Shown piece after piece: positions 1-64,000 of a stretch of 64,000 nucleotides of DNA. The position numbers were made by a program, and so were the translations under genes. The notes under the pieces are model-generated. The model worked only from the letters and a program-made list of their open reading frames with translations. It was not told where the DNA came from and ran no database searches. This DNA is from an uncultured Bacteroidales bacterium. Lineage in GTDB: Bacteria; Bacteroidota; Bacteroidia; Bacteroidales; UBA932. Where the stretch lies: positions 1 to 64,000 of the forward strand of contig CAMZGD010000011.1 in assembly GCA_947306365.1 (NCBI GenBank). Direction: 5' to 3'. Each line of letters begins with the position of its first letter. Positions within the stretch are counted from its first letter, which is position 1.

Positions 1-227
1 GTCTCACCAACCAGAAAGAGGTCAATGCATACATCCCGGGCGAGGGTCACAACCTTCAGGAACACAGCATCGTGCTGGTTCGTGGCGGTCGTGTGAAAGA
101 CCTCCCTGGCGTTCGTTACCACATCCTTAGGGGCGCACTTGACACCGCTGGCGTGGAGGGCCGTACGCAGAGCCGTTCCCTCTATGGCGCGAAGCGGCCG
201 AAAGCAGCAAAGAAAGCCGCTAAGTAG
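1..227 (+). CDS. rpsL: 30S ribosomal protein S12, C-terminal part (5' cut by window edge)
   Basis: The reading frame enters at base 3 and ends at TAG 225-227, giving the last 74 residues of ribosomal protein S12. Recognisable S12 features are the segment [20 protein letters not shown], the motif [12 protein letters not shown] that surrounds the decoding-centre loop, and the Lys/Ala-rich tail ending [12 protein letters not shown]12 sits at the A-site of the small subunit and controls decoding accuracy. It is followed after 27 nt by rpsG, the normal str-operon order, so cotranscription is expected. The start codon and N-terminus lie outside the window. Confidence 0.95.
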
Positions 228-254
228 TATTCACCTTTTTTAATTCTTACAACA

Positions 255-731
255 ATGAGAAAAACGAAGCCTAAAAAGAGGATTCTACTTCCTGATCCTA
301 AGTTTCACGATGTACAGGTCACCCGTTTCGTGAACAATCTTATGTTGCAGGGGAAGAAGAGTATCGCGTATTCTATTTTTTACGATGCCATCGATATCAT
401 CGGCGAGAAGATGAAAGATTCTGAACAGGCTCCTATCGATATTTGGAAGAAGGCGCTCGAAAACGTCACCCCGCAGGTCGAGGTGAAGAGCCGCCGTGTC
501 GGCGGTGCCAACTTCCAGGTCCCTATGGAGGTGCGTCCGGAAAGAAAGGTCTCCCTTTCGATGAAGAACATGATCCTTTTCGCCCGCAAGCGTTCCGGTC
601 ACTCCATGGCGGAGAAACTGGCTGCAGAAATCATGGCTGCCTACAACAATGAAGGTGCAGCCTTCAAGCGGAAAGAAGATATGCACAGGATGGCAGAGGC
701 CAACAAGGCGTTTGCCCACTTCCGTTTCTAA
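255..731 (+). CDS. rpsG: 30S ribosomal protein S7
   Basis: This 158-residue protein has the usual S7 length and sequence, starting MRKTKPKKR and containing the conserved [12 protein letters not shown] and [16 protein letters not shown] stretches that contact the 3' major domain of 16S rRNA and the E-site region. S7 nucleates assembly of the head of the 30S subunit and is the usual translational autoregulator of the str operon. It lies 27 nt after rpsL and 21 nt before fusA on the same strand, so the three genes are almost certainly one transcript. The ATG at 255 is the only sensible start. Confidence 0.97.
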
Positions 732-752
732 TCTGCTTTTGATCTGCGGTCA

Positions 753-2876
753 ATGGCAAGGGACTTGACATATACGCGCAACATCGGTATCATGGCTCAC
801 ATCGATGCCGGTAAGACCACCACTTCCGAGCGCATCCTCTATTATACGGGAAAGACCCATAAGATAGGAGAGGTGCACGAGGGCGCCGCCACCATGGACT
901 GGATGGTCCAGGAGCAGGAGCGTGGGATTACCATCACGTCGGCCGCTACCACGGCCTTCTGGCATTACAATGGCGAGCAATATCAGATCAATCTGATCGA
1001 CACGCCGGGTCACGTGGACTTCACGGTCGAAGTAGAGCGGTCGCTTCGCGTCCTTGACGGGACGATCGCCACTTTCTGTGCCGTGGGCCGCGTGCAGCCG
1101 CAGTCGGAGACGGTCTGGCGTCAGGCGGACAAATACCACGTCCCCAAGATCGCCTACGTCAACAAGATGGATCGTACCGGCGCCGACTTCCTTGCCGTTG
1201 TCGAGGACATCAATGAAAAACTGGGTGCCCGTTCGATTCCGATCTGTCTCCCCATCGGTGCCGAAGAGAATTTCGAAGGCATCGTGGACCTGATCGCCCA
1301 GAAGGCCTACTATTACGACGGAACCAGCAAAGAACTCCACAACTACGTGGAGAAGCCGGTTCCTTCGGAAATGATGGCCGAGGTGGAGGAGTGGAGAGGA
1401 AAACTCATCGAATCCGTCGCCGAATACAACGACGAGATCCTCGAGAAATTCTTTGACGACCCCGATTCGATTTCCGATCAGGAGATCATCGACGCACTCC
1501 GGAAAGCGACCCTTTCGATGGCCGTCGTTCCGACCTGCTGCGGCTCGTCGTTCAAGAACAAGGGAATCCAGTTCCTGCTCGATGCCGTGATGCGCTATCT
1601 CCCTTCGCCGCTCGACAAGGGAAGCGTGTTCGGAACGGACCCCCGTACGGGAAAGCAGGTGGAACGCAAGCCCGTCGCCACCGAACCGTTCTGCGGTCTG
1701 GTCTTCAAGATTGCCACCGATCCGTTCGTGGGCCGTCTGGCCTTCATCCGGGCGTATTCGGGGCATCTTCAAGCCGGCGCGCAGGTGCTCAACACCCGTT
1801 CCGACAAGAAAGAGCGGGTGGTCCGCCTGTACCAGATGCACTCCAACAAGCAGAACCCCATCGACTTTGTCGAAGCCGGCGACATCTGCGCTGCCGTTGG
1901 GTTCAAGGAGCTGCGCACGGGCGACACCGTCTGTGCAGACACCCATCCGGTCGTGCTCGAATCGATTACGTTCCCCGATCCGGTGATCGGCATCGCGGTC
2001 GAGCCGAAGACCCAGCAGGATCTCGACAGGCTCGGCATCGCGCTGGGCAAGCTCTCCGAGGAAGACCCGACGTTCACCGTCCAGTCCAACCAGGAGACCG
2101 GCCAGACGATCATCAGTGGAATGGGTGAGTTGCATCTGGACATCATCGTGGACCGTCTGCGCCGGGAATTCGGCGTGGAAATCAACCAGGGTGCGCCGCA
2201 GGTAAACTACAAGGAAGCGGTAACCCGGTCGTACGTCCACCGTCAGGTGTTCCGGAAGCAGACCGGCGGACGGGGCAAGTATGCCGACATCCAGGTCGAA
2301 GTCGGACCGGCCGACGAAGGCGTCTCCGGACTCCAGTTCATCGACGAAGTCAAGGGTGGCAACATCCCGAAGGAGTTTATCCCTTCGGTCGAAAAAGGAT
2401 TCAAGGCCGCGATGTCCAACGGTGTCCTGGCCGGCTATCCGATGACCGCCCTGAAGGTCCGGCTGCTGGACGGCGGCTTCCATCCCGTCGATTCGGACGC
2501 GCTCTCCTTCGAGATCTGCGCGCGCATTGCGTTCCGCAACGCGCTCCGCAAGTGCGGGCCGGTGCTGATGGAACCGATCATGTCGCTCGAGGTGGTGACA
2601 CCCGAAGATTATATGGGCGACGTGGTGGGCGACCTGAACCGGCGCCGCGGCCAGATCGTCGATATGGACTCCAAGGGCAATGCCCGGATCGTCAAGGCGC
2701 GTGTGCCGCTGGCCGAGCAGTTCGGTTATGTGACCGTACTCCGTACGCTGACCTCGGGCCGCGCCACCAGTTCCATGGAATTCTCCCACTATGCGGAGGT
2801 TCCGGCGAACCTGGCCCGGGAGATCATCGACAAGCAGGGAGGTCCCCGCAGATTTTTAGATGATGATGAAGATTAA
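753..2876 (+). CDS. fusA: Translation elongation factor G
   Basis: A 707-residue EF-G of normal length. The G domain shows the G1 P-loop AHIDAGKTT near residue 15, the G2 region [12 protein letters not shown]3 DTPGHVDF and G4 NKMDRTGAD. Domains II to V follow, including [20 protein letters not shown] and the C-terminal [23 protein letters not shown] uses GTP to drive tRNA-mRNA translocation and, with RRF, ribosome recycling. It lies between rpsG and rpsJ with 21-nt spacers on both sides. No tuf gene follows; rpsJ comes next instead, which is normal for Bacteroidetes str operons. Confidence 0.98.
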
Positions 2877-2897
2877 AAATGTTAAACAGTTAGAATA

Positions 2898-3203
2898 ATG
2901 AGCCAGAAAATCAGAATTAAACTCAAATCGTACGACCACGCACTGGTTGACAAGTCGGCCGACAAGATCGTCAAGACGGTCAAGGCTACCGGCGCCGTCG
3001 TCAGCGGCCCGATTCCGCTCCCGACCGACAAGAAGATCTTTACGGTGAACCGTTCGACCTTCGTCAACAAGAAAGCGCGCGAGCAGTTTGAACTGAATTC
3101 TTTCCGTCGCCTCCTGGACATCTACAGCTCCACGCCGAAAACCGTGGATGCCCTGATGAAACTTGAGCTGCCCAGCGGCGTCGAAGTAGAAATCAAGGTT
3201 TAA
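2898..3203 (+). CDS. rpsJ: 30S ribosomal protein S10
   Basis: This 101-residue protein starts [20 protein letters not shown] and is a standard S10 (NusE), a head protein of the 30S subunit that also takes part in NusB/NusG antitermination. It follows fusA by 21 nt. In most Bacteroidales known to me rpsJ opens the S10 ribosomal cluster and is followed by rplC, rplD and rplW. Here it is followed by a hairpin, a tRNA and an opposite-strand operon, so the usual cluster is interrupted (see findings). Confidence 0.97.
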
Positions 3204-3212
3204 GCGAAAAGG

Positions 3213-3240
3213 AATTGCCGGGCTGGAAAGCCCGGCAATT
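3213..3240. terminator. Perfect 12-bp inverted repeat between rpsJ and the tRNA
   Basis: A perfect stem AATTGCCGGGCT (3213-3224), loop GGAA and complementary arm (3229-3240) lie 9 nt after the rpsJ stop and only 1 nt before the tRNA. There is no proper T-tract on the plus strand, so strong plus-strand termination is doubtful. On the minus strand the arm is followed by CCTTTTCG, so it may instead end the convergent lipoprotein operon, or mark an RNA-processing site ahead of the tRNA. Confidence 0.5.
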
Positions 3241-3241
3241 T

Positions 3242-3315
3242 GGTCCCTTAGCTCAGTCGGTCAGAGCAGCGGACTCATAATCCGTGGGTCGCAGGTTCAA
3301 GTCCTGCAGGGACCA
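3242..3315 (+). tRNA. tRNA with anticodon CAT (elongator Met, or Ile2)
   Basis: A full cloverleaf is visible. The acceptor stem is GGTCCCT/AGGGACC with discriminator A3315. The anticodon stem GCGGA/TCCGT holds the loop CTCATAA, so the anticodon is CAT, and the T-arm loop is TTCAAGT. CCA is not encoded. The body GGTCCCTTAGCTCAG and the anticodon arm resemble both elongator tRNA-Met and the lysidine-modified tRNA-Ile2, and sequence alone does not decide between them; the first base pair (not C-G) argues against initiator Met. There is no room for a promoter between the preceding hairpin and the tRNA, so it is probably processed from the rpsJ transcript. Confidence 0.93.
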
Positions 3316-3326
3316 CTTCCCCTCTG

Positions 3327-5120
3327 TCAGGTTTCAGGAACGACCTTGCATTCGCAGGTCGCTTCGATCTTTCCCACCTTCAGGGTGATGGTGCACGTGC
3401 CCGGCGCTACGGCCGTCACGACGCCCTTGTTCGAAACGGTGGCGACGGTCTTGTCGCTGGTGCTCCAGGCCGGCTTGTCGGTCGTATTGCCGGGATCGAC
3501 GGAATAGGTCAGGGTGAACGAGGCGCCTGCCTTGAGTTCGATCTTGTTCTTGTTGAGCTTGACTTCCTCCGCCGGGATGCGCCGGTCGAATTCCACGACT
3601 TTCATCAGGGAGTGGCTCCGCCAGGTAAGGAACATCGCGATGCGGAATTTCCGCGTGAGGTCCCAGTCGTCTGCATAGCCGGTATGGAAGCGTACGTCGT
3701 AGATGGTGTTGTATTCGACGCCCTCGTCGATCTTCGTCGTGCGGAACTCCACGACGGCCACGTCGGTCACATAACCGTCGTCGACGGCGATGGCATCGAA
3801 GTGGATGTCGGCTGCCTCCTGGTAGGCCGCATAGCTGGAAAGCACGTCTTTTGACGAAAGCGTATCCTTCACGAAGACCAGCAGATGGTATTTGTAGGAG
3901 GTTTCCGGCATGACGTAGTTGGCTGCAAGGGAAAGTTCCGTGATTTCAGGGGCATATTCCCGGGTGCGGGGGATCGAGATGACCGTTCCGTCCGTCAGGG
4001 TCAGGGAAACCCGGGAGGGATCGGAGACATCGGCCGCCGTGAAGAAGTCGAGCACGACGCTGCCGGTGGCGGCGACGGCGTTGCCGTCCTTGTCGCGCAT
4101 CATCTCCGTCTCGCCGCCTTCATAGGAGACGGTGAAATAGATGGTCCCGAGCGAATCGACGAGTCCGATGTGCGGCGTAACGTCCTCGTAGGAGACGCAG
4201 ATCATTTCGCCTTTGTAGCGGAGCCATTCGAACGGCTGGTCGGAACGGTTGCGGAACACCCAGTAGTACTTGCCGTCGGTGTAGGCCTTGGCGCTGAGCA
4301 GGACGGAATCCCGGCTGCTGAGGCCGTTGCGGACCGTCAGTACCTTTCCGCTTTCCAGCGTGAACCGGTAGCCTTTCTCGCCGTTCTCCTCATAGGCGGT
4401 GACGTCGGAGACGAAGATGTCCTTGTTGAGGTTCTCCACCAGGTCCGTATAAGTCTTGAACTGTTCGTTGATGGAATTGCACTGCTGGGTGAGTTCGTCA
4501 AAGGCTTTCTGGGTGGGCATCCGGAAATAGTTGTATTCACTGATGCAGAACAGCACGTAATACGGGTCGGAGGTGTCGATGCTCGAAAAGACGGAAGAGC
4601 CGGGTTCTCCCTGCGCCGGTCCCCAGTAGCATTTGTTCCAGGAGGTACCGTCGAAGGTGTACCACCAGACGCCGTCTTCGATCTTCAGGCGCGGGACCGT
4701 TCCGGAGGCCCGGACGCGGAGCCCGTAGCTGTTGGTCATCCAGGTCGGCGTACCGCTTTCTCCCATCTGGATGGTCCAGTAGTAGGCTTCGTATTCTTCG
4801 TTGTAGCGGACGCCGACAATCGGCTTGACACCGTCGATGCCGCTGGTGAGAATGAGGGTGGATCCGCTGGTGAAGGTAACCCGGTAGGCTTTCCGTCCCT
4901 CGCTCACGAATTCGGTAACGCCCGCGATGTGGTCGTTCTTCTCGAGGGCGGAAATCAGGTCGGAGAGGGCGTTCAGGGAGCTGTTCAGGGAGCTGACCTT
5001 CGCTTCGAGCGCGGCGACGTCTTCCTTGAGCTCGTCGATCCTGCGGTCAAGGTCTCCGTGGCAGCCGGCCAGCAGCAGCGCGCTTGCGGCAAGGATGAGC
5101 GTAATGCAGATTCTTTTCAT
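3327..5120 (-). CDS. DUF4988 (PL29 N-terminal-like) lipoprotein with C-terminal BIG2 domain
   Basis: This 597-residue lipoprotein has a signal peptide ending LLAGC with the lipidated Cys at 20. A heptad-rich coiled coil follows (about residues 22-62, RIDELKEDVAALEAKVSSLN). Next come repeated DUF4988-type units, recognisable by EAYYWTIQMGESGTPTWM and KYYWVFRNRSDQPFEWL. Residues about 515-595 form a bacterial Ig-like (BIG2) domain with PAWSTSDKTVATVSNKGVVT. The protein is probably anchored in the outer membrane; its function is unknown and I see no catalytic motif. It is the last gene of a five-gene minus-strand operon, 14 nt after its paralogue at 5135, and its stop lies 11 nt from the tRNA on the other strand. 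The BIG2 domain is absent from its two paralogues. Confidence 0.85.
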   Translation of the reverse strand: MKRICITLILAASALLLAGCHGDLDRRIDELKEDVAALEAKVSSLNSSLNALSDLISALEKNDHIAGVTEFVSEGRKAYRVTFTSGSTLILTSGIDGVKPIVGVRYNEEYEAYYWTIQMGESGTPTWMTNSYGLRVRASGTVPRLKIEDGVWWYTFDGTSWNKCYWGPAQGEPGSSVFSSIDTSDPYYVLFCISEYNYFRMPTQKAFDELTQQCNSINEQFKTYTDLVENLNKDIFVSDVTAYEENGEKGYRFTLESGKVLTVRNGLSSRDSVLLSAKAYTDGKYYWVFRNRSDQPFEWLRYKGEMICVSYEDVTPHIGLVDSLGTIYFTVSYEGGETEMMRDKDGNAVAATGSVVLDFFTAADVSDPSRVSLTLTDGTVISIPRTREYAPEITELSLAANYVMPETSYKYHLLVFVKDTLSSKDVLSSYAAYQEAADIHFDAIAVDDGYVTDVAVVEFRTTKIDEGVEYNTIYDVRFHTGYADDWDLTRKFRIAMFLTWRSHSLMKVVEFDRRIPAEEVKLNKNKIELKAGASFTLTYSVDPGNTTDKPAWSTSDKTVATVSNKGVVTAVAPGTCTITLKVGKIEATCECKVVPET

Positions 5121-5134
5121 TTTCGTTTCCTCCC

Positions 5135-6598
5135 TTATTTTGCCTCAATGGTGATCACGACCGTTTTCATCTTTCCGTGGCCGTTGGAAACCAGGAGATT
5201 CAGTTTGCTGGTCCTGGGCTTGGTGAAGCCTGTCGGCGAGATGACCGTGATCTTCCAGCTCTTGTAGTTGGTCGTTCCGGCCGAGGCGAAAAACCCGTCC
5301 CGGGTCACCGGCAGCACTTCGGCACGGGCGTCGGCGTTGCTCAGCTGGCAGTTGAAGGAAACGGTGTCGCGGGCGCCCATGCCCAGGACGCCTTTGTTGA
5401 CCGGCGAGGAGACCGATACGGAGAAAGTGCCCGCCATCGGGACCTGTATCGTCTGTCCGCCGTCCAGCGTGATGCAGACGATGTCGTCGCGGACGGAAAC
5501 GACCGAAAGCACGACGGGATCCGGCACATCGTTGCTGACACAGACCTTGGCTCCGTCGCAGAGCAGGAAGGCCGGCGCCTCGTCGCCATAGGCGATCGCC
5601 CAATAGTACTTGTCGTCGGTGTCTTTCATCAGCGAAATTTTCGGAAGCAGGCCCTGCGGGGCGTTGGCCTGGATTTTCCGTCCGTTTTCGTCGAGGATCC
5701 ACTGCGGTTCCCCGTCCGCGTAGCGGATAGTCCAGTACCAGATGTCGTCGTCCGGATCGCCGGTGGCCTTGCGGGCGCCGATGACCGGTGCGTTCGTGCC
5801 GGTTCCGTTGTAGAAGGCGTAGGAATCAAAGTTCGAGAGGCAGATGCGGAAGCCGACGGTATCGGTTCCGTCGAGAATCGGAATCAGGTCGTTGACGTAG
5901 ACTTTTTCGTCGAGTTCCTGTGCCATCCGGGTGAAGCTGTCGAGATTCTCGTTGACCTTCCGGCACGCTTCCTCGAGCTTCTCGAAGCTTTCCCAGGTCG
6001 GCAGCAGGATGGACGTCCCGTTGAGCAGGTTGAACTGGATGTATTCGCCTTTGTCCTCAACGCTCTTGAAGAAGGAGACGCCGTCCTCGCCGGTAGCCCG
6101 GCCGGCATTGTGCCAGACTTCGCCGCCATCGTAGGTCACCATCCAATAGCCGTTCTCGATTTTGAACTCGGGCGAAGCGGCATCGGTGGGAATCCGGACG
6201 CCGTAGTTGTCGGTCAGGAAGGAGGCCTGCTTGTCGGAGGGATATTTGACGGTCCAGTACCAGACCCCGTCTTCCCCCTTTCCGACACCCAGTACGGGCG
6301 TCTCGGCATCGGTTCCGTTGTAGAGCGTCACCGGCTTGGAGTGGGTGAAATAAAGCGTATAGCCGACGACCTCGCCGTTGTCGTAGAGGGTTTCCACCTT
6401 TTTCAGGAAGTCGTAGGTGTCGAGCTTGTCGACGATTTGGCGGAGCCCCTCCAGCGTCGTGTTCATCTCCCGGCATCGCTGTTCGAGTTTCTCGATGCGC
6501 CGTTCAAGCTGGTTCAGGTCGCTCTCGATCTGGTCGTAGCAGCCGACGGCAGACAGGAGGGTCAGCAGGAGCAGGCAGGCTAGATATGTCTTTTTCAT
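5135..6598 (-). CDS. DUF4988-type coiled-coil lipoprotein (middle paralogue)
   Basis: A 487-residue lipoprotein with a signal peptide ending SAVGC (Cys20) and a coiled coil immediately after it (IESDLNQLERRIEKLEQRCR). It then has at least three DUF4988-like units with the hallmark DGVWYWTVKYPSDKQASFL, DDIWYWTIRYADGEPQWIL and KYYWAIAYGDEAPAFLL. The C-terminus is a beta-rich BACON-like segment (SFNCQLSNADARAEVLPV) ending in TVVITIEAK. It lies 9 nt downstream of the third paralogue and 14 nt upstream of the first, so all three are translated from one mRNA. All three proteins carry the lipidated Cys at residue 20 followed by the same coiled coil, which supports tandem duplication. The family is common in gut Bacteroidales and its biochemical role is unknown to me. 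Confidence 0.83.
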   Translation of the reverse strand: MKKTYLACLLLLTLLSAVGCYDQIESDLNQLERRIEKLEQRCREMNTTLEGLRQIVDKLDTYDFLKKVETLYDNGEVVGYTLYFTHSKPVTLYNGTDAETPVLGVGKGEDGVWYWTVKYPSDKQASFLTDNYGVRIPTDAASPEFKIENGYWMVTYDGGEVWHNAGRATGEDGVSFFKSVEDKGEYIQFNLLNGTSILLPTWESFEKLEEACRKVNENLDSFTRMAQELDEKVYVNDLIPILDGTDTVGFRICLSNFDSYAFYNGTGTNAPVIGARKATGDPDDDIWYWTIRYADGEPQWILDENGRKIQANAPQGLLPKISLMKDTDDKYYWAIAYGDEAPAFLLCDGAKVCVSNDVPDPVVLSVVSVRDDIVCITLDGGQTIQVPMAGTFSVSVSSPVNKGVLGMGARDTVSFNCQLSNADARAEVLPVTRDGFFASAGTTNYKSWKITVISPTGFTKPRTSKLNLLVSNGHGKMKTVVITIEAK

Positions 6599-6607
6599 CG
6601 CTATTCC

Positions 6608-8065
6608 TTATTTTTTCTTGACGGTGATGGTCTTGATGACGGTAACCGTGTTGGTTTTCGTCTCGAAACTGAAGCACGCAATCACTTTTGCAGTTGCGTT
6701 GCCATACGAGGCGGGTGCCGTGATCCGGATGTAGTTCCTGCCGTCCTTGGTTTCCTCGGTCGCCGTCACGCCGCCCTGCGTCAGCAGCGAAAGGCTGGCC
6801 GAAGGGCCGTTGGCGACGTACTCCAGGGTGGTTTCCTTCCCGGCGGCCAGGGTTATCGTCCCCGAGAACGGGTTGCCGCCCGCATCGGTAAGGGTGACCG
6901 TATATTGCATGGGCAGGTTGAAGCGGGTCTTTCCGTCCTTGAGCACGACCACCAGCGAGTCGGCATAGGTCTTGACCGAGGAGAAGGCGCTGGCGACGGT
7001 GTCGATGACGTGGGGCGTCCAGCCGCTGTCGACGGGGAACCGGAGCAGTTCGGTGTTTCCCCGGGAGGTCACCGTCCAGTAATACTGTCCGTCCTTGTCG
7101 TGCGTGACGGAGACCAGCGGGACTTCCACGGCGTCGCTGGAAGCGGAAATCTTCGCGCCGTCCGGTGAAAGCACCCAATGTTCCTCAGACGAACCGATGG
7201 TGTAGGCCCAGTAAAGTTTCCCGTCGGTGTCTTTCTTGATGTAGATGGCCGGACTGACCGAAGCGGTCCAGTCGTGGATGCGGAAACTCTTTCCGTTGGA
7301 AAGGGTTACCGACAGGCCGACGGTGTCTTTTCCCGAGAGGACCGGCGCGACGCTGGTGATGTAGGTCAGCCGGTCGATGCTGGCCCGCACCAGTTCGATC
7401 TGGGCGGTGACGTTCTCGTTGGTCTTGTCGAATTCCGTCTTGAGCTTCAGGTACGTGTTGTATGTGGGAATCTTGAATACCTCGCCCGTCGTGAGCGTAA
7501 AGGTCACAAAGTTTTCGTGGCTGGTATCGATCGAGGCAAACATCTGGTCTCCGTTCTGGCCGTCGGCTTTCCCGAGCTGCGTCCACTGCTGCCCGTCGAT
7601 CGTATAATAGAAATAACCGTCGCGGATGGTGATGAAGGGCAGCACGCCGATGGAGAGCATCTTGCTTCCGTCCGGCGCGAGCAGCCATTGCGACGGCCCG
7701 TCCCCGTACTGGACGGTCCAGTAATAGTTCCCGTCTTCACTGTCGCGCTGGCTGGAGACGAGCGGCTTCTTTCCGTCCTGGCCGTTGGTGATGGTGATGG
7801 ATTCGTGCTGGACGAAGTTGATTCGGTAGCCCGTCACCGTGGATCCGGAGCGGATTTCGGTGATGCCGGTGACCATGTCCTGGCTTTCGATGACCGTCAC
7901 CAGTTCCCGGAGGCTGGCAAGGCTGCTGTTGATCTGGTCGCAAAGGAGATTCAGGTCGTCGACCCGTCCCTGCAGCTCGTCGATCTTCTGGTAGTAGATC
8001 TCGTTGCAGCCCGTCGTCAGCAGGAGCAGCACGCCCAGCAGTGCCGATGCAAATTGTCTTTTCAT
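6608..8065 (-). CDS. DUF4988-type coiled-coil lipoprotein (first paralogue in the operon)
   Basis: The frame is open further upstream, but the start is placed at ATG 8065. There it gives a signal peptide ending LLTTGC (Cys20), with a 2-nt gap from the upstream barrel gene; longer versions would overlap that gene. The protein has 485 residues: coiled coil IDELQGRVDDLNLLCDQINS, then DUF4988-type units (GNYYWTVQYGDGPSQWLL, KLYWAYTIGSSEEHWVL, GQYYWTVTSRGNTELL) and a beta-sandwich C-terminus ending in KTITVKKK. A Leu/Ile-rich helix between units (about residues 185-215) may be a second coiled coil. Coupled to the Omp85-like barrel, it is the most likely direct partner or client of that barrel, but this is inference from position only. 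Confidence 0.83.
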   Translation of the reverse strand: MKRQFASALLGVLLLLTTGCNEIYYQKIDELQGRVDDLNLLCDQINSSLASLRELVTVIESQDMVTGITEIRSGSTVTGYRINFVQHESITITNGQDGKKPLVSSQRDSEDGNYYWTVQYGDGPSQWLLAPDGSKMLSIGVLPFITIRDGYFYYTIDGQQWTQLGKADGQNGDQMFASIDTSHENFVTFTLTTGEVFKIPTYNTYLKLKTEFDKTNENVTAQIELVRASIDRLTYITSVAPVLSGKDTVGLSVTLSNGKSFRIHDWTASVSPAIYIKKDTDGKLYWAYTIGSSEEHWVLSPDGAKISASSDAVEVPLVSVTHDKDGQYYWTVTSRGNTELLRFPVDSGWTPHVIDTVASAFSSVKTYADSLVVVLKDGKTRFNLPMQYTVTLTDAGGNPFSGTITLAAGKETTLEYVANGPSASLSLLTQGGVTATEETKDGRNYIRITAPASYGNATAKVIACFSFETKTNTVTVIKTITVKKK

Positions 8066-8067
8066 CT

Positions 8068-9366
8068 TTAGAAGAGATATCCCGTGTTGATGTAGAGTGA
8101 ACCCTTGGCGTTGTCCTGCTTGTCGAAGGCGCGGCCGTAGTCCACGGCGATGATGAAGTTTTTGTTGAGGATGAACCGGAGACCGCCGCCCGCGGACAGG
8201 TGGAAACGTTCCTTCCCGCCGCGGGTGAGCTGCTCGGGGAAGCGGCCCTGGGCGACCATGCCGCTCCAGGCCGCCGCATCGACGGAAACGTCGCCATAGT
8301 CCTTCAGGACGCGGCCGCCGTCGAAAAAGGCGTTCGCCCCGAAGGAGACGTTCTGGTTGAAGATCGTGGTGTGGTAGAACTTCCAGCGGAGTTCGGTGTT
8401 GAAATAGCACAGGCTCTGCCCCTGGACGCGGTTGCGGAGCAGGCCGCGGAGGGTGCGGTAGCCGCCGAACCCGTCGCGGTCGTAGCCCGGGCCGAGCACC
8501 GATTCATAGGGAAGGACGTAGAAAGCGGGTTTGCCGAGAAAGCCCTGGATGTTCGCCCGGTAGGCAAAGACCAGCCGCTCTCCGGAAAGCGGGAAATACT
8601 GCCGCATCACGGCATAATAGCGTCCGTACGGCTTGTTGGTACCCATCCATTTGGGCGCCCATTCCATGAAGGCGTCGGCCCAGATGCCGCGGGTGGGGGC
8701 GTTCTCCGCGTCGCGGCTGTCGTAGGACAGGCCGGCCCGCCAGGCGCTGGTCATGCCGCCGTTGAATTCGTCGGCTTCGATGAAACCGAGGTCCTTATAC
8801 CAGGCGAACAGGGTCTTCCCGTAAGGGAGTTCCTGAAGGTTTTCGCTTTCGAATTCGTTGAGGATGAAATACTTGAAATGGTATCCGAATTTCCAGAAGA
8901 AGTGCTCCGTAATCTTGCCGGTGAAGTCGATCTTGCCGTAGGGGACCATCCGGCCCATCCGGTAGTAGGCCGTGGGCAGGGAAGCGTCGTACCAGGAGGC
9001 GTAGCCGTTGAAGCCATAGAAGTCGAGCGCCTTGTCGCGGCTGAACTGGGCCGCAAAGGAGAACCGCACGCCGGGAATCAGGAACCGGTTGTCGTAGTTC
9101 AGCACGTAGAGCTGCGAGCCTTTCGTGAAGGCCGATGCTTCGAGGTAGAGCTGCTGGCGGGGATTGGGATACCAGCCGCCCTTTCCGAAGTCGTAGACAT
9201 TGGCCAGGGCGCCGTACTGGAAGCCTTTGTCCTGGTCGAAGGCGACAATCGGGAAACCGCCGAAGGAAAATCCTTTCTTCTCGATGTCCTTGTCGGCTTT
9301 TTCCTGGGCCGCCGCGCCGAAGGCGAAGGCCAGGAAAACCAAAACTGTCACGGTATGTTTCATCAT
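8068..9366 (-). CDS. Omp85/BamA-like outer membrane beta-barrel without POTRA domains
   Basis: The 432-residue product has a signal peptide (MMKHTVTVLVFLAFAFGAAA) and then goes directly into amphipathic beta-strands rich in aromatic residues, ending in a C-terminal outer-membrane strand ...INTGYLF. A GGYRTLRGLLRNR segment near residue 300 resembles the conserved RGF-like lid motif of Omp85 barrels, and the SAGGGLRF segment is also typical of the family. No POTRA repeats precede the barrel, unlike BamA or TamA. The chosen ATG at 9366 overlaps the upstream acyltransferase stop as TGATG, implying translational coupling; ATG 9363 is an alternative. With an acyltransferase upstream and three lipoproteins downstream, a role in lipid or lipoprotein handling at the outer membrane is plausible but unproven. 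Confidence 0.8.
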   Translation of the reverse strand: MMKHTVTVLVFLAFAFGAAAQEKADKDIEKKGFSFGGFPIVAFDQDKGFQYGALANVYDFGKGGWYPNPRQQLYLEASAFTKGSQLYVLNYDNRFLIPGVRFSFAAQFSRDKALDFYGFNGYASWYDASLPTAYYRMGRMVPYGKIDFTGKITEHFFWKFGYHFKYFILNEFESENLQELPYGKTLFAWYKDLGFIEADEFNGGMTSAWRAGLSYDSRDAENAPTRGIWADAFMEWAPKWMGTNKPYGRYYAVMRQYFPLSGERLVFAYRANIQGFLGKPAFYVLPYESVLGPGYDRDGFGGYRTLRGLLRNRVQGQSLCYFNTELRWKFYHTTIFNQNVSFGANAFFDGGRVLKDYGDVSVDAAAWSGMVAQGRFPEQLTRGGKERFHLSAGGGLRFILNKNFIIAVDYGRAFDKQDNAKGSLYINTGYLF

Positions 9367-10658
9367 CAAATCGTTTTCAATTGCATCATCAAATCGTTCT
9401 TCATGTCCCGGAGCCGTCCGTTGAACAGGTATCTCCAGGAAGAGGCGCACCGGCGTACTTCCTCGAACCAGTCATAGGTAAGCATCGGCGCCGGGACCAG
9501 CAGGGCCAGCGCGGCGAGGGCCCAGTACCACTTCACCGTACACAGCAGCACGATGGCCCAGACAGGCAGCAGCAGCGTCCAGATGGCCATGATCGCACAG
9601 CAGCGGAAGGAGTTGCGGAACGCGCGGTCTTTCACGCCGGCGGCCAGTTTCTCTCCCACCAGCCAGGCGGGCAGCGAAGCGAGGGCCAGCACGAGAGCGA
9701 AAGGCAGGTCGACCAGTGTCTTGAGCGTACGCAGCAGGGCCGAACCCAGCGGATTCCGGGTATAGATGGCGTGGAGGCTTATGCGGGCACGACGCCGTTC
9801 CTCGGTAAAGGCAACGGCTTTTTCAAAGAGCGTACGGGCCTTTTCGGGCATCTTGTCCCGGAGCCGTCCGAGGTCTTCGACGGCTTTCCTGTTGGCCGCC
9901 AGGCGGCGCTGGAGCTGCCGTTCCGGAATGTGCCCGGTCATCAGCTTCGAGAGCTCCCAGGTCGCCTCGTAATCGTCGTCGTCCGGAATGTAGACGATCT
10001 GCTTCTTCAAGGCGCCGGCCGTCAGGTTCCGGATGTCGGTGAGCAGTTCCGCTTCACTGCGCTCCGGGTGGGCGGCGATGTACGCCGAAATGTCGATCGG
10101 CTCACCGACCGATGCCAGCAGCGTCGAGCGATACCGGAAATAGTCGCCGTATTCGCAACCGATCGGCACGATGTACACGGGATCTTTCCCGTCCCGGCCC
10201 CGGTCTGCTCCGTAAGCGATCCGCGCGATTCCTTTTCCGAGCGGGAGCAGGCTGTGCTTGGGACGATGGGCTCCTTCCGGTAAGATGCAGAAAGGCACGT
10301 GATTGTTGAGTACCTCGATGGAGTTTTCAATGGTTTTTTCCGAGTTGAGGACGCTCCGGAACCCGTCGCGGACGCGATGGATGGGCATAATCTTCAAAAA
10401 AGTGAGGATCTTCCGGATTGCAGGCTTCCGGAAGATGTCGGCGCGCGCCACGAACACTTTCTTGTCGCGGTTCATCGCCAGTACGGCCAGCGGGTCCATC
10501 AGGGCGTCGCAATGGTTGGGCGCCAGGATGACGGATCCGTCTTTCGGAATGTTCTCCAGGCCGTCGTAACGGATCTTCTTGAAGGAACCGCGGATATAGG
10601 CGTCCACAATGGGGCGCAGACAGCTGTACCGGCGGTCGTCTTCGTATATCTTCTTCAT
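9366..10658 (-). CDS. PlsC-family acyltransferase (1-acylglycerol-3-phosphate acyltransferase-like)
   Basis: This 430-residue protein carries the catalytic acyltransferase block NHCDALMDP (N48-H49, HX5D spacing as in Gpt2-like members), VARADIFRKP, MPIHRVRDG and ILPEGAHRP, which correspond to the four glycerolipid acyltransferase motifs. The C-terminal third holds hydrophobic helices (LPFALVLALASLPAWLV, AIMAIWTLLLPVWAIVLL, YWALAALALLVPAPML), so it is an inner-membrane enzyme. The expected reaction is transfer of an acyl group to lysophosphatidate or a similar acceptor; the true acceptor is not known. It is the first gene of the operon. A weak -7 box TACCTTAG reads on the minus strand at 10698-10691. 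The downstream barrel gene overlaps its stop codon. Confidence 0.86.
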   Translation of the reverse strand: MKKIYEDDRRYSCLRPIVDAYIRGSFKKIRYDGLENIPKDGSVILAPNHCDALMDPLAVLAMNRDKKVFVARADIFRKPAIRKILTFLKIMPIHRVRDGFRSVLNSEKTIENSIEVLNNHVPFCILPEGAHRPKHSLLPLGKGIARIAYGADRGRDGKDPVYIVPIGCEYGDYFRYRSTLLASVGEPIDISAYIAAHPERSEAELLTDIRNLTAGALKKQIVYIPDDDDYEATWELSKLMTGHIPERQLQRRLAANRKAVEDLGRLRDKMPEKARTLFEKAVAFTEERRRARISLHAIYTRNPLGSALLRTLKTLVDLPFALVLALASLPAWLVGEKLAAGVKDRAFRNSFRCCAIMAIWTLLLPVWAIVLLCTVKWYWALAALALLVPAPMLTYDWFEEVRRCASSWRYLFNGRLRDMKNDLMMQLKTI

Positions 10659-10731
10659 CAGGCAGACAATTCTCCAATATAAATAACTCGCTAAGGTAGA
10701 AAAAACGGAAGATATTTCACAGAAAATTAAT

Positions 10732-10739
10732 TACATTTG
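10732..10739 (+). promoter_or_regulatory. -7 box TACATTTG for the EEP-family gene
   Basis: This matches the Bacteroidetes -7 consensus TAnnTTTG, and the start codon at 10744 begins 5 nt after its G. The transcript would be leaderless or nearly so. No clear -33 TTTG element was seen. Confidence 0.55.
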
Positions 10740-10743
10740 TACT

Positions 10744-11709
10744 ATGGCTTACACGGTGATGTTCTACAATCTCGAAAATCTCTATGACACCATAGACGAT
10801 CCTTCGACAGACGATGACGATTTCACGCCGATGGGCGACAAGCGCTGGACGCGCGAGAAATACCAGAAGAAGCTTTCCAACCTGAGCGAGATCTTCTCGT
10901 CCGTGGCGTCGGCCCACAACGGATTCCCAGTGGTGGCGGGCGTGTCGGAGGTCGAGAACCTGAAAGTCCTTCAGGACCTTGCGGCCCAGAAACGGATGTC
11001 GGGCGCCCACTACAAGTGCCTTCATTTCGAGTCGAACGACGTGCGCGGCGTGGAGGTGGGGATGCTCTACCGGCCCGACAAGTTCACGCTGATGGGATGT
11101 GAGCCGCTCAAGCTGGTGCTCCGCAGCGGCCGTGAATACATCGGGCGGGACATCCTGGCTGCCTGGGGAGAGGTCGAGGGAGAGATGTTCGCCTTCTACG
11201 TGTGCCATTTCCTGTCGCGCCGGGGCGGGGTCGCCTCGTCGGCCGGTTTCCGGCGCGCCGGCGCGGAGACGGCCCGCGACCACGCGGCCGAACTGCGCAG
11301 GCAATATCCAGACATCAAGGTGGTGATTATGGGCGACATGAACGACAGCCCGTCCGACGAATCGCTGGCGGTGCTGCTCAAGGCGCACAAGACCATTTTC
11401 AACGTGCCCGAAGGAGAATACTTCAATCCGTTCTGGATGCTGGCCGAAGAGGGAAAAGGCACCAGCATCCACAACCACCGCTGGGTGCTTTACGACAACA
11501 TCATCGTGTCGCACAACCTGCTGCCCACCTGTCCGGGGCTCAAGGGGTTCCGGGTGGTGCGCGTCGACGGCAAGAACCACTACGGCGAGATCTTCCGCCG
11601 GAATTTCATGCTGCGGAAAGGCGCACCGCGCCGGAGTTACTACGGCAACACCTTCGCCGACGGCTACAGCGACCACCTTCCGGTCCTGATCAAACTCGAC
11701 AGGCGATGA
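10744..11709 (+). CDS. Endonuclease/exonuclease/phosphatase (EEP) family protein
   Basis: This 321-residue protein has the EEP fold signature: an N-terminal FYNLENLYDTIDD strand with the metal-binding Asn-Glu region, VAGVSEVEN, the central GDMNDSP motif and the C-terminal YSDHLPVLIKLD with the catalytic Asp-His pair. Such enzymes cleave phosphodiester or phosphomonoester bonds in nucleic acids or other phosphate esters using Mg2+. There is no signal peptide, so it is probably cytoplasmic. The next gene (HAD hydrolase) starts within its stop codon (ATGA), so the two are cotranscribed. The substrate cannot be told from sequence; many Bacteroidetes members are annotated only as family proteins. 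Confidence 0.88.
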   Translation: MAYTVMFYNLENLYDTIDDPSTDDDDFTPMGDKRWTREKYQKKLSNLSEIFSSVASAHNGFPVVAGVSEVENLKVLQDLAAQKRMSGAHYKCLHFESNDVRGVEVGMLYRPDKFTLMGCEPLKLVLRSGREYIGRDILAAWGEVEGEMFAFYVCHFLSRRGGVASSAGFRRAGAETARDHAAELRRQYPDIKVVIMGDMNDSPSDESLAVLLKAHKTIFNVPEGEYFNPFWMLAEEGKGTSIHNHRWVLYDNIIVSHNLLPTCPGLKGFRVVRVDGKNHYGEIFRRNFMLRKGAPRRSYYGNTFADGYSDHLPVLIKLDRR

Positions 11710-12335
11710 AGCGGTACGCCGACTTCGTGTTCGACATCGACGGGACGCTGCTCGACACGGAACGCACGGGCGTGCTTTCGCTGATGCAGACCATCCGCGA
11801 ACTGATGGGGCGCGACGTGCCCTACGAGGAGGCGTATGGGTTCTTCGGGATTCCCAGCGCCCGCGCCGCCTCGATCCTGGGCTATGCCGACGAAGCGCGG
11901 TTCGGAGAAGTCTGGGAAACGCATTTCCAGGAACTGATGCACCTGGTCAGGCCCTTTCCGGGCGTTGAGGACGTATTGCGCGACCTTCGTGCCGCCGGCG
12001 GAAGGACGGGAATCGTCACGTCCCGTTCCCGCTTCGAGATCGGATACGACGTCCAGCTGGCCCGGCTGCTGCCGTACTTCGACGTGGTGGTCAGTTCGGA
12101 AGATACCGTGCGCCACAAACCGTTTCCCGATCCGATGTATGCATACCTGGAGAGGGCCGGTGCCGACTGTGGGACGACGCTGTTCCTGGGCGACACGATG
12201 CACGACTTCCGCTGCGGGCACGACGCGGGTTGTGACTTCGCCCTCGCCGACTGGCGGGAACGGGGCCTGCAGGGCATACCGGCGGAATACCGGTTCACCG
12301 ATGCGGCCGGGATGCGGGCGGTACTGGGGTTGTGA
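11706..12335 (+). CDS. HAD-superfamily hydrolase (phosphoglycolate phosphatase-like)
   Basis: The 209-residue product shows the HAD motifs in order: DIDGTLLDTE (nucleophile Asp and general acid Asp), a Thr/Ser motif in GIVTSRSR, Lys in VRHKPFPDP, and LGDTMHDFRCG with the metal-binding Asp. The cap insert after motif I is the helical C1 type, as in phosphoglycolate phosphatase and PpaX. The frame is open upstream, but the start at ATG 11706 gives the conserved N-terminus MKRYADFVFDIDGT and overlaps the upstream stop by 4 nt. Its stop at 12335 abuts the stop of the convergent gene at 12336 with no base between. The exact phosphate ester is unknown. Confidence 0.88.
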   Translation: MKRYADFVFDIDGTLLDTERTGVLSLMQTIRELMGRDVPYEEAYGFFGIPSARAASILGYADEARFGEVWETHFQELMHLVRPFPGVEDVLRDLRAAGGRTGIVTSRSRFEIGYDVQLARLLPYFDVVVSSEDTVRHKPFPDPMYAYLERAGADCGTTLFLGDTMHDFRCGHDAGCDFALADWRERGLQGIPAEYRFTDAAGMRAVLGL

Positions 12336-12743
12336 CTATTGGGCGACGGACCGTTCGCTCATCCGCTTGTCGCGGCGTTTCTTTTCCTTTCCGTAAGCGG
12401 ATTTCAGGTATCGCTGCCACTGCTCTTCCGTGAAGATGCGTTCGAACGCCTCGTCGGTGGCGGCCATCCACTTGTCGGTGATGGCCTGGTAGGTGTCCTG
12501 GTTGCTGGCGCCGGTTTTCCGGGTGCGGGCGAATTCCTCCATCATCGCGGGATAGTTGTACTGCAGGATGGAGTCGACGAAAAAGACTTGCACCTCGTCC
12601 AGCTTGAACGACCGGGTGAGGTTTTCGAGCTGGTTGTTGATGATCTGGTTGACGTCGGGCTCCTGCTGTTCCTGGGCGGAAAGCGGCAGCGCCGCGAGCA
12701 GGAGGGCGACGCCGGCAAGCAGGAAGAGTCGCATCGTTTTCAT
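12336..12743 (-). CDS. Small exported protein of unknown function
   Basis: The start at ATG 12743 gives 135 residues, with MKTMRLFLLAGVALLLAALP and a cleavage site near LSAQEQQEP; ATG 12734 is an alternative. The mature part is mostly alpha-helical with acidic and aromatic residues (VNQIINNQLENLTRSF, AFERIFTEEQWQRYLKS) and ends in a basic tail KEKKRRDKRMSERS. I do not recognise a domain; it resembles short periplasmic helical proteins common in Bacteroidales. A good -7 box TATCTTTG reads towards it at 12772-12765, 22 nt upstream. It is convergent with the HAD gene, whose stop codon it abuts. Confidence 0.7.
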   Translation of the reverse strand: MKTMRLFLLAGVALLLAALPLSAQEQQEPDVNQIINNQLENLTRSFKLDEVQVFFVDSILQYNYPAMMEEFARTRKTGASNQDTYQAITDKWMAATDEAFERIFTEEQWQRYLKSAYGKEKKRRDKRMSERSVAQ

Positions 12744-12764
12744 GTCTTTTGTCACTTGATTTGG

Positions 12765-12772
12765 CAAAGATA
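12765..12772 (-). promoter_or_regulatory. -7 box TATCTTTG for the small exported protein
   Basis: On the minus strand this is an exact TAnnTTTG match 22 nt before ATG 12743. The divergent dipeptidase gene at 12821 has only the near match TATCTTCG at 12784-12791. Confidence 0.5.
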
Positions 12773-12820
12773 ACCTATTTTTTTATCTTCGTGGACCAAA
12801 CCATCAACAAAATTCCTGCG

Positions 12821-14494
12821 ATGAAGAGATTGCTATCGACGACGGCCTGCCTGCTGCTCCTGCTGCTGGCCCGGCCCGCAGCGGATGCCTGCACCAACAT
12901 AATCGTGACCAAAGGGGCTTCTGCCGACGGTTCCTGCATGGTAACCTATGCGGCTGATTCCCACCAGCTTTATGGTGAGCTTTACTACCGTCCCGCCGCG
13001 GACTGGCCGGCCGGGTCCCTGCTCGACATCTACGACTGGGACAGCGGTTTCTTCCGCGGACGGATTCCCCAGGTTCCGCACACCTGGCAGACCGTGGGCA
13101 ATATGAACGAGCACCAGCTCATCATCATGGAAACGACGTTCGGCGGCCGTGAAGGACTGGAGAACAAGGACGGGATCATGGATTACGGTTCGCTGATCTA
13201 CGTCACGCTGCAGCGCGCCCGTACTGCGCGCGAGGCGATCCGGACCATCGACGGACTTGTCCAGGCATACGGCTATCCCTCCGAGGGAGAGACTTTCTCC
13301 ATCGCCGACAAGGATGAATGCTGGATTTTCGAGATCGTGGGCAAGGGCGAACAGAAGGGCGCCGTCTGGGTGGCGGTCCGCATTCCCGACGGATGCATCT
13401 CCGCGCACGCCAACCAGAGCCGGATCCATCATTTTCCGTTGAACGACCCGGAGAACTGCCTTTATGCGCCCGACGTGATTTCCTTCGCCCGTGAAAAGGG
13501 TTTCTTCTCCGGAAAAGACGAGGACTTCAGTTTCTGCGACGCCTACTGCCCGGCTGACTGGAGCGGGCTTCGGGCGTGCGAAGCGCGCGTCTGGTCGGCT
13601 TTCCGCCTGCTGGGCGGTGACGCTTTCGACGCTGACCGCTGGCTCGACTTCGCCAAGGGGGAGAATGCCGCGAACAAGATGCCGCTCTACATCAAACCCG
13701 CCGAAAAGGTGACTGTAAAGGCCCTGGCCGACGTGATGCGCGACCATTTTGAAGGAACGCCGCTCGACTTCAGCGAGGATGCGGGCGCCGGCATCAGCCG
13801 GCTGCCGTACCGCTGGCGGCCGATGGGTTTCGAACTTGACGGGAAGCACTATATGTTCGAGCGTTCCATCGCGACGCAGCAGACCGGTTTCTGGTACCTG
13901 GCCCAGGCGCGCAACTGGCTGCCCGACGAGGTGGGCGGCCTGCTCTGGTTCGGCGTGGACGACGCTGCCACCAGCGCCCTGACGCCGATCTACACCAGTA
14001 TCACCGAAGTGCCGCTATGTTTCCGCGAAGGCAACGGCTCGATGCTGGAATACAGTCCGACATCAGCGTTCTGGCTGTTCAACCGGGTGGCGCAGTTCGC
14101 CTACCTGTTTTACGACCGCGCCGAACCGGAGATCCGGGCGGCGGCCGACAAGTATGAGAACGAGAACGTAGCACTGGTCGCCCGGGAGGACGCCAAGGCG
14201 CTCAGGATGCTGGAAGGCGGCAACCTGAACCAGGTCAGGGGGATGCTGACGGCGTTCTGCGCCCGCCGTTCCCAGACGCTGTTCGACACCTGGAACGACT
14301 TAAGCAACTATCTGCTGGTCAAATTTATGGACGGTAACGTCAAGCGTCAGAACGAAGACGGGTCCTTCCAGGACAACGGGTCCGGAAAGCCCATTCCCGC
14401 CGCGCCGATCCAGCCGAAGTACCGGGAGCGCTGGCTCCGGGCCGTCGTCAAGGATCACGGCGAGGTGATGGAGGTCAGGGAAACGAAACAGTAG
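12821..14494 (+). CDS. C69-family dipeptidase, exported
   Basis: The ATG at 12821 gives 557 residues with a signal peptide (MKRLLSTTACLLLLLLARPA) ending ADA just before Cys24. Family C69 peptidases are Ntn hydrolases whose nucleophile is an N-terminal cysteine exposed by processing, so C24 in CTNIIVTKGASADGS is the expected catalytic residue. The body has the conserved ADSHQLYGEL, ETTFGGREGL, MDYGSLIYVTLQRA and HANQSRIHHF segments. The enzyme probably cleaves dipeptides in the periplasm; Lactobacillus PepD is the model. The gene ends by overlapping the convergent BACON lipoprotein by 20 nt. Length and motifs are typical and nothing looks broken. Confidence 0.92.
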   Translation: MKRLLSTTACLLLLLLARPAADACTNIIVTKGASADGSCMVTYAADSHQLYGELYYRPAADWPAGSLLDIYDWDSGFFRGRIPQVPHTWQTVGNMNEHQLIIMETTFGGREGLENKDGIMDYGSLIYVTLQRARTAREAIRTIDGLVQAYGYPSEGETFSIADKDECWIFEIVGKGEQKGAVWVAVRIPDGCISAHANQSRIHHFPLNDPENCLYAPDVISFAREKGFFSGKDEDFSFCDAYCPADWSGLRACEARVWSAFRLLGGDAFDADRWLDFAKGENAANKMPLYIKPAEKVTVKALADVMRDHFEGTPLDFSEDAGAGISRLPYRWRPMGFELDGKHYMFERSIATQQTGFWYLAQARNWLPDEVGGLLWFGVDDAATSALTPIYTSITEVPLCFREGNGSMLEYSPTSAFWLFNRVAQFAYLFYDRAEPEIRAAADKYENENVALVAREDAKALRMLEGGNLNQVRGMLTAFCARRSQTLFDTWNDLSNYLLVKFMDGNVKRQNEDGSFQDNGSGKPIPAAPIQPKYRERWLRAVVKDHGEVMEVRETKQ

Positions 14495-14855
14495 CGACCG
14501 TGTCGGCGCGCGCCTGGATGACCACCAGGGTGCGCTTGATCGATTCCGATTTCACGGGAATCACGGCGACGCGCTGCGTCGTGTCGGGATTCGCGTCCAC
14601 GCGGATTTGCACTTGGGTGGTTTCTTCGATCCAGTCGGGATCGGGAACCACCCAGTAGTCGCGGCTCTCCGGATAGAGGGTGGTGATGACGTTGGTGTTC
14701 ACCTGCAGGGGGAGGGACCCGGCTTCGGGGCCGAAACGGAGCGTGTCGGGGGAGATGGTCAAGTCGGGAAGCACATACTTCTCGCAGCCCGTGAACTGGG
14801 CGGCCAGCATTCCGAGCAGGAGGACGGGAAGGATGAGTGCGGCGGCTTTTCGCAT
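14475..14855 (-). CDS. Single-BACON-domain lipoprotein
   Basis: A 126-residue lipoprotein with a signal peptide ending QFTGC. The mature part is one beta-sandwich in BACON style: LTISPDTLRFGPEAGSLPLQ, the aromatic WVVPDPDWIE region, and a closing strand RTLVVIQARADTV. BACON domains are carbohydrate- or mucin-associated Ig-like folds in Bacteroidetes surface proteins; here there is no attached enzyme. Its 3' end overlaps the C69 dipeptidase gene by 20 nt on the other strand. It is divergent from another BACON lipoprotein at 14908, so the two may be related. A near-consensus -7 box TACCTTCG reads on the minus strand at 14883-14876. Confidence 0.75.
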   Translation of the reverse strand: MRKAAALILPVLLLGMLAAQFTGCEKYVLPDLTISPDTLRFGPEAGSLPLQVNTNVITTLYPESRDYWVVPDPDWIEETTQVQIRVDANPDTTQRVAVIPVKSESIKRTLVVIQARADTVATVSFP

Positions 14856-14895
14856 CTTTTGGATTTCTTCGGGTGCGAAGGTATGAAAAAAAACT

Positions 14896-14903
14896 TATAT
14901 TTG
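14896..14903 (+). promoter_or_regulatory. -7 box TATATTTG for the BACON lipoprotein
   Basis: This is an exact TAnnTTTG match with a TTTG about 26 nt upstream (14868-14871), a plausible -33 element. The ATG at 14908 starts 5 nt after the box, so the mRNA would be leaderless. Confidence 0.6.
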
Positions 14904-14907
14904 TGGC

Positions 14908-15519
14908 ATGAAAAAGTTTTTGGTCCTTGCCTTCTGGGTGCTGCTGGCCGCTTCCTGCACGCAGGATACGGAGTTGAGCATCACGCCCGACATCGCCTCT
15001 TTCCAGTTCGATGCGGAAGGCGGATCGTTCGATGTCGTGATCTTCACCAACGGAAGCTGGACGGCCAGCTGCGAAGACCCGGCCGTCTCGTTTTCGCCGG
15101 CTTCGGGCGAATGTACCCTGCCGATGCACATTGAGGTGGCCCGGAACGACGAATTCTATACAAAAGCCATCCGGATCACCCTGTCGTCCAAGTTGGACGC
15201 CCTTACCCGTGCCAGCCGGATCGTGATCACGCAGGCCTGCGCCCCGTTCATCTTCTGCGAGGAGCCGCAGCAGACGGCAGGGCGTGCGGGGGGTGTCGTA
15301 CGTTTCCAGGTCAACGCCAACGCTGCGTGGCACGTTGCGTCCGGGGCTCCCTGTCCGGTCAGCCCGCAGAAGGGCGGACCCAACCGTACGGAGGTTTCCC
15401 TGGTGATTCCCGAGAATGCGGAAGGCGTTGCACGGACGTTTGAAGTGCGGCTCGATCTCGACGATGCGTCCGGTGCCATCGCACCGACCGTGACCCTGAA
15501 GGTCATTCAGCAAGGTTAG
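14908..15519 (+). CDS. Two-BACON-domain lipoprotein
   Basis: The 203-residue product has a signal peptide ending LLAASC (Cys17) and two successive BACON-like sandwiches. The first has ITPDIASFQFDAEGGSFDV, NGSWTAS and the closing SRIVITQAC. The second has VVRFQVNANAAWHVASG and the closing TVTLKVIQQG. It is probably a surface or periplasmic lipoprotein with no enzyme domain and unknown binding target. Its TAG stop interlocks with the TAA stop of the convergent comF-like gene within the bases TTAG (15516-15519). It pairs divergently with the single-BACON lipoprotein at 14475-14855. Confidence 0.8.
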   Translation: MKKFLVLAFWVLLAASCTQDTELSITPDIASFQFDAEGGSFDVVIFTNGSWTASCEDPAVSFSPASGECTLPMHIEVARNDEFYTKAIRITLSSKLDALTRASRIVITQACAPFIFCEEPQQTAGRAGGVVRFQVNANAAWHVASGAPCPVSPQKGGPNRTEVSLVIPENAEGVARTFEVRLDLDDASGAIAPTVTLKVIQQG

Positions 15520-16241
15520 TCCGCAAAGGCGATTGTGGCGCAGCTGATGTGGAATCCGCCCACCCGCAGGGGCTGGGCGCAGGCCGCCAGCGTCGCGCCG
15601 GTGGTCAGCACGTCGTCGATGACCAGCAGCCGGCGGATGCCTTGTCGTTTCAGCGCTTCTGCGTATCGGTCATCCAACTGGAAAGCTCCTTGTACGTTCT
15701 TTTCCCGCGCGGTGCGCCGCAGGCGCGTCTGGGTCTTCGTGTGCCGGCTGCGCCGCACCAGCGCCGTTTCCAGCGGGATGCCCATCGCCGCCGCCACGCC
15801 GCGCGCGATTTCTTCCGACTGGTTGTAGCCGCGTTTCCAGCGCCGCAGCGGATGCAGCGGCACGGGTACCACGGCCTGGCAGCCGGCGAACGCCCGGCTT
15901 CCGGCCAGATACGATCCCAGCAGCGTGCCCATCCGGCGGCCCAGTGCGCGCCGTCCGCCATACTTGATGCCGTAGAGGATCCGCCGGTAGTCGCTGGCGG
16001 CGCCGAAACGGATGAGCGCAGCGGCCGCCTCCACCTCGAAACGGCGCGCCAGCCGCTCGAAAGCGGCGTTCTGCACGACATCCCACTGCCAGGTCAGCGG
16101 CAGCTCCGAGAGGCACGCCCCGCAAAGGTCCGCTTCTTCCTCCGCGAGCGCACGGCCGCACACCACGCACCGTCGCGGAAAGAACAGGTCCCGCAGGCCG
16201 CGGGCACAGGAAAGGAATCGAATGGAAAAATAGCCGCACAT
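15516..16241 (-). CDS. ComF-family phosphoribosyltransferase-like protein
   Basis: From ATG 16241 the protein has 241 residues. An N-terminal zinc-ribbon shows two CxxC pairs (CVVCGR and CGACL). The double-helix motif PVPLHPLRRWKRGYNQSEEIA is the ComF hallmark, and the C-terminal PRPP-binding loop is LLVIDDVLTTGATL. ComF proteins assist uptake or processing of single-stranded DNA in competent bacteria and are widespread beyond them. A TTG start at 16271 would add ten unlikely residues. The gene is convergent with and overlaps the BACON lipoprotein by 4 nt, and its upstream region is shared with the divergent gene at 16302. Function in this organism is inferred from family only. Confidence 0.88.
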   Translation of the reverse strand: MCGYFSIRFLSCARGLRDLFFPRRCVVCGRALAEEEADLCGACLSELPLTWQWDVVQNAAFERLARRFEVEAAAALIRFGAASDYRRILYGIKYGGRRALGRRMGTLLGSYLAGSRAFAGCQAVVPVPLHPLRRWKRGYNQSEEIARGVAAAMGIPLETALVRRSRHTKTQTRLRRTAREKNVQGAFQLDDRYAEALKRQGIRRLLVIDDVLTTGATLAACAQPLRVGGFHISCATIAFAD

Positions 16242-16287
16242 AATCTCTCGCCTCGAAGGATTCTGCGGCAAGATAGTTAAAAATGAC

Positions 16288-16295
16288 TACTTTTG
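16288..16295 (+). promoter_or_regulatory. -7 box TACTTTTG for the flavin-binding-like protein gene
   Basis: An exact TAnnTTTG match whose G lies 7 nt before ATG 16302; it predicts a leaderless mRNA. No clear -33 element. Confidence 0.5.
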
Positions 16296-16301
16296 CAATC
16301 A

Positions 16302-16724
16302 ATGATGGACCAGCGGATCATCGATTTCATCGGAGAACACCACGTGCTGACCGTGGCGTGTGCGTCGCGGGAGGGAGAACTGTGGTGTGCGAATGCCTTT
16401 TACGTATTTGACGACCAGGCGGTGGCGTTTATCGTCACATCGGAGGAAAAGACCCTTCACGCACAGTATTTCCTGGAGAATCCGGCCGTGACCGGTTCGG
16501 TGGTGCTCGAGACGGAGACGGTAGGCCTGGTCCGGGGCCTGCAGTTTGCCGGAACGGTGCGGCGCTGCGAGGGCGGCCTGTTCGACCGTTGCCGGCTCAA
16601 GTACCTTAAACGGTTCCCATATGCCGTCTTCAAGGGCGGTGAAGTGTGGCTGATCACCCTCGACCGGATGAAATACACCGACAACCGGCTCGGCTTCGGC
16701 AAAAAGCTTTATTGGAACAGATAA
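16302..16724 (+). CDS. Pyridoxamine 5'-phosphate oxidase-like (split-barrel FMN-binding) protein
   Basis: The 140-residue protein begins MMDQRIIDFIGEHHVLTVAC and has the split-barrel pattern of PNPOx-like/YhbP proteins: LTVACASREGELWCANAFYVFDD, AVAFIVTSEEKTLHAQYF, VTGSVVLE and GLQFAGTVRRC. Such proteins bind FMN or F420-like cofactors and often lack proven activity. The C-terminal LKYLKRFPYAVFKGGEVWLI and MKYTDNRLGFGKKLYW match YhbP-type members. The ATG at 16302 is used; 16305 is equally possible, and a TTG at 16293 is rejected because it lies inside the -7 box. It is followed 21 nt later by dacA, which has its own promoter box. Confidence 0.78.
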   Translation: MMDQRIIDFIGEHHVLTVACASREGELWCANAFYVFDDQAVAFIVTSEEKTLHAQYFLENPAVTGSVVLETETVGLVRGLQFAGTVRRCEGGLFDRCRLKYLKRFPYAVFKGGEVWLITLDRMKYTDNRLGFGKKLYWNR

Positions 16725-16730
16725 AATCGT

Positions 16731-16738
16731 TATCTTTG
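16731..16738 (+). promoter_or_regulatory. -7 box TATCTTTG for dacA
   Basis: An exact Bacteroidetes -7 box in the 21-nt gap between the PNPOx-like gene and dacA; the ATG at 16746 starts 8 nt after it, so this transcript may have no leader. Confidence 0.55.
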
Positions 16739-16745
16739 TCTGGAT

Positions 16746-17528
16746 ATGTTCGACTTCATAGATATCACATTCATCGACGTGCTCGACGTGCTGATGGTGG
16801 GCCTGCTGATCTACTGGCTCATCCGGGTGGTGCGCGGTACGTCGGCGGTCAACATCTTCCTCGGCATCCTGCTGCTCTATGTGATCTGGATCGCGTCGCG
16901 GGCGCTGGGGATGAAGCTGCTTTCCTTCATTCTGGGACAGGTGCTCGGCGTGGGCGTGGTGGCGCTGCTGGTGATCTTCCAGCCGGAGATCCGTCGCTTC
17001 CTGCTGCGCATCAGCTCCAGCACGTCGGCGGCGGCGCAGCGGGGCGTGTTCAGCAAGCTGTTCCGGCGGACGCACCCGCTGGGTATGCAGCCCGCCGAGC
17101 TGGAGGAACTGACCGCCGCCTGCAGCAAGATGTCCGAGACCCGGACGGGTGCCCTGATCGTCCTGCGGCACGGTTCCGCCCTGGGCGAGATCGTCGACAC
17201 GGGCGATGAGATCGACGCCCGCATCAGCCGCAGGCTCATCGAAAACATCTTCTTCAAGAATTCGCCGCTCCACGACGGAGCGATGATCCTGTCGGAGAAC
17301 CGGATCCTGGCGGCCCGCTGCACACTGCCCATCACGCAGCGCCAGGACATCCCGGCCCACTACGGGATGCGCCACCGTGCCGCCATCGGGATGTCGGAAG
17401 CCTGCGACGCCTCGGTGATCGTCGTTTCCGAAGAGACGGGCGACATCTCTTTCGTGCAGGAGGGGCAGATCCGGACGATGGGCAGCATCACGGAACTCCG
17501 CCTGGCCATCGAGCAATCGTACAAATAG
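16746..17528 (+). CDS. dacA: Diadenylate cyclase (CdaA/DacA type)
   Basis: A 260-residue enzyme with three N-terminal membrane helices within residues 10-80 (VLMVGLLIYWLIRVV, FLGILLLYVIWIA, VGVVALLVIFQP). The cytosolic DAC domain follows, with NSPLHDGAMI (DGA at 177-179) and YGMRHRAAIG (RHR at 209-211), the two motifs that bind and condense ATP. It makes c-di-AMP from two ATP, a messenger that in other bacteria controls potassium and osmolyte transport and envelope stress. Many species place cdaA before ybbR/glmM; here mutS2 follows 12 nt later with its GGAGG ribosome site overlapping the dacA stop (TAGGAGG), so the pair looks coupled. Confidence 0.95.
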   Translation: MFDFIDITFIDVLDVLMVGLLIYWLIRVVRGTSAVNIFLGILLLYVIWIASRALGMKLLSFILGQVLGVGVVALLVIFQPEIRRFLLRISSSTSAAAQRGVFSKLFRRTHPLGMQPAELEELTAACSKMSETRTGALIVLRHGSALGEIVDTGDEIDARISRRLIENIFFKNSPLHDGAMILSENRILAARCTLPITQRQDIPAHYGMRHRAAIGMSEACDASVIVVSEETGDISFVQEGQIRTMGSITELRLAIEQSYK

Positions 17529-17540
17529 GAGGAAGCGGGG

Positions 17541-20030
17541 ATGGTGCTGGAACAGAAAATCGGGTTCGACAAGGTCCGGGAACGGATTTCGGCCAAGTGC
17601 GCCACCCAGTATGCGCAGAACAAGGTGGCCGCGGAGCAGATTTCCCGCGATCCCGCCGAAATCATGTTCCGGCTGCGGCTGACCGACGAGATGCGGCTGA
17701 TCTGTCTGTTCGAAGACGGGTTTCCCGCCGGCGGCTATCTGGACACGAAGGCATTCCTGCTGCCGCTCCAGGCCGATAACACGACGATCGACCTGCCTTC
17801 GCTCCGGATGCTGCGCACCAGCCTCGACACGCTCCGCCGGATCCTGGCTTTCTTCCGGGATTGCAAGGACGACCTGTATCCCACCCTCCGGCAGATATCT
17901 GCTTCCGTGCGTTATGAACCCGAAATCGGCCGCCGTATCGATGCGATCCTCGACCGTGCCGGCGAAGTACGCGACACCGCCTCGCAGGCGCTCGGCGAGA
18001 TCCGCCGGAGCCTCCGGTCGAAGGAGGGGCAGGTTTCGCGCCGCATCAATGCGATTCTCGGGGCTGCCAAGGGGGAGGGCCTTGTCGACACGGATGCCGA
18101 AGTGGTGGTCCGCGACGGACGGGTGCTGATTCCCGTTGCGGCGGGCAGCAAGAAAAAGCTGCCGGGCATCGTCTACGACGAGTCGGCCAGTGGCAAGACG
18201 GCCTTTGTCGAGCCGTTCGAGATCATCGAACTGGGCAACCAGATCCGCGAACTGCAGTTTGAAGAGCAGCGCGAGATCGCCCGCATCCTTTTCGAATTCA
18301 CGGAATACCTGCGCCCCTCTCTCAGCGGCCTGATCGCCGCGTCCGAATACATCGGCGAGATCGACTTCATCCGGGCGAAGGCACTGGTGGCGCTCGACAT
18401 GATCGCCGGGATGCCCATCCTCTCCGACAACGGCGAACTGAACCTGCGCCGGGCCCGGCATCCGCTGCTGGAGGCCTCGCTGCGGCGCGAGAAAAAGGAG
18501 ATCGTCCCGCTGACGCTCTCCCTGACGAAAGAAAAGCACATCCTGCTGATCTCCGGCCCGAACGCGGGGGGCAAATCGGTCTGTCTCAAGACGGTGGGCC
18601 TGCTGCAGTATATGTTCCAATGGGGAATGCTCATCCCGACCTCCGAGGTGAGCGAGCTGATGATCTTCGACAGCATCTTCATCGACATCGGTGACGACCA
18701 GTCGCTGGAAAACGACCTGAGCACCTACAGCTCCCATCTGCAGAACATGCGGGAGATCCTGATGCACGCCACGGCTTCCTCGCTCGTGCTGATCGACGAG
18801 TTCGGCAGCGGCACGGAACCCGCCGCGGGCGGCGCCATCGCCGAGGCGGTCCTCGCCCGGCTCGACAGGATGGGCGCCTACGGCGTGATCACCACCCATT
18901 ATACGAACCTGAAACTGTATGCCGACAAGAGTTCGGGGGTGGTCAACGGCGCGATGCTCTTCGACGGTGCGGCCATCAAGCCGCTTTTCCAGCTGCAGCA
19001 GGGCGTTCCCGGCAACTCGTTCGCCTTCGAGCTGGCCCGGAAGACAGGCCTGCCCGCCGATGTGGTCAAGGATGCCGAGCAGCGTGCCGGCAACGAGTTC
19101 GTCAGCATCGAGCGCAACCTGCGGCAGATTGCCCGCAGCCGTCGCGTCCTCGACGAGAAACTGTCCCGCATCAAGAGCACCGACAAGACCCTGGAAAGCC
19201 TGACGGACAAGTACCAGAAGGAGCTGGAGGAAGTGAAGGCGCTCAAGAAGAGCATGCTCGCCGAAGCGCGCCGCGAGGCGGAGGAGATCCTGTCCGAAGC
19301 CAACCGGCAGGTGGAACGGACCATCCGGGAGATCCGCGAAGCCCAGGCGGAACGCGACAAGACCCGGACCGCCCGCGAGAACCTGACCCGTTTCCGGGAA
19401 TCCCTGGCCGAAGACAGGCCCAGCGAACAGGATGCGGTCATCGAGCGCAAGATGCAGCAGCTGGTCGCCCGCAAGGAACGCGAACGGGCCCGGAAGGAAA
19501 AGCGGGGTGAAGCCCCCGCCCCGGCCCCCCGGAAGGAAAAGCCCGCCGACAGCACACCGCTCTGTGTCGGCGACAAGGTGCGGCTCAAGGACAACGACAT
19601 GGTGGGTGAAGTCACGCAGGTCACCGCCAAATATGTCTCGGTGTCGATCGGCAGCATCATCTCGAAGATCGCGCCCGGCAAGATCGAGAAAATCTCCAAC
19701 CAGCAATACAAGGACAAGACCCGCAGCACGTTCCGGCCCGTGATCCATTACGACAGCGAGTCCATCAGCCGGCGCAAGCTCGAGTTCCGGCCGACCATCG
19801 ACATCCGGGGCGAACGGCTGAACGATGCCCTCGAGATCGTGATGCATTTCATCGACGACGCCACCATGGTAGGTGTCGGGCAGGTGAAGATCCTGCACGG
19901 AAAGGGCAACGGGGTGTTGCGCGAGGAGATACGGAAATACTTGAAAACCGTGCCGGCGGTGAAATCGTTCCGCGACGAGGCCGTCCAGCAGGGCGGCGCG
20001 GGCATTACCGTTGTCGAAATGGACCTGTAA
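17541..20030 (+). CDS. mutS2: Endonuclease MutS2
   Basis: The 829-residue protein follows the MutS2 plan: an N-terminal core, the ATPase with Walker A GPNAGGKS at 339-346, Walker B VLIDEFGSGTEP, the TTHYTNLK switch, a long coiled coil (about residues 520-650) and the C-terminal Smr nuclease domain (PTIDIRGERLNDA, ILHGKGNGVLREEIRKYL). It lacks the mismatch-recognition domain of MutS. MutS2 proteins suppress homologous recombination and, in Bacillus, also rescue collided ribosomes by splitting them. The gene is 12 nt after dacA and 3 nt before a small lipoprotein gene, suggesting one operon. All key residues look intact. Confidence 0.96.
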   Translation: MVLEQKIGFDKVRERISAKCATQYAQNKVAAEQISRDPAEIMFRLRLTDEMRLICLFEDGFPAGGYLDTKAFLLPLQADNTTIDLPSLRMLRTSLDTLRRILAFFRDCKDDLYPTLRQISASVRYEPEIGRRIDAILDRAGEVRDTASQALGEIRRSLRSKEGQVSRRINAILGAAKGEGLVDTDAEVVVRDGRVLIPVAAGSKKKLPGIVYDESASGKTAFVEPFEIIELGNQIRELQFEEQREIARILFEFTEYLRPSLSGLIAASEYIGEIDFIRAKALVALDMIAGMPILSDNGELNLRRARHPLLEASLRREKKEIVPLTLSLTKEKHILLISGPNAGGKSVCLKTVGLLQYMFQWGMLIPTSEVSELMIFDSIFIDIGDDQSLENDLSTYSSHLQNMREILMHATASSLVLIDEFGSGTEPAAGGAIAEAVLARLDRMGAYGVITTHYTNLKLYADKSSGVVNGAMLFDGAAIKPLFQLQQGVPGNSFAFELARKTGLPADVVKDAEQRAGNEFVSIERNLRQIARSRRVLDEKLSRIKSTDKTLESLTDKYQKELEEVKALKKSMLAEARREAEEILSEANRQVERTIREIREAQAERDKTRTARENLTRFRESLAEDRPSEQDAVIERKMQQLVARKERERARKEKRGEAPAPAPRKEKPADSTPLCVGDKVRLKDNDMVGEVTQVTAKYVSVSIGSIISKIAPGKIEKISNQQYKDKTRSTFRPVIHYDSESISRRKLEFRPTIDIRGERLNDALEIVMHFIDDATMVGVGQVKILHGKGNGVLREEIRKYLKTVPAVKSFRDEAVQQGGAGITVVEMDL

Positions 20031-20387
20031 GCGATGAAACGGATTGCAATCATGACAGCAGCGGCGCTCTGCCTGCTCGTGCAGGGCGCCTGCAACCGGA
20101 CGGCCTCCCGTGTCGAAGCCGTGGCGGAAACGTTCCTGAAAGCCTATTACGCAGATGACAAAGCTGCGATGGCCGCCGTGTGCACGCCGGCGTTCGCCGC
20201 GTGGATGCAGGAAAACGAATCGCAGGTCGTCCTGCCCGAGAAAACGGAGCGCATCATAAAAGAGGCCCTTTCCAGGACCTCTTTCAAGATTGTTTCCGTC
20301 GAAGTCGACGAGAAGGGGGCATCCGCCCGCGTCCGTTATGAAATCAAAGTGCCCTATCTGGACAAGCCGGTTCCCAAGGCCTTGAAG

Positions 20388-21629
<1,242 letters not shown>

Positions 21630-21632
21630 AAT

Positions 21633-21690
21633 TTTAGCCTTTTTTTAGCGTGGTTGGCAAGCAGTCAAATCCATCCACTTTGTTAATGGC
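21633..21690 (-). promoter_or_regulatory. Candidate SAM-II/SAM-V-type riboswitch in the metK leader
   Basis: Read on the minus strand, the leader contains a GTGG/CCAC stem (21678-21675 with 21653-21650) enclosing a loop with ATTTGA (21670-21665) and TTGC (21660-21657). The stem is followed by GCTAAAAAAAGGC before the ATG. SAM-II and SAM-V riboswitches share a core of this order: stem, AUUUGA-like and UUGC-like loop bases, then a GCUAAA tail forming a pseudoknot near the start codon. Position in front of metK supports the call. I recognise the core from memory and have not run a covariance model. Confidence 0.5.
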
Positions 21691-21692
21691 CG

Positions 21693-21700
21693 CAAAGGTA
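21693..21700 (-). promoter_or_regulatory. -7 box TACCTTTG for metK
   Basis: An exact TAnnTTTG on the minus strand, reading into the metK leader. Transcription would start near 21687, just before the candidate riboswitch. Confidence 0.6.
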
Positions 21701-21731
21701 GGTGATTATTGTCAGAAACAAAAATAATTGT

Positions 21732-21739
21732 TAAATTTG
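21732..21739 (+). promoter_or_regulatory. -7 box TAAATTTG for the nuclease gene
   Basis: An exact box with a TTG at 21709-21711, 23 nt upstream, as a possible -33 element. The nuclease ATG is at 21763. It is divergent from the metK promoter. Confidence 0.55.
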
Positions 21740-21762
21740 TAGGTTAAAAGCCAGTAGTCCGA

Positions 21763-23841
21763 ATGAGACAAATCCTGCGTATCCTGGCCGTTGCCGCACT
21801 TGCCTGCCTGACGGTCTCCTGCGGCGAGCCCGAACCTCCGACGCCCGTCACGGTGGCGGTCTCCCCGTCTGCCCTTTCATTTACCGACGAGGGAGGGAGC
21901 GGTACGCTTTCGGTTTCGTCGAACGGTTCGTGGACCGTCCAGGTGGATGGAGGCTGGATCCAGCTGTCGTCCTATGGCGGAACAGGCGCAGGTTCCGTGG
22001 TCGTGACGGCTTCCGTCAACGACGGTGAAGCCCGTACGGCGACCCTGACGTTCAAGACGCAGGATGCGTCGGCCGCGGTTTCGGTTTCCCAGTCGCAGCA
22101 TACCGTCAAGACGAAAAGCATACGGGAAGTGCGGGCGCTCTACACCGGTTCGGATTACCGGATCACGGAAGACATCCAGGTGGAGGGCACGGTCATCAGC
22201 GATTACCGGCGGAGCGACTACGGCGGCCTGAACAACTATTCTTCCGCACGGACCATCGTCATTTCGGACGGCGATGCGGGCCTGCAGCTGTATACGCCTT
22301 CCGGCGACGAGAACAAGACGTTCGCCCGCGGCGACAAGGTCCGGGTCTCGCTCCTGAACCAGACCCTGCACGTTTACAATTACGGTGCGATGGAAGTCAG
22401 CGGCATCCCGACGGCCAACATCACGAAGATCGGCACTGAAACGCCGGCGGCCCGCGAAATCACCCTCGACCAGCTGCTGAGCGGGGACTATGAGTCGACC
22501 TATGTGGCCGTGACCGACGTGCAGGTGAAGGACGCGTATGTGGGCAGCCCGTTCGTGCGCCGGGGCGCGGAAGGCGAGGCCTTGAACACGTCGATCCCCT
22601 TCGAGGGACGGGACGGCCGCGATTTTGACCTCTTCACCTCCAAATATGCCGTATTCGGCGATGTGACGGTCCCGTCCGGCAGCGGTACCCTCAAGGGCAT
22701 CGCCGGAAAATACGGGGCCCGGATCCAGCTGTCGTTGTCGGCGACGGACGACTGTGCCGGCCTGACGGGCGACCGTTTTTCGACCGGCGCCCATTTCTCG
22801 CTTTCCTTCACGGAGTTTCCCGCCTGGGGCGATGCCGGTTCCTTCGACGTCACCCTCACGTCGGATGTCGAATGGACGGCCAGCTGCGACGCGGGCCTGA
22901 CCCTGACGCCCGACCGGGGTTCCGGGAGCGAAAAGATAACGGTCCGGTATACGGACAACCCGAGTTCGTCTGCGGTTCGTACGCTCAAGGCCGTCTTCCG
23001 GACCGCCAGCAGCCAGGTGTCCGCGAATGAACTCACGCTGACCGTCACCCAGCAGCCGTTCGAGGTGCTCGTGCCCGGGACGGTGCAGCCCTGGCTGGAA
23101 CTGCCCGCCGTCACGGCGCAGGACAACTTCGCCTTCTTCAGCCACGACATGCAGTTCGGCGGTGCGACCGTCCGGAACTATTCCTTCTGGCTTGACTTGG
23201 AGAACCGGGTTTCGCGCTGGGTGGCCTATCCGCTGTACAAGGGGATGACATCGGGCGTCGAACGGACCGACAAATGGGGTTTCGACCCGCTTGTGCCGCG
23301 CCGCTATCAGGCGGAGACGTCGAGCAGCTACGCCGGCAGCGGCTACGACCGCGGCCACCAGCTGCCTTCGGCCGACCGCCTCTGTACGGTCGAAGCCAAC
23401 GAGGCGACCTTCTACTACACCAACATCACGCCGCAGAATTCCGACCTGAACGGCGGACTGTGGCAGGAGCTGGAATCGCACATCCGCAAACAGCTTTCCA
23501 CGGCCGACACGCTGTTCGTGGTGACGGGATGCGCGGTCACGACCGCCGCGGACCCCGAGGTCCGCTACATCAAGGACAATGCCGGCAAGGACGTGGCCAT
23601 ACCCAAAGCCTATTTCAAGGTCATTCTCAAGTACAAGGCGGGCACGGCGAACGGCGGCTATTCGGCCATCGGATTCTGGATGGAGAACAGGGCCTACGGT
23701 GCTACGCCGCTGAGCCGGGCATTCGCTCGCAGCGTGGACGAGATCGAACAGCTTACGGACTTCGATTTCTTCGTGAACCTGAAGGACGAATATGAAAAGG
23801 AAGCCGAGTCGAAGTATGACGCTTCCGCATGGGGATTGTAA
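21763..23841 (+). CDS. Lipoprotein with BACON and DUF5689-like domains fused to a DNA/RNA non-specific endonuclease
   Basis: The 692-residue product has a lipoprotein signal peptide ending LTVSC (Cys20). Residues about 27-115 form a BACON domain (SNGSWTVQVDGGWIQLSS). Residues about 118-330 fit DUF5689/OB-fold units (DYRITEDIQVEGTVISDYR, TIVISDGDAGLQLY). A second BACON domain follows at about 345-440, and the C-terminal 230 residues are a NUC-type nuclease. The catalytic motif is DRGHQLPSADR (DRGH at 529-532, base His532) and the metal-binding Asn is N563 in ITPQNSDLNGGLW, nearly identical to the Serratia nuclease. It should degrade DNA and RNA outside the cytoplasm. It sits 36 nt before an Oar-like TonB-dependent receptor, suggesting degradation linked to uptake. 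Confidence 0.9.
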   Translation: MRQILRILAVAALACLTVSCGEPEPPTPVTVAVSPSALSFTDEGGSGTLSVSSNGSWTVQVDGGWIQLSSYGGTGAGSVVVTASVNDGEARTATLTFKTQDASAAVSVSQSQHTVKTKSIREVRALYTGSDYRITEDIQVEGTVISDYRRSDYGGLNNYSSARTIVISDGDAGLQLYTPSGDENKTFARGDKVRVSLLNQTLHVYNYGAMEVSGIPTANITKIGTETPAAREITLDQLLSGDYESTYVAVTDVQVKDAYVGSPFVRRGAEGEALNTSIPFEGRDGRDFDLFTSKYAVFGDVTVPSGSGTLKGIAGKYGARIQLSLSATDDCAGLTGDRFSTGAHFSLSFTEFPAWGDAGSFDVTLTSDVEWTASCDAGLTLTPDRGSGSEKITVRYTDNPSSSAVRTLKAVFRTASSQVSANELTLTVTQQPFEVLVPGTVQPWLELPAVTAQDNFAFFSHDMQFGGATVRNYSFWLDLENRVSRWVAYPLYKGMTSGVERTDKWGFDPLVPRRYQAETSSSYAGSGYDRGHQLPSADRLCTVEANEATFYYTNITPQNSDLNGGLWQELESHIRKQLSTADTLFVVTGCAVTTAADPEVRYIKDNAGKDVAIPKAYFKVILKYKAGTANGGYSAIGFWMENRAYGATPLSRAFARSVDEIEQLTDFDFFVNLKDEYEKEAESKYDASAWGL

Positions 23842-23877
23842 CTATTTACTATATCATTCATTAACTATTCAAACCTT

Positions 23878-26800
23878 ATGAAAAAAACATTCAAGTTTTT
23901 TCTGGCTGCAGCAGCCTTCCTGCTGATGATCCTTCCGGCCGCGGCACAGGTGACCACCTCGAGCCTTGCCGGCCAGATCGTCGATGAAGGCGGCGAGCCG
24001 CTCATCGGCGTGGCGGTCGTTGCCGTCCACACGCCTTCCGGCACCCAGTATTATGCGGTGACCAATGAAGAAGGACGCTATGCCATCCAGGGTATGCGTA
24101 CCGGTGGCCCTTACGAGGTCACGATGTCCCTGATCGGCTGCCAGTCGGTCATCGTCCCCGACATCGTCCTTTCGCTGGCGGAAACCTATCAGCAGAATGC
24201 CGTGCTGAAGACGGCGACGGAGCAGCTGGCCGAAGCGGTCGTGGTCGCCACCGCGCTCTCGAGATTCTCGACCGAGAAGACGGGCGCCGCCACGAACATC
24301 TCCAACCAGCAGATCGCCAACCTGCCGAGCGTGAGCCGCGCAATCACCGACGTGACCCGCCTGTCGCCCTATGGCGGCAACGGCATGAGCTTCGCCGGAA
24401 GCGACGGCCGTCTGGCCAACTTTACGGTCGACGGTGCCAACTTCAACAACAACTTCGGTCTGAGCGATAAGCTTCCCGGCGGCGGCAACCCGATCTCCAT
24501 CGACGCCATCGAGGAACTCCAGGTCGTGATTTCGCCTTACGACGTGCGCCAGACCAACTTCATCGGCGGCGGTGTGAACGCCATCACCAAGTCGGGTACC
24601 AATACCTTCAGGGGAAGCGCCTACATCTATCACCGCAACGAGAGCCTCCGCGGCGACACGGTGGACGGCGAGCAGATCAGCGGCGCCCGCGCCAAGGACC
24701 GCAGCACCACCTACGGTTTCACCCTGGGCGGCCCGATCATCAAGAACAAGCTGTTCTTCTTCGTCAATGCGGAATATTCCCAGATCCCGACCATCGTCAA
24801 CCGCTGGCGCGGTTCCGCGAACGGCGTGGCCGACGCGACCAATTACGTGTCCCGCACGAAACTCAGCGACCTGCAGCGTGTTTCCGAATACGTGAAGAGC
24901 AAGTACGGATACGACACGGGCTCCTGGACGGACTTCCCGGCCAATGAGAACAACATGAAGCTCCTGGCCCGCATCGACTGGAACATCAGCGACAAGCACA
25001 AGCTGGCCCTCCGTTACAACTATACGAAGAACAACGTGTGGAACTCGCCCAACGCCTCCTCGATGGACGGTGGAACGCGTATGTCGGGCGCCCGCATGTC
25101 GCAGTACTCGATGTCCTTCGCCAATGCGATGTACTCGATGAACAACATCGTGAGCACCTGGTCCCTCGACCTGAACAGCCGCCTGAGCGACAATGTGTCG
25201 AACCAGTTCCTCGCCACGTTCTCCAAGCTCGACGACGTGCGCGGCTCGAACTCCGATGAATTCCCGTTCATCGACATCCTCGACGACACCCAGACCAACA
25301 ACTACATGGCCCTCGGTTATGAGCTGTTCACCTGGAACAACGCCGTCCACAACACGATCGCCAACGTGAAGGACGACATCACCTGGTACAAGGGCGCCCA
25401 CAAGGTGACTGCCGGCGTCAACTACGAATACCAGATGGCCGACAACCAGTATATGCGCAACGGTACGGGCTACTACCGTTACAACTCGGTCGACGATTTC
25501 CTCAGCGGCGCCGCGCCGCAGGTCGTCTGCCTGACTTACGGCTATGACGGCGAACAGTATCCCGCCGCCCGCGTCCAGTTCCACAAGGCCGGTGTCTATG
25601 CCCAGGACGAATGGAACATGACCGACCGCTTCAAGCTGACCTACGGTGTCCGCATCGACGGCCTGTTCTTCGACAACGGCGACCTGATGACCAACAACGC
25701 CATCCAGAAGATCAGCTACTATCCGAAGGCTTACAACTATGAAGAGACGCACATCGATACCGGCAAGTGGCCGACCTCCAAGGTGACTTTCTCGCCGCGC
25801 GTGGGCTTCAGCTGGGATGTCTTCGGCGACAAGAGCTTCAAGGTGCGCGGCGGTACGGGCCTCTTCTCCGGCCGTCTTCCGCTCGTGTTCTTCACCAATA
25901 TGCCGACCAATGGCGGTATGGTGCAGTACCAGGCGCAGATCAACGCCAAGAACGCCGCTGAAAAGGGCTTCTCGATGGACGTCTTCAAGGGCGGCCTCGT
26001 GACTGACTCCGAGGGCAAGGCGACGATCGCTGCGCTCTACAACAAGCTGATCGCCCTTGGCTATCCGAGCACGGTGAAGCCTGAGGACGGCACGGTTCCT
26101 TCCGCCGTCAACGGCGTGGATCCGAAGTTCAAGATGCCGCAGGTCTGGAAGACCTCGCTGGCGTTCGACTACAGCTTCCCGACCGCCTTCCCGATGAGCT
26201 TCTCGGCGGAAGGCATCTTCAACAAGACCATCAATGCCGTGGCCATCTCCGACTGGAGCATGAAGGACGTGGCCGGTTTCGCCCGCTTCAACGGTGCCGA
26301 CAACCGTCCGATCTATCCGACCGGCTTCCGCACGGGTACCAAGGCATTCGTCCTGGAGAACACCGACAAGGGTTACGGCTGGTCGGCCAGCGCACAGTTC
26401 AACGTGCGTCCGATCGAGAGCCTGAGCTTAATGGCTGCTTATACGCATACCGTGAACAAGGAAATCACCGGCATGCCGGGTTCCGCAGCCGAGTCCGCCT
26501 TCACCTATGTGCCGACGAACGAAGGCCCGAACTACATCAAGCTCCACAACTCGCAGTATGTGACGCCCGACCGCGTGGTCGCGTCCCTCACGCACCACGA
26601 CAGGAGCGGCAACCATTACAGCTTCATCTATGAGGCCTGGCGCGGCGGCTACAACTACAGCTATATGCTTGTCAACGATATGAACGGTGACGGCTACAAG
26701 TATGACGCCCTCTACATCCCGACCGACGAAGAAGTTTCTTCCAGGCAGTTCCGTTTCGTTTCGAACGACGACCAGACCCGTTTCATGGACTACGTCCACA

Positions 26801-27180
26801 ACGACAAGTACCTGAGCCGCCATCAGGGCCAGTACGCAGAAGGTTACAGCGTTTACAGCCCGTGGGTCCATCGGCTGGACTTCGGCTACAAGCACGATTT
26901 CACGGTGAAGTGCGGCAACAACACCAATACCCTGCAGCTCTGCCTCGACCTCAAGAATGTGCTCAACCTGTTCAATTCCAGCTGGGGCGTGAGCAAGTAC
27001 CTCAACCCGGCCATCGGCTCCGAAGCCCGCATCCTCAATTATGAAGGCGTCGATGCAGACGGTTACGCCACCTTCTCCACGCCGTCCTCGATCAGCGGTT
27101 CCATCGAGACCTTCGTTCCGAACCACGCCATCGGCCAGTGCTGGTACGCATCCGTGGGTATCAAGTATCTGTTCAACTAA
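23878..27180 (+). CDS. Oar-like TonB-dependent outer membrane receptor (first copy)
   Basis: A 1100-residue receptor with a signal peptide ending PAAAQ, a carboxypeptidase-regulatory-like domain (residues about 28-110, SLAGQIVDEGGEPLIGVAVV), a plug domain (NISNQQIANLPSVSRAITDV, FTVDGANFNNNFGL, VNAITKSGTNTFRGSAYIYH) and a large beta-barrel ending GIKYLFN. This is the Oar/CarboxypepD_reg type of receptor, not SusC, as it lacks the SusC plug signature and a SusD partner. It imports a substrate using TonB energy. It follows the secreted nuclease by 36 nt and precedes an OB-fold lipoprotein by 12 nt. Its paralogue at 28988 shares long identical blocks, so the pair arose by duplication. Confidence 0.9.
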   Translation: MKKTFKFFLAAAAFLLMILPAAAQVTTSSLAGQIVDEGGEPLIGVAVVAVHTPSGTQYYAVTNEEGRYAIQGMRTGGPYEVTMSLIGCQSVIVPDIVLSLAETYQQNAVLKTATEQLAEAVVVATALSRFSTEKTGAATNISNQQIANLPSVSRAITDVTRLSPYGGNGMSFAGSDGRLANFTVDGANFNNNFGLSDKLPGGGNPISIDAIEELQVVISPYDVRQTNFIGGGVNAITKSGTNTFRGSAYIYHRNESLRGDTVDGEQISGARAKDRSTTYGFTLGGPIIKNKLFFFVNAEYSQIPTIVNRWRGSANGVADATNYVSRTKLSDLQRVSEYVKSKYGYDTGSWTDFPANENNMKLLARIDWNISDKHKLALRYNYTKNNVWNSPNASSMDGGTRMSGARMSQYSMSFANAMYSMNNIVSTWSLDLNSRLSDNVSNQFLATFSKLDDVRGSNSDEFPFIDILDDTQTNNYMALGYELFTWNNAVHNTIANVKDDITWYKGAHKVTAGVNYEYQMADNQYMRNGTGYYRYNSVDDFLSGAAPQVVCLTYGYDGEQYPAARVQFHKAGVYAQDEWNMTDRFKLTYGVRIDGLFFDNGDLMTNNAIQKISYYPKAYNYEETHIDTGKWPTSKVTFSPRVGFSWDVFGDKSFKVRGGTGLFSGRLPLVFFTNMPTNGGMVQYQAQINAKNAAEKGFSMDVFKGGLVTDSEGKATIAALYNKLIALGYPSTVKPEDGTVPSAVNGVDPKFKMPQVWKTSLAFDYSFPTAFPMSFSAEGIFNKTINAVAISDWSMKDVAGFARFNGADNRPIYPTGFRTGTKAFVLENTDKGYGWSASAQFNVRPIESLSLMAAYTHTVNKEITGMPGSAAESAFTYVPTNEGPNYIKLHNSQYVTPDRVVASLTHHDRSGNHYSFIYEAWRGGYNYSYMLVNDMNGDGYKYDALYIPTDEEVSSRQFRFVSNDDQTRFMDYVHNDKYLSRHQGQYAEGYSVYSPWVHRLDFGYKHDFTVKCGNNTNTLQLCLDLKNVLNLFNSSWGVSKYLNPAIGSEARILNYEGVDADGYATFSTPSSISGSIETFVPNHAIGQCWYASVGIKYLFN

Positions 27181-27192
27181 TAAGACTGCGCT

Positions 27193-28866
27193 ATGAAAAT
27201 CAAGAATATCCTTGTTTCTCTCGTTGCCATTCTGGCTCTCGCAGCCGGTTGCAACCAGATTGAACCTGACCATTTCCTCAGCGAAGTGAAGGTTTCCTCT
27301 TCCTACGTAGCCCTCAGCATGGACGGCGGCTCCACGACCATCACGGTCGACGCCACCGACAGCTGGAGCATTCCCACCTGCCCGGACTGGCTTGCCATCA
27401 GTCCGGCTTCCGGTTCTGCCGGACAGACGAACGTCACGTTCTCCGCATCCAAGACGCTCGACGGCCGTACGGCAGAAGTCGTGATCAACTGCGGCGGCAA
27501 GACCCAGAACATCAATGTGATCCAGGGCCTGGCCGTGGTTGCTCCCGCGACCTGCGCCGAAGTGATTGCCGGTCCGGACAGCAAGACCTACCTGGTGACG
27601 GGCACGGTAACGGCCATCGCCAACGACCAGTACGGCAACTGGTATCTGACCGACAACACGGGCACGATCTACATCTACGGCACCGTGAACGCCGCAGGTT
27701 CCTATCCCAAGGATTCCGGCGGATGGGGCAAGGGCGTCTTCGACTTCTCCGTGGGTGACGAAGTGACCGTACAGGGCCCGAAGACCACCTACAACGGCAC
27801 CGTCGAACTCGTCGACGTGACGGTCGTCAAGATCAACAAGTCGCTCATCAAGGTGAAGGAAATGGATCCGGAAAACGGCACGATTCCGTCGGCCGGCGGC
27901 GACTTGACCGTGACGCTCGACAACAAGGGAACGGGCGTGTACATCGACATTCCGGAAACCGCCCAGTCCTGGCTGTCCATCGTTTCCGTCTCCGGCAACA
28001 CCGTGAAGTTCCACGCCGCTGAGAACACGGCCGGTCCGCGCAACGTGACCCTCGTGTTCAAGACCACCGACGGCAAGAAGCAGTACTCCACGGAGGCTGC
28101 CATTATGCAGCTGGGCGCATCCGGTTCCAGGGAACTCCCGTTCACCGTGGAGGAGGCCATCGCCTATGTCCAGGAACTGGCCGGTGAAACGCCGACCGAC
28201 TTCTATGTGAAAGGCATCATCTCCAAGATCGCCGACAAGGGCGAGTTCGGTTCGTACGGCAATGCTACGTTCTGGATTTCCAGCGACGGACAGTATCACG
28301 ACGACCTGACCCTTGACTTCGAAGGCTACTGCGTGCTGTGGCTCGACAACCAGAAGTGGGTGGAAGGCAATGCGCAGATCGCCGTCGGCGCCGAGGTAAT
28401 CCTCTGTGGCAAGCTGACCACGTACAAGGGCACGGCCGAAACTTCCGGCAACAAGGCGTACATCTATCAGATCAATGGCGTTCGGACCGAGGCCAACGGC
28501 ATCGGTACGGAAGCCAACCCGTTCAACGTGGCCGGCGCCATCGAGGCTGCCAACAACATCGGCGGCGCGACGGCCTTCAATGCATACGTCACGGGCAAGG
28601 TGTCCAAGATCGTGAATGAATTCAGCGCCCAATATGGCAACGGTACGTTCTGGATTTCCGACGACGGCCAGTTCAATGACAGCAAGGACAAGGACTTCGA
28701 GGCTTACCGTGTGCTTTGGACGGACGGACAGAAGTGGCAGGAAGGTGATTACCAGATCGGTGTCGGCGACATCGTGACGCTCTTCGGCCAGCTGACGCTC
28801 TACAAGGGTACCGCTGAAACCAATTCCGGAAAGGCCTGGGTCTACAGTTATGTGCCGGCCGATTAG
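27193..28866 (+). CDS. Lipoprotein with BACON and repeated DUF5689-like OB-fold domains
   Basis: This 557-residue lipoprotein has a signal peptide ending LAAGC. It has a BACON domain (SSSYVALSMDGGSTTITVDA to INVIQG), an OB-fold (TYLVTGTVTAIANDQYGNWY to TVVKINKS), a second BACON domain (SLIKVKEMDPENG to AAIMQLG) and two more OB-fold units in tandem (DFYVKGIISKIADKGEFG and AYVTGKVSKIVNEF). It has no catalytic motif. OB folds often bind nucleic acid or sugars, and the same domain types occur in the nuclease at 21763, so it could be the surface capture partner of the Oar-like receptors on either side of it. It is followed by a strong terminator. Confidence 0.85.
   Translation: MKIKNILVSLVAILALAAGCNQIEPDHFLSEVKVSSSYVALSMDGGSTTITVDATDSWSIPTCPDWLAISPASGSAGQTNVTFSASKTLDGRTAEVVINCGGKTQNINVIQGLAVVAPATCAEVIAGPDSKTYLVTGTVTAIANDQYGNWYLTDNTGTIYIYGTVNAAGSYPKDSGGWGKGVFDFSVGDEVTVQGPKTTYNGTVELVDVTVVKINKSLIKVKEMDPENGTIPSAGGDLTVTLDNKGTGVYIDIPETAQSWLSIVSVSGNTVKFHAAENTAGPRNVTLVFKTTDGKKQYSTEAAIMQLGASGSRELPFTVEEAIAYVQELAGETPTDFYVKGIISKIADKGEFGSYGNATFWISSDGQYHDDLTLDFEGYCVLWLDNQKWVEGNAQIAVGAEVILCGKLTTYKGTAETSGNKAYIYQINGVRTEANGIGTEANPFNVAGAIEAANNIGGATAFNAYVTGKVSKIVNEFSAQYGNGTFWISDDGQFNDSKDKDFEAYRVLWTDGQKWQEGDYQIGVGDIVTLFGQLTLYKGTAETNSGKAWVYSYVPAD
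28138..28850 (+). repeat. Tandem duplication of an OB-fold unit inside the lipoprotein gene
   Basis: Two copies, 28138-28470 and 28519-28850 (period about 381 nt), start PFTVEEAIAYV and PFNVAGAIEAAN and share the block NATFWISSDGQYHDD/NGTFWISDDGQFNDS, LTTYKGTAET/LTLYKGTAET and a closing Tyr-rich strand. They diverge clearly, so the duplication is not recent. Confidence 0.8.
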
Positions 28867-28887
28867 GCTTCGGTTTGTTTTTAGAAG

Positions 28888-28920
28888 GGGGCGGCCTGGA
28901 TGGGCCGCCCCTTTTTTTCT
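28888..28920 (+). terminator. Rho-independent terminator after the OB-fold lipoprotein
   Basis: Stem GGGGCGGCC (28888-28896), loop TGGATG, arm GGCCGCCCC (28903-28911), then seven T. It separates this transcript from the next receptor gene. Confidence 0.9.
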
Positions 28921-28942
28921 TTGCGCATCGTAAACCTTTTGC

Positions 28943-28950
28943 TATCTTTG
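28943..28950 (+). promoter_or_regulatory. -7 box TATCTTTG for the second Oar-like receptor
   Basis: An exact TAnnTTTG with TTTG (28920-28923) about 22 nt upstream as a possible -33. The ATG follows at 28988, leaving a leader of roughly 30 nt. Confidence 0.65.
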
Positions 28951-28987
28951 CCGCGGAAAAAACACCTTAAAAACTATCTAAATATCT

Positions 28988-31900
28988 ATGAAACAGTTGT
29001 TTAAGCTTTTTGCTCTCGCGGCTCTCGGACTGTTCGCCACGCTGACGCTCCACGCGCAGATGACGACTTCCTCCCTGAGCGGCAAGATCACCGATGCCAG
29101 TGGTGCCGTTCCCGGCGCCGCCGTCATCGCCGTCCACACCCCTTCCGGAACGCAGTACTATGCGGTCTCCAACACGGAGGGCCGTTACACGATCCAGGGT
29201 ATGCGTCCGGGCGGACCGTATGAGGTGTCCGTGCAGATGATGGGCTACAAGACCACGGTCGTCAACGACATCACCCTCAAGCTCAGCGAGACGTTCAACT
29301 GGGACGTCGTGCTGGAAGACGCTGCCGAGCAGCTGCAGGAAGTGGTGGTCGTCGCTTCTTCCACCAAATTCGGTTCCGAGAAGACCGGCGCATCCACCAA
29401 CGTTTCCAACCGGGAAATGATGAACCTGCCGAACTCCAACCGCAGCCTGAGCGCCATCACCAAGCTCTCCCCGTATGCCAACGGCATGAGCTTCGCCGGC
29501 AGCGACGGCCGTTCCACCAACTTCACGGTTGACGGTGCGAACTTCAACAACAACTTCGGCCTCAGCGCCAACCTGCCGGGCGGCGGTACGCCGATCTCCC
29601 TCGACGCTATCGAGGAGATCCAGCTCGTGGTCGCGCCGTTCGACGTGCGCCAGAGCAACTTCGTGGGCGGCGGCATCAACGCCATCACCAAATCGGGTAC
29701 CAACACCTTCAAGGGTACGGTTTACGGCTACTATCACAACGAGAAGCTCCGCGGCAACAAGATCGCCGGCGAAGACCTCGGCGACCGTCCTTCCGAACTC
29801 ATCCGCACCGTCGGTGCGACCCTCGGCGGCCCGATCATCAAGAACAAGCTCTTCTTCTTCACCAACTTCGAGATGAACGACCAGCCGGGCCAGGCCATCA
29901 AGACCAACGGTATCGGCAAGGGTATCTCGGAAGCCCAGCTGAAGGCGGTGCAGCAGAAGCTCATCAACGACTACGGTTACGATCCGGGTTCCTACACCGA
30001 CTTCCCGGGCGGCACCTCCAATATGAAGATCCTGGCCCGCATCGACTGGAACATCAGCCAGAACCACAAGCTGGCCCTGCGCTTCAACCATACGAAGAAC
30101 CTGACCTGGTATGCGCCCAACGGCAACTCCTGCGACGACAAGTACCGCAACAAGAGCTTCAACCGCGCCAGCAACCAGGCCCAGCCGTTCTCCAACAATA
30201 TGTACAGCCAGCAGAACAACGTGACGTCGTTCGCCGCCGAGCTCAACAGCCGCTTCGGCGAGAAGGCTTCCAACCAGCTCATCGCCACCTATTCGTTCAT
30301 CAACGACCAGCGCGGCTCCAACTCCGACATCTTCCCGCACGTTGACATCATGGACAACTGGGATCTCTCGAGCGGCAACTTCAAGCCGGCCACCTCGTTC
30401 GGCTACGAGCTGTTCACCTATAAGAACGGTGTGACCAACAAGGTCTGGAACGTCACCGACAACTTCACGTACTACGCCGGTGCCCACAAGATTACGGCCG
30501 GTGCCAACTTCGAGCACATGTTCGCCGACAACTCGTACATCCGCAACGGTACGGGCTACTACCGCTTCGCCAGCGTGGACGACTTCCTCAACGGCGCCCG
30601 TCCGCTCAGTTTCTGCCTCTACTATGCCTACGACAACTCGCCGGAGACCGCGCAGATCACCTACAACCAGCTGGGTGTCTATGTGCAGGACGACTGGAAC
30701 GTGACCGACCGCTTCAAGCTCAACTACGGCGTGCGTTTCGACACCATCATGTACGACGATTCCGACCTGATCACCAACAACGCCATCCTGGCCTATAAGA
30801 TGGGCAGCAACGCCGTCGATACGGGCCACTGGCCGAACACCACCGTCCAGATCAATCCGCGCGTCGGTTTCAACTGGGATGTGATGGGTGACAAGAGCTT
30901 CATCGTCCGCGGCGGTTCGGGCCTCTTCCAGGGCCGTCTTCCGCTGGTGTTCTTCACCAACATGCCGACCAACTCGGGTATGATCCTCAACCAGGCCGTG
31001 TTCTCCAGCAGCCTCAAGGACGGCCAGGTCGTCTATACCGACGCCGTTGCTGCAGCCCTCGACAAGCTGATGGCCGGCGGCAAGATGATGACCGATACCG
31101 ACAAGATCAAGGACGTCCTTGGCCTGAAGCGCACCATCTCCGAATCGGAAGGCAACCTGCAGAGCACCATCAACGGTGTTGACCGCAACTTCAAGATGCC
31201 GCAGGTTTGGAAGAGCTCGCTGGCATTCGACTGGAACCTGCCGACCAGCTTCCCGATGACCCTCACCGCCGAAGGTATCTTCAACAAGACCATCCACGGT
31301 GTCCGCCTCGTCGACTGGAACATCAACGACGCGACCGTCGAGAAGGGCGGCCGCTTCGCCGGCAACGACAACCGCATCAACTACCGTACGCTGGGCGACT
31401 ACAAGTACGGCAAGTCCACCGCCTATGTGCTGACCAACACCAACAAGGGCTACGGCTGGATCGCCAACGTCACCCTGAAGGCCAACCCGGTCAACAACAT
31501 GGACGTGATGCTCGCCTACACGCACACCGTGAACAAGGAGATCTCCGGCATGCCGGGCTCCAACGCCACCAGCGCCTACACCAACCTGTACACGGTCGAC
31601 GGCCCGAACTTCGCCACCCTGCAGTGCTCGCAGTACGTCGTTCCCGACAAGGTGATCGCCAGCATCGGCTACTTCATTCCGTTCAAGGTGTTCGGCGGCA
31701 ACGGCCTGCACCTGAACCTCTACTACTCGGGCTACAGCGCCGGCAACTACAGCTATGTCTACTCCAACGACATGAACGGTGACGGCATCGCTTCCGACAT
31801 GATGTACATCCCGGCTACGAAGGACGAGCTCCGCTTCGTCAGCGACGCCGACAAGAACGCCTTCTGGGCCTTCCTCGAGCAGGACAAGTACCTGAGCAGC

Positions 31901-32272
31901 CACAAGGGCCAGTATGCCGAGGCCTACGCCGCGGCCGCGCCCTGGACGCACCGCTTCGACGCCCGTATCGCCGAGGACTTCGCCTTCAAGATCGGCAAGA
32001 CCCGCCACAACTTCCAGTTCAGCGTGAGCATCGACAACATCGGCAACCTGCTCAACTCCAACTGGGGCCTGACCAAGTGGTCGTGCTACACCACCTCGAG
32101 CGGCACCTACGCCAACGCCGTGCTGAAGCTCAGCTCGGTGGACAACGGTACGCCGGTCTACTCGATGAACAAGGTGGGCGACGCCTATCCGACGCAGACC
32201 TGGACGAAGTTCAACACCAGCCCGACCGAGTGCTGGCAGCTGCTGTTCGGCCTGAAGTACTACTTCAACTAG
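28988..32272 (+). CDS. Oar-like TonB-dependent outer membrane receptor (second copy)
   Basis: A 1094-residue receptor with a signal peptide ending LHAQ, a carboxypeptidase-regulatory-like domain (SLSGKITDASGAVPGAAVI), a plug with FTVDGANFNNNFGLSANLPG and INAITKSGTNTFKGTVYGYY, and a barrel ending in YYFN. It is clearly paralogous to the receptor at 23878; shared blocks include MSFAGSDGR, GGPIIKNKLFFF, FSGRLPLVFFTNMPTN-type and YTHTVNKEI. It has its own -7 box and terminator, so it can be expressed apart from the upstream unit. The substrate is unknown; context with the nuclease suggests a nucleic-acid product or another polymer fragment, which remains inference. Confidence 0.9.
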   Translation: MKQLFKLFALAALGLFATLTLHAQMTTSSLSGKITDASGAVPGAAVIAVHTPSGTQYYAVSNTEGRYTIQGMRPGGPYEVSVQMMGYKTTVVNDITLKLSETFNWDVVLEDAAEQLQEVVVVASSTKFGSEKTGASTNVSNREMMNLPNSNRSLSAITKLSPYANGMSFAGSDGRSTNFTVDGANFNNNFGLSANLPGGGTPISLDAIEEIQLVVAPFDVRQSNFVGGGINAITKSGTNTFKGTVYGYYHNEKLRGNKIAGEDLGDRPSELIRTVGATLGGPIIKNKLFFFTNFEMNDQPGQAIKTNGIGKGISEAQLKAVQQKLINDYGYDPGSYTDFPGGTSNMKILARIDWNISQNHKLALRFNHTKNLTWYAPNGNSCDDKYRNKSFNRASNQAQPFSNNMYSQQNNVTSFAAELNSRFGEKASNQLIATYSFINDQRGSNSDIFPHVDIMDNWDLSSGNFKPATSFGYELFTYKNGVTNKVWNVTDNFTYYAGAHKITAGANFEHMFADNSYIRNGTGYYRFASVDDFLNGARPLSFCLYYAYDNSPETAQITYNQLGVYVQDDWNVTDRFKLNYGVRFDTIMYDDSDLITNNAILAYKMGSNAVDTGHWPNTTVQINPRVGFNWDVMGDKSFIVRGGSGLFQGRLPLVFFTNMPTNSGMILNQAVFSSSLKDGQVVYTDAVAAALDKLMAGGKMMTDTDKIKDVLGLKRTISESEGNLQSTINGVDRNFKMPQVWKSSLAFDWNLPTSFPMTLTAEGIFNKTIHGVRLVDWNINDATVEKGGRFAGNDNRINYRTLGDYKYGKSTAYVLTNTNKGYGWIANVTLKANPVNNMDVMLAYTHTVNKEISGMPGSNATSAYTNLYTVDGPNFATLQCSQYVVPDKVIASIGYFIPFKVFGGNGLHLNLYYSGYSAGNYSYVYSNDMNGDGIASDMMYIPATKDELRFVSDADKNAFWAFLEQDKYLSSHKGQYAEAYAAAAPWTHRFDARIAEDFAFKIGKTRHNFQFSVSIDNIGNLLNSNWGLTKWSCYTTSSGTYANAVLKLSSVDNGTPVYSMNKVGDAYPTQTWTKFNTSPTECWQLLFGLKYYFN

Positions 32273-32290
32273 CAGCAGGCGCATTTCCGA

Positions 32291-32324
32291 AAAAGGCGAC
32301 CCGGTCAAGGGGTCGCCTTTTTTT
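32291..32324 (+). terminator. Rho-independent terminator after the second receptor
   Basis: Stem AAAAGGCGACCC (32291-32302), short loop, arm GGGTCGCCTTTT (32310-32321) continuing in T. The AAAA/TTTT ends make it likely to work in both directions. Confidence 0.9.
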
Positions 32325-32325
32325 G

Positions 32326-32333
32326 TATATTTG
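32326..32333 (+). promoter_or_regulatory. -7 box TATATTTG for the miniature receptor-like gene
   Basis: This exact box lies directly after the terminator T-run; the ATG at 32341 starts 8 nt after it, predicting a leaderless mRNA. Confidence 0.55.
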
Positions 32334-32340
32334 TAGTTGA

Positions 32341-34032
32341 ATGAAAAGATACTTCCTCCTGATTGCCGTCACCCTGCTGGCTGTCGTCGAAGCGGGGGCG
32401 CAGACCGCCGCGGCGGGCCTGGGCGGACGCGTCATCGACGAGAACGGCCCCATCGAAGGCGTGACGGTGGTGGCCATCCACCAGCAGACCAACGCCCAGT
32501 TCCACGCGACGACGGACCGGGGCGGCTGGTGGCAGCTGCTCGACGTGCTGCCGGGCGGACCCTACACGCTCCGCATCCACTATTTTGGCTATACGCCGCT
32601 TACGGTGCGGAATCTCTTCGTCTATGCGGGACAGCATACGGTGGTCGATGCCGACCTGGAAGCGGGGAAGACGGATGTATACGTGGATGAGGCGGCCACG
32701 TCGCTGCGGCACGGCCCGGACCTGGGCGGCGGCACGGTGCCGGTTTCGCCTTTGGGATTCGACCTGGTCAGCCAGCGCGTCGGTACGCCGGTGGTGTTCG
32801 ACGTGCGCCAGGAGGCGTCGCTGCAGGGCTCCTCACGGCAATGGATGACGCCCACGGGCAGCAGTCGCCTTCACGGCTCCGCTTACGGATTCTACAGCCT
32901 TCCGGAATCTATCGTTCCGTCCCTCCCTGCAGGTTTGTCTTCTCTGGTTCTTCCCGGCGTGACCGGCGGCCTTACCCTCTCAGCGCCTCTTGGAAGTGAA
33001 GATTATCTGCTGTTTGCAGGCGCTCAGTACGATACCTTCGGCCTGAGTGCCGCCGGTCGGTTCGACGGCCGCATCAATGCTTCGAACCGGTTGTCCGTCA
33101 CGGGTGGACATTTGGCGGGCGGACGACTGCAAAACGCGCAGTCAGCGCTCGTCGTGAAGGAACAGTCGTGGGCCGGCGGCGACTGGACCACGTCGCTGGA
33201 CGACGGAAAGGCGTCCAACCGGGCCCAGGTGCTCTGGTCGGGCGACCCTTCGTGTCGGCAGATGCTGGCGGAAGACGATTTCACGCTGGCCACGGGCCGG
33301 CAGCGGGTGATGGGCGGCGTACAGCTGAGGCATCAGCAGTTCCTGACAACGGATTCGGCGGCCACGCGCTTCGACTGCTATGTGCAGGATGTTGTCCGGT
33401 TCGGGCAGCGGATAACGCTGCAGGGCGGCGTGCGGTTCTCCTTCCCGTTCGCTTTCTCTCCCCGGCTGAGCCTGTATTACGACTTGACGGGAGACGGGCG
33501 TTATGTGCTCCGTATGGGGACGGCGGTCTATGGCGTCCACGGCGAAGGGACGGTATGGAAGAATCTGGCGGCCATTGACTTTGGGCTTCCGATGGATTTC
33601 AAGCTGACGCTCGAGGGCATCTACGGACAGGCCTGGCGCAAGGCCTTCTATATTTCGACGCGCAACATCTTGGACAGCCACTATGCCTTGACGGCCCGTC
33701 TGGAGCGGCCGTTTGCCGACCGGGCCTGGGCCCTGGCCTCCTATACGCGTTCCGACGGTTCCGTTACCGACCGGCTGTTGGCGGGCTTCTTCTGCAAAGC
33801 GTCGTTTTTCGGCCGGTTTGCCACGACGCTGGCGGTGCTGTATGACGGATACAGCTATAACGACGACCTGTCGCCGGCTTCTTTCTCCTGGATGAACGGC
33901 TTCGAAGCGCGTCTGTCGCAAGACCTGGGCTTCGAAATCGCCGGCCGCGACCACACCTTCCAGCTCACGGCCTACGCCCGCCACTCCTTCGCGGGCACCC
34001 AGTATCTTGCCGGCTTGCGGTATCTGTTATAA
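32341..34032 (+). CDS. Miniature Oar-like protein (regulatory-like domain plus shortened barrel, no plug)
   Basis: The 563-residue protein has a signal peptide ending EAGAQ and a carboxypeptidase-regulatory-like domain matching the two adjacent receptors (GLGGRVIDENGPIEGVTVVA, LPGGPYTLRIHYFGY). The conserved FTVDGANFN plug block is missing; only a SSRLHGSAYGFYSLPES segment corresponds to the receptor SGTNTFRGSAYIYH region. The rest is beta-rich with outer-membrane-like strands ending FAGTQYLAGLRYLL. It is about half the length of its neighbours. It could be a degenerate receptor or a purpose-built partner or sensor. The frame is intact, so I do not call it a pseudogene. Its stop overlaps the convergent aldolase gene by 6 nt. 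Confidence 0.75.
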   Translation: MKRYFLLIAVTLLAVVEAGAQTAAAGLGGRVIDENGPIEGVTVVAIHQQTNAQFHATTDRGGWWQLLDVLPGGPYTLRIHYFGYTPLTVRNLFVYAGQHTVVDADLEAGKTDVYVDEAATSLRHGPDLGGGTVPVSPLGFDLVSQRVGTPVVFDVRQEASLQGSSRQWMTPTGSSRLHGSAYGFYSLPESIVPSLPAGLSSLVLPGVTGGLTLSAPLGSEDYLLFAGAQYDTFGLSAAGRFDGRINASNRLSVTGGHLAGGRLQNAQSALVVKEQSWAGGDWTTSLDDGKASNRAQVLWSGDPSCRQMLAEDDFTLATGRQRVMGGVQLRHQQFLTTDSAATRFDCYVQDVVRFGQRITLQGGVRFSFPFAFSPRLSLYYDLTGDGRYVLRMGTAVYGVHGEGTVWKNLAAIDFGLPMDFKLTLEGIYGQAWRKAFYISTRNILDSHYALTARLERPFADRAWALASYTRSDGSVTDRLLAGFFCKASFFGRFATTLAVLYDGYSYNDDLSPASFSWMNGFEARLSQDLGFEIAGRDHTFQLTAYARHSFAGTQYLAGLRYLL

Positions 34033-35052
34033 CCACTTTCCGAGTTCTTCGAGATGTTCCGGAGCTGTGGCCCAGCTGGTGGCCAGGCGGATGGCCGTGT
34101 GGTCGGCGTCGATGCGGTCCCAGGGATCGTAGGCCACGTGCCGGCCGAATTCCTCCAGCCGGCTGTTTTCCATAATGATGAACTGCTGGTTGGTAGGCGA
34201 GTCGATGAACAGGGTGCAGCCCTTGTCGAGCAGCAGCGCCTTGAGCCGCATGGCCATGTCGATGGCGTGGCGGCTGATTTCGAAATAGAGATTGTCGGTG
34301 AAGAGCGTATCGAACTGGATACCCAGCAGCCGGCCTTTGGCCAGCATCGCCCCGTGCTGCTTCGTGATGGTGTAGAAATGCTTCGGCGCATTGCCCCGCG
34401 GGAATACCACGGCTTCGCCGCAGAGACAGCCCACCTTCGTGCCGCCGATGTAGAACACGTCGCAAAGGCCGGCGAGTTCGGGAAGCGTCAGGTCGCACGC
34501 CGGGCTCGCCAGACCATAACCCAGCCGGGCCCCGTCGATCATCAGGGGCAGGCCGAACCGCGTTGAAATCCGCCGGATTTCCTGCAATTCCGCCTTCGAA
34601 TAGAGCGTACCGTATTCCGTGGGGAACGAGAGGTACACCATCCCCGGGAAGACCATGTGCTCGTAGTTCGGGTCGGTGGTGGCGACTGTCAGATACGCTT
34701 CCAGTTCCGCGGGATCGATCTTCCCGTGATGGGAAGGGATCGTAAGTACCTTGTGCCCCGTGTACTCCACGGCACCGGCTTCGTGCACGCCGATGTGGCC
34801 GGTCTCGGGCGAGACCACCCCCTCATAGTCCCGCAGCATGGCGGCAATGATCGTGGAGTTGGTCTGCGTGCCGCCCACAAGGAAAAAGATCTCGGCGTTG
34901 GGCGTGCCGCAGGCGGCCCGGATCCGGGCCTTGGCGCTTTCGCTGTAAGGGTCCATCCCGTAGCCGGGAAGCTGTTCAAGATTCGTGGCGGCGAGGCGCT
35001 CCAGGATCTTCGGGTGCGCACCTTCGGAATAATCGCAAGTAAAGGATATCAT
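34027..35052 (-). CDS. Low-specificity threonine aldolase-like PLP enzyme
   Basis: A 341-residue fold-type I PLP enzyme of the beta-eliminating lyase/threonine aldolase family. Recognisable parts are FTCDYSEGAHPKILERL, the GGTQTN loop, the ETGHIGVHEAGAVE block, the PLP Asp in MIDGARLGYG (D173) and the Schiff-base lysine in YIGGTKVGCL (K206). It cleaves threonine or allo-threonine to glycine and acetaldehyde, or a related beta-hydroxy amino acid. The cytoplasmic location fits its lack of a signal peptide. A -7 box TAAGTTTG lies only 5 nt before the start. It is convergent with the miniature receptor-like gene and divergent from the tricorn-like protease. Confidence 0.9.
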   Translation of the reverse strand: MISFTCDYSEGAHPKILERLAATNLEQLPGYGMDPYSESAKARIRAACGTPNAEIFFLVGGTQTNSTIIAAMLRDYEGVVSPETGHIGVHEAGAVEYTGHKVLTIPSHHGKIDPAELEAYLTVATTDPNYEHMVFPGMVYLSFPTEYGTLYSKAELQEIRRISTRFGLPLMIDGARLGYGLASPACDLTLPELAGLCDVFYIGGTKVGCLCGEAVVFPRGNAPKHFYTITKQHGAMLAKGRLLGIQFDTLFTDNLYFEISRHAIDMAMRLKALLLDKGCTLFIDSPTNQQFIIMENSRLEEFGRHVAYDPWDRIDADHTAIRLATSWATAPEHLEELGKWL

Positions 35053-35056
35053 AGGA

Positions 35057-35064
35057 CAAACTTA
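35057..35064 (-). promoter_or_regulatory. -7 box TAAGTTTG for the threonine aldolase gene
   Basis: On the minus strand this exact TAnnTTTG ends 5 nt before ATG 35052, again predicting a leaderless message. Confidence 0.5.
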
Positions 35065-35158
35065 CACAATAATTCCGACTCGGCCGCGAATTGTGCGAAA
35101 ACGTAGTCCATTTTCTTTATCTTTATAGTCCCAACGAAAATACATAACATCGATACGT

Positions 35159-38100
35159 ATGAAACGACTCTTTTCCCTGATCCTGCTGGCCGTGCTTGGC
35201 GTGATGACCGTCACTGCGCAGGAAACGCCCCGGTGGCTACGCAAGAACGCCATCTCGCCCGACGGCACCCGGATCGCCTTTTCCTACAAGGGCGACATCT
35301 ATGTCGTCGGCGTGGAGGGCGGCCGCGCGCAGCAGCTCACCAGCAATCCCGCCTATGACAGCGACCCGGTCTGGACCCCCGACAGCAAGCAGCTCTTCTT
35401 CAGCTCCTACCGTGAGGGGAGCAAGGACATCTATCTGATCGCGGCCGAAGGCGGCGCCCCGAAACGGATTACAAACTATCCCGGCAACGAGACGCCGAAG
35501 GCCGTGCTGCCCGACGGACGCATCGCCTTTACGGCGAACCTTCAGCCGGACGTCCGCTACGACGGTTTTCCCGGCAGTGCGCAGGTCTGGGCCGTCAGCC
35601 CGGAAGGCGCGCATCCCGAGACAGTCCGGCCTGAGCTGCTGACGTCCGTCACGATGTCGGAACTCAGCGTCCGGCGCGATGGCGCCATCCTCTACGAAGA
35701 CTACAAGGGGTATGAAGACCCTTTGCGCAAGCACCATACTTCTTCGGTCACCCGCGATATCTGGCTGTGGAAAGACGGTAGCTTCACGAAGCTGACTTCG
35801 TATAACGGCGAAGACCGTCAGCCTGTCTGGGCAGCCGACGGCGATACGTTCTACTATATCAGCGAGCAGGGCGGGAAGACGCTGAACGTTTTCCGCGGCA
35901 GCGTCAGCAATCCCGGCAAGGCCACACAGCTCACGAAGTATGAAAAGGACCCCGTACGCTATATCTCCGTGGCGGACGACGGTACGCTGGCCTATTCCCA
36001 GAACGGCGACCTCTATGTCCTGAAAGCGGGCGGCCAGCCGCGCAGGCTCGACATCACCGTGCTTCGCGACGAGAACGAGCGCGATCTGGTGAAGATGAAT
36101 TTCACGGGCGGCGCCACGGCCATGGATGTCTCGCCCGACGGGAAGGAGATTGCGATGGTCATCCGCGGTGACGTGTTCGTGACTTCCACGGAATACAAGA
36201 CGACCCGGCGCATCACCAACACGCCGGAACAGGAACGCGGCGTGAGTTTCTCGAAAGACGGCCGCGAACTCTACTATGCCGCCGAACGCAACGGATGCTG
36301 GGGTGTATGGCGCACCGTCCTGACGGAAAAGAACGACAAGTTGTTCACCTACGCCGTCAAGACGAAGGAGGAACTGTTCTCCGAGCCCGGCGAGACCAGT
36401 TTCCAACCGGTCGTCTCGCCCGACGGAAAATGGGTGGCCTACCTGCGCGACCGCACGGAACTGGTGGTCAAGCCGGCCAGGGGCGGCAAGGTCAAATCGC
36501 TGCTCAAAGGCGTCAACTACTCTTACAGCGACGGTGACCAGCACTTTGCCTGGAGCCCCGACAGCGAATACCTGCTCAGCCTGTATCAGGCCGACGGTGG
36601 CTGGAACAATGCGGATGTGGCGCTCATCGAGGTGGACAGCGGCCGGATTACCGACCTTACGCAGAGCGGCTACTCCGACGGCGGTTTCCGCTGGGCGCTC
36701 GGCGGCAAGGCCATGACCTGGACTTCCGACAAGAACGGGTTCCGCAGTCACGGCAGCTGGGGCGCGCACGACGATATCTACATCATGTTTTTCGACGGCA
36801 AGGCGATGACGGATTTCAACCAGGACAAGGAAGACGAAGAGATTGAAAAGCTGCTCAGCGGCAAGAGCGAGAAACAGATCGCCAAGGAGGAGAAGAAAGA
36901 CAGTCTTGCGCAGGAGAATCCCAAAAAACTGGAACTGATGCTGGAAGGCCGCGAATACCGCGTGCAGCGGCTCACGGGCTCCAGTGCGGCCTACGGCGAC
37001 CACATCCTCTCGAAGGACGGCCGGAAACTCTATTACATCTCTCCGTTGGAAAGCGGGATGGGCCTTTGCGTGAAAGACCTGCGGGAAGGCAGCGTGAAAG
37101 TGCTTGCCCGCGGCGTCACGGGCCGCATCACGCCGTCTGCCGACGGAAACGATATCTATGTGTTCTCCGGCCGCGGCATCACGAAGGTGACGCTTGCCGG
37201 CGGACAGACCCGGCAGATCGACTTCTCGGGCGATTTCGAGTTCAAGCCCAGGGCCGAACGCGCATATATGTTCGAACACATCTGGAAACAGGTGAAGGAA
37301 AAGTTCTACGATCCGGGCCTTCACGGCGCAGACTGGGATTATTACCACGAAAACTATGCACAGTTCCTGCCGTATATCGACAACTATTACGATTTCCAGG
37401 AGATGCTTTCCGAACTGCTGGGCGAACTCAACGGCTCGCACACGGGCGCCCGCTACCGTCCGGCGTCGGGTGAGGTGCTTGGACGGCTGGGCGTGCTCTA
37501 TGACTACGGTTATGCCGGCGACGGCCTTCGGATCGCCGAGGTGCTGCCGGGCGGCGTGCTGAATCTGGCCGACAGCCGGATCAAGGCAGGCGACCTGGTG
37601 ACGGCCATTGACGGGCATGCCGTCAAGGCGGGCGAGAACTGGTTCCCGCTGCTGGCGGGCAAGGCCGGAAAGAAGATTGTCGTGACCGTTCGCAGCGAGG
37701 GTAAGGACAAGGATCTGATCGTCAAGCCTGTCGCCAACGAGTCGGAGTTGCTTTACCGCCGCTGGGTCCGTCAGCGCGAAGAGATGGTCGAACGCCTTTC
37801 CGGAGGGCGTATCGGCTATGTCCACGTGGAGGGCATGGATTCGCCTTCGTTCCGCGAAGTGTTTTCCAAGGCGTTGGGTAAATACCGGACCTGTGACGCG
37901 CTTATCGTGGACATCCGACACAACGGCGGCGGCTGGCTCCACGATGACCTGGTGACGTTGCTGGGCGGCAAGGCCTACGTGGAGTGGCGGCCCCGGGGAC
38001 AATACATCGGCACCGAGCCTTACAGCAAGTGGACCAAGCCTTCGTGCGTGCTGGTGAACGAGGACTGCTACTCCGACGCTTGCGGCTTCCCGTTCGCCTA

Positions 38101-38362
38101 CCGTGCGCTGAACCTGGGCAAGCTCATCGGAATGCCGGTCCCGGGCACGATGACCGCGGTGTGGTGGGAGACGCAGATCCATCCGCAGATCGTTTTCGGC
38201 ATCCCGCAAGTGGGCGGCTGGATTCCCGGGCAGCAACGTTATCTGGAGAATTTCCAGCTTGAACCCGACATCCGGGTCGACAACGATCCGGCTTCGTGCC
38301 TGGCCGGGCAGGACATCCAGCTCGAAGCGGCCGTCCGTGAAATGCTTGGCAGTGTAAAATAG
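35159..38362 (+). CDS. Tricorn-like S41 serine protease with beta-propeller and PDZ domains
   Basis: The 1067-residue protein has a signal peptide ending TVTAQ. WD40/PD40-like propeller repeats fill the first two thirds (ISPDGTRIAFSYKGDIYVV, DPVWTPDSKQLFFSS, DVSPDGKEIAMVIRGDVFV). A linker follows, then a PDZ domain (about residues 770-860, DGLRIAEVLPGG) and the C-terminal S41 catalytic core. Catalytic candidates are S760-H761 in LNGSHTGA, S972-D973 in EDCYSDACG and E1030 or E1035 in YLENFQLEPD, matching the order of the archaeal tricorn tetrad. It should degrade peptides in the periplasm. A weak -7 box TATCTTTA is at 35118-35125. Its N-terminus and length fit bacterial tricorn homologues. Confidence 0.92.
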   Translation: MKRLFSLILLAVLGVMTVTAQETPRWLRKNAISPDGTRIAFSYKGDIYVVGVEGGRAQQLTSNPAYDSDPVWTPDSKQLFFSSYREGSKDIYLIAAEGGAPKRITNYPGNETPKAVLPDGRIAFTANLQPDVRYDGFPGSAQVWAVSPEGAHPETVRPELLTSVTMSELSVRRDGAILYEDYKGYEDPLRKHHTSSVTRDIWLWKDGSFTKLTSYNGEDRQPVWAADGDTFYYISEQGGKTLNVFRGSVSNPGKATQLTKYEKDPVRYISVADDGTLAYSQNGDLYVLKAGGQPRRLDITVLRDENERDLVKMNFTGGATAMDVSPDGKEIAMVIRGDVFVTSTEYKTTRRITNTPEQERGVSFSKDGRELYYAAERNGCWGVWRTVLTEKNDKLFTYAVKTKEELFSEPGETSFQPVVSPDGKWVAYLRDRTELVVKPARGGKVKSLLKGVNYSYSDGDQHFAWSPDSEYLLSLYQADGGWNNADVALIEVDSGRITDLTQSGYSDGGFRWALGGKAMTWTSDKNGFRSHGSWGAHDDIYIMFFDGKAMTDFNQDKEDEEIEKLLSGKSEKQIAKEEKKDSLAQENPKKLELMLEGREYRVQRLTGSSAAYGDHILSKDGRKLYYISPLESGMGLCVKDLREGSVKVLARGVTGRITPSADGNDIYVFSGRGITKVTLAGGQTRQIDFSGDFEFKPRAERAYMFEHIWKQVKEKFYDPGLHGADWDYYHENYAQFLPYIDNYYDFQEMLSELLGELNGSHTGARYRPASGEVLGRLGVLYDYGYAGDGLRIAEVLPGGVLNLADSRIKAGDLVTAIDGHAVKAGENWFPLLAGKAGKKIVVTVRSEGKDKDLIVKPVANESELLYRRWVRQREEMVERLSGGRIGYVHVEGMDSPSFREVFSKALGKYRTCDALIVDIRHNGGGWLHDDLVTLLGGKAYVEWRPRGQYIGTEPYSKWTKPSCVLVNEDCYSDACGFPFAYRALNLGKLIGMPVPGTMTAVWWETQIHPQIVFGIPQVGGWIPGQQRYLENFQLEPDIRVDNDPASCLAGQDIQLEAAVREMLGSVK

Positions 38363-38382
38363 GATTTTTCCGACAGATTTCG

Positions 38383-38390
38383 TATCTTTG
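38383..38390 (+). promoter_or_regulatory. -7 box TATCTTTG for guaB
   Basis: Exact box 27 nt before ATG 38417, in the short gap after the protease gene. Confidence 0.6.
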
Positions 38391-38416
38391 CCCTAATATA
38401 CCTAATCCACCACGTG

Positions 38417-39883
38417 ATGAATTCCGACAAAATAGTCATGGAGGGTCTGACGTACGACGACGTACTGCTCATTCCTGCCCGTTCCGAAGTGCTTCCCCGC
38501 GAGGTTGACATCCAGACCCGGTTTTCCCGGGAGATCCCGCTTCATGTGCCGATCGTCTCGGCGGCCATGGATACCGTGACCGACGCCAACCTGGCCATCG
38601 CCATCGCCCGGGAGGGCGGCATCGGCGTCATCCACAAGAATATGCCGATCGAAGCGCAGATGGAACACGTGCGCAAGGTGAAACGGGCGGAGAACGGCAT
38701 GATCTACGATCCGATCACCATCGATGTCGACGCCTGCGTGGGTGACGCGCTCCGGCTGATGGCACAGTACCATATCGGCGGCATCCCCGTCGTGGACCCC
38801 GGCAACCACCTGATCGGCATCGTCACGAACCGGGACCTCCGGTTCCAGGACAACCCGGCCACGCCCGTCAAGGCAGTGATGACGAGCGAACACCTGATCA
38901 CGGTCGGTCCTTCGACCACCATCCCGGAAGCGACCGAGGTGCTCCGCAAGAACCGCATCGAGAAACTGCCGGTGGTGGACGAACAGAACCGGCTGGTGGG
39001 ACTGATCACCTACCGCGACATCACGAAGATCAAGGATAATCCGAAGGCAAGCAAGGACAGCCTGGGCCGCCTTCGCGTGGCGGCGGCCGTGGGCGTCAAC
39101 TCCCACAGCCTCGAAGACGTGGAACGGCTGGTGAGCGTCCATACCGACGCCGTGGTGATCGATACCGCCCACGGCCACTCCGCAGGCGTGCTCAAGACCA
39201 TCCGGCGTGTCCGCGATGCCTTCCCCGACCTGCAGATCGTGGCGGGCAACATCGCCACCGGCGAAGCCGCCCTCGCCCTCAAGGAGTGCGGCGTAGACGC
39301 CGTGAAAGTGGGCATCGGCCCCGGCAGCATCTGCACCACCCGCATCATCGCGGGTATCGGCGTACCGCAGCTAACGGCCGTGATGAACGTTTCCGCCGCG
39401 CTGGAGGGCTCGGGCATTCCGGTGATCGCCGACGGCGGCATCCGCTATTCGGGCGACATCGTCAAGGCCCTGGCGGCAGGTGCCAGCACGATCATGGCCG
39501 GTTCGCTCTTCGCCGGCGTGGAGGAAGCCCCCGGCGAGGCCATCATCCTCAATGGCCGCAAGTTCAAGTCGTATCGCGGCATGGGCTCGCTCGAGGCGAT
39601 GCAGAAAGGGTCGAAGGACCGTTATTTCCAGGATATGGAAGAGGACATCAAGAAACTTGTGCCCGAAGGCATTGTGGCGCAGGTTCCGTACAAGGGCACC
39701 CTTGGCGAGGTCATCTACCAGCTGGTCGGCGGCCTGCGTGCCGGAATGGGCTATTGCGGCGCCGCGAACCTGGAAGCGCTGCGCAGCGCGAAGTTCGTGA
39801 AGATCACGGCGGCCGGCATGGTGGAGAGCCATCCGCACGACGTGACCATCACCCGTGAGGCGCCGAACTATTCCACGCGGTAG
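38417..39883 (+). CDS. guaB: Inosine-5'-monophosphate dehydrogenase
   Basis: The ATG at 38417 gives 488 residues (a GTG three bases earlier is less likely). The enzyme has the N-terminal [17 protein letters not shown], two CBS domains (about residues 95-205), the catalytic loop [10 protein letters not shown] with Cys306, the IMP-binding [18 protein letters not shown] and the flap [14 protein letters not shown]. It oxidises IMP to XMP, the committed step to guanine nucleotides. It is followed 39 nt later by the SurA-like gene; whether the two share a transcript is not clear. The protein looks complete. Confidence 0.97.
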
Positions 39884-39922
39884 CGTTTGGCGCGGGAGTT
39901 GTTGATCCTGTGATCCGTTAAT

Positions 39923-41284
39923 ATGAGCAAGATGATGAAGATCCTCCCTGCGGCCCTGTTGCTGCTGGCGCTGCTGCCGGCCCGGGCCCAGAAATACGAT
40001 GGCGTGGTCGAGAAGTCCGTGGCGTTGGTGGGCAGCGACGTCGTGATGCTCTCCGACATCGAGTCTGAAGCGCAGATGATGCGTGCCCGCGGCCTGACCG
40101 TCGACAAGAGCGCCCGATGCGAGATTCTGGAGAACTTTCTGGTTTCGAAGCTTTTCCTGACGCAGGCAAAGCTCGACTCCCTGGTGGTGAACGACGCCCA
40201 GGTATCGGCGTCGCTCGACCAGCGGATGAACGAAGTCCTCACGACGCTGGGCGGCGAGCAGAAGGCCGAGGCTTATTTCGGCAAGCCGCTCTATAAACTG
40301 CGCCAGGAATGGTACGAAGCGCTGAGCGACCAGTCACTGATCCAGGAGATGCAGCGCAACGTGGCCTCGGACATTCCGAAGGTCACGCCCCGGGACATCC
40401 GCAAATACGCTGAAGAGACGGCGGAGGAAGACCTTCCGATGGTGAGCACCAAGTACCGGATCCGCCAGATCGGCATCTATCCCGACAAGGAAGCAGCCGA
40501 ACTGGCCGTGAAGGAGCAGCTGATCGGCCTGCGCGAGCGGGTGGTGAACGGCGAGAAATTCTCCACGCTGGCCCGCCTCTATTCGCAGGACCCGGGCAGC
40601 ATGGCCAAGGGCGGGGAACTCGGCATGGCCTCGCGGTCGATCTTCTGGCCCGCTTTCTCCGATGCGGCGATGTCGCTCAAGGTGGGGCAGGTGTCCCAGA
40701 TTGTGGAGACGCCCGACGGCTTCCACATCATCCAGCTCATCGAGCGTGACGGCGACATGTTCAACGCCCGCCACATCCTGATCAAGCCGCAATACACGTC
40801 CGAAGACCGTGACCGTGCCTTCCGGAAACTCGACAGCATCCGCAATCTCATCGTACTCGACAGCATGAGTTTCTTCGATGCCGCCCGTTCCTTCTCCGAG
40901 GAGAAGCACAGCGCCACCAGCGGCGGCCTGATGGCCGACGAATACACGGGCTCTTCCTATTTTGAGAAGGACCAGCTCAAGCCGGCCGACTACAATGTGC
41001 TGCGCAACATGAAGGAAGGCGACATCTCCGAGCCGTTCGAGTCGCTCGACAACGAAGGCCGCAACGGGAATACCCTCTACAAGATCCTCTATCTCGAGAA
41101 AGTGATTCCCGCCCATGTGGCAAACTTCAAGGAAGACTACAACACCCTGCTCGACGAGGTCAACAACAAGAATTCGATGGCGGCCATCGACAAGTTCATC
41201 GAAGAGAAGCAGAAGACCACATACATCGTCATCGATCCGATGTTCCAGGGGTGCGAATTCCAGCGGAAAGGCTGGATCAGGTAA
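39923..41284 (+). CDS. SurA-like periplasmic peptidyl-prolyl isomerase
   Basis: A 453-residue exported chaperone with a signal peptide (MSKMMKILPAALLLLALLPA, cleavage near ARAQ), an N-terminal helical SurA-like domain (DGVVEKSVALVGSDVVMLSD) and two parvulin-type rotamase domains. The first is marked by GEKFSTLARLYSQDPGSMAK and GQVSQIVETPDGFHIIQLIE; the second by ARHILIKPQYTSEDRDRAF and a GGLMADEYTGSSYF segment. SurA-type proteins fold beta-barrel proteins in the periplasm. It lies 3 nt upstream of the OstA-like gene, as is common when the pair serves outer-membrane assembly. Confidence 0.92.
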   Translation: MSKMMKILPAALLLLALLPARAQKYDGVVEKSVALVGSDVVMLSDIESEAQMMRARGLTVDKSARCEILENFLVSKLFLTQAKLDSLVVNDAQVSASLDQRMNEVLTTLGGEQKAEAYFGKPLYKLRQEWYEALSDQSLIQEMQRNVASDIPKVTPRDIRKYAEETAEEDLPMVSTKYRIRQIGIYPDKEAAELAVKEQLIGLRERVVNGEKFSTLARLYSQDPGSMAKGGELGMASRSIFWPAFSDAAMSLKVGQVSQIVETPDGFHIIQLIERDGDMFNARHILIKPQYTSEDRDRAFRKLDSIRNLIVLDSMSFFDAARSFSEEKHSATSGGLMADEYTGSSYFEKDQLKPADYNVLRNMKEGDISEPFESLDNEGRNGNTLYKILYLEKVIPAHVANFKEDYNTLLDEVNNKNSMAAIDKFIEEKQKTTYIVIDPMFQGCEFQRKGWIR

Positions 41285-41287
41285 CGT

Positions 41288-43831
41288 ATGCGCCTCTCCC
41301 GTCGGACCCGGCTTGTCCTCCTGCTGGCGCTTCTGGCCTGCAGCCCGCTCCTGTGGGCGCAGAAGAAGCCCGTCAAGGAAGACAACGTGTTCCGGCTGGT
41401 GCAGGCGGAACGGGCCGAGCAGTACGAACAGTACGGCCTGCATTACCGTCTGGTCAAGGGGCACGCCCGCTTCCTCCACAACGACACCTACCTGCTGTGC
41501 GACTCCGCCTCGTGGAACGTGGATTCCAAGTTCATCGAGGCCTACGGCCACGTGCAGCTGATCCAGAACAACACGATGCTCAAGAGCGAGGAGATGTTCT
41601 ACTGGATCGACGACAACAAGGCCCAGTTCCGCGGTCCGCTGGTGGAACTCTACGACAAGGACGGCAATACGCTCCGGACGGGAACGCTGACCTACAACAC
41701 GAAGGACAGCGTGGCCGTCTTCGAGTTCGGAGGTGCGCTGAAAGAAAAGGACGGCGGGGTCATCGAGAGCGCCCAGGGCACCTACGATGCCAAGGAAGGC
41801 CTGTTCACCTTCACCGAGCGGGTGGAGATCTTCCTGGACTCGGTCGAGATGACGACGAGCGTGCTGCGGTATTACACGGAAGACGAGAAGGCCCATTTCG
41901 GCCGCAACACGAATGTATGGCGCGATGACGGCTTCCTGCGTGCCGACGGCGGCTGGCAGGACCGCAAGAACCACGTGATCCATTTCTCGAACCACGTCTT
42001 TATGTTCGACCCCTCCTACGACGCCTGGGCCGACGAGGTGTACTACAACCAGCTGAACGGTGCGGTCGACCTGGTCTCGAATGCGCAGGTGCTGGATACG
42101 ACCAACAAGAGCATCTACCTGGGCGATCACCTGCAGTATCTGCCGGCCGACGATTCGTTGTCCGACCGCGGGGTGCTGACGGGTGACCCGGCCATCATCT
42201 ATTTCGGCGAGAACGAAGACCACGAGATCGATACGCTGTATGTCCGTGCCGATACGTTCTATGTATATGCCGTCCCCCGATGTGACATACCGGAGGATGA
42301 AGTGAAGGAGGCTGAAAAGCGGCTGGAAGACATCCAGTTCGATGCGCTGGGAAAGAAGCGGACGGAAGAAGCCGCCGTGCGGGAGAAGCAGCGGATCCAG
42401 AAAATGCGCGATGCGGGCAAGCTGCCGCCTGAGTGGGTGGAACAGCAGCAGAAGGCGGAGGCCGATTCGCTGGCCGCGCTGGCCCGCCTCGATTCCCTCG
42501 TGACGGTGGGCGTGGTCGATTCGCTCGTGGCTGCGGCCGACTCCATCCGCTCGTCGCTCCGTTCGGTGGACTCGCTGCTTTTCCTCGGTTTCAAGCAGCT
42601 GGAACCGGAACCGCCCGCGCCGGCCGCCGCTCCCGATTCCCTGGAGAACGCCGCCGTGGATTCCCTGCCGCCGCGCGACACCACGCCGGTCCGGTTTGTC
42701 CATGCCTGGAAGAATGTCAGGCTGTACCGCAGCGACATCCAGGCTGTCTGCGATTCGATTGTCTTCACGGAGCTCGATTCGATCGCCCGGCTCTACGGTT
42801 CGCCGGCCCTCTGGAATGAAGTCAGGAATCAGCTGACGGCGGATGAGATGCAGCTCCTGATGAAGGACGGCGCCTTGTCGCGGGGCAGTATGATCACCAA
42901 TGCGTGGCTCATCTCTCAACAGGACACGGCCCATTACAACCAGATCAAGAGCACGGAGATGCAAGGCTGGTTCCGCGACAACAAGCTCTACCGCTTCGAT
43001 GCGCTGGGCGGCGTGTCAGCCATTTTCTACCTGACCGACGAAGAGGTGATCACGACCATCAACGTGAAGGAATCCAAGTCGCTGACGGCTGCGATGAAAG
43101 ACGCTACGGCACAGCGCCTGCTCTATGTCGAATCCATCAAGAGCGACGCATATCCGGTGGGCGAACTGCCGGCGGAGAAACAGCGGCTGAAGGATTTCAA
43201 GTGGCGGGGCGACGAGCGTCCGGTATCCAGGGATTCCATCACCACGCGGCGTCCCCGTGAATCGGAGCGGGACCAGTATGCTGGCCTCAAGCGTCCGCTG
43301 TATCGCGAGACCAACAAGTTCTTCAACAACTATCTGCTCGACCTGTTTGAAAAGCGCGACGCCGAGAAGCGGGCGGAAATGGCGCGCCGGAAGGCGGTGC
43401 AGGATTCGCTGCTGAAGGCCTCGATGCTGGAAGAACAGGCCCGGGAGCACGAAGCGGCACTGCCGGTCGATTCGACCGCTGCGGTCCCCGTACTTGTGCC
43501 TGACAGCACGTCAGTCGCGATACCGGACAGTGTGGTTATCGTCGAAACGCCGGTCGTGATGACCGACACGACGGCTGTCGCGGTTGAAAAAGCCTCACCT
43601 GTCGTCGTGCAGCAGACCGATGCCGTCGAAGCCCGTCCCGAACGGATCATCGACCGTCGGGACGAGCCTGAGGCCGTACCGGCTTCGCCCGAAACCGTTA
43701 TCCGGACGGAAAAGCTCACCCGTGCCGAAAAACGCGCCTTGCGCCGTGCCGAGCGTCAGGCCCGGAGGGCGGAACGCCGGGCTGTCCGTGCGCTGCGCCG
43801 GGCCGCCCGTCACGCTGAACGCCATCGCTAA
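41288..43831 (+). CDS. OstA/LptA-like LPS transport protein with a highly basic tail
   Basis: The 847-residue protein has a signal peptide ending LLWAQ. The first half follows the OstA/LptA-like repeat pattern (GHARFLHNDTYLLCDSASWN, YGHVQLIQNNTMLKSEEMFY, GTLTYNTKDSVAVFEFGG, GVIESAQGTYDAKEGLFTF), the jelly-roll strands that carry LPS across the periplasm. The second half has a long charged linker rich in Asp-Ser and Ala (about residues 395-480), a further OstA-like segment and a C-terminal tail of about 40 residues dense in Arg and Ala (EKRALRRAERQARRAERR). It is cotranscribed with the SurA-like gene. The very basic tail is unusual; see findings. Confidence 0.85.
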   Translation: MRLSRRTRLVLLLALLACSPLLWAQKKPVKEDNVFRLVQAERAEQYEQYGLHYRLVKGHARFLHNDTYLLCDSASWNVDSKFIEAYGHVQLIQNNTMLKSEEMFYWIDDNKAQFRGPLVELYDKDGNTLRTGTLTYNTKDSVAVFEFGGALKEKDGGVIESAQGTYDAKEGLFTFTERVEIFLDSVEMTTSVLRYYTEDEKAHFGRNTNVWRDDGFLRADGGWQDRKNHVIHFSNHVFMFDPSYDAWADEVYYNQLNGAVDLVSNAQVLDTTNKSIYLGDHLQYLPADDSLSDRGVLTGDPAIIYFGENEDHEIDTLYVRADTFYVYAVPRCDIPEDEVKEAEKRLEDIQFDALGKKRTEEAAVREKQRIQKMRDAGKLPPEWVEQQQKAEADSLAALARLDSLVTVGVVDSLVAAADSIRSSLRSVDSLLFLGFKQLEPEPPAPAAAPDSLENAAVDSLPPRDTTPVRFVHAWKNVRLYRSDIQAVCDSIVFTELDSIARLYGSPALWNEVRNQLTADEMQLLMKDGALSRGSMITNAWLISQQDTAHYNQIKSTEMQGWFRDNKLYRFDALGGVSAIFYLTDEEVITTINVKESKSLTAAMKDATAQRLLYVESIKSDAYPVGELPAEKQRLKDFKWRGDERPVSRDSITTRRPRESERDQYAGLKRPLYRETNKFFNNYLLDLFEKRDAEKRAEMARRKAVQDSLLKASMLEEQAREHEAALPVDSTAAVPVLVPDSTSVAIPDSVVIVETPVVMTDTTAVAVEKASPVVVQQTDAVEARPERIIDRRDEPEAVPASPETVIRTEKLTRAEKRALRRAERQARRAERRAVRALRRAARHAERHR

Positions 43832-43900
43832 TCCCTTTTCCCTGCCTTTTTCTTGCGGTTATATCCTGGTTATTCGCTGGTTTTTACAGATTTTTTTGCT

Positions 43901-43908
43901 TAAATTTG
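43901..43908 (+). promoter_or_regulatory. -7 box TAAATTTG for the SusC/SusD operon
   Basis: Exact box with a TGGTTTTT stretch about 23 nt upstream; the leader to ATG 43953 is about 40 nt. Confidence 0.6.
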
Positions 43909-43952
43909 TAAAAATTAACTTAGGGATATTGTTCAACCTAAAATAACTGCTT

Positions 43953-46900
43953 ATGAAGAAAGTATTGATCGTCGTGCTGATGGTGCTGTCCTGCAGCGCC
44001 GTTCTGGCACAGACAAGGGTCACCGGACGGGTGACTTCTTCACAGGACGGTTCGCCCATTCCCTTTGCCAGTGTCGTGGTGAAGGGTACGATGACGGGCG
44101 TTGCGTCCAACGAGAACGGTGCGTATGTCCTGGACAACGTGCCGTCCAATGCAGTCCTCGTGTTCTCTTCCATCGGTTTCAACGACTTGGAGGTAATGGT
44201 GTCCGGCCGGTCCGTCATTGATGCCGCGCTGACGCCGAATGCCGAATCCTTGGAAGAAACAATCGTCGTAGCATATGGTACCGCCAAGAAAGGTACCTAT
44301 ACGGGAGCCGCTTCTGTGGTGAAACAGGAATCCATCAAGGATGTTCCGACTGTTTCCTTCGAGCAGGCGCTGAACGGCAAGGTCGCCGGCATGCAGATTA
44401 CCAGCAGTTCCGGCCAGGCTGGTTCCGCCTCTTCGATCCGTATCCGTGGTATCGGTTCCATGAACGCTTCTAACGAGCCGCTCTATGTCATCGACGGTGT
44501 CCCGGCCCAGTCCGGCGATGCCGGTCAGATGAGTGACTACATCTATTCGACCAACAACGTGATGAACTCCCTCAACCCAAGTGACATTGAGTCGATTACC
44601 GTGTTGAAGGATGCGGCCGCTTCCGCCCTCTACGGCTCCCGTGCCGCAAACGGCGTGATCCTGGTCACAACCAAGAAGGGCAAGGAAGGCCGGCCGACGG
44701 TGACCTTCAAGGCTTCAGTGGGTATCACCCCCGACTGGGCCGTGAAGAACTTCGAGCCTGCTTCCGTGTATGACAACGTGAATGCCCTCTATACCATCTT
44801 CCACGATGCCGGCACCCGCGTTGACGGCCTTGATGTCGCTTCCGCTTCCTCCGATGCCGTCCGGATGCTGAACAGCCGCTGGAACCGTTTCGGCTACAAA
44901 CTATCCGCTACCGGCACGGGTGCCTACGACCCCATCAAGATCGAAGCCTTGGATGACGGCCAGATCAAGCGTACCGACGCCAACGGCAACCTCATCTTCT
45001 TTGATTGGATGAATGCCTACTTCCGTACGGCTGTTTATCAGACCTACGACCTGAGTGTGAGCGGCGGCACGAAAAACAGCAACTACTATACGTCGTTCGC
45101 CTATACAAAAGACCAGGGCCGAGTCTATATCAACGGCTTTGACCGTATCAGCGGCCGCGTGAACCTCAACCAGAAGGTGGGCAAACACTTCGAACTTACC
45201 ACTAACGTGGCTGTCGCCAGCACCGACCGCACGGGTTTCAACGATACCATCAACAACTCTGACAACTACTTCATGCAGTCTGTCAACCTGTTGTGGCCAC
45301 TCTACTGGCCTGACAACTATAAGGACGGCACTCCGTGGACGAGCCGCTATCAGAGTTATGGCTACAACCTGCTCTATTACAACAACCTCTGGGAAAACAG
45401 CTCGAAGAGCCTGAAGATTTCGGTCAACGAAACCGCGACGGTCAAGTTCACCGATTGGCTGAATCTGCGCACCGTGTTCTCCTACGATGACACGCGCTAC
45501 CGCGATCATCTCTATTATAGCCCCGAGCATTATTCGGGTGCTTCCGACAACGGCCGCGTGAGCGAAATGTCCACCATTTACCAGAAACTCGTATCCTCGA
45601 CGACGCTCAACTTCAACAAGAGCTTCGGTGACCACGGCGTATCCGCACTGGTTGGTTTTGAGGCAGAGCGCAATACCACCGATTTCCACCGTTCCACCGG
45701 TAAGGATCTTCCGGTGAGCGCCCTCCACACCGTGGCGACTGCCGGCTCGCTCGATGCGAACGGCTATAGCTGGGGCAATTCGATGATGTCCATCCTCTCC
45801 CGCCTGGAGTACAACTATGCGGGCAAGTACTATGCTTCTGCTTCGTTCCGTCGCGACGGTTCATCCCGGCTCGGCGCTGACACGCGTTGGGGTAACTTCT
45901 GGTCGGTGGCCGCTTCCTGGCGCATCAGCGAGGAGGAATTCTTCAAGAGTCAGGACGTCGTAGACAACCTTCGCCTGAGGGCTTCCTATGGTGTCAACGG
46001 TACATTGCCGAGCAGCAACTACGGCTGGCGTTCGCTGGCGGGCTACAGCTATCAATATATGGGTTCCCCGGGTGGCGCGCTGGTCAATGCGGCCGATGCC
46101 AACCTCTCCTGGGAAACCAGTTATACGTACAACCTCGCCCTCGAGTTCGGCCTGTTCAACAGCCGCCTCACCGGTAGCGTCGAATACTTCAACCGCGACT
46201 CCAAAGACCTGCTGCAGGACGTTCCGATTTCAACGACCACGGGCTTCGGTTCCACGCTTCAGAACATCGGCGAGATCAACAACCACGGCTTCGAAGTGGA
46301 ACTGGGCGGCGATATCATCCGCAACAACAACTTCCGTTGGAGTGCCAGCGTCAATGCTTCGTTCATCCGTTCGAAAGTCACGAAACTGTATGATGACGCT
46401 GACATCATCTGGTACGACCCTACGGGCGGCGACGGCAACACGCAGTTCCTCTATCGCGTCGGTGAATCGACCCTTGCCATCTACGGTCGGGAGTGGGCCG
46501 GGACCAACCCTGAGAATGGCGACAACCTCTGGTATTCCAACAATGACAATTGCGACATGAAGATTAATGGTCGCAACGTCGTACTTGACTTCAATGACAC
46601 CGACGAGGTGATTCTCGGCGATGTCAACCCGTTCGCCTATGGCGGCATCAACACCGACTTGGAATGGAACGGCTTGACCTTCGGCTTGAACTTCATCTAC
46701 AAGCTGGGCGGCAAGATTTACGACGGCTCGGTCTATCGTCTGGCTGACGACGGTTATTTCTGGAACCGTATCCGCAGCAAGGAGTACCTGGCTAACGTCT
46801 GGACGCCGACCAACCACAACGGCATCTATCCCCAGCTCCGCGGCTGCGACCTTGAGGATGCCATGGAATACAGCTCCCGCTGGATGCACGACGGCACGTT

Positions 46901-47117
46901 CCTCCGCCTGAAAACCATCTCTCTCGGCTACAACCTGCCGACCAACCTGATCAAGAAGGTCGGTCTCGACAAGGCCCGCGTCTATTTCAACGGCAGCAAC
47001 CTGCTGACCTTCTCCAAGTACACCTGGGCCGATCCGGAAGTCAATGCCTACGGTTCCCGTGCCTTTGAGACGCCTATTGGAAAGACCTATACCTTCGGTA
47101 TTGAACTCAGCTTCTAA
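43953..47117 (+). CDS. SusC/RagA-type TonB-linked outer membrane transporter
   Basis: A 1054-residue SusC-type receptor with a signal peptide ending VLAQ, an N-terminal carboxypeptidase-like domain (TRVTGRVTSSQDGSPIPFAS), the SusC plug signature (LNGKVAGMQITSSSGQAGSA, IRIRGIGSMNASNEPLYVI, DAAASALYGSRAANGVILVT) and a barrel ending TFGIELSF. It pairs with the SusD homologue 23 nt downstream to form a TonB-driven uptake complex for a glycan or peptide. No glycoside hydrolase, lyase or regulator lies nearby, so the substrate cannot be inferred. Confidence 0.95.
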   Translation: MKKVLIVVLMVLSCSAVLAQTRVTGRVTSSQDGSPIPFASVVVKGTMTGVASNENGAYVLDNVPSNAVLVFSSIGFNDLEVMVSGRSVIDAALTPNAESLEETIVVAYGTAKKGTYTGAASVVKQESIKDVPTVSFEQALNGKVAGMQITSSSGQAGSASSIRIRGIGSMNASNEPLYVIDGVPAQSGDAGQMSDYIYSTNNVMNSLNPSDIESITVLKDAAASALYGSRAANGVILVTTKKGKEGRPTVTFKASVGITPDWAVKNFEPASVYDNVNALYTIFHDAGTRVDGLDVASASSDAVRMLNSRWNRFGYKLSATGTGAYDPIKIEALDDGQIKRTDANGNLIFFDWMNAYFRTAVYQTYDLSVSGGTKNSNYYTSFAYTKDQGRVYINGFDRISGRVNLNQKVGKHFELTTNVAVASTDRTGFNDTINNSDNYFMQSVNLLWPLYWPDNYKDGTPWTSRYQSYGYNLLYYNNLWENSSKSLKISVNETATVKFTDWLNLRTVFSYDDTRYRDHLYYSPEHYSGASDNGRVSEMSTIYQKLVSSTTLNFNKSFGDHGVSALVGFEAERNTTDFHRSTGKDLPVSALHTVATAGSLDANGYSWGNSMMSILSRLEYNYAGKYYASASFRRDGSSRLGADTRWGNFWSVAASWRISEEEFFKSQDVVDNLRLRASYGVNGTLPSSNYGWRSLAGYSYQYMGSPGGALVNAADANLSWETSYTYNLALEFGLFNSRLTGSVEYFNRDSKDLLQDVPISTTTGFGSTLQNIGEINNHGFEVELGGDIIRNNNFRWSASVNASFIRSKVTKLYDDADIIWYDPTGGDGNTQFLYRVGESTLAIYGREWAGTNPENGDNLWYSNNDNCDMKINGRNVVLDFNDTDEVILGDVNPFAYGGINTDLEWNGLTFGLNFIYKLGGKIYDGSVYRLADDGYFWNRIRSKEYLANVWTPTNHNGIYPQLRGCDLEDAMEYSSRWMHDGTFLRLKTISLGYNLPTNLIKKVGLDKARVYFNGSNLLTFSKYTWADPEVNAYGSRAFETPIGKTYTFGIELSF

Positions 47118-47140
47118 CGGACCCTCAAAAACTTAGAATC

Positions 47141-48646
47141 ATGAAAAAGATATACAGCATATTGCTTTCATTGGTGTGCATCCTGACGCTTGCTTCCTGC
47201 CAGGATTTCCTCGACATGGCTCCGACCAACCAGGCGGACTCTTCCACCTGCCTGACCAGCATCCACGATGCGCAAGTCATGCTCAACGGCTTGATTTACA
47301 AGATGAGTTCGTCGAATTACTACGGCAGGAACTTCCTGCTCTACGGTGATGCGAAAGGCGGCGACCTGACCATCTATACGGGCGGTAACCCGGGTGATGC
47401 CCTTTACTATTTCAACCACTCGGCTTCCAGCGGAGCCTATTCGGGCTTCTGGTCCACGGGCTATAACTGCCTGCTGCAGGCCAACAACATTATCAACAAC
47501 ATCAAGAAGTTGCAGAGTGAAGGTGCGACCGAGGACTTTGATGACATCCTCGGCCAGGCGTTGACAATCCGCGCTATGATTCATTTCGACCTCGTCCGCC
47601 TGTACGGAAAGCCGTACAACATGGATAAGAGCAGTGATGGCATCACGGTAGTCACCGAGCAGGTCGATGCTTCGGCCAAATTGCTCCGCGATCCGGTGGA
47701 GAAGGCCTACACGCAAATCGTCGCCGACCTGACCGAAGCCGCTCCGCTGCTTTCGACCAAGGTCGCCCGCGGCTATGTCAATTACTATGCGAACCAGATG
47801 CTGCTCGGCAAGGTGTATCAGTATATGGACAACCAGACTGCAGCGCTGAAGTGCTTCGAGACAGTGATCAGCAGCAAGAAGTATGACCTCTATACCCCGG
47901 AAAACTGGGTTGCCTCGTGGTCACGGGAGTTCGGAAGCGAATCGATTTTCGAGATCGGCATTTATCCGAGCGAGGGTGACCTCGGCACGGGCAGCTTGGG
48001 CTGCTACTATATGCGCAAGGGGCATATCAATACCGCCAACGGCAACTTTTACGCCAGCAAGTACTGGATGGATATCATGGGCAAGGACGATGTCCGCTGG
48101 GGCATCATGGACTGGGACCACTATTATGGCGACGACTCCGTGTCGGACAACATCAAGGCCCGTTCAGAATATGGGAAGGACTGCTGCTACAAGTATTCGG
48201 GCAGCATCAATCTGGCCGGCGACAAGGGATCTTCGAACTTCACGGCTGTCAACATCAAGGTGTTCCGCCTGTCCGAGGCTTATCTGCTTGCCGCTGAGGC
48301 TGCACTGTCGACCAATGACAAGGCCAAGGCTGCCGAGTATCTGAATGCGATTGCCAAGCGTGATCCGCGCTACACGGCCTGGACTGCTTCGACCGTGACG
48401 GCTGATGCTATCTACAACGAGTATCGTCGCGAGTTCCTTTGCGAAGGCAAGCTGTTCTTCGAAGCATGCCGCCTGAACAAGACCGTCACCTTTGAGGACA
48501 ACGCCTATTACGGTGCCACCGTATCGTCCCGCCGTGGCCTGACCATCGACCGCAGCAATAACCTGTGCCGTCTCCCGATATCCATCGACGAGATCCACGC
48601 AAATCCGTCGATCCAGCAGAATCCCGGCTATTCCGGATCGGAATAA
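47141..48646 (+). CDS. SusD/RagB-type nutrient-binding lipoprotein
   Basis: A 501-residue lipoprotein with a signal peptide ending TLASC. The SusD fold is shown by QDFLDMAPTNQADSSTCLTS, the RAMIHFDLVRLYGKPY tetratricopeptide-like helix, ANQMLLGKVYQYMDNQTAAL and EYRREFLCEGKLFFEACRLN near the C-terminus. SusD proteins sit on the lid of the SusC transporter and bind the substrate. The residue after the lipid Cys is Gln followed by DFLD, so acidic residues are near the anchor as in many surface-exposed Bacteroidetes lipoproteins. It ends 24 nt before a terminator. Confidence 0.94.
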   Translation: MKKIYSILLSLVCILTLASCQDFLDMAPTNQADSSTCLTSIHDAQVMLNGLIYKMSSSNYYGRNFLLYGDAKGGDLTIYTGGNPGDALYYFNHSASSGAYSGFWSTGYNCLLQANNIINNIKKLQSEGATEDFDDILGQALTIRAMIHFDLVRLYGKPYNMDKSSDGITVVTEQVDASAKLLRDPVEKAYTQIVADLTEAAPLLSTKVARGYVNYYANQMLLGKVYQYMDNQTAALKCFETVISSKKYDLYTPENWVASWSREFGSESIFEIGIYPSEGDLGTGSLGCYYMRKGHINTANGNFYASKYWMDIMGKDDVRWGIMDWDHYYGDDSVSDNIKARSEYGKDCCYKYSGSINLAGDKGSSNFTAVNIKVFRLSEAYLLAAEAALSTNDKAKAAEYLNAIAKRDPRYTAWTASTVTADAIYNEYRREFLCEGKLFFEACRLNKTVTFEDNAYYGATVSSRRGLTIDRSNNLCRLPISIDEIHANPSIQQNPGYSGSE

Positions 48647-48670
48647 CCGTTCAATCTGACTTGTTACTTG

Positions 48671-48702
48671 ACAGCCGCCCTTTCCAGAGCGGCTGTTTTT
48701 TT
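48671..48702 (+). terminator. Rho-independent terminator after the SusC/SusD pair
   Basis: Stem ACAGCCGC (48671-48678), loop, arm GCGGCTGT (48689-48696), then a T-run into the next promoter. Confidence 0.9.
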
Positions 48703-48704
48703 GT

Positions 48705-48712
48705 TATCTTTG
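48705..48712 (+). promoter_or_regulatory. -7 box TATCTTTG for the MBL-fold hydrolase
   Basis: Exact box immediately after the terminator; ATG 48718 follows 6 nt later, predicting a leaderless mRNA. Confidence 0.6.
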
Positions 48713-48717
48713 CAAAT

Positions 48718-49359
48718 ATGAAAGCTTTCCAGACTCCGATGGGCGAGCTCCGGGTCGAGGTATTCGGACACGCCTCCGTCCTGTTCGAGATACAGGGCAA
48801 GATGATTTATGTGGATCCATATAGCGAGATCCATGAATATTCGGGCAATCCTCCGGCCGACCTGATCCTGGTCACCCACAACCACTACGACCACTACGAC
48901 AGGAAGGCTTTCTCGAAGATCGAGACGCCGCGCACCACGTTCATCGTGAGCCAGAACGTCGGGCGTGTGGACAGCCGCTACACCGTGCTGGCCAACGACG
49001 AGGTCTGTACCTGGCAGGGGATTGAAATCGCGGCCGTGGAGGCTTACAACGTGAACCGGCGGAATCCTTCCGGCGACCTGTTCCATCCGCGTGGCGTGGG
49101 CAACGGTTATGTGCTGGACTTCGGCGGCTTCAAGGTGTATCTGGCCGGTGATACCGAACCGATTCCCGAGATGCAGGACCTGCCGAAGATCGACTTGGCC
49201 TTCCTGCCGAAGAACCTGCCGTACACGATGACCGACGAGGAATTCGTCAAGGCGGCGAATCTCATCAAGCCAAAGTATCTCTACGCCTATCACTATTTCG
49301 AGATCGACGTCCCGAAATTGAAAAAGGAGCTCGATCCTGCGATCGAACTCCTCAACTAA
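48718..49359 (+). CDS. MBL-fold metal-dependent hydrolase (UlaG-like)
   Basis: The 213-residue protein starts at ATG 48718; the open frame upstream of it runs through the terminator and is not used. It has the metallo-beta-lactamase motif THNHYDHYD (HxHxDH), the strand VYLAGDTEP with the metal-binding Asp, and a C-terminal YAYHYFEID with a late His. UlaG-like MBL proteins hydrolyse lactones or phosphodiesters, and the substrate here is unknown. It is cytoplasmic by lack of signal peptide. A bidirectional terminator separates it from the convergent carboxyltransferase gene. Confidence 0.88.
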   Translation: MKAFQTPMGELRVEVFGHASVLFEIQGKMIYVDPYSEIHEYSGNPPADLILVTHNHYDHYDRKAFSKIETPRTTFIVSQNVGRVDSRYTVLANDEVCTWQGIEIAAVEAYNVNRRNPSGDLFHPRGVGNGYVLDFGGFKVYLAGDTEPIPEMQDLPKIDLAFLPKNLPYTMTDEEFVKAANLIKPKYLYAYHYFEIDVPKLKKELDPAIELLN

Positions 49360-49361
49360 GC

Positions 49362-49393
49362 AAAAGAAGCCCGGCACGCCGGGCTTCTTTTTT
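49362..49393. terminator. Bidirectional terminator between two convergent genes
   Basis: Inverted repeat with AGAAGCCCGG and CCGGGCTTCT arms around a CACG loop, flanked by A-rich and T-rich tracts on the two sides. It can end both the MBL-hydrolase and the carboxyltransferase transcripts. Confidence 0.9.
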
Positions 49394-51176
49394 ACTCGAT
49401 AAAGCCGACAATTTGGCCCTTGACGACCTTGTCGCCCTGCTTTGCGTTGATCGAGACGATGCGGCCGCTCTTGAGCGCCTTGCATTCCTCTACGCCATAG
49501 TAGGCCTGCACCCAGCAGGCGGGTTTGCCTTCCTCGATCTTCGTGCCGATGGCCGGGGCGACGGATTCGCCGGCGGGATCGACGGTCCAGGTAAGCGTAC
49601 CGGCGGCAGTGGCCTGGATCGGCTGTGCATCCGGATGCTGCTCGGTGTACTTCTCGATGTCGAAGGCCGGACGCTCCACGACCGGACGCTCGACGATGAT
49701 CGGCGCACCCGCTTTGGCACGGGCGGCTTCGAGGTCGTTCTTGAAGCGCTTCTCGGCGGCACCGCTCTTGTAGTCGCGATACTGCGTGGGGTGCATGGCC
49801 AGCTCGAAGAGTTCTTCGTCGTCGGGACCGAACTCCCAGCCGTTCTCCTTCATTTCCTTGCGATACTCGTCCATATCGTCCGGATAGAGTGCCTGCACGT
49901 CGCCTTCGAAGAACTCGAAGCCCTGCTTCTGGGCGAGTTCCTTGATTTCCGGAGCCACGTCGCCGGGAAGCTTGCCGCTCTTGCCCAGGATCATGCCCCA
50001 GATGCTCTTGTCGGTCAGGAGGCTGTAGCGCGGTTTGCCCTGCGCTTCAGCCATGATGTTCATCAGGGCGATGTTCTTCACATACTGGCTGAACGGTGTC
50101 ACGAGCGGCGGATAACCCACCTTCGGCCATACGTACTCGACTTCTTCGAACAGTTTCACCACCAGGTCGTCGAGCGAGACCTCGGGCTTGCCGTTGTTGC
50201 GGAGGTACATGTTCACGGCGGGGTGGACACCCTTGAGGTCGGCCATCATGGAACCCATCATGCCGCCCGGCAGGCCGCAGCCCACCAGCAGGGAGGTGAG
50301 GTGATGGTTGGTCGGCTCGATGAAGTAGCCCAGGAAGTCGTCGATGAATTTCTGCGTGAGGGCGCGGGCTTCCATGTAGGCCTTCATGTTGATGTCCTTT
50401 ACCTGGAAACCGGCATCCTTGAGCATGGCACGGATGGTGATCACGTCGGGATGGATCTTGCCCCAGGAAAGCGGCTCCATGGCCACGTCAAGCACGTCGA
50501 CGCCGGCCTTGGCGGCTTCCAGCATCGAAGCCACGGAGAAACCGGGGCCGGTGTGGCCGTGATACTGGACGATGATGTCGGGATGGCTCTTCTTGATGCC
50601 TGCGATGATCTGTCCGACCGACCAGGGACGGCCGATGCCGGCCATGTCCTTGAGGCAGATTTCCTGTGCGCCGGCTTCGATGAGTTTTTCGGCCAGGGTC
50701 GTGTAGTACTCCACGGTATGGATGGGGGAGTAGGTGATGCACAGGGATGCCTGCGGAATCATGCCGCCCTCGATCGCGTACTTGATGGAGGGGATGATGT
50801 TGTTGGCGTCGTTCAGGCCGTCGAAGATACGGGTGATGTCGACGCCCTGGGCGTGCTTGACCTTGTACATGAGCTTGCGCACGTCGACAGGACAGGGATA
50901 CATGCGGAGGGCGTTCAAGCCGCGGTCGAGCATGTGGGTCTGGATGCCTGCCTTGTGGAGCGGCTCCGTAAAGGCGCGGACGGCCTTGTTCGGGTTCTGG
51001 CCATACAGGAGCTGCACCTGTTCGAAGGCACCGCCGTTCGTTTCCACGCGGTCGAAGCATCCCATGTCGATGATTACCGGAGCTATTTCTTTCAGCTGGT
51101 CAACACGGGCGGTGTATTTGCCGGATGACTGCCACATGTCTCGATAAACGAGCGAAAATTTTATTTCACGAGCCAT
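49392..51176 (-). CDS. OadA/PycB-like carboxyltransferase with a degenerate biotinyl domain
   Basis: The 594-residue protein starts MAREIKFSLVYRDMWQSSGK and has the carboxyltransferase TIM-barrel: metal Asp13 in YRDMWQ, the conserved Lys176 in CLKDMAG, the HGH ligands 206-208 and the GLPGGMMGSMM loop. These are features of oxaloacetate decarboxylase alpha and pyruvate carboxylase B. The C-terminus ends in a biotinyl-like domain (IQATAAGTLTW, GKPACW, SGRIVSINAKQGDKVVKGQI). However, the usual AMKM site aligns with A558-Y559-Y560-G561, so the acceptor Lys appears replaced by Tyr. It may work with another biotin carrier or have a different role. A good minus-strand promoter is at 51235-51228. Confidence 0.85.
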   Translation of the reverse strand: MAREIKFSLVYRDMWQSSGKYTARVDQLKEIAPVIIDMGCFDRVETNGGAFEQVQLLYGQNPNKAVRAFTEPLHKAGIQTHMLDRGLNALRMYPCPVDVRKLMYKVKHAQGVDITRIFDGLNDANNIIPSIKYAIEGGMIPQASLCITYSPIHTVEYYTTLAEKLIEAGAQEICLKDMAGIGRPWSVGQIIAGIKKSHPDIIVQYHGHTGPGFSVASMLEAAKAGVDVLDVAMEPLSWGKIHPDVITIRAMLKDAGFQVKDINMKAYMEARALTQKFIDDFLGYFIEPTNHHLTSLLVGCGLPGGMMGSMMADLKGVHPAVNMYLRNNGKPEVSLDDLVVKLFEEVEYVWPKVGYPPLVTPFSQYVKNIALMNIMAEAQGKPRYSLLTDKSIWGMILGKSGKLPGDVAPEIKELAQKQGFEFFEGDVQALYPDDMDEYRKEMKENGWEFGPDDEELFELAMHPTQYRDYKSGAAEKRFKNDLEAARAKAGAPIIVERPVVERPAFDIEKYTEQHPDAQPIQATAAGTLTWTVDPAGESVAPAIGTKIEEGKPACWVQAYYGVEECKALKSGRIVSINAKQGDKVVKGQIVGFIE

Positions 51177-51227
51177 ATCGTAGGGTTGTAGTTATGATTT
51201 GTTTGTGATTTTCCGCAAAACATTTCG

Positions 51228-51235
51228 CAAATATA
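51228..51235 (-). promoter_or_regulatory. -7 box TATATTTG for the carboxyltransferase gene
   Basis: On the minus strand this box is preceded about 22 nt upstream by TTGTTTTT, a good -33 element. The leader to ATG 51176 is about 45 nt. It is back to back with the tRNA-Arg promoter. Confidence 0.65.
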
Positions 51236-51258
51236 ACGTTTTCTTCAGGAAAAAACAA

Positions 51259-51266
51259 TATATTTG
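51259..51266 (+). promoter_or_regulatory. -7 box TATATTTG for tRNA-Arg
   Basis: Exact box 13 nt before the tRNA 5' end, divergent from the carboxyltransferase promoter. Confidence 0.6.
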
Positions 51267-51279
51267 CAGTCAGAAACCG

Positions 51280-51351
51280 GCCTCCGTAGTTTAATGGATA
51301 GAATTTCAGATTCCGGTTCTGACGGTTGCGGTTCGATTCCGCACGGGGGTA
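51280..51351 (+). tRNA. tRNA-Arg (anticodon CCG)
   Basis: The acceptor GCCTCCG pairs with CGGGGGT (G-T and T-G wobbles), with discriminator A51351. The anticodon arm TCAGA/TCTGA carries the loop TTCCGGT, so the anticodon is CCG, reading CGG. The T-arm is TGCGG-TTCGATT-CCGCA. CCA is not encoded. It has its own promoter box and is followed by a terminator. Confidence 0.93.
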
Positions 51352-51355
51352 CGAG

Positions 51356-51382
51356 AGCCAGGCATGACGCCTGGCTTTTTTT
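51356..51382 (+). terminator. Rho-independent terminator after tRNA-Arg
   Basis: Stem AGCCAGGC (51356-51363), loop ATGAC, arm GCCTGGCT (51369-51376), then T-run. The T-run doubles as the -33 region of the fabD promoter. Confidence 0.9.
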
Positions 51383-51406
51383 GTCGGGCGTCAATCATAA
51401 TATTAC

Positions 51407-51414
51407 TATCTTTG
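51407..51414 (+). promoter_or_regulatory. -7 box TATCTTTG for fabD
   Basis: Exact box with TTTTTTTG (about 51376-51383) as -33, spaced normally; leader about 22 nt. Confidence 0.65.
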
Positions 51415-51440
51415 CGCCGCGATAATAAAAGGTAAGAAAG

Positions 51441-51443
51441 ATG
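51441..51443 (+). other. fabD start codon check
   Basis: The preceding bases TAAAAGGTAAGAAAG contain an AGG-like ribosome site and place the ATG in normal spacing, so the start MKKAYVFPGQ is preferred over any later ATG. Confidence 0.6.
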
Positions 51444-52316
51444 AAAAAAGCATACGTTTTTCCGGGACAAGGGTCCCAGTTTACGGGAATGGGACAGGAA
51501 CTCTACGTCCGCGAGCCTCAGGCGCGTGACTTGTTCGACGCCGCCGACAGCATTCTTGGTTTCGGCCTGCGGGAGATTATGTTCACCGGAACGGCTGACG
51601 ATTTGAAAGCTACGAAGGTGACACAGCCCGCCGTGTTTCTCCATTCCGTGGCCGCTGCCATGTGTTCGGGCATACAGCCCGATATGGTGGCCGGTCATTC
51701 GCTGGGCGAATTCTCCGCCCTGGTGGCGGCCGGCGCCCTTTCTTTCGAAGACGGGCTCCGGCTGGTCTCCGTTCGCGCCCACGCGATGCAGCGTTGCTGC
51801 GAAGCTGTCCCCGGCACGATGGCCGCCATTATCGGCGGCGATGCCGAAACCATCGAGACGGTCTGCCGCGAGACGCCCGGCATCGTTATCGCCGCGAATT
51901 ACAACAGCGACGGACAAATCGTGATTTCCGGCGAGACGGAGGCCGTGGCTGCCGCCTGCACGGAACTCAAGGCCCGCGGTGTCAAACGTGCGCTGCCGCT
52001 TCCGGTAGGCGGCGCCTTCCACTCTCCGCTGATGGAACCCGCCCGTCAGGAATTGGCAGAGGCCATTGATCGGACGGCATTCTGCACGCCGGTCTGCCCC
52101 GTCTACCAGAACGTGGATGCGCAGCCCCACACCGACCCCGCCGAAATCCGCCACAACCTGCTGATGCAGCTCACCTCGCCGGTTCGCTGGACGCAGACCG
52201 TCCGCAACATGGCGGCCGACGGCGCCGCCTCCTTCACGGAGGTCGGCCCCGGAACGGTCCTGCAGGGATTGGTGCGGAAAACCCTTCCGGATGTTGAAAT
52301 TGCCGGTATTTGTTAA
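51441..52316 (+). CDS. fabD: Malonyl-CoA:ACP transacylase
   Basis: A 291-residue enzyme with the start MKKAYVFPGQGSQFTGMGQE, the nucleophile motif GHSLGE (Ser of GHSLG), the Gln-Arg region with SVRAHAMQRC, and the catalytic His in GGAFHSPLM. It loads malonyl units onto acyl carrier protein for fatty-acid synthesis. It is flanked by tRNA-Arg upstream and the pilus-like operon downstream and stands alone, without fabH/fabG/acpP next to it. The protein is complete. Confidence 0.96.
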   Translation: MKKAYVFPGQGSQFTGMGQELYVREPQARDLFDAADSILGFGLREIMFTGTADDLKATKVTQPAVFLHSVAAAMCSGIQPDMVAGHSLGEFSALVAAGALSFEDGLRLVSVRAHAMQRCCEAVPGTMAAIIGGDAETIETVCRETPGIVIAANYNSDGQIVISGETEAVAAACTELKARGVKRALPLPVGGAFHSPLMEPARQELAEAIDRTAFCTPVCPVYQNVDAQPHTDPAEIRHNLLMQLTSPVRWTQTVRNMAADGAASFTEVGPGTVLQGLVRKTLPDVEIAGIC

Positions 52317-52357
52317 CGAAAAACCGCATTTATAATTAGGTATTCATTTTTATTCTA

Positions 52358-52365
52358 TATCTTTG
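52358..52365 (+). promoter_or_regulatory. -7 box TATCTTTG for the pilus-like operon
   Basis: Exact box 31 nt before the first small gene at 52397; the AT-rich bases before it are typical of Bacteroidales promoters. Confidence 0.6.
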
Positions 52366-52396
52366 CGCGAATTAAGTGACTGAAATATTTTGAGAT

Positions 52397-52585
52397 ATGA
52401 TTGTTAAACAGTATTATCGGAAACCCGAAGTGAGCCAGACGGTGCCCGTCAGCACGGATGTGTGCCTGCTGGCCGGATCCGCGGTGGACGAACCCCTGGG
52501 GGTCGTCTCTGACGGTCAGGAGGTGACCGATATCGATGCAGGCAGCGAGACGTTCGGCTGGAATGCGAACTGGGACTGGCAATAA
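52397..52585 (+). CDS. 62-residue protein at the head of the pilus-like operon
   Basis: The 62-residue protein starts MIVKQYYRKPEVSQTVPVST and ends in an aromatic, acidic tail SETFGWNANWDWQ. It has no signal peptide or membrane helix. I do not recognise a family; short proteins of this kind often precede fimbrillin or surface-protein genes in Bacteroidales. It has a clear promoter box upstream and ends 14 nt before the fimbrillin-like gene, so it is likely translated from the same message. Whether it is a real protein or a leader peptide is open. Confidence 0.55.
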   Translation: MIVKQYYRKPEVSQTVPVSTDVCLLAGSAVDEPLGVVSDGQEVTDIDAGSETFGWNANWDWQ

Positions 52586-52599
52586 GATAAGGCGAAACG

Positions 52600-54306
52600 A
52601 TGAAAGATTTGACAAAAGCGATCATTGCCGCCGTTCTTGCGGGAACGCTCCTGATCCCGGGCGGCTGTTCGGATTTAAAACACAAAGGCCGTCAGATAAC
52701 GTTCGTGACGGTGTCCCGGGAGGCCGGGACAAAAACCGTGTATGGCGACGATGTCCCCGGTACGACGACCTATCAGTACATCAACTGGGTGGTGAACGAC
52801 GGCCTGCGGGTCGTCAGCGACTTCGCTGCACGCCGGAACAATCCGGATGTTTTCTTTGCAGACTATGTCGTGACGGAGGTCAGGGACACGCTGGAACACC
52901 ACAGCAAAGCCTCGATCGTCGCCACGTCCCCGGGGCCGGGCGAAGAGGCCGACGGCCTGAGCTGGGACAACGAACATACCGGCTCCTATACTTTCTACGC
53001 CGTGAATCCCCGGCCCGGAACCGGTGCCGTGAAGAGCATCAACTGCGATCCCGCGCCGGATGGGGAGAATCCTTCCGACGAGGCGATCCAGGCCTGGCGG
53101 AGCGAGCTCGGCAAAGTGGAAGCCACGCTTCCTGCGACCATCGCGCTCCCTTCGACCTCCACGAAGAAATACCTCAAGGAAGACGGCACGGCGGCAACGT
53201 CCGCAGACGACGCGTACTACACCTACGACGTGTATGCGCCGAATATGGACTATGCCGTGCTGACTGCGTCTGCGACGGTGGAAAGCAGTGACAAACCGGT
53301 GGAACTGCATTTCCAGCCCGCTTTCACGGCGTTCGAGGTCAACATCACCAGCGCGGACCGGGATTTCACGGTCAGCAAAGTGGAACTTGTCGGCGCCAGC
53401 GACCGCCTGGCCGGAACCTACCGGATGAAGGCGGGTGCCAATCTTGACACGTATGGGTCGGTCACGGTGGTGGAAAGCGGCGATACGCCCGCTTCCAATT
53501 CCGTAGCACTGACGATGAACGCCGTTCAGCTGACTTCCACCAAGGGCATCACCTTCACGCTCTTCACCATTCCGAAAGCCAATGAAGGACTGCTGAGCCT
53601 CAGGATTACCACTTCGGCGGGTACGGCTACCCTGGCGCTGACCGATACGGACGGGTCGTCCGCCTATCAGTTCCGGGCGGGACGGAAGTACCGCATCAAC
53701 CTCCTTAAGTTGGGAGAGACCTGGAAATACAAGATCGTCCTCAAGCCTGAAGACCTTCCCTGGGACCTGGTCAGCGAGCAGACGACTTTCTCGCAGAATA
53801 TCCAGGCCATCAAGTTTGACATCCTCAACGCGACGGAGACCGGCAACAACTACTATCCTACCGGAACCAAGGACTACCAGATCCGGACACTCGACATGAG
53901 CAAGGACTACGGACCGGGCAAACAGCCTTATTTCCTGGTGACTTTTACGCCGCAGGCGCCGACGGGCGGGTATTGGCAGCTCATTCCCGAGGCCCCGGCC
54001 GATGACCTGACCGGTCTTGGCACGGCTGCCTTCAAGGTTGAAGTCTGGGACGATGAAACCGACTCGGGGAGCACCGACCTGAGGGGACAGATCATGAGCA
54101 GGACGGTGACCCTCCACATCACGTGCAACGTAACCGACGACCAGCGCAACGTGCCTCACTCCATCATCATCAAGAGCCTGTTCAGTTCGAGCGTCTCGTT
54201 CGACGAGAATGCGACGTACAGCGCCGACTCCGAGATCCAGGATGTCCACAAGGACGGTTCCTTCTCTTTCTGGCGATTTGTCATACCGCAAAAGACGACC
54301 AACTAA
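52600..54306 (+). CDS. Fimbrillin-like (Mfa/FimA type) lipoprotein
   Basis: The 568-residue lipoprotein has a signal peptide ending IPGGC and a Mfa-like fimbrillin N-domain (SREAGTKTVYGDDVPG, then YQYINWVVNDGLRVVSD, the pattern of the Mfa_like_1 family). The remaining parts are beta-sandwiches (VELHFQPAFTAFEVNI, FTLFTIPKANEGLLSLRI) with a C-terminal strand-rich region. Fimbrillins are type V pilus subunits exported as lipoproteins and then polymerised by strand exchange after proteolysis near an Arg. It is longer than typical FimA, so it may be an anchor or shaft variant. The next gene starts 3 nt later. Confidence 0.75.
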   Translation: MKDLTKAIIAAVLAGTLLIPGGCSDLKHKGRQITFVTVSREAGTKTVYGDDVPGTTTYQYINWVVNDGLRVVSDFAARRNNPDVFFADYVVTEVRDTLEHHSKASIVATSPGPGEEADGLSWDNEHTGSYTFYAVNPRPGTGAVKSINCDPAPDGENPSDEAIQAWRSELGKVEATLPATIALPSTSTKKYLKEDGTAATSADDAYYTYDVYAPNMDYAVLTASATVESSDKPVELHFQPAFTAFEVNITSADRDFTVSKVELVGASDRLAGTYRMKAGANLDTYGSVTVVESGDTPASNSVALTMNAVQLTSTKGITFTLFTIPKANEGLLSLRITTSAGTATLALTDTDGSSAYQFRAGRKYRINLLKLGETWKYKIVLKPEDLPWDLVSEQTTFSQNIQAIKFDILNATETGNNYYPTGTKDYQIRTLDMSKDYGPGKQPYFLVTFTPQAPTGGYWQLIPEAPADDLTGLGTAAFKVEVWDDETDSGSTDLRGQIMSRTVTLHITCNVTDDQRNVPHSIIIKSLFSSSVSFDENATYSADSEIQDVHKDGSFSFWRFVIPQKTTN

Positions 54307-54309
54307 ACG

Positions 54310-57162
54310 ATGAAAAAGACAATTACTACGATATTGGCGGCAACCGCTGCGGCGGCTGCCTTACTGGCCGTCTCCTGTGTAAGGGAACTCGACTTTCCGC
54401 AGCCTGTCAAGGGCGACCATACGGCAATCAGCCTCGCGCCGGTTTGTGCAAGTCCCGTGACCAAGGCCGACCCGGCTACCGAAGACGGGGATGACACCTA
54501 CAACGAACGCATCATTACGGATTACTACTGGTTCCTCTATCGGGATTCCGAAGGAACCGATATCGTCCTCAGCGGCCACGAGACCGGCTATGAAAACGCG
54601 GACACCCACGTGCGTACGCCCAAGAACATTATTCTTGACAGTTATTTCCCCACAGGCGGCACCGTCTATGTCTATGTGGTGGCCAACCTGCCCGTAAAAC
54701 CCGACACGCCGGTCGAAGGGGACGAATGGTTCGAATTCGACGGTTCCGACCCGGCCAGCCCTGTCATCAGGCATATGGTCCAGGGGGCGTCGACGGCCAG
54801 CAGCGACATTTCCTATTCCGGTACTTTCGCCAGCCTCAAGACCCTGGCGTTCGGCAAGAACACGCCGCTGGATGCCAAGCAGTCCATCTCGGCCGGTCAG
54901 TCCGAGTTCTACCGGTACACTTCCGCCACGACAGGCGTTCCCGCTCCTGAAAAATTCGTGATGCGGACCGATGCGCCCGTTCCCTGCGAACTGCTGTATA
55001 AACAGGAAGTTCCGGTTCAGCCGAAACTCAAGCGCATCGCGTCCAAGATCATTCTTGACCTGCACGTCGCCAAGACGGTCAAGCAGACCTACACCAATGC
55101 CGGCGGCCAGGATGTTTACGTGAAGTCGTGGGATGCCGATCTTTCGCACATCCAGATCTATATGCTCTGGGGCAGCACTCACGGCACCCTTTCCGGAACG
55201 AAATATCAATATGGTAAGGACGGTGCAGACTCCCGCTGGTTCTACTCCGCTTCGCCCCGCTACGCGATGTATTCCAACCCGGCGGGCGGCGCGTATTCGA
55301 ACGGGGCCGTGCTCGGTTCCGTTCCCGAGTCGCTGTATCCCTTGAACAACAAGTATCTGGTCAGATCCACGGTCTGGGATGACGTGTATGAGGTAACTGT
55401 CAGTTCGTCCACGACGGCAAACGGCTGGAAGTGGAAAAACGGTATCTCAGAAGCGGACAAGATTCCGGAACACGAGGGCGACTATTACTATGGCGACTGG
55501 AACTATACGCTGGACGGCAACGGCCATAAGATCCACGTCCTGGATGAAGAATCCGGGAACTATGCCCGCCGCCGGACCACCCAGACTTCCGAAAAGCCCT
55601 ACTACGAAATCAGCAGCCTTCCGCTCTATTCGATGCCGATCTCGTGGAACGTGAACGACACGCACGCGCCGTTCATCAAGGTCATCCTCCCCTGGCAGGG
55701 TTACAAGCGCGCCAACAACGGGGATGGCGACCCCATTCCCGGCAGTTACGACGCCAAGACCACGGAATTCTACTACAAGATCCTGATTCCGAAACGCACA
55801 TCCATTGATGCCAACGGGTGCTATCACATCAGCCTCGAGCTTTCGGTGCTCGGCAGCGAAGCCGACGATGTCCCCGTGGAGCTGGAAGGCAAGTACCACG
55901 TGGTCGACTGGAACACGCCGCAGGTCATGGGCGGCGACCAGAATGCCGGCCGCTACCTCAACTGCGCCACCTACTTCGAGTTTTACGCGAAAGACGAAAT
56001 GGAGATTCCGGTGATCTCCAGCCACGACATCGAAGTGGTGCCGCTGTCCGGGTCCTCCTTCGCCCAAACCGCCTGGTACAACAATTATTCGACGCTGACC
56101 CCGGAAACGCTTTATCTGACGCGGAGTACCGGATCGACCGTCTTGACGGGCGGCCAGTACTACCGGCTTGAGACGACGGACGACAATCAGGTCAAGATCC
56201 GGCACACCTGCGAATCATCGGTCGACGACATGCAGAAATGGGATGTTTCGCCGATTACCTACCGGTTCCGGATCCGTCACGCCGACAATGCCAATTTCTA
56301 CAAGGACATCACGGTGGTCCAGTATCCTTCGCTGTATATCCGCAATCAAGTCAGTACGAAATATACCGGTACTTATTATGGTGGTTATCCTAACATTATG
56401 GATTACGATAGCGGACTGTACTATAACCAAGGTTATGTCTGGATCAACAATGATTTTTATTATGGTTCGAAAAAGAGTGATGGGGTGTACCAGAGTGACA
56501 GTGGGAAATGGTATTTTGTCCAGGGAATAAGGGTGAGCTCCGATAATGTCATTCTGACAGGAACAAACCAGAACCCGAATATGTATGTCATTACGACCAC
56601 GGTACTGGATCCGGACCTGGGCGCTGTCCTGGGAGACCCCCGTGTCGAGGTCATAGACAACCTGACTTATTCTTTCGCCCAGGCTCCTGCCGTGTATGGG
56701 TCTTCTCCCAGGTCGCTGTCCTATTATTATCCGACGGACCGGACAGACCGGACGGAGAACATGATCGCACCGTCTTTCCGGATCGCATCCTCCTATGGCA
56801 AGTGTGGCGAGTCCTCTACTTTCGAGGATATGCAGGCGCGCTGCGCAGCCTATCAGGAAGAAGGATATCCTGCGGGAAGGTGGCGGGTTCCGACGAAAGC
56901 CGAGTTGCAATATATTACGACGCTGTCTGCGAAGGGATTGATTCCCAGCTTGTTCAATACGATCGACTTAGGGGTGGCGGATCCTTCCAGCCGTTCCCGC
57001 TACTACAGTGCGCACGGGTTGGTCAAGGTGAATCTGGACGGAACCGTCACAGAGAATACGGAACACACCACGGGCTGGGTCCGTTGTGTCTACGATGAAT
57101 GGTACTGGAAAGGCGATGCTGTTGCCATCAATGCTTTCAAGTGGGGTGACAGGGCAAGGTAA
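54310..57162 (+). CDS. Large fimbrial-type lipoprotein with a Tyr-rich C-terminal region
   Basis: A 950-residue lipoprotein with a signal peptide ending LLAVSC. Its early part (TYNERIITDYYWFLYRDSEG, YFPTGGTVYVYVVAN) matches fimbrial/DUF4906-like proteins of Bacteroidales. A central beta-rich region follows (ISSLPLYSMPISWNVND). The C-terminus has a Tyr-rich stretch (YGGYPNIMDYDSGLYYNQ, about residues 685-730) and a segment resembling FISUMP/DUF1566-type domains (GRWRVPTKAELQYITTL, TGWVRCVYDEWYW). It could be an accessory or tip pilin. The DNA for the Tyr-rich stretch is clearly more AT-rich than its surroundings (see findings). Confidence 0.7.
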   Translation: MKKTITTILAATAAAAALLAVSCVRELDFPQPVKGDHTAISLAPVCASPVTKADPATEDGDDTYNERIITDYYWFLYRDSEGTDIVLSGHETGYENADTHVRTPKNIILDSYFPTGGTVYVYVVANLPVKPDTPVEGDEWFEFDGSDPASPVIRHMVQGASTASSDISYSGTFASLKTLAFGKNTPLDAKQSISAGQSEFYRYTSATTGVPAPEKFVMRTDAPVPCELLYKQEVPVQPKLKRIASKIILDLHVAKTVKQTYTNAGGQDVYVKSWDADLSHIQIYMLWGSTHGTLSGTKYQYGKDGADSRWFYSASPRYAMYSNPAGGAYSNGAVLGSVPESLYPLNNKYLVRSTVWDDVYEVTVSSSTTANGWKWKNGISEADKIPEHEGDYYYGDWNYTLDGNGHKIHVLDEESGNYARRRTTQTSEKPYYEISSLPLYSMPISWNVNDTHAPFIKVILPWQGYKRANNGDGDPIPGSYDAKTTEFYYKILIPKRTSIDANGCYHISLELSVLGSEADDVPVELEGKYHVVDWNTPQVMGGDQNAGRYLNCATYFEFYAKDEMEIPVISSHDIEVVPLSGSSFAQTAWYNNYSTLTPETLYLTRSTGSTVLTGGQYYRLETTDDNQVKIRHTCESSVDDMQKWDVSPITYRFRIRHADNANFYKDITVVQYPSLYIRNQVSTKYTGTYYGGYPNIMDYDSGLYYNQGYVWINNDFYYGSKKSDGVYQSDSGKWYFVQGIRVSSDNVILTGTNQNPNMYVITTTVLDPDLGAVLGDPRVEVIDNLTYSFAQAPAVYGSSPRSLSYYYPTDRTDRTENMIAPSFRIASSYGKCGESSTFEDMQARCAAYQEEGYPAGRWRVPTKAELQYITTLSAKGLIPSLFNTIDLGVADPSSRSRYYSAHGLVKVNLDGTVTENTEHTTGWVRCVYDEWYWKGDAVAINAFKWGDRAR

Positions 57163-57174
57163 AACGAGATGATC

Positions 57175-60100
57175 ATGAAAAAGTATATCTATAGTATCTG
57201 CCTGTTGCTGCTGGCTGCAGCCTGTGTAGAACCGCTCGATAAGAATTGCGTACCTGCGGTCGAGGATTCCGAAGAAGGCTCGAAGGTAACCCTCGCGTTT
57301 ACGCTTCCGCCGGCTACCAAGGGCGCCATGACCCACAACCCGACCATTGAAACCATCCATGTGGCGGTCTTCAACCAGAACGGGGTGCTTCGGCAATATG
57401 AGCAGGCTACGCTCACCCATCCGGAGAATCTCACCAACGGCAGCACAAGCGCCGATCCCGTCTATACGGTGGACGTCAATATGTCGTCAAAGCCCAGGAT
57501 CCTGCACTTCATCGCGGATTCTCCGGTCTCGACCTATGAGCAGCTCATCGCACTTGCCGGTACCTCCGGCGAGGATGTGATCCTGAACGCCCTGACCACC
57601 GAAAACGGCAATACGGCTTATTGGCAGCGTTTCGAACTCGACAGCATCAGCGCCTACCGATATGATGGGGTATCGTATGACGGAACAGGCTATCCCGACG
57701 GCATCGCCTATTCGGGCATGTCCTACTCCTATGAAGACCCGAATTTCGGAACGATCACGATCAACAAGGGCGATTACATCAAGCGGAACGGAAGAAAGAT
57801 CATCGACGGTACCGGCTATTTCCAGTCCGTCTACGTCGCGCAGGTATTGCGCAGTATCCCGTTCGTGCGCAACTTCGCCGAGATTACGGTGTCCAAGAAA
57901 GAGGCAGACGGCAATTTCACGCCGAAAAAGTTTGCGCTGGTAAATGTACCGACGGCGGGTTATGTCGCTCCTTTCAATACCGACAGCAGTACCTTCTCGT
58001 ACGTTTATTCGGCGAAGAATCCTTACCTGGAAGGTATTACCCACGCGGATGTGGCCAACGCCAAGTACCCCGGTTCGCTGGCAGGCGGCTTTGATACCGC
58101 ACAGCCGACATCGTTCATCGATGTTACCGGTTCCAGCACGAACAAGTATGCCTATATGTATGAGCGTACGATTCCGAACAGCCAGCAGCCGGCCACGTGT
58201 GTTCTCGTCGGCGGCACGTATTCCATCGAGAATCCGGCGCACGACGCCAGTGGCTTGACCTGGTTCAAGATCGAGATTGCCGATGCGTCAGGTGCGTATT
58301 TCCCGATCTATCGCGGCGTGACCTACGATTTCAAGATCGGCGAGATTACCGGAACCCGTGGCTATGATTCGCCTGAGGCGGCTTTTGCGCACGATGCCAT
58401 CGGCGACGTGTCCGGTTCCGTGGAGACCGCTACCCTGGAGCAGATTTCCGACGGGAACGGCACCACCCTCTGGGTGGAGTATATCGACTATGTCGGTACC
58501 GTACAGGAAGATAAGACCATCTATTATACGATGTATTACCAGAGCGGCAGTTCGACGGAATATCTTACGGGCGGAATCGCGCTTTCTGTCAGTCATCCGA
58601 ACAACGATGAAGCCTATAAGGCCATCACGGCTTCCAGCATCTCCGGCAGCCCGTACAGCGGTACCGGAACCCCCGACGACAGCAAGCAATGGTATGTGGC
58701 GACGGTTCCCCTGGCTGCGCCCGGACAGAACGCAAGGCAGAGCGTCCTCCATATCGAGGGGAATTCTCACGCCGGAAGGGCCATGTACCGCAACGTCAAC
58801 TATCACGTGATCGGTACCCAGTACTTCAGGAACGGGCAGAACGAAGTGAACGCCACGTCGCTTGCTACCGAAGCCGCCGGGGAGGAAACCACCCTGACCA
58901 TTTACCTACCCAACGACCTGGGCTATTCGATGTTCCCGCTGGCCCTTCGGATTGAGGCGGAGAGCGGCGATTTCACCACGGTCGACGGGCTTCCCGTGGA
59001 ATCCGGGCCCTCGTTGTTCAATCCGGACAAGAACGCATATTATTTCATCAAGACCATCGAGTATTCGGATTATCATAATGCTGTAACCGGCGCGACGACC
59101 ACCCGGTTCACTACGCAGTTCAAGACCACGCGGGACGGAAACACGTCTGTCAACCACACGAATGCCACCAACTTCCGGGTGCTCGACAAGGTCCAGACCG
59201 AGCGTGGCCGCACGAACCCGTATTTTGCCGTTGCCGAATTTCCGGTAACTGTCGGCGGTCCGGTGTTCATGCTCGACAAGGAGTCGGTGGAAGTGGGTGT
59301 CGACGAGACCAGCGCCACGTTCTCCATCACTTCTTCGGGCGCCGAGAATCCGACCTGGACACTGACGGCCAGCGATGAGAACGTGACGTTGTCGCAACCG
59401 AGCGGCAGCGGCTATGCGGAGATTACCGTGAACTTCCCGGCGAATGCCGGCTCGGAGGCCCGGACCTACACGGTCACGGCTTCGCGTGAGGGATTCGACG
59501 ACCTGACCTTCACGATCGTGCAGCTGCCTCCGTTATTCTCCGTTTCCCCTGTGTCGAGAACCGTCAATGCCAACGACGAAAGCACCTCCTTTACGCTCAC
59601 TTCGACCGGCAGTGTGGCTCCGAACTGGACGTTGATTGCTCCGACCGGCGTCACGTTGTCGCAATCAGGCGGCAGCGGCAATGCGGAGATCACCGTGACG
59701 TTCCCGAAGAACGCCAGCATCACCGACCCTGTCACCTATACGGTCCGGGCGGTCCGCTCCGGTTTCGAGAATCAGACCTTCACGATCGTGCAGTTGCCGA
59801 AGCAGAAGGTCGAGGGCCGGACGGTCGAGTATACCTATGCTGATTTCGGTCCGTATGACATCCACGTAGAAGGAGTAGATGATTATACGAGGCTTGATCC
59901 GAGAGAAACCCGAAATGCCACCAAGGGGAACGTGAATGTGTCCATCTCCGGTATATATATCGTTTCAACTGGCTTCTCCCTGGATTATGGCGGAATTGTC
60001 GAGATTACGCGAAATGAATCATCCACGGTGACGGTCAGCCCGGTCAATACGGAAACGGTCTCGAACGTGACAATCACGGATGTCCGTATCTGCTTCCTGC

Positions 60101-60312
60101 GATACAACAGCAAGAATTTCAATCCGGCCAGTATCACCGGTCCTTTCACCGGCGGTACATCCCAGGATAACACGACAGAAGCGTTAACGGCAAGTTACAG
60201 TGGATATCCTTCCATGACGAGCATTTCCGCAGTCCTCCAGGCTCCCGATTTGGCTGAGAGACCAGGCTTCGATATTGTCTACATTTCCGTGACCTACGAC
60301 TATTACGAATAG
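57175..60312 (+). CDS. Large fimbrial-type lipoprotein with two tandem BACON domains
   Basis: The 1045-residue lipoprotein (ATG 57169 would add two residues) has a signal peptide ending LLLAAAC. The N-terminal region is fimbrial-like (TIETIHVAVFNQNGVLRQYE, RILHFIADSPVSTYEQL), like the preceding gene. Two BACON domains follow at about residues 697-785 and 785-875 (SVEVGVDETSATFSITSSGA and NANDESTSFTLTSTGS), then a C-terminal beta-domain ending YISVTYDYYE. It is the fourth gene of the operon, 12 nt after the preceding one. Fimbrial proteins with BACON domains may be tip adhesins; this is inference. Confidence 0.72.
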   Translation: MKKYIYSICLLLLAAACVEPLDKNCVPAVEDSEEGSKVTLAFTLPPATKGAMTHNPTIETIHVAVFNQNGVLRQYEQATLTHPENLTNGSTSADPVYTVDVNMSSKPRILHFIADSPVSTYEQLIALAGTSGEDVILNALTTENGNTAYWQRFELDSISAYRYDGVSYDGTGYPDGIAYSGMSYSYEDPNFGTITINKGDYIKRNGRKIIDGTGYFQSVYVAQVLRSIPFVRNFAEITVSKKEADGNFTPKKFALVNVPTAGYVAPFNTDSSTFSYVYSAKNPYLEGITHADVANAKYPGSLAGGFDTAQPTSFIDVTGSSTNKYAYMYERTIPNSQQPATCVLVGGTYSIENPAHDASGLTWFKIEIADASGAYFPIYRGVTYDFKIGEITGTRGYDSPEAAFAHDAIGDVSGSVETATLEQISDGNGTTLWVEYIDYVGTVQEDKTIYYTMYYQSGSSTEYLTGGIALSVSHPNNDEAYKAITASSISGSPYSGTGTPDDSKQWYVATVPLAAPGQNARQSVLHIEGNSHAGRAMYRNVNYHVIGTQYFRNGQNEVNATSLATEAAGEETTLTIYLPNDLGYSMFPLALRIEAESGDFTTVDGLPVESGPSLFNPDKNAYYFIKTIEYSDYHNAVTGATTTRFTTQFKTTRDGNTSVNHTNATNFRVLDKVQTERGRTNPYFAVAEFPVTVGGPVFMLDKESVEVGVDETSATFSITSSGAENPTWTLTASDENVTLSQPSGSGYAEITVNFPANAGSEARTYTVTASREGFDDLTFTIVQLPPLFSVSPVSRTVNANDESTSFTLTSTGSVAPNWTLIAPTGVTLSQSGGSGNAEITVTFPKNASITDPVTYTVRAVRSGFENQTFTIVQLPKQKVEGRTVEYTYADFGPYDIHVEGVDDYTRLDPRETRNATKGNVNVSISGIYIVSTGFSLDYGGIVEITRNESSTVTVSPVNTETVSNVTITDVRICFLRYNSKNFNPASITGPFTGGTSQDNTTEALTASYSGYPSMTSISAVLQAPDLAERPGFDIVYISVTYDYYE
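59263..59797 (+). repeat. Tandem BACON repeat units in the last fimbrial-type gene
   Basis: Two copies of about 265 nt share long stretches, for example both encode LSQ-GSGxAEITVxFP and end FTIVQLP. The DNA identity is high, so the duplication or homogenisation is fairly recent. Confidence 0.75.
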
Positions 60313-60334
60313 GCGTCACGCCATCCTTTTTCGC

Positions 60335-60368
60335 CGTCGCCGACCCCTCTCCGGGGCCGGCGACGTTG
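60335..60368 (+). terminator. Strong hairpin after the pilus-like operon
   Basis: CGTCGCCG (60335-60342) pairs with CGGCGACG (60358-60365), with an inner CCCC/GGGG stem. The T-run after it is poor, so termination may be incomplete or Rho-assisted. Confidence 0.6.
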
Positions 60369-60409
60369 CTTACAGGGAAAGAAAAATCGCTTTTTCTCAA
60401 AATAAACGG

Positions 60410-60417
60410 TATCTTTG
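60410..60417 (+). promoter_or_regulatory. -7 box TATCTTTG for the PFOR gene
   Basis: Exact box about 60 nt before ATG 60478; the leader is A-rich and typical of strongly expressed Bacteroidales genes. Confidence 0.65.
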
Positions 60418-60477
60418 TACGTCTGTAACTTAGGTGGAAAAGCGAATTGATAAACAAATAAATTAAATAACAGTCGT

Positions 60478-64000
<3,523 letters not shown>

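Follow-up and report, generated by a model that had tools for sequence, protein, structure and literature searches.

A five-gene Bacteroidales operon encoding an acyltransferase, a POTRA-less Omp85 barrel and three DUF4988 lipoproteins, with a possible role in solute uptake and acylation

Genes at the Locus

The window, which is the whole stretch of 64,000 nucleotides that was analyzed (contig CAMZGD010000011.1 of an uncultured Bacteroidales bacterium), contains five minus-strand genes. They encode an acyltransferase of family PF01553, a POTRA-less barrel of Omp85 type and three DUF4988 lipoproteins that are paralogues of one another, here called lipo1, lipo2 and lipo3. The features are as follows.

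3327..5120, minus strand: lipo3, lipoprotein (Cys20) of 597 aa with a coiled coil, two DUF4988 matches and a C-terminal Big_2 domain
3348..3569, minus strand: Big_2 domain of lipo3, residues 518-591 (coordinates derived from residue numbers)
5135..6598, minus strand: lipo2, DUF4988 lipoprotein (Cys20) of 487 aa with a modelled domain chain
6608..8065, minus strand: lipo1, lipoprotein (Cys20) of 485 aa with a coiled coil and two DUF4988 matches
8068..9366, minus strand: POTRA-less Omp85-family outer-membrane barrel of 432 aa, with a signal peptide and 16 predicted strands
9366..10658, minus strand: PlsC-like acyltransferase (PF01553) of 430 aa
10659..10743, no strand: intergenic region of 85 nt that separates the operon from the divergent gene and presumably contains the promoter
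10744..11709, plus strand: divergent neighbor outside the unit, PF19580 endonuclease/exonuclease/phosphatase family protein

Genes were called with a home-made ORF picker, and transmembrane (TM) segments were counted with Kyte-Doolittle windows. The gaps in transcription order are -1, 2, 9 and 14 nt, and the barrel start, ATGATG, shares 1 nt with the stop of the acyltransferase gene. The five genes are kept in the same order in two (G151 and G169) of the three other sampled genomes of the genus, with 81-82% identity to the window for the barrel and 64-66% for the acyltransferase; this recurrence shows that the five open reading frames do not stand together by chance. In the third genome, G133, the barrel has a match at only 38% and the acyltransferase has none. 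An earlier note on this DNA had described a single unit of five close or overlapping genes from these families, and both the layout and the family content (PF01553, Omp85 without POTRA, and DUF4988 three times, all above the profile cut-offs) agree with that description. The host of the unit is a rumen-type bacterium.

The sequence TANNTTTG, which we take to be a Bacteroidales-type -7 motif, lies at 10732 and is oriented to the divergent gene; no -7 motif facing the operon was found in the 85-nt intergenic region. The PF19580 gene is found at 21/21 loci that have the barrel and the three lipoproteins. In PHROGs, four of the five operon proteins had no match, and lipo3 had Ig-like and coiled-coil matches only.

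Barrel and Acyltransferase

The barrel scores 48 bits against the Omp85 profile PF01103 (cut-off 24) and 273 bits against NCBIfam NF047779 Omp85_fam (cut-off 200). In its structural model, a signal helix (residues 2-19) is separated by approximately 12 residues from strand 1, which begins at residue 33, and a profile search matched no POTRA family up to E 1. These predictions, together with the 16 predicted strands, uphold the claim of a POTRA-less Omp85-type barrel, and the modelled protein would fit the noNterm Omp85 subgroup, in which a 16-stranded barrel has no N-terminal domain. R307 and G308 of loop 6 are invariant in 44 sequences, and in the aligned rows they are followed by a non-aromatic residue (L, M or I); the loop 6 motif of Omp85 proteins is presumably VRG(F/Y). 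PDB sequence searches with the barrel returned no relative. Since a separate BamA is encoded in the genome of the window (G000:C5), the barrel is probably not the general insertase of this genome.

The acyltransferase, whose domain content is PF01553 only, scores 58.7 bits against this profile (cut-off 23) and 33.4 bits against TIGR00530 (PlsC / AGPAT), which is under the family cut-off of 102.95. Among NCBIfam models, it matches best the PlsC portion of PRK08633 (Aas), far under the cut-off, and a PDB sequence search returned only 5kym (8.6e-08). NHX4D, which we take to be the catalytic motif of PlsC / AGPAT, is replaced by NHX5D in 75/75 orthologues (H49 and D55 in the window copy), one of which additionally contains a string that fits NHX4D; a PEGxH motif is also present. 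The hydrophobic segments lie at residues 311-329 and 351-369.

DUF4988 Lipoproteins

Each lipoprotein contains two DUF4988 matches, with PF16378 scores of 98.8 (lipo1), 145.3 (lipo2) and 128.3 bits (lipo3; cut-off 30), and the three are ancient paralogues; the earlier note had proposed that they arose by duplication. The claimed Cys20 is present in all three behind a hydrophobic signal, so that each has a lipobox by sequence and is predicted to be lipidated, and the coiled coils begin within a few residues of the predicted lipidated Cys. In its model, lipo2 consists of a coiled coil, a beta domain, a helix, a second beta domain and an Ig-like domain. Its profile residues 210-380 align with residues 4-164 of GH98 (9h6f-h; E 2e-11), and its model fits the GH98 rows with an rmsd of 2.6-3.4 over 173-177 columns; the top Foldseek rows superpose poorly overall, the close fit being confined to the GH98 rows.

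Acidic residues directly behind the Cys are the export signal of Bacteroidota surface lipoproteins; the acidic fraction at positions +2 to +6 is 0.21 in lipo1, 0.28 in lipo2 and 0.37 in lipo3 (21 rows each, the lipo2 row of L138 being misregistered), values from which no clear export signal emerges. A Cys in the coiled coil is found in 17/21 lipo1 and 15/21 lipo2 sequences (the misregistered L138 counted) and in 0/21 of lipo3. These residues hint at a disulfide that might link lipo1 and lipo2, and this stays a hint because the two Cys do not always co-occur. The three lipoproteins probably assemble into one coiled-coil hetero-oligomer.

Gene Neighborhood of Barrel Relatives

Neighborhoods were counted for the best 80 of 417 barrel relatives, which comprise 78 distinct barrels (the pairs L128/L130 and L136/L137 are identical; L121 is on the same contig, from G169, as L061). 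The gene run of the barrel includes the acyltransferase in 76 of these 80, a BASS-family (bile acid:Na+ symporter-like) transporter in 58, and lipoproteins in only 22; among the 58 loci without lipoproteins, seven have less than 1500 nt behind the barrel. The most frequent run is BASS-acyltransferase-barrel (48 loci), followed by acyltransferase-barrel-lipo1-lipo2-lipo3 (15) and by all six genes, with BASS leading the latter order (6); owing to the identical barrels, the two lipoprotein-bearing runs correspond to 14 and 5 distinct ones. The remainder are acyltransferase-barrel (4), BASS-barrel without acyltransferase (2, L162 and L192), a barrel without any of these partners (2, one at a contig edge), acyltransferase-BASS-barrel (1), a split BASS (1), and a split acyltransferase with lipo1 only (1). 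The order barrel-lipo1-lipo2-lipo3 occurs at 21 loci (19 minus duplicates) with gaps of at most 21 nt, and persists at 34-43% lipoprotein identity. The lipoproteins are a lineage-specific addition in one part of the barrel group. In some genomes the unit is flanked by other genes, among them one that resembles phosphoglycerate kinase by sequence. The earlier suggestion of a dedicated lipid or lipoprotein pathway is partly supported.

The acyltransferase-BASS pair is more widespread than the barrel-containing unit. Of the 119 genomes surveyed across the order, 51 have the acyltransferase (E<=1e-15), 38 have close BASS homologues (kept of 49 genomes with any match, weaker matches being dropped) and 36 have both (Fisher 4e-16); they adjoin each other in 23 genomes with differing family codes. 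At this level, barrel and acyltransferase are at most 3 kb apart in only 2/119 genomes, and barrel and BASS in 0/119, so the three-gene unit is confined to some lineages, which the 119-genome draw under-samples. In the family-level survey, 22 of 35 genomes with any match were kept for the acyltransferase, 21 of 26 for BASS and 26 of 33 for the barrel. Because the counts are taken over related genomes, the p-values here and below overstate independence.

In the genome of the window, as in G151 and G169, the BASS gene is unlinked to the operon and yet retained; in the genome of the window it is split in two, with one piece at an end of contig C8 and the other at an end of C30. Loss of BASS from this genus was considered and rejected on these grounds. 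The BASS partner scores 134.9 bits against PF01758 (cut-off 24.3) and is related to ASBT_NM (5e-35). Partners score 167.5 and 171.8 bits against TIGR00841, below its cut-off of 326.3, and were therefore not placed in this curated subfamily; they reach 105-120 bits against the PanS model, under its cut-off of 400. PGGxxSN is found in 56/56 copies and the strict ExGxQNS pattern in 39/56, both of which are presumably sodium-site motifs of BASS proteins.

Transporters Upstream of Other POTRA-less Barrels

A phylum survey with NF047779 yielded 9/247 genomes at E<=1e-40, and the transporter survey was therefore run at the order and family levels. It covered 70 other barrels; contig-edge fragments, some weaker family matches and the BASS/acyltransferase clade (L061-L072, L121-L200) were omitted, and L074 and L105 from the family of the window were retained. 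Of the 70, 30 have a gene in the same direction no more than 100 nt upstream. In 18 of these 30 it has at least six TM segments, and profiles confirmed a transporter in 18/18: ten DUF819, five SSF, one SBF, one amino-acid permease and one MatE. Such genes make up 0/29 of downstream genes, 36/458 of background genes, 18/244 of other gene pairs (Fisher 5e-11 against 18/30) and 0/26 of genes upstream of BamA (30 loci, from 58 genomes with a BamA match). Partner type tracks the barrel tree, with 12 changes against 39.6 after shuffling, L069-L071 being labelled "other" despite an upstream BASS. Against a transporter link count the 40/70 barrels that lack a nearby co-directional gene upstream or sit at a contig edge, and the 12/30 whose upstream gene has fewer than six TM segments. 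Some other barrels of the family accompany an FGGY kinase and MIP channel pair that resembles glycerol uptake. No relatives of the three lipoproteins were recognized by phmmer among the immediate neighbors of the 70 barrels. The available part of PMC12671195 gives no function for DUF819.

Discussion

Judged from its relatives, the barrel may act next to an inner-membrane, sodium-driven importer, as a doorway for a small molecule and not as a lipoprotein-display machine. Tentatively, the operon may be one lineage's version of an uptake-and-acylation route of Bacteroidales, in which the barrel would let one small or amphipathic solute pass the outer membrane, the BASS-family Na+ symporter would move it across the inner membrane, and the PlsC-like enzyme would acylate it there, so that it is trapped as a lipid. 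An organic anion or a lysolipid would be the likeliest solute; no gene names the substrate. The lipoproteins, anchored by Cys20, might form a hetero-oligomeric stalk whose beta domains stand beside the barrel and capture or gate the substrate. Against a pore, the available text of PMC4104836 describes the BamA and TamA barrels as closed to the outside. A wider and still more tentative reading is that POTRA-less Omp85 proteins of Bacteroidales are outer-membrane substrate channels rather than insertases, matched by clade to inner-membrane transporters (BASS, DUF819, sodium:solute symporters, glycerol uptake), and that the operon is a two-membrane import-and-acylation route to which a lineage added a heterotrimeric coiled-coil lipoprotein receptor, at the surface or in the periplasm.

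An insertase role, with the barrel as a dedicated outer-membrane assembly factor and the lipoproteins as accessory subunits, is the conservative proposal for noNterm proteins. It appears unlikely, because what is conserved beside the barrel is a secondary transporter and an acyltransferase with no outer-membrane client, the upstream-transporter link extends over several transporter families and is 0/26 for BamA, and the genome encodes a separate BamA. An outward route seems equally improbable, in which BASS would export a lipid made by the acyltransferase, or a precursor of that lipid, and the barrel would deliver it to the outer membrane. The acyltransferase and BASS are indeed the most widespread pair (adjacent in 23/119 genomes), direction cannot be read from gene order, and a Borrelia Omp85 protein in a transporter cluster is interpreted as an exporter of a non-polar ligand in the available text of PMC13078400. 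However, BASS proteins transport bile acids, sulphated steroids and pantoate, many of them coupled to sodium (PMC10645422, in the part available), and other barrels of the family accompany DUF819, SSF, amino-acid permease, or FGGY kinase and MIP channel genes.

The earlier reading, in which the barrel serves to export the three lipoproteins (or their lipid) or to display them at the surface, would explain why barrel-lipo1-lipo2-lipo3 stay together in 21/80 loci even at low identity, and why the operon holds 6/7 of the DUF4988 matches of the genome. Display was nevertheless rejected as the core function, since 58 of the best 80 loci contain no lipoproteins (including the seven with little sequence behind the barrel). 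No lipoprotein relatives were recognized beside the 70 other barrels either, and the reading as a whole is very unlikely. Least likely of all is shared transcription of co-expressed envelope genes that have no common substrate. Gene order is the sole link, and other genes, such as the phosphoglycerate kinase-like one, flank the unit in some genomes; on the other hand, acyltransferase and BASS are neighbors in 23 genomes whose family codes differ, BASS lies next to the barrel also at L162 and L192, where an acyltransferase was not found, and partner labels cluster on the barrel tree.

If the uptake-and-acylation route is correct, it would resemble lysophospholipid salvage by LplT-Aas, which we take to combine an MFS transporter with a PlsC-type acyltransferase carrying an acyl-ACP synthetase domain. 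Both pair a transporter with a PlsC-type enzyme; here, BASS replaces the MFS protein, the AMP-binding acyl-ACP synthetase domain is absent and an outer-membrane barrel is added. The BASS partner of 58/80 relatives is homologous to ASBT_NM (ASBT_NM / PanS, PF01758) and, unlike these, shares an operon with the acyltransferase and barrel genes, although unlinked in the genome of the window. The N-terminal parts of the lipoproteins match that of the BT3328-type hyaluronan lyase (NF058554; 65-75 bits, the cut-off of 1100 being for the whole enzyme), and residues 210-380 of lipo2 resemble the N-terminal domain of the Bacteroides ovatus GH98 endoxylanase (9h6f-h); unlike those proteins, the lipoproteins have no enzyme domain and stand as three paralogues together behind a barrel. 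The barrel shares the missing N-terminal domain with the noNterm subfamily (PMC4104836; NF047779), for which the available text proposes membrane-protein biogenesis, whereas the genes conserved beside it here are those for inner-membrane transporters and an acyltransferase. The gene for the Omp85-family protein BBJ25 of Borrelia likewise lies among genes for inner-membrane transport; its cluster, with an ABC transporter and a LolA-like protein, is interpreted as lipoprotein or lipid export in the available text of PMC13078400, and contrasts with the secondary transporters and acyltransferase found here. Among the matches listed, the titles and abstract beginnings of open-licence papers describe neither this operon nor POTRA-less Omp85 proteins as solute channels.

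The acyltransferase-BASS pair would suggest that gut and rumen bacteria have a step of lipid salvage or lipid synthesis not yet described. To our knowledge, little is understood of how small solutes that do not use TonB receptors get through the Bacteroidota outer membrane. Should POTRA-less Omp85 barrels act as solute channels, the fold of an insertase would have been re-used as a porin, the little-studied noNterm subgroup would gain a testable non-insertase function, and the genomic partner of each barrel would name a candidate substrate.

The operon and its surroundings

The operon consists of five genes lying head to tail with gaps of -1, 2, 9 and 14 nt, which encode a PF01553 acyltransferase, an Omp85 barrel with a signal peptide and three DUF4988 lipoproteins, all with Cys20 (lipo1, lipo2 and lipo3, in operon order).

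10658-3327, minus strand: five-gene operon
3242-3316, opposite strand to lipo3: tRNA-Met, convergent, its 3′ end 10 nt from the end of lipo3 (3327)
21624-21684, minus strand: SAM-II riboswitch (54.9 bits versus an Rfam gathering score of 44)

Because the tRNA-Met gene lies so close to lipo3, there is little space for a terminator. A divergent gene for a PF19580 protein lies 85 nt upstream of the operon, each gene of which has 59-60% G+C, compared with 59% for the window. The genome assembly, 86.9% complete, has 34 contigs with a total of 2.14 Mb, and its closest named relatives are Bacteroidales MAGs, mostly from rumen, omasum or reticulum. The earlier note described the operon soundly; its interpretation, a lipid pathway or lipoprotein display, was half right, and a transporter partner is added here.

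A transporter partner

A scan of genome contigs yielded 417 barrel relatives, the best 80 of which were taken as named loci, with a run defined as co-directional genes separated by up to 200 nt. Among these best 80 of 417, the run includes the acyltransferase (acyl) in 76, a bile acid:Na+ symporter-like transporter (BASS) in 58 and lipoproteins in 22, where 8 loci (seven without lipoproteins) have less than 1500 nt behind the barrel.

Gene runs around barrel relatives (number of the best 80 loci)
BASS-acyl-barrel: 48
acyl-barrel-lipo1-2-3: 15
BASS-acyl-barrel-lipo1-2-3: 6
acyl-barrel: 4
BASS-barrel: 2
barrel without acyl, BASS or lipoproteins: 2 (L144; L154, contig edge)
acyl-BASS-barrel: 1
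run with split BASS: 1
split acyltransferase and lipo1 only: 1 (L124, contig end)

The six-gene loci illustrate how the window's form could have arisen, BASS having moved off while the remaining genes stayed. BASS is retained elsewhere in the window's genome and in two others of the genus (G151 and G169), and in all three it adjoins genes that are, by sequence, uridine kinase-like and asparaginyl-tRNA synthetase-like. At seven Alistipes/Rikenellaceae loci (L153, L155, L159, L160, L165, L172 and L181), a DUF819-like gene on the opposite strand is found near the BASS-acyl-barrel unit.

At the level of the order, 119 genomes were surveyed, almost all of which differ in family code. At E≤1e-15 the acyltransferase occurs in 51 of them; close BASS homologues (matches with an E of about 1e-70 or better, present in 38 of the 49 genomes with any match) occur in 38 and both in 36 (Fisher, 4e-16). 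Acyltransferase and BASS genes are at most 3 kb apart in 23. A distance of up to 3 kb separates the barrel from the acyltransferase in just 2 of the 119 and from BASS in none; the barrel therefore joins the pair in some lineages only. Among 59 genomes of the family, with weaker matches omitted, the acyltransferase is found in 22 (of 35 with any match), BASS in 21 (of 26) and the barrel in 26 (of 33); acyl-BASS, acyl-barrel and BASS-barrel adjacency occurs in 15, 15 and 12, respectively.

Transporters beside other POTRA-less barrels

For 30 of 70 other POTRA-less barrels, a co-directional gene lies no more than 100 nt upstream; the remaining 40 have no such neighbour or are at a contig edge. 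Eighteen of the 30 neighbours have at least six TM segments and are all Pfam-confirmed transporters (10 DUF819, 5 SSF, 1 SBF, 1 amino-acid permease and 1 MatE), and 12 have fewer than six. In the control sets the corresponding counts are 0 for the 29 downstream neighbours, 36 for the 458 background genes, 18 for the 244 other pairs of co-directional genes (Fisher, 5e-11, versus 18 of 30) and 0 for the 26 upstream neighbours of BamA (30 loci). In a tree of the barrels, built from 96 rows by a quick method, the labels for partner type require 12 changes, compared with 39.6 after shuffling. The BASS/acyltransferase barrels form one branch (100%, length 0.97), which also includes the barrel of L144. 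SBF and DUF819 are assigned to the same CPA/AT clan in PMC8396727.

A beta-eliminating lyase accompanies DUF819 at two loci and a DDAH-like enzyme at a third (L073). At the former (L076:8390-12453 and L105), the lyase, of the tryptophanase family, shares one run with the transporter and a POTRA-less barrel, which makes the run a candidate unit for amino-acid uptake that includes an outer-membrane partner. The window's genome carries a second barrel of the same family (L080; G000:C27:2331-3695), between a DUF4301 gene and genes for an FGGY kinase and a MIP channel; similar kinase and channel genes lie close to the barrels of L077 and L079.

Lipoproteins and acyltransferase

Each lipoprotein has two DUF4988 matches, and the operon holds six of the genome's seven. 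The lipo2 model comprises, from N to C, a coiled coil, a beta domain, a helix, a second beta domain and, modelled with confidence, an Ig-like domain at the C-terminus, in an arrangement that is unsure because of the model quality (pLDDT 73, pTM 0.51). The N-terminal domain of a Bacteroides GH98 endoxylanase is similar to the second of these beta domains, both by profile (E 2e-11) and by superposition (rmsd 2.6-3.4). The order barrel-lipo1-lipo2-lipo3 is preserved in 21 of the best 80 of 417 loci, with gaps of at most 21 nt. In a tree with 21 rows per lipoprotein (L124 and L130 left out), the three sets of orthologues form separate clades (99, 100 and 100% SH-aLRT), and the duplications are therefore older than the split of these lineages. 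Because the paralogues stay together and their coiled coils begin at the lipid anchor, a hetero-oligomer of all three is suggested. One lipo3 orthologue (L126:14237-18214) has a large extension, with 1325 aa instead of the usual ~600.

The acyltransferase falls within PF01553, yet is distant from the AGPAT equivalog (33 versus 103 bits). The motif has the form NHX5D in every one of 75 orthologues, a spacing known from fungal glycerol-phosphate acyltransferases; in the C-terminal part of the enzyme, two hydrophobic segments stand out clearly.

Proposed route

The barrel is best read as an outer-membrane passage for a solute, which would then be imported by an inner-membrane carrier, BASS-like in the window's system, and turned into membrane lipid by the acyltransferase. 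An organic anion or an amphipathic lysolipid is the probable solute, since the carrier is BASS-like and related to ASBT_NM (5e-35). Such a route would work like LplT-Aas salvage, of which it is not a member, and the putative DUF4988 complex may be an accessory for capture or gating, added by one lineage.

Less likely readings are that the barrel is an assembly factor, that the operon serves lipoprotein display, or that its genes are merely co-transcribed. Export of a lipid or lipoprotein is a further, likewise less likely rival to uptake through the barrel, and the Borrelia BBJ25 cluster has been read in that way in PMC13078400. Among the matches listed from the open-licence literature, no description of POTRA-less Omp85 barrels paired with inner-membrane transporters was found. 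What is new is the transporter partner of this operon and, more widely, that pairing.
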